Shown piece after piece: positions 1-15,424 of a stretch of 15,424 bases of DNA. The translations under genes were made by a program, and so were the position numbers. The stretch covers positions 1 to 15,424 of the forward strand of contig JAMORN010000329.1 in NCBI GenBank assembly GCA_027063545.1. The letters run 5' to 3'. Source of the DNA: JAMORN01 sp027063545 [NCBI: bacterium]. Its GTDB lineage: Bacteria > JAMORN01. A model generated the notes under the pieces. It had not been told where the DNA came from and did not search any database. It was given only the letters and a program-made list of their open reading frames with translations. Numbering within the stretch: the first letter of the stretch is position 1; each line of letters opens with the position of its first letter.

Positions 1-580
1 AGCATCACAAAACAAAAGTTTAGGAAGATTTAATTTAGAAGGTATACCACCAGCCCCAAGAGGAGTACCACAAATAGAAGTTACTTTTGATATTGATGCC
101 AACGGTATTTTACATGTATCAGCTAAGGATAAGGCTACAGGTAAAGAACAATCTATTAGAATTGAAGCATCTAGTGGATTAACAGAAGAAGAAATTGAAA
201 AGATGAGAAAAGAAGCAGAAGAGCATGCTGAAGAAGATAGAAGACAAAAAGAATTAATAGAAACAAGAAATCAGGCAGAACAATTGATTTATGCAACAGA
301 AAAAACATTGAAGGATATAGGAGATAAGATAACAGAAGATGAGAAAAAGAATATTCAAGAAAAAATTGAAGAACTTAAAAAGGTATTAAATTCTCAAGAC
401 AAAGAAGAAATAAAGAGAAAGATGGAAGAATTACAACAATCGTCTTATAAAATAGCAGAAGAGTTATATAAACAACAAGCAGCACAAAATCAACAAAATA
501 CTACACAGCAAGCAAGCCAAAATACAACTCAAAATAATAATAATAATAATAGTGATGACGATGTAGAGATTATTGATTAA
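1..580 (+). CDS. dnaK: DnaK (Hsp70) chaperone, C-terminal part, 5' truncated by window edge
   Basis: The reading frame enters at base 2 and stops with TAA at 578-580, giving about 192 residues of the ATP-dependent cytosolic chaperone DnaK. The visible part starts in the beta-sandwich substrate-binding domain: [19 protein letters not shown] is followed by [15 protein letters not shown], both hallmark Hsp70 segments. After these comes the alpha-helical lid ([19 protein letters not shown] and onward, about residues 60-160). The tail is Gln/Asn/Thr-rich, with six Asn in a row, and ends in the acidic DDDVEIID, the usual type of bacterial DnaK terminus. The ATPase domain lies outside the window. 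dnaJ follows 32 bases downstream, the common dnaK-dnaJ arrangement, so the two are probably co-transcribed. Any upstream regulator such as hrcA or grpE cannot be seen here. Confidence 0.97.
533..550 (+). repeat. (AAT)6 trinucleotide repeat in the dnaK tail
   Basis: Six perfect AAT codons encode six consecutive Asn in the disordered C-terminal tail of DnaK, just before the conserved acidic end. Every Asn uses the same codon, so this is a genuine DNA microsatellite. Its length could vary by strand slippage without breaking the frame. Confidence 0.85.
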
Positions 581-612
581 AGTTTTTTTCCTTATAAAAG
601 GAGAGATTATAT

Positions 613-1797
613 ATGGCTACTAAAAAAGATTATTATGAAATCCTGGGAGTGCCAAGGGATGCCTCCCAGGAAGAGATAAAAAGAGCATATAGAAAATTGG
701 CTGTTAAATACCATCCAGATAAGAATCCTGGGGATAAAGAGGCAGAAGAGAAGTTTAAAGAAATAACAGAGGCATATGCCGTTTTATCAGATCCAGAAAA
801 AAGAAAGTTATATGATCAATTTGGCCATGCTGCATTTGAACAAGGTGCAGGTGGTGGTTATTCTGGAGGTTATACAGGAGGAGGATTTAATTTTGAAGGG
901 TTTGATTTAAATGACGCTTTTAAAATTTTTGAAGAAGTATTTGGTGGTGGAGATATATTTGATTCTATATTTGGTGGAGGATTTTCTAAAAGGAGAGGTT
1001 ATAGTTCTAGGGGATATAAGAAAAGAGGAGATAATATACAGGTTGAATTACCACTTACATTAGAAGAGATTGCCACTGGTACTACAAAGAAAATAAAATA
1101 TAAAAGATACGTTACATGTTCATCATGTGGAGGAACAGGTTCTAAATCAGGGAAGAGAACTACATGTCCTACATGTGGAGGAACAGGACAGGTTAGAGAT
1201 GTAAAAAGAAGTGTTTTTGGAAATGTTATTAGTATAACCACTTGTCCTACATGTAGAGGGACAGGAGAGATTTTAAGTGATCTGTGTCCTGTTTGTAATG
1301 GAACAGGTAGAGTTAAGGAACAAGAGATAGTTGAGGTAAGAATTCCAGCAGGGGTTGAGGAAGGAAATTATATACCTTTAAGAGGTAAGGGCCATCAAGG
1401 CTCTAATGGGGGCCCAGCAGGTGATCTAATAGTTATAATAAGAGAAAAACCTCATGAGATTTTTGAAAGAATAGGAAATGATTTATATGCCCGATTAAAT
1501 ATACCTTTTTCAAAGGCAGTTCTTGGTGGTAAGATTAAGATTAAAACATTAGATCAAAAAGAAGTAGAAGTGAATATACCTAAGGGAATAAAATCTGATA
1601 AAGTAATAAAATTGAAAGGAAAAGGTTTAGTAGATTATGAAACAGGGAAAAGAGGAGATCTTTATTTAAGAATAAGTATTATTGTACCAGATAATATCTC
1701 TAGTGAATATAAGAAGTTAATAGAAGAGTTAGCAAAAATAGAAGAGAAAGAAGGTATAAAGGAATTTTTGGATAAAGATAAGAAAATAAAGCAGTAG
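613..1797 (+). CDS. dnaJ: DnaJ (Hsp40) co-chaperone, type I
   Basis: This 394-residue co-chaperone stimulates DnaK ATPase activity and delivers unfolded clients in the cytosol. All type I domains are present in order. The J domain covers residues 5-70 with the essential HPD at 34-36 (YHPDKNPG). A Gly/Phe-rich linker spans about 75-125. The zinc region holds four CxxCxGxG-type repeats at C169/C172, C185/C188, C211/C214 and C225/C228. The C-terminal beta-sandwich client-binding domains follow ([20 protein letters not shown] and onward). The ATG at 613 has a good ribosome-binding site, AAAGGAGAG, about 8 bases upstream. Length is normal for the family and nothing is missing. An intrinsic terminator directly after the stop makes dnaJ the last gene of its operon. 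Confidence 0.98.
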
Positions 1798-1829
1798 AAT
1801 GTATATATATTACTTACTTTTACTAATAG

Positions 1830-1854
1830 CCTCCCGATTTAGGGAGGTTTTTTT
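1830..1854 (+). terminator. Rho-independent terminator after dnaJ
   Basis: CCTCCC (1830-1835) pairs perfectly with GGGAGG (1842-1847) across a 6-base loop, followed by seven T residues. The stem is strikingly GC-rich for this AT-rich sequence. It separates the dnaK-dnaJ unit from hydG. Confidence 0.93.
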
Positions 1855-1858
1855 ATAT

Positions 1859-1882
1859 AATGAATTGTGAAAAAATTCATTT
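1859..1882. promoter_or_regulatory. Rex-like palindrome upstream of the hydG promoter
   Basis: A perfect inverted repeat with 8-base arms, AATGAATT (1859-1866) and AATTCATT (1874-1881), has a 7-base centre. Overlapping it, TTGTGAAAAAATTCATTT (1865-1882) matches 15 of 18 positions of the Gram-positive Rex consensus TTGTGAAWWWWTTCACAA, quoted from memory; the mismatches are the last three bases. It lies 5 bases upstream of the -35 box, where a DNA-bound redox repressor could act. Rex senses NADH/NAD+ and often controls hydrogen and fermentation genes in anaerobes. Because the region is very AT-rich, a chance match is possible. Confidence 0.45.
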
Positions 1883-1887
1883 TTGTA

Positions 1888-1916
1888 TTGACAATATTTT
1901 CTATATATATTATATT
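1888..1916 (+). promoter_or_regulatory. Sigma-A-type promoter for hydG
   Basis: A perfect -35 box TTGACA (1888-1893) is separated by exactly 17 bases from a -10 box TATATT (1911-1916). Transcription would start near 1922-1924, leaving a leader of about 60 bases before the hydG ATG. The promoter lies just after the dnaJ terminator, as expected for an independent unit. Confidence 0.85.
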
Positions 1917-1921
1917 AACTA

Positions 1922-1935
1922 TTAGATAGGTCTAA
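1922..1935. promoter_or_regulatory. Small inverted repeat at the predicted hydG transcription start
   Basis: TTAGA-TAGG-TCTAA is a perfect inverted repeat with 5-base arms and a 4-base centre, lying over or just after the predicted start of transcription. It could be an operator half-site pair or a weak 5' hairpin in the leader RNA. No known regulator motif is recognised in it. Confidence 0.3.
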
Positions 1936-1983
1936 CATTAAAAACTAAATATTAAAAAACACTATAATATATGGGAGAATATT

Positions 1984-3414
1984 ATGAAAGTTATAATTAA
2001 AGAATTGCCAGAAAAGTATAATTTTATAGATGAAGAAAGAATTCATAGTATTTTAGTCAATACAAAACCAGATAAGATTAAGATTAGAGAGATTCTTGAA
2101 AAATCAAAGGCTAAAAATAGATTAACATTGGAAGAAGCAGCAACTTTACTTAATAATGAAGATCCAGATGTTTGGGAGGAGATTTATGCAGCAGCACGAT
2201 ATGTAAAAGAGATAGTTTATGGTAATAGATTAGTTCTTTTTGCTCCCTTGTATATAGGCAGTAAATGTGTAAATGGATGTCTTTATTGTGGATTTTCTAT
2301 TGATAATCCTCATGCAATCAGAATGACTTTAACGAAGGAAGAGTTGATTAAAGAGGTAGAAGCCTTAGAGGACATGGGGCATAAGAGACTTATATTAGTT
2401 TATGGAGAACATCCTGAATATAATGGTGAAAGAATTGCTGAGGATGTAAGGACAGTATATTCAGTTAAGAAAGGAAAGGGAGAAATAAGAAGGGTAAATA
2501 TAAATGCAGCTCCTATGGATGTGGAAAACTATAAATTAGTTCATGAAGCAGGTATTGGTACATGGCAAATTTTTCAAGAAACGTACCATAGAGAAACATA
2601 TAAAAAGATGCATCCTAAGGGTCCAAAATCAAATTACTTATGGAGACTCACAGGACTTGATAGAGCAATGGAAGCAGGAATTGATGATGTAGGAATAGGT
2701 GTTTTATTTGGGCTTTATAATTATAAATTTGAGGTTTTAGCTCTTCTACAACATACAGAGCATTTGGAAAAAGAGTTCGGAGTAGGCCCTCATACAATAA
2801 GTTTTCCAAGACTTAATCCAGCTTTTGGTGCTTTAACAGAAACACCTTATAAGGTGAGTGATGAACAGTTGAAGCACATTATTGCAGTTTTAAGGCTTTC
2901 TGTACCATATACAGGTCTTATTCTAACGGCAAGAGAGCCTGCTCATTTAAGAAGAGAATTGTTTAAATTAGGCGTTTCTCAAACTGATGGAGGGACAAGT
3001 ATTGAGATGAAAGGTTATTCTAAGATGAGAGAGAGAAAGAAAGCTGATCAGGAGCTTGATAAAGAACAATTTAAAATAAATGATGTAAGAAGTTTAGATG
3101 AGGTGATATATGAGGCAGTTTTAGATGGCTATATTCCATCTTTTTGTACTTCATGTTATAGAGCAGGAAGAACAGGTGAGCATTTTATGGAATATTCAAT
3201 ACCAGGATTTATACATAATTTCTGTACTCCAAATGCAATTTTAACATTCTTAGAATACTTACTTGATTATGCTTCTGAAAAAACAAAGGAAGTAGGATTT
3301 AAATTAATAGATAAAGAGATAGAAAAGTTAAAAGAAGTAAATCCTAAAATATATAATGTACTACTAAAAAAGGTTGAAGAAGTAAAAAATGGGAAAAGAG
3401 ATGTATACTTCTAA
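1984..3414 (+). CDS. hydG: HydG, [FeFe]-hydrogenase maturase (radical SAM tyrosine lyase)
   Basis: HydG cleaves tyrosine to p-cresol and makes the CO and CN- ligands of the [FeFe]-hydrogenase H-cluster, in the cytosol with HydE and HydF. The 476-residue length is normal for HydG and longer than its paralogue ThiH. The radical SAM cluster motif CVNGCLYC has the expected Cx3Cx2C spacing at C95, C99 and C102. The C-terminal motif Cx2Cx22C at C388, C391 and C414 binds the auxiliary cluster carrying the labile iron; ThiH lacks this region, so the call is firm. The ATG at 1984 has GGGAGA 5 bases upstream. The gene starts its own unit behind a strong promoter and overlaps the next small gene. hydE, hydF and the hydrogenase are not in the window, so the maturation genes are scattered in this genome or lie elsewhere. 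Confidence 0.96.
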   Translation: MKVIIKELPEKYNFIDEERIHSILVNTKPDKIKIREILEKSKAKNRLTLEEAATLLNNEDPDVWEEIYAAARYVKEIVYGNRLVLFAPLYIGSKCVNGCLYCGFSIDNPHAIRMTLTKEELIKEVEALEDMGHKRLILVYGEHPEYNGERIAEDVRTVYSVKKGKGEIRRVNINAAPMDVENYKLVHEAGIGTWQIFQETYHRETYKKMHPKGPKSNYLWRLTGLDRAMEAGIDDVGIGVLFGLYNYKFEVLALLQHTEHLEKEFGVGPHTISFPRLNPAFGALTETPYKVSDEQLKHIIAVLRLSVPYTGLILTAREPAHLRRELFKLGVSQTDGGTSIEMKGYSKMRERKKADQELDKEQFKINDVRSLDEVIYEAVLDGYIPSFCTSCYRAGRTGEHFMEYSIPGFIHNFCTPNAILTFLEYLLDYASEKTKEVGFKLIDKEIEKLKEVNPKIYNVLLKKVEEVKNGKRDVYF

Positions 3415-3658
3415 AGAGAAAAAAAAACTAGAGAGAATAAAAAAATCTGTAAAGGATTTTATTAAAAATAAAAATAATATAAAAATTATATTAGCAGAGA
3501 GATATAATAAAAGAATCTCCTATATTTGGCATATAGGAAAAGAAAATTTTGAAACACCACATGAGATAGAATTATTTGATAAATACCTTCTTGTAGTTCA
3601 TACTGAAAATGAGGGGGTTATTTCTGAACTAAAAAATTATCTAAAAAATTTTTTATAA
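3389..3658 (+). CDS. Small basic protein, DUF721/DciA-like
   Basis: This gene encodes 89 residues (85 if translation begins at the in-frame ATG at 3401) and overlaps the 3' end of hydG by 14-26 bases, so it is probably translationally coupled to it. The N-terminal half is very Lys-rich. The second half reads as a short alpha/beta unit: IWHIGKENFETP, then ELFDKYLLVVHTENEG, then a final helix SELKNYLKNFL. This W-x-I-G, P, L-V-V, E-L pattern resembles DUF721/DciA proteins, some of which help load the replicative helicase. That resemblance is from memory of the family pattern and is not secure. Neither start has a strong ribosome-binding site: GAAGAAG precedes 3389 and GGGAAAAGAG directly abuts 3401. 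No transmembrane segment, cysteine or signal peptide is present. A function in hydrogenase maturation is not indicated. Confidence 0.7.
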   Translation: MGKEMYTSKEKKKLERIKKSVKDFIKNKNNIKIILAERYNKRISYIWHIGKENFETPHEIELFDKYLLVVHTENEGVISELKNYLKNFL

Positions 3659-3675
3659 ATGCTAATTTTTTTCCA

Positions 3676-3704
3676 TTGATTTTTTTAGTGAAAAAAAATA
3701 TATT
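3676..3704 (+). promoter_or_regulatory. Probable promoter of the Mrp-Mbx operon
   Basis: TTGATT (3676-3681), 17 bases, then TATATT (3699-3704): the same spacing and -10 as the hydG promoter with a weaker -35. Transcription would begin near 3711. No hairpin terminator is visible between the preceding small gene and this site, so read-through from hydG is also possible. Confidence 0.55.
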
Positions 3705-3723
3705 ATATCACAAATAATATAAA

Positions 3724-3741
3724 GTGTGAAAACAATAACAC
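3724..3741. promoter_or_regulatory. Rex-like imperfect palindrome in the Mrp-Mbx leader
   Basis: GTGT (3724-3727) and ACAC (3738-3741) form a perfect inverted pair framing GTGTGAAAACAATAACAC. By eye this matches about 13 of 18 positions of the Rex consensus, fewer than the site at hydG. It would lie about 13-30 bases downstream of the predicted start, a plausible roadblock position for a repressor. Support comes mainly from having a related element at both redox-related promoters in this window. Confidence 0.3.
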
Positions 3742-3754
3742 AAAGAGGGTAAGT

Positions 3755-4240
3755 GTGAAAAAGTTTATAACAATTTTTGTACTTTTATTTATAATTTATT
3801 TATTATATATTCAAACTCTTGTGATTCAGGAAATTATAGCTGGATTATTTGGTTCTTTAATAATTAGTTTTATTGTTGTAAATTACTTTAAATTTGATCT
3901 ATTTTCAGGTAATTTTATAGTTAAGATTGTGAAATTTTTTATACTATATGTCCCTAAACTATTAATAGAAATAGTAAAGGCAAACATTCATATGGCAATG
4001 ATTGTTTTATCACCAAAGATAAAGATTAAATCTGGGTTTGTAAAACAAAATACTAGTTTAGGCGGAGATATTTCTAGACTAATGTTGGCAAATTCTATAA
4101 CACTTACACCGGGAACATTAACAGTAGATGTTGATGAAGAAAAAGGTGAGTATATAATACATACTGTTGAAAAAGATAAAGTGAAAGGGAATGAAATAGT
4201 AGAACATTTTGAAAAAACTATAAAAGAGGTTTTTGAATGA
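3755..4240 (+). CDS. mrpE: MrpE/MnhE-like subunit (MbxA/MbhA) of the membrane complex
   Basis: This 161-residue protein is the first subunit of the ion-translocating Mrp-like module. Two N-terminal membrane helices (about residues 3-45) and a third hydrophobic stretch (about 58-85) precede a small cytosolic domain. The MrpE signature LANSITLTPGTLTVDV lies at about 114-129. Translation starts at GTG 3755, with GAGGG 5 bases upstream, right after the leader with the Rex-like palindrome. The stop overlaps the next gene by 4 bases (ATGA), indicating coupling. In Mrp, Mbh and Mbx complexes this subunit belongs to the sodium/proton exchange part; its exact role is not settled. Length is normal. Confidence 0.93.
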   Translation: MKKFITIFVLLFIIYLLYIQTLVIQEIIAGLFGSLIISFIVVNYFKFDLFSGNFIVKIVKFFILYVPKLLIEIVKANIHMAMIVLSPKIKIKSGFVKQNTSLGGDISRLMLANSITLTPGTLTVDVDEEKGEYIIHTVEKDKVKGNEIVEHFEKTIKEVFE

Positions 4241-4515
4241 TAGGATTAGGTGTATTAGATTTAACAATAATAGGTTTTATGAGTTTAGGACTTTTGTTTT
4301 CTCTTTTTGCAATAATTGTTTCAAAAAGAATAGAAGAGGCAATAGCATCTTTAGATGTTTTAAATATAATAATAAGTGCTTTAATTTTATTACTAGGAGT
4401 TGTTTATAAAAATTCTCTCTTCTATGATATTGCAATGATATATGCTGTTATAGGATTTATGGAAACAATAGTATTTTCAAGAATACTTGAAACAACAAAG
4501 AAGGAAGAAGAATAA
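4237..4515 (+). CDS. mrpF: MrpF/MnhF-like subunit (MbxB/MbhB)
   Basis: This is a 92-residue protein with three membrane helices. The conserved MrpF pattern is visible: a charged stretch followed by the essential-type Asp in RIEEAIASLDVLN, then DIAMIYAVIGFMETIVFSRILE near the end, which matches the third helix of the family. It overlaps mrpE by four bases (ATGA) and shares one base with mrpG (TAATG), so the three are translated in step. It forms part of the Mrp-like ion-exchange module, where MrpF is linked to the sodium path. A short acidic/basic tail (TTKKEEE) is cytosolic by the positive-inside rule. Confidence 0.92.
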   Translation: MIGLGVLDLTIIGFMSLGLLFSLFAIIVSKRIEEAIASLDVLNIIISALILLLGVVYKNSLFYDIAMIYAVIGFMETIVFSRILETTKKEEE

Positions 4516-4814
4516 TGGTTTTATTAGGAAAAATCTTAATGATAGTAGGGGCTATTTTTTTGTTTTTAGGGGGGTTAGGTGTTTTTAGAATGCCTGATGT
4601 GTATAATAAACTACAAGCAGGAACTAAAGCAACAACTTTAGGATTTATGACATTTGCTTTAGGTGTGGGATTTGTTGATGTATCTAATCTTTTAAAAATG
4701 ATAATAATAATTGTTTTTATAGCTCTAACAAACCCTGTTGGTAGTTCAGTTTTGGCAAAAGCTTCTTTTAGAAGAGGTGTAAATCCAGAGTTTAACAATA
4801 AAAGTGAGGAATAA
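4515..4814 (+). CDS. mrpG: MrpG/MnhG-like subunit (MbxC/MbhC)
   Basis: This 99-residue protein has three membrane helices. The MrpG hallmark GVFRMPDVYNKLQAGTKATTLG lies at about residues 22-43, followed by a hydrophobic helix and ALTNPVGSSVLAKASFRRG, the usual family ending. The start codon overlaps the mrpF stop by one base. MrpG packs with MrpE and MrpF in the antiporter-like module of Mrp, Mbh and Mbx complexes. Length and motifs are ordinary; the about 10-residue hydrophilic tail carries the ribosome-binding site of the next gene in its coding DNA. Confidence 0.94.
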   Translation: MVLLGKILMIVGAIFLFLGGLGVFRMPDVYNKLQAGTKATTLGFMTFALGVGFVDVSNLLKMIIIIVFIALTNPVGSSVLAKASFRRGVNPEFNNKSEE

Positions 4815-4815
4815 T

Positions 4816-5076
4816 ATGTTAGAATTAACTGCGATGGGAATATTTATGTTTATAATACTTTTATTCTCTTATTTTGCAATAGAAGTAAGAAGTATTTTAT
4901 ATTCAATACTTTTTTTGAGTGTAGCCTCTTTGATTGCGGTAGTACTATTTTTAATGTGGCAGGCTCCTGATGTAGCTATGACAGAAGCAGTTATTGGAGC
5001 AGGATTTACAACATTTTTACTTTTAATGGCATATCATAAACTATTCAAACACAACAAGGAAGAGGGAGATGAATAA
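4816..5076 (+). CDS. mbxD: MbhD/MbxD-like subunit (MrpA C-terminal DUF4040 type)
   Basis: This 86-residue membrane protein has three helices. The signature WQAPDVAMTEAVIGAG (about residues 48-63, conserved Glu57) is the DUF4040 segment found as the separate MbhD subunit in archaeal Mbh/Mbx and inside the C-terminal part of MrpA. I chose ATG 4816 rather than the in-frame GTG 4804 because GAGGA lies 5 bases upstream of 4816, and this start sits one base after the mrpG stop. The gene overlaps the next by 8 bases. The glutamate in this helix is part of the proposed proton/sodium path of Mrp-type complexes. A split MrpA is typical of Mbh/Mbx and of group 2 Mrp operons. Confidence 0.88.
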   Translation: MLELTAMGIFMFIILLFSYFAIEVRSILYSILFLSVASLIAVVLFLMWQAPDVAMTEAVIGAGFTTFLLLMAYHKLFKHNKEEGDE

Positions 5077-5818
5077 GGTTCTATCACTAATTTCTATCTT
5101 TATAATAATAGCAATTATAGGAGCAGGACTTTCAACAGGTCTTAAGGTTTATGATAAAAATAATTTAAATGGAAAAGCTGGCGAGATTTTTCTTAAAAGG
5201 GGAGCGTCCTTAAAAAGTGGATATAAAAAGATAGAAGAAGGAACAAAAGTATTTGGAGAGAAGGGTTTTGAGGCAACAGGGGCAAATACAGTTACAGAGG
5301 TTGTGGTAAATTACAGGTCTTTTGATACTTTGGGAGAGGTTACAGTTTTATTTATGGCAGCAACAGGGGTTTTAGCTCTATTTTATAGAAGAAAAAGGGA
5401 TATTTATTTTCTTCAACCAAATTATGTTTTAAAAATATCTAGTATTCTTATTTTACCTTTTATAGTAATGCTTGGTTATTATATATTTATTCATGGTCAT
5501 TTAACTCCAGGTGGAGGATTTCAAGGAGGAGTGATACTTGCGATAGCAACTCTTCTTTATGTTTTATCAAATCATCATAGTTCTTTTTTAAAAAAGTCTC
5601 TTAAAGTTTTAGAAGGCTTATCTGGTATGGGATATGTAGTTATAGGGCTTTTGGGAATAATAATGGGAGGATTTTTTTTATATAACTTTTTACCTTTAGG
5701 AAAAGTAGGAGATTTATTTAGTGCCGGTATTGTGCCAATTGTATATATTTTAATAGGTTTAAAAGTTGGGTCTGAAGTTTCAGGAATAATACTTGATTAT
5801 ATAGGGGAGGATGAATAA
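5069..5818 (+). CDS. MbhE + MrpB/MnhB-like fusion subunit (MbxF type)
   Basis: The 249 residues contain two units that are separate in Mbh. The N-terminal part (to about residue 107) has one helix, a soluble loop, then VTEVVVNYRSFDTLGEVTV, the MbhE/MrpA C-terminal motif. The C-terminal part (about 120-245) is MrpB, with FIHGHLTPGGGFQGGVILA at about 140-158 including His142 and His144, then two more helices. The fusion agrees with archaeal MBX, which as I recall has no separate E subunit. The ATG at 5069 has AGAGGGAG just upstream and overlaps the mbxD stop by 8 bases. It belongs to the sodium/proton-translocating module in the membrane. The loop between the first helix and the TGANTVTE segment (about 40-70) is Lys/Gly-rich and less conserved in appearance. 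Confidence 0.9.
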   Translation: MNKVLSLISIFIIIAIIGAGLSTGLKVYDKNNLNGKAGEIFLKRGASLKSGYKKIEEGTKVFGEKGFEATGANTVTEVVVNYRSFDTLGEVTVLFMAATGVLALFYRRKRDIYFLQPNYVLKISSILILPFIVMLGYYIFIHGHLTPGGGFQGGVILAIATLLYVLSNHHSSFLKKSLKVLEGLSGMGYVVIGLLGIIMGGFFLYNFLPLGKVGDLFSAGIVPIVYILIGLKVGSEVSGIILDYIGEDE

Positions 5819-5819
5819 T

Positions 5820-6194
5820 ATGTTGTCGTGGAATGAATTTTTGATTGATTGGGTATTTGTATATGGGCCTTTATCTATATTTTTTATTGGCTTATATGGG
5901 CTTATGACTCAGAAGAATTTATTAAAAATAGTAATTTCTATAGATATAATGGATTTAGGGGTCAATTTATTTATAGTGAGTTTAGGATATGTAAAAAATG
6001 GTGTGGCTCCGATCTATACCTCAAAAAATTTGATATTTATAAAGAATTTTGTGGATCCTCTTCCACAAGCATTAGTTTTGACTGCGATTGTGATTTCAGT
6101 GGCAGTTTCAGCATTTGTGTTATCTTTAACAATAAAAATATATGAAAAATATAAAACTGTAGATATTGATAAACTAAACACATTAGAGGATTAG
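5820..6194 (+). CDS. mrpC: MrpC/MnhC-like subunit (MbxG; NuoK-related)
   Basis: This 124-residue protein with three membrane helices is related to NuoK of complex I. The family motif FVDPLPQALVLTAIVISVAV is complete, and the preceding NuoK-like helix reads KIVISIDIMDLGVNLFIVSLGY. The ATG at 5820 was preferred over ATG 5811 because the strong GGGGAGG (5804-5810) would directly abut 5811 but is 9 bases from 5820. That start also follows the previous stop by one base, the same junction seen at mbxD. NuoK-type subunits carry membrane acidic residues of the proton path; here Asp residues (DIMD) occupy part of that helix. It bridges the Mrp module to the MrpD-type antiporter subunit downstream. Confidence 0.91.
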   Translation: MLSWNEFLIDWVFVYGPLSIFFIGLYGLMTQKNLLKIVISIDIMDLGVNLFIVSLGYVKNGVAPIYTSKNLIFIKNFVDPLPQALVLTAIVISVAVSAFVLSLTIKIYEKYKTVDIDKLNTLED

Positions 6195-6198
6195 GCGT

Positions 6199-7638
6199 AT
6201 GGTAAAAAATCCAGTATTATTAATTGCACTACCACTTATAATAGGTTTTTTCACAGCATTTATATCTCCTTTTATAAAAAAAGGTTATAGTATTATAGCA
6301 ATATTTACAGCAGCAATAACTACAATATTATCATCTTTACTTTTTAGTAATTCTGGAACAGATCTTATAACCTATCCAATTGGAGGATGGAGTACAAAAT
6401 ATGGTATATACTTAATTTCAAATATTCAAATAAGTGGTTTATTAGTGTTGGTGAATTTTATAGCGTTTTTAGCTCTTATTTATTATAGTATAAAAGAGAG
6501 AGATTTGGGTTCTGAATTAGGGTATTCTTTAGGATTTATACTTTCAATAGCAGCAGTAAATGGTCTTATTCTAACAGGTGATTTATTTAATATGTTTGTT
6601 TTTATAGAATTATTATCAATAGGTGGATATATTTTAGCCACACATAAAGGAGGATATTATTCTGCTTTTAAATATGTTGTATTATCTTCAATAGGAGGTT
6701 TATTCTTCTTAATTGGTGTAATTTCAATCTATAATGTAACAGGGCTTTTGAGTTTATTATATATTCCTAAAACAGAATCTTTTCATAATCTTCCGGCTAT
6801 ATTTTTAATAGTTTTATCAGTAATTTGGGTAATCGGGCTTTCTGGTGAAAGTGAACTTTTCCCATTAAATATGTGGGTTGGAAGTGTTTATAAAAATACT
6901 TCTACTTCAGCAGTTGTATTTTTCGCTAGTGTATTATCAGTAGGAGGAATTTATGCTATTATAAAACTATTAAGTTTAATATTTAATAATGGCTATGCAG
7001 CTATATATAGATATATATATGCTTTAGGGCTTATAACATTATTTATAGGTGAAGCAGTTGCTTTTAAACAAAAAGATGCGAAAAAGATGTTAGGTTATTC
7101 TTCAATTGCACAAGCAGGACTTATAATTTCGTTAGTAGCATTGAGTATAAAGAGTTCTTTAAATATAGATTTATACTCTTCTGCAATATTTCAATTAATA
7201 AATAATATAATAGCAAAGGCATTAGTACTATTTGGATTGGGCGTTATAGGGTATTCTGGTTTTAATAAATTAAAGGGTGTTGGTAAAGAGAGAAGAGAGG
7301 TTGCACTTCTTTTAACAATAGGGACTTTATCTTTGGCAGGAATGCCTGGTTTTGCAGGTTTTTGGAGTAAATTTTATATAGTTAAATCATTGGTATCAAA
7401 TGGTGAGATTGTTTTTCTTGTGGTATTCTTGTTTAGTGCTTTATTTGAGGTATATTATTTATTAAGACTTTCTCAAATAATACTATTTGAACCCCAAGAG
7501 GAAGAGGTTAGTTTAGAGATACCTTCTATTGTTGAGTATGTAATTTTAACAATGCTTGCAGCAGTAATACTTTATATAGGATTTTATCCAAATGTAATAT
7601 ATAACTTAATATGCAAAGTAGGATTGATAGGAGGATAG
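6199..7638 (+). CDS. mrpD: MrpD/NuoN-like antiporter subunit with altered TM7 (MbxH-like)
   Basis: This 479-residue polytopic protein of about 14 helices belongs to the MrpD/NuoN proton-antiporter family. Conserved elements visible are the TM5 glutamate in FVFIELLSIGGYIL (Glu137), the broken-helix segment KQKDAKKMLGYSSIAQAG (about 290-307), Lys340 in NNIIAKAL and GMPGFAGFWSKFYIVK (381-396, Lys391). The TM7 region is unusual. Where family members normally read GIKAG-FPLHFWLP, this protein has SGESELFPLNMWVG (215-228): the pumping lysine position holds Glu217 and the His is Asn224. The next usual lysine, in VK-GIY, is also absent (SVGGIY). This is not a sequence break; the reading frame is intact. 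GAGGA (6186-6190) precedes ATG 6199. The changes suggest modified ion transport in this subunit. Confidence 0.92.
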   Translation: MVKNPVLLIALPLIIGFFTAFISPFIKKGYSIIAIFTAAITTILSSLLFSNSGTDLITYPIGGWSTKYGIYLISNIQISGLLVLVNFIAFLALIYYSIKERDLGSELGYSLGFILSIAAVNGLILTGDLFNMFVFIELLSIGGYILATHKGGYYSAFKYVVLSSIGGLFFLIGVISIYNVTGLLSLLYIPKTESFHNLPAIFLIVLSVIWVIGLSGESELFPLNMWVGSVYKNTSTSAVVFFASVLSVGGIYAIIKLLSLIFNNGYAAIYRYIYALGLITLFIGEAVAFKQKDAKKMLGYSSIAQAGLIISLVALSIKSSLNIDLYSSAIFQLINNIIAKALVLFGLGVIGYSGFNKLKGVGKERREVALLLTIGTLSLAGMPGFAGFWSKFYIVKSLVSNGEIVFLVVFLFSALFEVYYLLRLSQIILFEPQEEEVSLEIPSIVEYVILTMLAAVILYIGFYPNVIYNLICKVGLIGG

Positions 7639-7644
7639 GGATTT

Positions 7645-9507
7645 ATGGCTTTTACAATAGGATCATTAATATACTCAGGGTCAATTTTTAGTGTTATAAT
7701 ATATCTACTAACAAGATTTTCTGTAAAATTAGGTTCTATTTTTACAACAGTACTTTTTGGTCTTTATGTATATGCTATTTATATACTAAAAGATAGTGTA
7801 TCTATATCTTTTATACATCTTCCAGGGGCGTATAATTTAACATTTAAGGCGGATTTATTTAATTGGCCATTTTTGATGATAGGTACTATTGTACTTTTTG
7901 TTTCAGCGCTATTTAGTATTCATGGGCTTAAAAGTTTCAAATCAGCAGCATCATTTAATTTTCTTTCTGTATTAGTTGGAACATCAGTTTTAGGGGTATT
8001 TGGAGCAAATGATTTATTAACTCTTTTTATATTTTGGGAGCTAATGACTTGGGCTTCATTTTTTCTGGTTTCAATGGGGAAAAAAGAGGCAAGAAGTGCT
8101 GCACTATTTTTCCTTTTTATGAGTATGATTTCTGCATATCTAATGATTTATGGAATGTTTTTGGTATATAATAAGGTAGGGTCATTTTCTCTAGACGTAA
8201 TAGCAAATAATTGGGGAGATTTATCTGATATAAGGGGGAGGTTATTTGTTTTATTTGTTTTAGCAGGTTTAATTAAGGGTGGTGTATGGCCTGTTCATGT
8301 ATGGCTTAGAACAACGCATGGAAATGCACCAAATATATTCAGTTCTGTGCTTTCTGGTATTTTAATTAAGTTTGGTTCATTTATTGTATATCTATTTGTA
8401 GTATTTTTCCCTGCTTTTTATTTGACAACAAAAGGAGTCTCTTCTGTTGGGGCTGAAAAATTATCACATCCGATTTTGGCTTATATTGGAGCAATAAGTA
8501 TAATGATAGGAACACTTTCTGCAATAAGACAGAATGATTTTAAGAAGTTAATTGCTTTTTCTTCAGTTAGTCATGCGGGATATATAGTTTTAGGTATTGC
8601 TTTTGGAACAGGAAGTGCTATTTTAGGAGGGCTTTCTCATATTTGGGTTCATGCTTTAACTGCAGCAGGAATGTTTTTATCAGCAGCAGCAGTTTATTAT
8701 GTAACAGGTACTACTAATATGGATGAAATGGGAGGATTGGTAAGGAAAATGCCAATAACATTCACTACATATTTAGTAGCAATAATCTCAGTTGCAGGAA
8801 TACCTCCACTTGCGGGATTTGTGTCAAAATGGCTTATTTATCAAGCATTAATTGCAAAAGGAAATTATCTATTAACATTTATAGCATTTTTTGGGTCTGT
8901 AGGCTCATTTTTATATGTATTTAGGCCACTTGCAACGGTATTTTTAGGCCAACTTCCTCATAAGTATGATAGTGTGAAGGAAGTGCCATGGAGTATGCAA
9001 CTTTCAATGCTTATAGTAACAATATTAACAATAGTATTTGGAGTGTTTCCTTCATTTATGTTAAAGCCAATAATTAGAATAGAGGAGGCGTTATCAATAC
9101 CAACAGTAAAAATAGAGGGCTATTCAAATATTTATACAATGCTTACACAACTTGATATGTTTTTAGTAGCGATTATATTTGGAATAGGATTTATTTTTGT
9201 TACAATACTATTTTTCTTACTTGCTAAATCAACAAAGGTAGAGCAATACGAGCAATATACAGCAGGTGAGATTGTACAGGAGATTTCAACAACACCAGAG
9301 ATTTATCATTATAGTAAAAATTATTATAGATCATTTGAAAGGGTTATTGAATGGGCACCTTCTTTAGAAGAGTATTATAGAATAGCAGCAAGACATATAA
9401 GCAGATTTTATGATATATTAGATGGAATAATATTTAAATCAGGAATACCAATGTATGTATGGTTTATCACAATAACAATTTTAGTACTACTATTAATTAG
9501 ATGGTAG
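7645..9507 (+). CDS. NuoL/MrpA-N-like antiporter subunit with lateral-helix tail (MbxH' like)
   Basis: The 620 residues form a NuoL/ND5-type antiporter subunit. The lysine/glutamate relay is visible: Glu132 in FIFWELMTW, Lys211 in LIKGGVWPVHVW, Lys242 in GILIKFGS, Lys300/301 in RQNDFKKLIAFSS and Lys395 in GIPPLAGFVSKW. In the broken helix, HALTAAGMF (His336) has Ala340 where many relatives have Lys. After the membrane domain there is a hydrophilic stretch and long amphipathic region (about 515-600, YEQYTAGEIVQ then YRSFERVIEWAPSLEEYY) and a last membrane helix. This resembles the lateral helix that braces complex-I-like antiporter subunits. Two ribosome-binding candidates, AGGAGG and AGGG, precede ATG 7645. 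Together with the MrpD-like neighbour it gives the two-antiporter layout of archaeal MBX. Confidence 0.92.
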   Translation: MAFTIGSLIYSGSIFSVIIYLLTRFSVKLGSIFTTVLFGLYVYAIYILKDSVSISFIHLPGAYNLTFKADLFNWPFLMIGTIVLFVSALFSIHGLKSFKSAASFNFLSVLVGTSVLGVFGANDLLTLFIFWELMTWASFFLVSMGKKEARSAALFFLFMSMISAYLMIYGMFLVYNKVGSFSLDVIANNWGDLSDIRGRLFVLFVLAGLIKGGVWPVHVWLRTTHGNAPNIFSSVLSGILIKFGSFIVYLFVVFFPAFYLTTKGVSSVGAEKLSHPILAYIGAISIMIGTLSAIRQNDFKKLIAFSSVSHAGYIVLGIAFGTGSAILGGLSHIWVHALTAAGMFLSAAAVYYVTGTTNMDEMGGLVRKMPITFTTYLVAIISVAGIPPLAGFVSKWLIYQALIAKGNYLLTFIAFFGSVGSFLYVFRPLATVFLGQLPHKYDSVKEVPWSMQLSMLIVTILTIVFGVFPSFMLKPIIRIEEALSIPTVKIEGYSNIYTMLTQLDMFLVAIIFGIGFIFVTILFFLLAKSTKVEQYEQYTAGEIVQEISTTPEIYHYSKNYYRSFERVIEWAPSLEEYYRIAARHISRFYDILDGIIFKSGIPMYVWFITITILVLLLIRW

Positions 9508-9517
9508 GGGAATGGAT

Positions 9518-10408
9518 ATGGTGAATATGATAATATTAGCAGTGGTGTTTGTAATTGGAGCATTTATTTTTCAGGTTACACTTTCAGGTTTTTCTAGAAA
9601 GGTAGTTGCTAGAATTCAAAAGAGAAGAGGACCAACTGTTTTTCAAAACTTTTACGATATTGGAAAACTTTTATTTAAAGAGAGTTCTATTTCTCATGGT
9701 TTTATATTTGATTTTGGTATATGGATGGCTTTAGGTAGTACTATTGCTACACTTCTATTTATGCCAGTAGGTGGATGGGCTTTAATGCCTAAGTATGCAA
9801 ATATTATAGTAATAATTTATCTCCTTGCTGTAGGATCTTTGGGAATGGCAATGAGTGCTGTTGGCTCAGGTAATCCATTAGCTTCAATAGGTGTTTCTAG
9901 GGCTTTAACTCAGATGTTTGCTTATGAACTTCCATTTGTGGTAATAGCAGTTTTAATAATATATTTAGCAAAGAGTTCTAATATATTAAAGATAATTGAG
10001 TATCAAACACAAAATGGTTGGAATTTATTTTCTATGCCAATAGGCGCGTTAGTGGCTTATATTAGTTTAATGGGTATGCTTGGAAAAAAACCTTTTGATA
10101 CACCAATAGCACCAGCAGAGATTGCTTCAGGTCCTTTAGTAGAATACAGTGGAAAATATTTAGGATTTTTAATGATTCAACATGAGTTTGCGACATTTAT
10201 AGAAGTAGGGCTTTTTGTTCATTTATTTATGGGTTCAACAAGTATTATAGGATTTTTAATTAAATATATTATCGTATATATAAGTGCTGTTATGATATCT
10301 TCTGTTATGGCAAGACTTAAGATAGATGAGGTAGTAAAATTCTATTGGAGATGGCCACTTGGACTTGCAATTTTACAAGCAATAATTACATTGGGAGTAA
10401 GATTCTAA
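9518..10408 (+). CDS. mbxM: NuoH/Nqo8-like membrane subunit (MbxM/MbhM, EchB type)
   Basis: This membrane subunit of 296 residues anchors the peripheral redox arm to the ion-pumping arm. NuoH landmarks are present: VARIQKRRGPTVFQNFYDI followed by GKLLFKE near the N-terminus, the Phe-Asp-rich segment KKPFDTPIAPAEIASG, then LVEYSGKYLG, with the glutamates that line the quinone-like cavity of this family. About eight hydrophobic helices are visible. I chose ATG 9518 because AGGGG (9506-9510) is 7 bases upstream; ATG 9512 is only 1 base from it, and ATG 9527 is also possible. The gene begins 10 bases after the NuoL-like gene. In Mbh/Mbx no quinone is used, so the cavity transmits redox-driven movement rather than binding quinone; that is known of relatives and inferred here. 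Confidence 0.92.
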   Translation: MVNMIILAVVFVIGAFIFQVTLSGFSRKVVARIQKRRGPTVFQNFYDIGKLLFKESSISHGFIFDFGIWMALGSTIATLLFMPVGGWALMPKYANIIVIIYLLAVGSLGMAMSAVGSGNPLASIGVSRALTQMFAYELPFVVIAVLIIYLAKSSNILKIIEYQTQNGWNLFSMPIGALVAYISLMGMLGKKPFDTPIAPAEIASGPLVEYSGKYLGFLMIQHEFATFIEVGLFVHLFMGSTSIIGFLIKYIIVYISAVMISSVMARLKIDEVVKFYWRWPLGLAILQAIITLGVRF

Positions 10409-10425
10409 TAAAAGGAGAATAGAGT

Positions 10426-10959
10426 ATGTCAATGTCAACAGTATCTTTGATGGAGAAGATAAAGAATATTATTAGGGGTCATTCTTTATGGATGCTTCAT
10501 TATTGTACTGGGTGTGGAGCTATGGAACTTCCGCCAACAATGACAGCAAGATTTGATATGGAAAGGCTTGGTTTTGCTCCAATGGCTACACCAAGACAAG
10601 CAGATATTCTTTTAGTTACAGGATATTTAAGCGTTAAGACATTAAGAAGGCTTATTTATACTTATGAACAAATGCAAGATCCTAAGTGGGTGGTTGGTTT
10701 TGGATCATGTACTATAAATGGGGGAATTTACTATGATTCTTATGCTACAATAAAAAGGTTGGATTTATATCTTCCTGTGGATTTATATATTGCTGGTTGT
10801 ATGCCAAGACCAGAGGCTGTTATAAATGGATTTAAAAAATTAATGGATATGATAAAAAGTGGTGAGGCTAATGGTTGGAAGAAGTATAAAGAAAATTTAG
10901 AGTGGTATAGAGCTAATCAAAGAAAGATCTTAGGAGATAGTTTATATGTAACAAGATAA
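10426..10959 (+). CDS. mbxJ: NuoB-like [4Fe-4S] subunit (MbxJ/MbhJ, EchC type)
   Basis: This 177-residue soluble subunit carries the terminal [4Fe-4S] cluster next to the NuoD-like subunit. The four ligands are C27 and C30 in YCTGCGAMEL, C95 in FGSCTINGG and C125 in AGCMPRPEA. The CxxC form at the first position, rather than the adjacent cysteines of complex I NuoB, is what energy-converting hydrogenases and Mbx use. ATRQADILLVTGYLS-like family segments (here ATPRQADILLVTGYLSV) are intact. The ATG at 10426 has AAAGGAG 8 bases upstream. A C-terminal extension (about 140-177) includes an amphipathic helix. It sits at the cytoplasmic face between NuoH-, NuoC- and NuoD-like partners. Confidence 0.95.
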   Translation: MSMSTVSLMEKIKNIIRGHSLWMLHYCTGCGAMELPPTMTARFDMERLGFAPMATPRQADILLVTGYLSVKTLRRLIYTYEQMQDPKWVVGFGSCTINGGIYYDSYATIKRLDLYLPVDLYIAGCMPRPEAVINGFKKLMDMIKSGEANGWKKYKENLEWYRANQRKILGDSLYVTR

Positions 10960-10975
10960 AATTAGGAGGCTAGCC

Positions 10976-11488
10976 TTGAAAGAACAAGAATTAATAGATT
11001 TAATAGAGAAGCATGTGAAGTATGAAGAGGGTAGTATTGAAGTATATGCTCCAAGAAAATTAAAGTTTATATTAAAAAAAGATGATTTAGTTGATACACT
11101 TTTATTTTTAAAGAGAAATGGGTTTGTTCAGCTTTCCTTTATAACTTGTGTTGATTGGATAAAAGATAATAAGTTTGAACTTGTTTATGGTTTGGTTTCT
11201 TGGGAACATAAACTAACAGTTTTAGTAAAAACATTTATAGATAGAGATAATCCTAAGATGATTTCAATAATGGATATATGGCCAACGGCCAAATATTATG
11301 AACAAGAAATAAATGAGTTTTTTGGTGTTTATTTTGAAGGTAATCCTAATATGAGTAAAGAATTAATATTAGAAAATTGGGATTCAATGCCACCATTAAG
11401 AAAAGATTTTGATCCACAATCTTATTCTAATGAGAAATTTGAAATAAGGATTTATGACTATAAAATGGAAGATAAAAAGAAAAAATAG
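10976..11488 (+). CDS. mbxK: NuoC-like subunit (MbxK/MbhK)
   Basis: This soluble 170-residue protein is of the 30-kDa complex I family. The family signature is clear near the end: YEQEINEFFGVYFEGNPN followed by LILENWDSMPPLRKDFDPQ. The N-terminal alpha/beta domain (about 1-85) includes FITCVDWI, equivalent to the usual D-x-DW region. Translation starts at a TTG codon (10976) with a strong AGGAGG 6 bases upstream, so the rare start is convincing; no nearby ATG fits as well. The gap to the previous gene is 16 bases. It is a structural scaffold for the NuoD-like subunit in the peripheral arm. Its lysine-rich tail (DKKKK) is short and unremarkable. Confidence 0.93.
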   Translation: MKEQELIDLIEKHVKYEEGSIEVYAPRKLKFILKKDDLVDTLLFLKRNGFVQLSFITCVDWIKDNKFELVYGLVSWEHKLTVLVKTFIDRDNPKMISIMDIWPTAKYYEQEINEFFGVYFEGNPNMSKELILENWDSMPPLRKDFDPQSYSNEKFEIRIYDYKMEDKKKK

Positions 11489-11499
11489 GGTGAAGAGTT

Positions 11500-12609
11500 A
11501 TGGGAGAAATAAAAGCATTACAATTATTTCATGGTCCTAACCATCCTGGAATGCATGGAAATTTTTCAGTACATATTAAGGTAGATGGAGATATAGTTGT
11601 TGAGGCAGAAGCAAATCCAGGGATGCTTCATAGAGGTTTTGAGAAGTTAATGGAGAGAAGAAATTGGATGCAAAATATTGCCTTGATTTTAAGAGTGTGT
11701 GTAGTTGAGCCTGATATAAATGAGGCTGCTTATTCTATGGCGGTGGAGACTATTGAAGGTATGGATGTACCAGAGAGGGCTCAATGGATTAGGGTTATGA
11801 TTTTGGAGATGGCTAGAATTGCCAATCATTTAATGAGTTTGGGAGGAATTGGAGGACCAACAGGATTATATACAGGACCAAACTGGGCATTAGTAGATAG
11901 AGATTTAATCCTTGATATATTTGAGAAGATTACAGGTGCAAGAGTATATCATATGTATATTGTTCCTGGAGGAGTAAGACAGGATGTTACAGACGAAATT
12001 TTAAAGGATTTAGAGAAGGTACTTGATGATATAGAAAAAAGGCTACCTGAATATAGGGAATTAATTTTAGAGCATCCTATAATTCAAAAAAGGACAAAGA
12101 ATATTGCTGTATTAACAAGAGATCAGGCTTTAAGTTGGGGGGTAACAGGAATAGCTTTAAGGGCAACAGGTGTTGATTATGATGTAAGAAAATATGATCC
12201 TTATTTAGTATATGATAAAGTTGAGTTTGATGTGCCAACAGTAGACTTTAGTGATGCTTATAATAGATTATGGTTGAAGTATCAAGAGATTTATCAAAGT
12301 ATAAGGATAATTAGACAAGTAATAGAAAAGATGCCATCAGGAAAGGTTAGGGAAAAACTTCCAGGGAATGCTTTAAAGTGGAGAGTTAAAAAGGGAGATG
12401 CTTACGTAAAACTTGAGTCAGCAAGAGGTGAATTTGGTTATTATATGGTATCAGATGGAGGAACAAAGCCTTATAGAGTTTTTGTTAGAGGAGCTTCTTA
12501 TCCACAAGGGCTTTTAGGAATAGAAAAAGGTCTTCCTGGTACAAGGCTTGAGGATGTAGCAATTTGGCTTGATACAATGGGAGTTTGTGCGCCGGAAATA
12601 GATAGATAA
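11500..12609 (+). CDS. mbxL: NuoD-like catalytic-core homologue lacking a complete [NiFe] site (MbxL)
   Basis: The 369 residues belong to the 49-kDa complex I / [NiFe]-hydrogenase large subunit family. Typical segments are HGPNHPGMHG (11-20), MLHRGFEKL (42-50) and SDGGTKPYRVFVRGASYPQG near the C-terminus. True [NiFe] enzymes carry two CxxC pairs. Here the first reads RVCVVE (C67 kept, Glu70 in place of the second Cys), and the last reads DTMGVC (Met360 in place of the first Cys, C363 kept). The protein ends six residues after C363, so there is no cleavable maturation peptide. The site therefore cannot bind Ni-Fe as in hydrogenases, and the gene groups with Mbx-type rather than Mbh-type complexes. 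A GGGTGAAG sequence precedes ATG 11500. Confidence 0.94.
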   Translation: MGEIKALQLFHGPNHPGMHGNFSVHIKVDGDIVVEAEANPGMLHRGFEKLMERRNWMQNIALILRVCVVEPDINEAAYSMAVETIEGMDVPERAQWIRVMILEMARIANHLMSLGGIGGPTGLYTGPNWALVDRDLILDIFEKITGARVYHMYIVPGGVRQDVTDEILKDLEKVLDDIEKRLPEYRELILEHPIIQKRTKNIAVLTRDQALSWGVTGIALRATGVDYDVRKYDPYLVYDKVEFDVPTVDFSDAYNRLWLKYQEIYQSIRIIRQVIEKMPSGKVREKLPGNALKWRVKKGDAYVKLESARGEFGYYMVSDGGTKPYRVFVRGASYPQGLLGIEKGLPGTRLEDVAIWLDTMGVCAPEIDR

Positions 12610-12626
12610 TAATTGGAGGCATGGAT

Positions 12627-14456
12627 ATGGATAAACCAAAGGCAAATTTATTTTCTTCAATAAAGAGTTTAAAGTATTTATTTAAAAAACCAGTTACTAT
12701 AGAGATCCCTAAAGTATATAGAGAAGCAGCAGATAGATATAGGGGGTTTCATACAAATGATTGGGATAAATGTATTGGATGTGGAACATGTTCAGAGATT
12801 TGCCCAACAAATGCTATTAGAATGGAAAAGGTTCCTGGATATGAAGCAGGTAATGGTCAAACAGATGAAAGACCAGTAATAGATTATGGTAGATGTTGTT
12901 GGTGTGGTTTTTGTGTTGATATTTGTACTACAGGGTCTTTAAAGATGTCTAAGGATTACATATTTATTTCTCCTGATGCAAATGATTTTATTTATATACC
13001 AGATGAGGAAGGAATAAATAAAAATTATCCAGAAGAAGGTTATAGAAGAAATGATGAAACAGATTTACTTGAACTTGAAAGGGTTATAATGGGTCATCTT
13101 TCTGCTGAGGAGAGAGGAGATTCTTTTATAGAATATGTTAGAGGATATAGTAAAGAAGAGGCAATAAGAGAGGCTTCTAGATGTGTAGAATGTGGAATTT
13201 GTACATATACTTGTCCTGCCCATATGAATATACCAGAATATATTAGAACAATTTGGGAGGATGATTTAGAAAAAGGAGTTGAATATCTATATAAAACAAA
13301 TCCATTGCCAGGAGTATGTGGTAGAGTTTGTACCCATAAATGTGAGAGTGTATGTTCATTAGGACATAGGGGAGAACCTATAGCAATTAGATGGCTTAAG
13401 AGATATATAGTTGATAATACTCCAGATGACGAGTATGAAAAGGTTGTTTTAGCAGAGGTATCAAAACCAGGAAAAGGTAAAGTAGCAATTATTGGAGCAG
13501 GGCCTGCAGGCCTTTCTGCAGCGTATTATTTAAGAACATTAGGGTACGAAGTTGATGTATTTGAGCAAATGCCACTTGCAGGTGGTGTAATGAGATATGG
13601 TATTCCAAGGTATAGACTTCCAGATGAAGCTTTAGATAGGGATATTAGTTTTATAGAAAAAATAGGTGTAAGAATTCATACAAATTATAAGGTTGATAAA
13701 GAAAAATTTAAGGAATTAAAAGAAAAATACGATGCAGTATTTCTTTCTACAGGATTTTTTACAGGAAGAAAGTTGCCTCCACATATACTTCCAGGTAGTG
13801 ATCATACAGATGTAATTGCTGCTATGGATTTTCTACCAAAGGTAAGGGATTTTGTAAGAGGAATGGGCGAGATGCCAGAGGTAGGAGAAAAGGTGGTAAT
13901 AATTGGTGGTGGTAATGTTGGTTTTGATGTTGGTAGAAGTGTGGTAAGACTTCAAAGAATGAAATATGGGAAAGTTGATGTAACAATTACGGCTCTTGAG
14001 AGTGAAGATATTTTACCAGCAGATAGAGAAGAACTTGAAGAAGGAAGAGAAGAAGGATTAAAGGTTGTGTTCTCCAGAGGTCCAAAGGAAATAGTAATAG
14101 AAGATGGAAAGATAAAAGGATTATTAACAGTTAAGTGTTTGAGAGTTTTTGATGATGAAGGAAAATTTAATCCTCAATTTGATGAAGAAGATAAATTATT
14201 CTTAGAGGCTGACCAAATATTTATGGCAGTTGGTCAAGCACCGGATTATAATTATATCCCTGATGATATAATGGAGAAATTAGAAATTGTTAGAGGAAAG
14301 ATTAAAGCAGACGAATATGGAAGAACAAATTTTGAATGGTTGTTTGTAGGTGGTGATATTAAAGAGGGTCCTGATATTATTCATGGTATTGCAAATGGTC
14401 ATAATGCTGCCAAGGCAATAGATGAGTATTTAAGAAAGAAATATGGAATAGAATAA
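12627..14456 (+). CDS. Fused NuoI-type ferredoxin and GltD/NfnB-type FAD-NAD(P) oxidoreductase subunit (MbxN fusion)
   Basis: The 609 residues (numbered from ATG 12627) carry three units. Residues 25-115 are an MbxN/NuoI-like 2[4Fe-4S] ferredoxin: C49, C52, C55, C59 and C90, C93, C96, C100, with an extra C91. Residues 180-260 are the GltD/NfnB Fe-S domain: C186, C189, C192, C196, then C231, C235, C239, C243 (CGRVCTHKCESVC). Residues about 285-605 are the flavoprotein with an FAD motif IGAGPAGLSAAYY (G290-G295), a second Rossmann motif IGGGNVGFD (G427-G432) and a closing FVGGDI FAD-contact. In GltD and NfnB the second fold continues with Arg-Arg before a Pro-Ala; here that place is Leu457-Glu458, which favours NAD(H). 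GGAGG is 7 bases before 12627; ATG 12621 is the alternative. As last gene of the operon it likely links ferredoxin, the membrane complex and NAD(H). Confidence 0.93.
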   Translation: MDKPKANLFSSIKSLKYLFKKPVTIEIPKVYREAADRYRGFHTNDWDKCIGCGTCSEICPTNAIRMEKVPGYEAGNGQTDERPVIDYGRCCWCGFCVDICTTGSLKMSKDYIFISPDANDFIYIPDEEGINKNYPEEGYRRNDETDLLELERVIMGHLSAEERGDSFIEYVRGYSKEEAIREASRCVECGICTYTCPAHMNIPEYIRTIWEDDLEKGVEYLYKTNPLPGVCGRVCTHKCESVCSLGHRGEPIAIRWLKRYIVDNTPDDEYEKVVLAEVSKPGKGKVAIIGAGPAGLSAAYYLRTLGYEVDVFEQMPLAGGVMRYGIPRYRLPDEALDRDISFIEKIGVRIHTNYKVDKEKFKELKEKYDAVFLSTGFFTGRKLPPHILPGSDHTDVIAAMDFLPKVRDFVRGMGEMPEVGEKVVIIGGGNVGFDVGRSVVRLQRMKYGKVDVTITALESEDILPADREELEEGREEGLKVVFSRGPKEIVIEDGKIKGLLTVKCLRVFDDEGKFNPQFDEEDKLFLEADQIFMAVGQAPDYNYIPDDIMEKLEIVRGKIKADEYGRTNFEWLFVGGDIKEGPDIIHGIANGHNAAKAIDEYLRKKYGIE

Positions 14457-14490
14457 AAAAGATAAGCAAATAAATAGAAGATATCTATAA

Positions 14491-14527
14491 GCCTTCCCCT
14501 CTTAAAAAATAGGGGAAGGCTTTTTTT
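14491..14527 (+). terminator. Intrinsic terminator ending the Mrp-Mbx operon
   Basis: GCCTTCCCCT (14491-14500) pairs perfectly over 10 bases with AGGGGAAGGC (14511-14520) across a 10-base loop, followed by seven T residues. It lies 35 bases after the last operon gene. On the minus strand the hairpin is followed only by TTATAG, a poor T-tract. It may therefore stop the convergent GH5 gene only weakly. Confidence 0.95.
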
Positions 14528-14540
14528 ATTTTAGCATTTT

Positions 14541-14846
14541 CTATTTTAATATTTCAATTTTTTCTAATTTAGAGAAATCTTCTCCAGAAATTTTAATAAA
14601 ATATACTCCAGAATTTAAATTTTTTGAATTTATAATGATAGAATTGTTTTGTGGGCTAATTATTTTAGAGCTTTGTAGTATTGTTTTCCCATTTATATCA
14701 AATAGTTTTATATTTACATTTTGTAATTTAGATGTAAAAATTTTAATATTAACAGTAGGATTTGATGGATTTGGGAATATACTAACTTTTATATTTTTAT
14801 TTGAATTAGATTTTTTTATATTACTAGAATTGAATATTGAAGCCTC
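14541..14846 (-). pseudogene. In-frame C-terminal domain cut off from the GH5 gene, T9SS type A sorting-tail-like
   Basis: Directly after the GH5 stop codon (TAA, 14849-14847) the same frame stays open for 101 codons to TAG at 14543-14541. It starts with a Ser/Asn/Lys-rich linker, followed by VSIFPNPSNPTVNIKI, IKLFDINGKTIL, LNSGVYFIKIS and KIEILK. This PNP, D-x-x-G-K, G-x-Y order is the pattern of the about 80-residue C-terminal sorting/FlgD-like beta domain annotated as T9SS type A tail. There is no ATG with a ribosome-binding site at its head, so it is not an independent gene. The coding quality is intact, so the stop is recent, is read through, or is a sequencing error. Confidence 0.7.
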
Positions 14847-15424
14847 TTATGAGGTATTTTTAATTCCATATTCAGAGTTTAAAACTAAATTTCCCCAATA
14901 GGTTAAAGTGTTTAGAGTCCAATCATCTGTCATATTAAGCCAAGAATTAGCATCATCATTGCCAGCCCATGACCATGGTATATATCCAATTTTAAATTTA
15001 TAACAAAGTTCCATTACTTTAATAGCATCTACTTTGCAGTTTACATTGTTGTTTCCATTATTATAATTATAACCGAATTCTCCAATTACAAGCGGTATAT
15101 TTAAATCTTTTATAATTCCTAAATATTCATCTAATGTAGAAGAGTCATTCCAAACACTATAGCCATACATATGAATATCAAATACAATATTATGATCAGG
15201 GTCATATTCAATTAATTCCTGTGCCTTTGCAACAACAGGTTTTATTGCTTTGCCCCAATTTGGAGCATCAATCATTAAGAGGCTATGAAATCCAGCGTTT
15301 CTTATTATATCAATGGCCTGTTTGTAATTATCTGCCCATTCTTCTGGTGTGGTTTTCCAGTTTCCTGCTTCATTAGCTATATTTAATATTAAATATTTTT
15401 CATATTTTTTTATAATAGGAAAAA
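14847..15424 (-). CDS. GH5 (subfamily 8-like) endo-mannanase/cellulase, catalytic domain, 5' end outside window
   Basis: The frame is open from the window edge (first full codon 15422-15420) to TAA at 14849-14847, about 191 residues of the C-terminal half of a GH5 TIM barrel. The acid/base glutamate is in LNIANEAGNW (Glu codon 15371-15369) and the nucleophile in PLVIGEFGYN (Glu codon 15080-15078). MIDAPNWGKA, FDIHMYGY, IPWSWAGND and LTYWGNLVLN match, from memory, the Bacillus-type GH5_8 beta-mannanases, so beta-mannan hydrolysis is the best guess; beta-glucan is possible. Signal peptide and first barrel strands are not visible. The barrel is complete at the stop (GIKNTS corresponds to the usual end of these catalytic domains), so the enzyme may be active but without the C-terminal domain encoded just beyond. 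The gene converges on the Mrp-Mbx operon. Confidence 0.9.
   Translation of the reverse strand, partial: FPIIKKYEKYLILNIANEAGNWKTTPEEWADNYKQAIDIIRNAGFHSLLMIDAPNWGKAIKPVVAKAQELIEYDPDHNIVFDIHMYGYSVWNDSSTLDEYLGIIKDLNIPLVIGEFGYNYNNGNNNVNCKVDAIKVMELCYKFKIGYIPWSWAGNDDANSWLNMTDDWTLNTLTYWGNLVLNSEYGIKNTS

Follow-up and report, generated by a model that had tools for sequence, protein, structure and literature searches.

A bacterial 13-gene MBX/MBS-type operon with a flavoprotein fused to MbxN, a possible electron entry module

The window analysed here, a stretch of 15,424 nucleotides from the bacterium JAMORN01 sp027063545 (contig JAMORN010000329.1), carries an operon that, judged by its sequence, is that of a bacterial 13-subunit MBX/MBS-type complex, in which the last gene joins MbxN to a GltD/NfnL-type flavoprotein. 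With a probability of roughly one half, we read this flavoprotein as the electron entry module, fed by NAD(P)H and perhaps also by ferredoxin, of an ion-pumping core that would reduce sulfane or disulfide sulfur.

Content and order of the operon

Thirteen open reading frames are packed on the forward strand over positions 3755 to 14456 (Table 1), with neighbours that overlap or are separated by at most 17 bases, and all 13 proteins matched a family above the Pfam gathering score in the profile search. The order is MnhE, MrpF, MnhG, MbhD, MbhE/MnhB, NuoK-like (MrpC), two Proton_antipo_M proteins, NuoH, NuoB, NuoC, NuoD and then the fusion, which in MBS-style names reads A, B, C, D, E, G, H, H', M, J, K, L and N. 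The same 13 subunits are listed in the structure paper of the P. furiosus MBS (PMC7684303), and the mbx gene strings shown in PMC3608648 run in the order of the window. Five subunits, L, J, H, H' and M, were compared chain by chain, and for each of them the closest solved structure was a chain of P. furiosus MBS (6u8y). The E-values, together with the same operon end in 19/19 further loci, exclude a chance origin; the original prediction of a complete Mbx-type set in 13 packed genes is thus confirmed by reading frames, Pfam matches, order and 6u8y relatives. The P. furiosus MBX/MBS genes follow this order as well.

Table 1. Features of the MBX-type operon, in positions of the window.
Feature	Positions	Strand	Evidence
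MbxA (MrpE/MnhE-like), 161 aa, GTG start	3755..4240	+	PF01899 3.9e-34
MbxB (MrpF-like), 92 aa	4237..4515	+	PF04066 9.4e-13
MbxC (MrpG-like), 99 aa	4515..4814	+	PF03334 4.5e-23
MbxD (MbhD-like), 90 aa	4804..5076	+	PF13244 5e-16
MbxE (MbhE + MnhB), 249 aa	5069..5818	+	PF04039 1.6e-22, PF20501 2.6e-8
MbxG (MrpC/NuoK-like), 127 aa	5811..6194	+	PF00420 6.1e-29
MbxH, antiporter-like subunit 1, 479 aa	6199..7638	+	PF00361; best solved relative 6u8y_H
MbxH', antiporter-like subunit 2, 620 aa	7645..9507	+	PF00361; 6u8y_X 1.6e-67
MbxM (NuoH-like membrane anchor), 298 aa	9512..10408	+	PF00146 7.5e-62; 6u8y_M 1.9e-54
MbxJ (NuoB-like), 177 aa	10426..10959	+	6u8y_J 7.6e-72, without gap, residues 8-172
MbxK (NuoC-like), 170 aa	10976..11488	+	PF00329 4e-32
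MbxL (NuoD-like), 369 aa	11500..12609	+	6u8y_L 5.5e-102; PF00346
MbxN + GltD/NfnL-type flavoprotein, 611 aa	12621..14456	+	NF010590 950.7 bits; Pfam; fold 5jca_L
Terminator-like hairpin, 3' of last gene	14498..14515	+	1 observed vs 0.3 expected

The fused flavoprotein and its distribution

The thirteenth gene combines 4Fe-4S, Fer4_20 and Pyr_redox_2 domains in a single uninterrupted frame, thus making the flavoprotein covalently part of the arm of the complex; the earlier claim of an MBX-type complex with its own nucleotide-linked flavoprotein is borne out in this fused form. The match to NF010590 lies just above the cut-off of 946 bits and covers protein residues 5-607 and profile positions 6-609 of 611. 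A NuoI-type part for two [4Fe-4S] clusters (cysteines 51-102) is followed by a second eight-cysteine domain (188-245) and by FAD and NAD(P) Rossmann folds, and the 16 cysteines for four [4Fe-4S] clusters are all present in 18/18 aligned fused rows. In contrast, MbsN of P. furiosus has 208 aa and was matched over the NuoI-like part only. The fusion is already catalogued as NCBIfam NF010590 (PRK13984, 'putative oxidoreductase'). A GltD-like partner of Mbx in Thermotogales has been remarked upon before. The literature searched on Mbx and its partners, which left most subscription papers outside, yielded no description of a fused MbxN-GltD and no measured activity of a bacterial MBX with a fused flavoprotein.

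Residues ~150-611 resemble NfnL both in sequence (4ylf, 6.3e-74) and in the fold search (5jca_L, TM 0.85 by target), a result which confirms the Nfn/GltD fold and nothing beyond it. In the AlphaFold model the flavoprotein half is confident, and the first 140 residues average a pLDDT below 70, thus the joint of the two halves cannot be judged from the model. The eight cysteines of the N-domain are common to both proteins, as is the arginine equivalent to NfnB Arg187 of T. maritima, which contacts flavin N5 (PMC6405883) and is kept in every row covering the position. We considered whether the NfnL-type clusters have a Glu ligand and make no such claim, since the residue numbers expected for it failed to match the sequence.

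This likeness raises the idea that the flavin confurcates, with NADH and reduced ferredoxin together reducing a sulfur compound, or that NADH electrons are split by bifurcation, some going to ferredoxin and some to the MbxJ cluster, in either case plus pumping; the large subunit of Nfn is nearest in fold to the flavin half, and the N5-contacting arginine would fit. We consider it distinctly unlikely, as Nfn works with an NfnS partner (FAD and [2Fe-2S]), whereas the operon encodes neither an NfnS-like partner nor any [2Fe-2S] flavoprotein, and a single cluster chain leads from the flavin. Moreover, this arginine is present as well in dihydropyrimidine dehydrogenase, which does not bifurcate. 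A further difference from NfnL is the fusion to a NuoI-type arm.

Near the nucleotide site NfnL/NfnB has YRR, whereas the window aligns with ALE, an acidic 'LE' motif, and the fused flavoproteins fall into two classes by these motifs. The LE class is predicted to use NAD and the YRR class NADP; the window protein would accordingly lean to NAD(H) over NADP(H), in line with the nucleotide named in the original prediction. The YRR motif is also absent from some NADPH-dependent glutamate synthases, and we read the LE motif by itself as no more than such a lean.

The fusion was found in 19/386 sampled bacterial genomes, spread over 15 sampled families, and in all 19 further loci the fused gene lies directly 3' of MbxL, from which we take the flavin module to be wired to this core. 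T. maritima was the sole one of 14 control genomes matching the fusion family at 1e-130, above the cut-off, so that the family is common to T. maritima and the window as judged by family score only; the match is presumably the gene of its mbx operon. L112, L114 and P. furiosus are clearly unfused; L113 is cut before N, and L115, where the gene reaches the contig edge and the linker resembles those of fused relatives, was counted as neither. P. furiosus MbsL grouped beside two fused loci in the MbxL tree. Several separate fusion events were considered and dropped, since the J+L tree does not reject a single fused clade (p-AU 0.53).

Reductase, quinone and ion-path residues of the core

MbxJ aligned with P. 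furiosus MbsJ (6u8y_J) without gaps through the catalytic loop and shares the short MBS loop and the three-cysteine proximal cluster motif. In the P. furiosus MBS (formerly MBX), which reduces sulfane sulfur directly, polysulfide is reduced at that cluster, while C25, C85 and C385 are dispensable (PMC7684303). Among 18 fused-type MbxJ proteins the ligand positions C28, C93 and C123 of MbsJ were kept in 18, 18 and 17, respectively, with a tyrosine at the third of them in locus L008, and the non-ligand C25 position is glycine in 5/18. The window MbxL, aligned with 6u8y_L, retains the equivalents of MbsL C85 and C385; both occur in 16/20 fused-type loci and neither in 4/20, thus the reductase chamber may vary among loci. 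A group 4 [NiFe]-hydrogenase (Mbh) was rejected, as MbxL has one cysteine per end and not the four that bind NiFe.

The overall build is complex-I-like and MbxL keeps the histidine of HPxxHG (HPGMHG), features which would suit a complex-I-like NADH:quinone oxidoreductase. However, MbxJ has CTGCG in place of the tandem CC of NuoB, and the window MbxL has valine where Nqo4 has a tyrosine, a residue found in 0/20 of the MbxL proteins aligned; we take the position to be that of the Nqo4 quinone ligand. NuoEFG was not among the genes and domains of the window (ORF list and Pfam/NCBIfam profiles), and on these three counts the respiratory complex I (Nuo) was rejected. With a threshold of E <= 1e-20, menD was detected in 0/19 and mqnC in 2/19 fusion genomes, both markers missing in 17/19, and neither was found in the genome of the window (82.7% complete); menaquinone is therefore not the usual acceptor, and we find quinone reduction hardly credible.

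In the membrane part, MbxH' has all five charged sites of MbsH'. MbxH keeps E138, E219 and K393; unlike P. furiosus MBS, it has no counterpart of MbsH K250 or H330, having lost an ion-axis lysine, and MbxM lacks E104 and E193. The H/H' comparison excluded L008, L060, L062, L063 and L116 (H and H' fused) as well as L057 and L064 (cut), and the latter two were also left out for MbxM.

Electron entry, Rnf and the direction of electrons

The complex had been proposed to do the job of Rnf as a ferredoxin:NAD(H) oxidoreductase, with the absence of rnf from genomes that have the operon named as a check. The window's genome encodes rnfC, D, G, E, A and B separately, in a single cluster and from subunit families that differ from those of the MBX-type complex, and T. 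maritima carries both the fusion family and Rnf (control genome; PMC9431562). RnfC was above cut-off in 16/19 fusion genomes, the window's included, compared with 151/367 of the others (Fisher p 2.4e-4), a statistic that ignores kinship and shared anaerobic life style and serves here only to say that Rnf and the fusion are not mutually exclusive. PF01512, present in 19/19 fusion genomes, discriminates nothing, being common to RnfC, NuoF and HydB. The check thus fails and a replacement of Rnf by MBX is rejected; the co-occurrence suggests instead that ferredoxin:NAD+ work may be left to Rnf.

An ion-pumping ferredoxin:NAD(H) oxidoreductase built from complex-I-like parts, which would share the ferredoxin:NAD couple with Rnf, has in our view a fair but lower probability than the entry reading. 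The homologous MBS is ferredoxin-driven (PMC7684303), several papers propose or state a ferredoxin:NAD(P) activity for Mbx, and in Thermoanaerobacter the intact 13-gene mbx cluster is reported from clade 3 and Rnf from clades 1 and 2. The motif at the nucleotide site leans to NAD, and the span from ferredoxin to NAD+ is big enough to pump. Besides the presence of Rnf, it speaks against this reaction that the proposal grew out of a P. furiosus complex which proved to be a direct sulfane sulfur reducer, that the reductase site of MbxJ is conserved though unneeded for it, and that a route from ferredoxin to flavin within one chain would, to judge from the MBS structure, bypass the coupling chamber (PMC7684303).

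The entry reading is favoured because the MbxJ reductase site and the 16 cysteines are kept, the fusion follows MbxL and Rnf is present, and also because menaquinone markers are rare and mbxA of T. maritima is up 4.36-fold on sulfur (PMC9431562). In the scheme that we infer for electron direction, substrate, nucleotide and ion, the NAD(P)H dehydrogenase built into the MbxN arm would take the place that NuoEFG has in complex I. FAD would receive a hydride from NADH, which is predicted to be preferred to NADPH in the window, and electrons would pass within the same chain through two NfnL-type and then two NuoI-type [4Fe-4S] clusters to the three-cysteine proximal cluster of MbxJ. There, in the chamber that MbxJ forms with MbxL and MbxM, sulfane, polysulfide or another disulfide would be reduced, and this reduction would drive the movement of ions by way of MbxM, MbxH' and the Mrp module. 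Electrons may come from ferredoxin too, as in P. furiosus MBS.

Several points weigh against NADH entry. NADH lies at about -320 mV and polysulfide at about -260 mV, a span so small that it would hardly be enough to pump under standard conditions, and MBS itself takes its electrons from ferredoxin, not NADH. Polysulfide is already reduced in T. maritima by a soluble NAD(P)H-dependent enzyme (PMC9431562), the separation of mbx and Rnf between Thermoanaerobacter clades suits a shared function, and the tyrosine of L008 and the four loci without the MbxL cysteines depart from the P. furiosus site. A broader version, which we think rather unlikely, would make the complex an independent relative of complex I: a sulfane-reducing pump core that gained its NADH dehydrogenase through the Nfn/GltD fusion instead of NuoEFG, in which confurcation of NADH and ferredoxin would let the small span pump, NAD and NADP forms would differ by lineage, and one antiporter would have been given up to fit the span.

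Ion pumps of this kind reduce sulfur compounds in some heat-loving microbes, and the fused form is already known from Thermotoga. The energy yield of fermenting anaerobes is set by how the NADH and ferredoxin pools are coupled to ion pumping, and our analysis frames the function of the fused complex as a testable choice between NADH as input and NADH as output, and offers residues that can be mutated to probe either. If NADH does enter, the fusion would represent a second, separate route to NADH input in a complex-I-like machine.

The MBX-type operon and its fused subunit

The window spans one entire contig (C329) of a 1.57 Mb draft genome (355 contigs, 82.7% complete) and carries thirteen consecutive genes, whose neighbours overlap or are separated by gaps of at most 17 bases. 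As the original prediction held, they encode an MBX/MBS-type complex: family searches named the full set from A to N, with Mrp-type A, B, C, D, E and G, followed by H and H', M, J, K, L and N. This subunit set is that of P. furiosus MBS (PMC7684303), and mbx gene strings have been printed in the same order (PMC3608648); the closest solved structures for L, J, H, H' and M were the corresponding chains of MBS (PDB 6u8y).

Features of the window and of two further loci
Feature	Location	Strand	Remarks
hydG	1984-3414		shortly upstream of the operon; HydG, [FeFe]-hydrogenase maturase (TIGR03955, 522 bits)
89-aa ORF	3389-3658		overlaps the end of hydG; no Pfam or NCBIfam family match
MBX operon	3755-14456	+	13 genes
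H, H'			antiporter-like (family searches)
M			membrane anchor, NuoH (family searches)
J, K, L			NuoB, C, D (family searches)
Fused gene	12621-14456	+	MbxN-flavoprotein
Terminator-like hairpin	14498-14515		3' of the operon
GH5 cellulase, partial (PF00150)	14538-15424	-	cut by contig end
RnfB	13471-14509 (contig C281, locus L110, same genome)		in two frames, 95 and 249 aa
MbxJ with Tyr at C123	7573-8247 (L008, Bacteroidales draft)		fused operon otherwise complete

The claim that the complex has its own nucleotide-linked flavoprotein was borne out by the thirteenth protein (611 aa). Its N-terminal part, to about residue 130, is NuoI/MbsN-like and contains eight cysteines for clusters (51-61 and 92-102). 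The part from about residue 150 to 611 is similar to GltD and to the large subunit of Nfn, having FAD and NAD(P) folds and eight further cysteines (188-198 and 233-245); all 16 cysteines are conserved in 18 of 18 aligned rows. The AlphaFold model (mean pLDDT 80.1) is confident for the flavoprotein half and poor for the N-terminal part, and is closest in fold to large subunits of the Nfn type, with target TM values of 0.85-0.87. The fusion is already known: it is catalogued by NCBI as family NF010590, 'putative oxidoreductase', which the window's protein matches with 950.7 bits (cut-off 946), and it occurs in T. maritima. PMC9431562 gave no match to GltD, glutamate synthase or MbxN.

Among the other genes, the cellulase frame has an in-frame TAA, reflecting either a broken gene or a sequencing error, and then runs on into an FPNPSNPT... 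stretch that we take to resemble a type IX secretion sorting domain, which may point to type IX secretion in this lineage. Contig C128 of the same genome carries a NuoF/HydB-like gene and an incomplete one resembling HydA6. On contig C164 (locus L066), an 884-aa protein with a [2Fe-2S]/NuoG-like start, a GltD-type domain and YgfK- and FeFe-hydrogenase-like matches adjoins a NuoF-like gene, and may be an NfnABC-type enzyme.

Distribution and co-occurrence with Rnf

NF010590 at E <= 1e-130 matched 19 of 386 bacterial genomes in 15 families, the window's genome included, the curated cut-off being exceeded in 3 of the 19; T. maritima was the sole match among 14 control genomes. Loci from all 18 other fusion genomes and L008 were surveyed (19 total). 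MbxL lay directly 5' of the fused gene in every one, and an A-to-N operon was seen in 15, with B or D undetected in L052, L053, L055 and L063; the remaining four are truncated by contig ends, N itself being cut in L064 and L065. An MbxJ search alone (1e-45) gave 21 of 386 genomes, three of them without the fusion at threshold: N is short in G181 and G316 (193 and 177 aa, stop to stop), and the G213 locus is cut before N. One genome (G105) has two MBX operons (L052 and L115), one fused and the other cut by a contig end inside N; H and H' share one open reading frame, roughly 1030-1125 aa long, in L008, L060, L062, L063 and L116.

It had been proposed that the complex does the job of Rnf and that rnf should be absent where the operon is present; the expected absence did not hold, and the proposed role is not supported. 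The window's genome encodes RnfC (596 bits), and after its gene come rnfD, G, E, A and B, RnfG scoring below its cut-off (93.6 vs 102); the split RnfB may be a frameshift from draft assembly or a real break. RnfC exceeded its cut-off in 16/19 fusion genomes and in 151/367 without the fusion (167/386 overall), and did not in G044, G255 and G314 (97, 83 and 83% complete). Both families were detected in the T. maritima control, in which Mbx and Rnf have been reported together (PMC9431562). For Thermoanaerobacter, PMC3608648 reports the 13-gene mbx (fused or not) from clade 3 and Rnf from clades 1 and 2, a separation that speaks against the reading favoured here, an NADH-fed sulfane or disulfide reductase.

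In the Mbx literature we met no report on fused form and Rnf co-occurrence across genomes, on a link of this form to the three-cysteine site, or on the LE/YRR split or MbxH changes described below; the search was not aimed at these points and absence is not claimed.

Catalytic core and ion-pumping subunits

The proximal [4Fe-4S] cluster of P. furiosus MBS is held by just three Cys ligands (C28, C93 and C123 of MbsJ) because the preceding motif is short; polysulfide is reduced at the cluster itself, and MbsJ C25 and MbsL C85 and C385 are dispensable (PMC7684303). The coupling path runs from the peripheral-arm cluster and chamber through M to the antiporters (PMC7684303). The MbxJ of the window aligns without gaps to MbsJ over the cluster region. 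Among 18 fused-type MbxJ, C28 and C93 are present in all and C123 in 17; position C25 is Gly in five, which fits a non-ligand role. Of 20 loci, 16 (the window among them) have an MbxL with C85 and C385, and in the other four MbxL has neither. Tyr occurs in none of the 20 MbxL at the position which we take to be that of the quinone-site Tyr. Judged by these residues, the core looks like a sulfane reductase, unlike a hydrogenase or quinone reductase. The menaquinone markers point the same way: menD was found (E <= 1e-20) in 0/19 fusion genomes and mqnC in two (G255 and G345).

As regards pumping, none of the five charged positions of MbsH' (E128, K217, K248, H336, K399) is lost in MbxH'. MbxH has E138, E219 and K393 and lacks equivalents of K250 and H330; among 15 bacterial MbxH rows with letters there, fused and unfused, only L114 has K250 and no row has H330. 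Four residues past the H330 site several other loci have His, where the window has Asn. MbxM has D196, E203 and E211 and lacks E104 and E193. As a guess, a weakened first antiporter subunit would fit a redox span smaller than that from ferredoxin to sulfur.

Predicted nucleotide preference and proposed electron entry

Near the nucleotide fold, three solved relatives (one NfnL and two NfnABC-type) have YRR where the window has ALE. Acidic residues bind the NAD ribose and arginines the 2'-phosphate of NADP; because an acidic LE motif stands in place of the YRR arginines, the flavoprotein is predicted from this motif, with moderate confidence, to prefer NADH. Of 18 rows covering the motif, 13 are of LE type and five of YRR type (L043, L060-L063), the latter also lacking the seven or eight residues immediately preceding it. 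On a J+L tree of 16 rows the two classes require two changes, L008 (LE) adjoining L060 (YRR).

Earlier papers on Mbx have suggested or stated a ferredoxin:NAD(P) activity (PMC3608648, PMC4596419, PMC6349859). We consider a ferredoxin:NAD+ oxidoreductase the less likely reading, as electrons passing straight to the flavin of the same chain would skip the chamber, and pumping by that reaction is therefore not obvious. Confurcation appears improbable.

In glutamate synthase and dihydropyrimidine dehydrogenase, too, the known partners of GltD type accept electrons from NAD(P)H. For this reason, and because of the bypassed chamber, we favour input from NADH, with a probability of about one half that the complex is an NADH-fed, perhaps also ferredoxin-fed, sulfane or disulfide reductase, although the energy step from NADH to polysulfide is small. 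In such a reductase the flavin would act as donor, NADH electrons passing through four clusters to the MbxJ cluster, a route that would parallel electron entry from NuoF in complex I.
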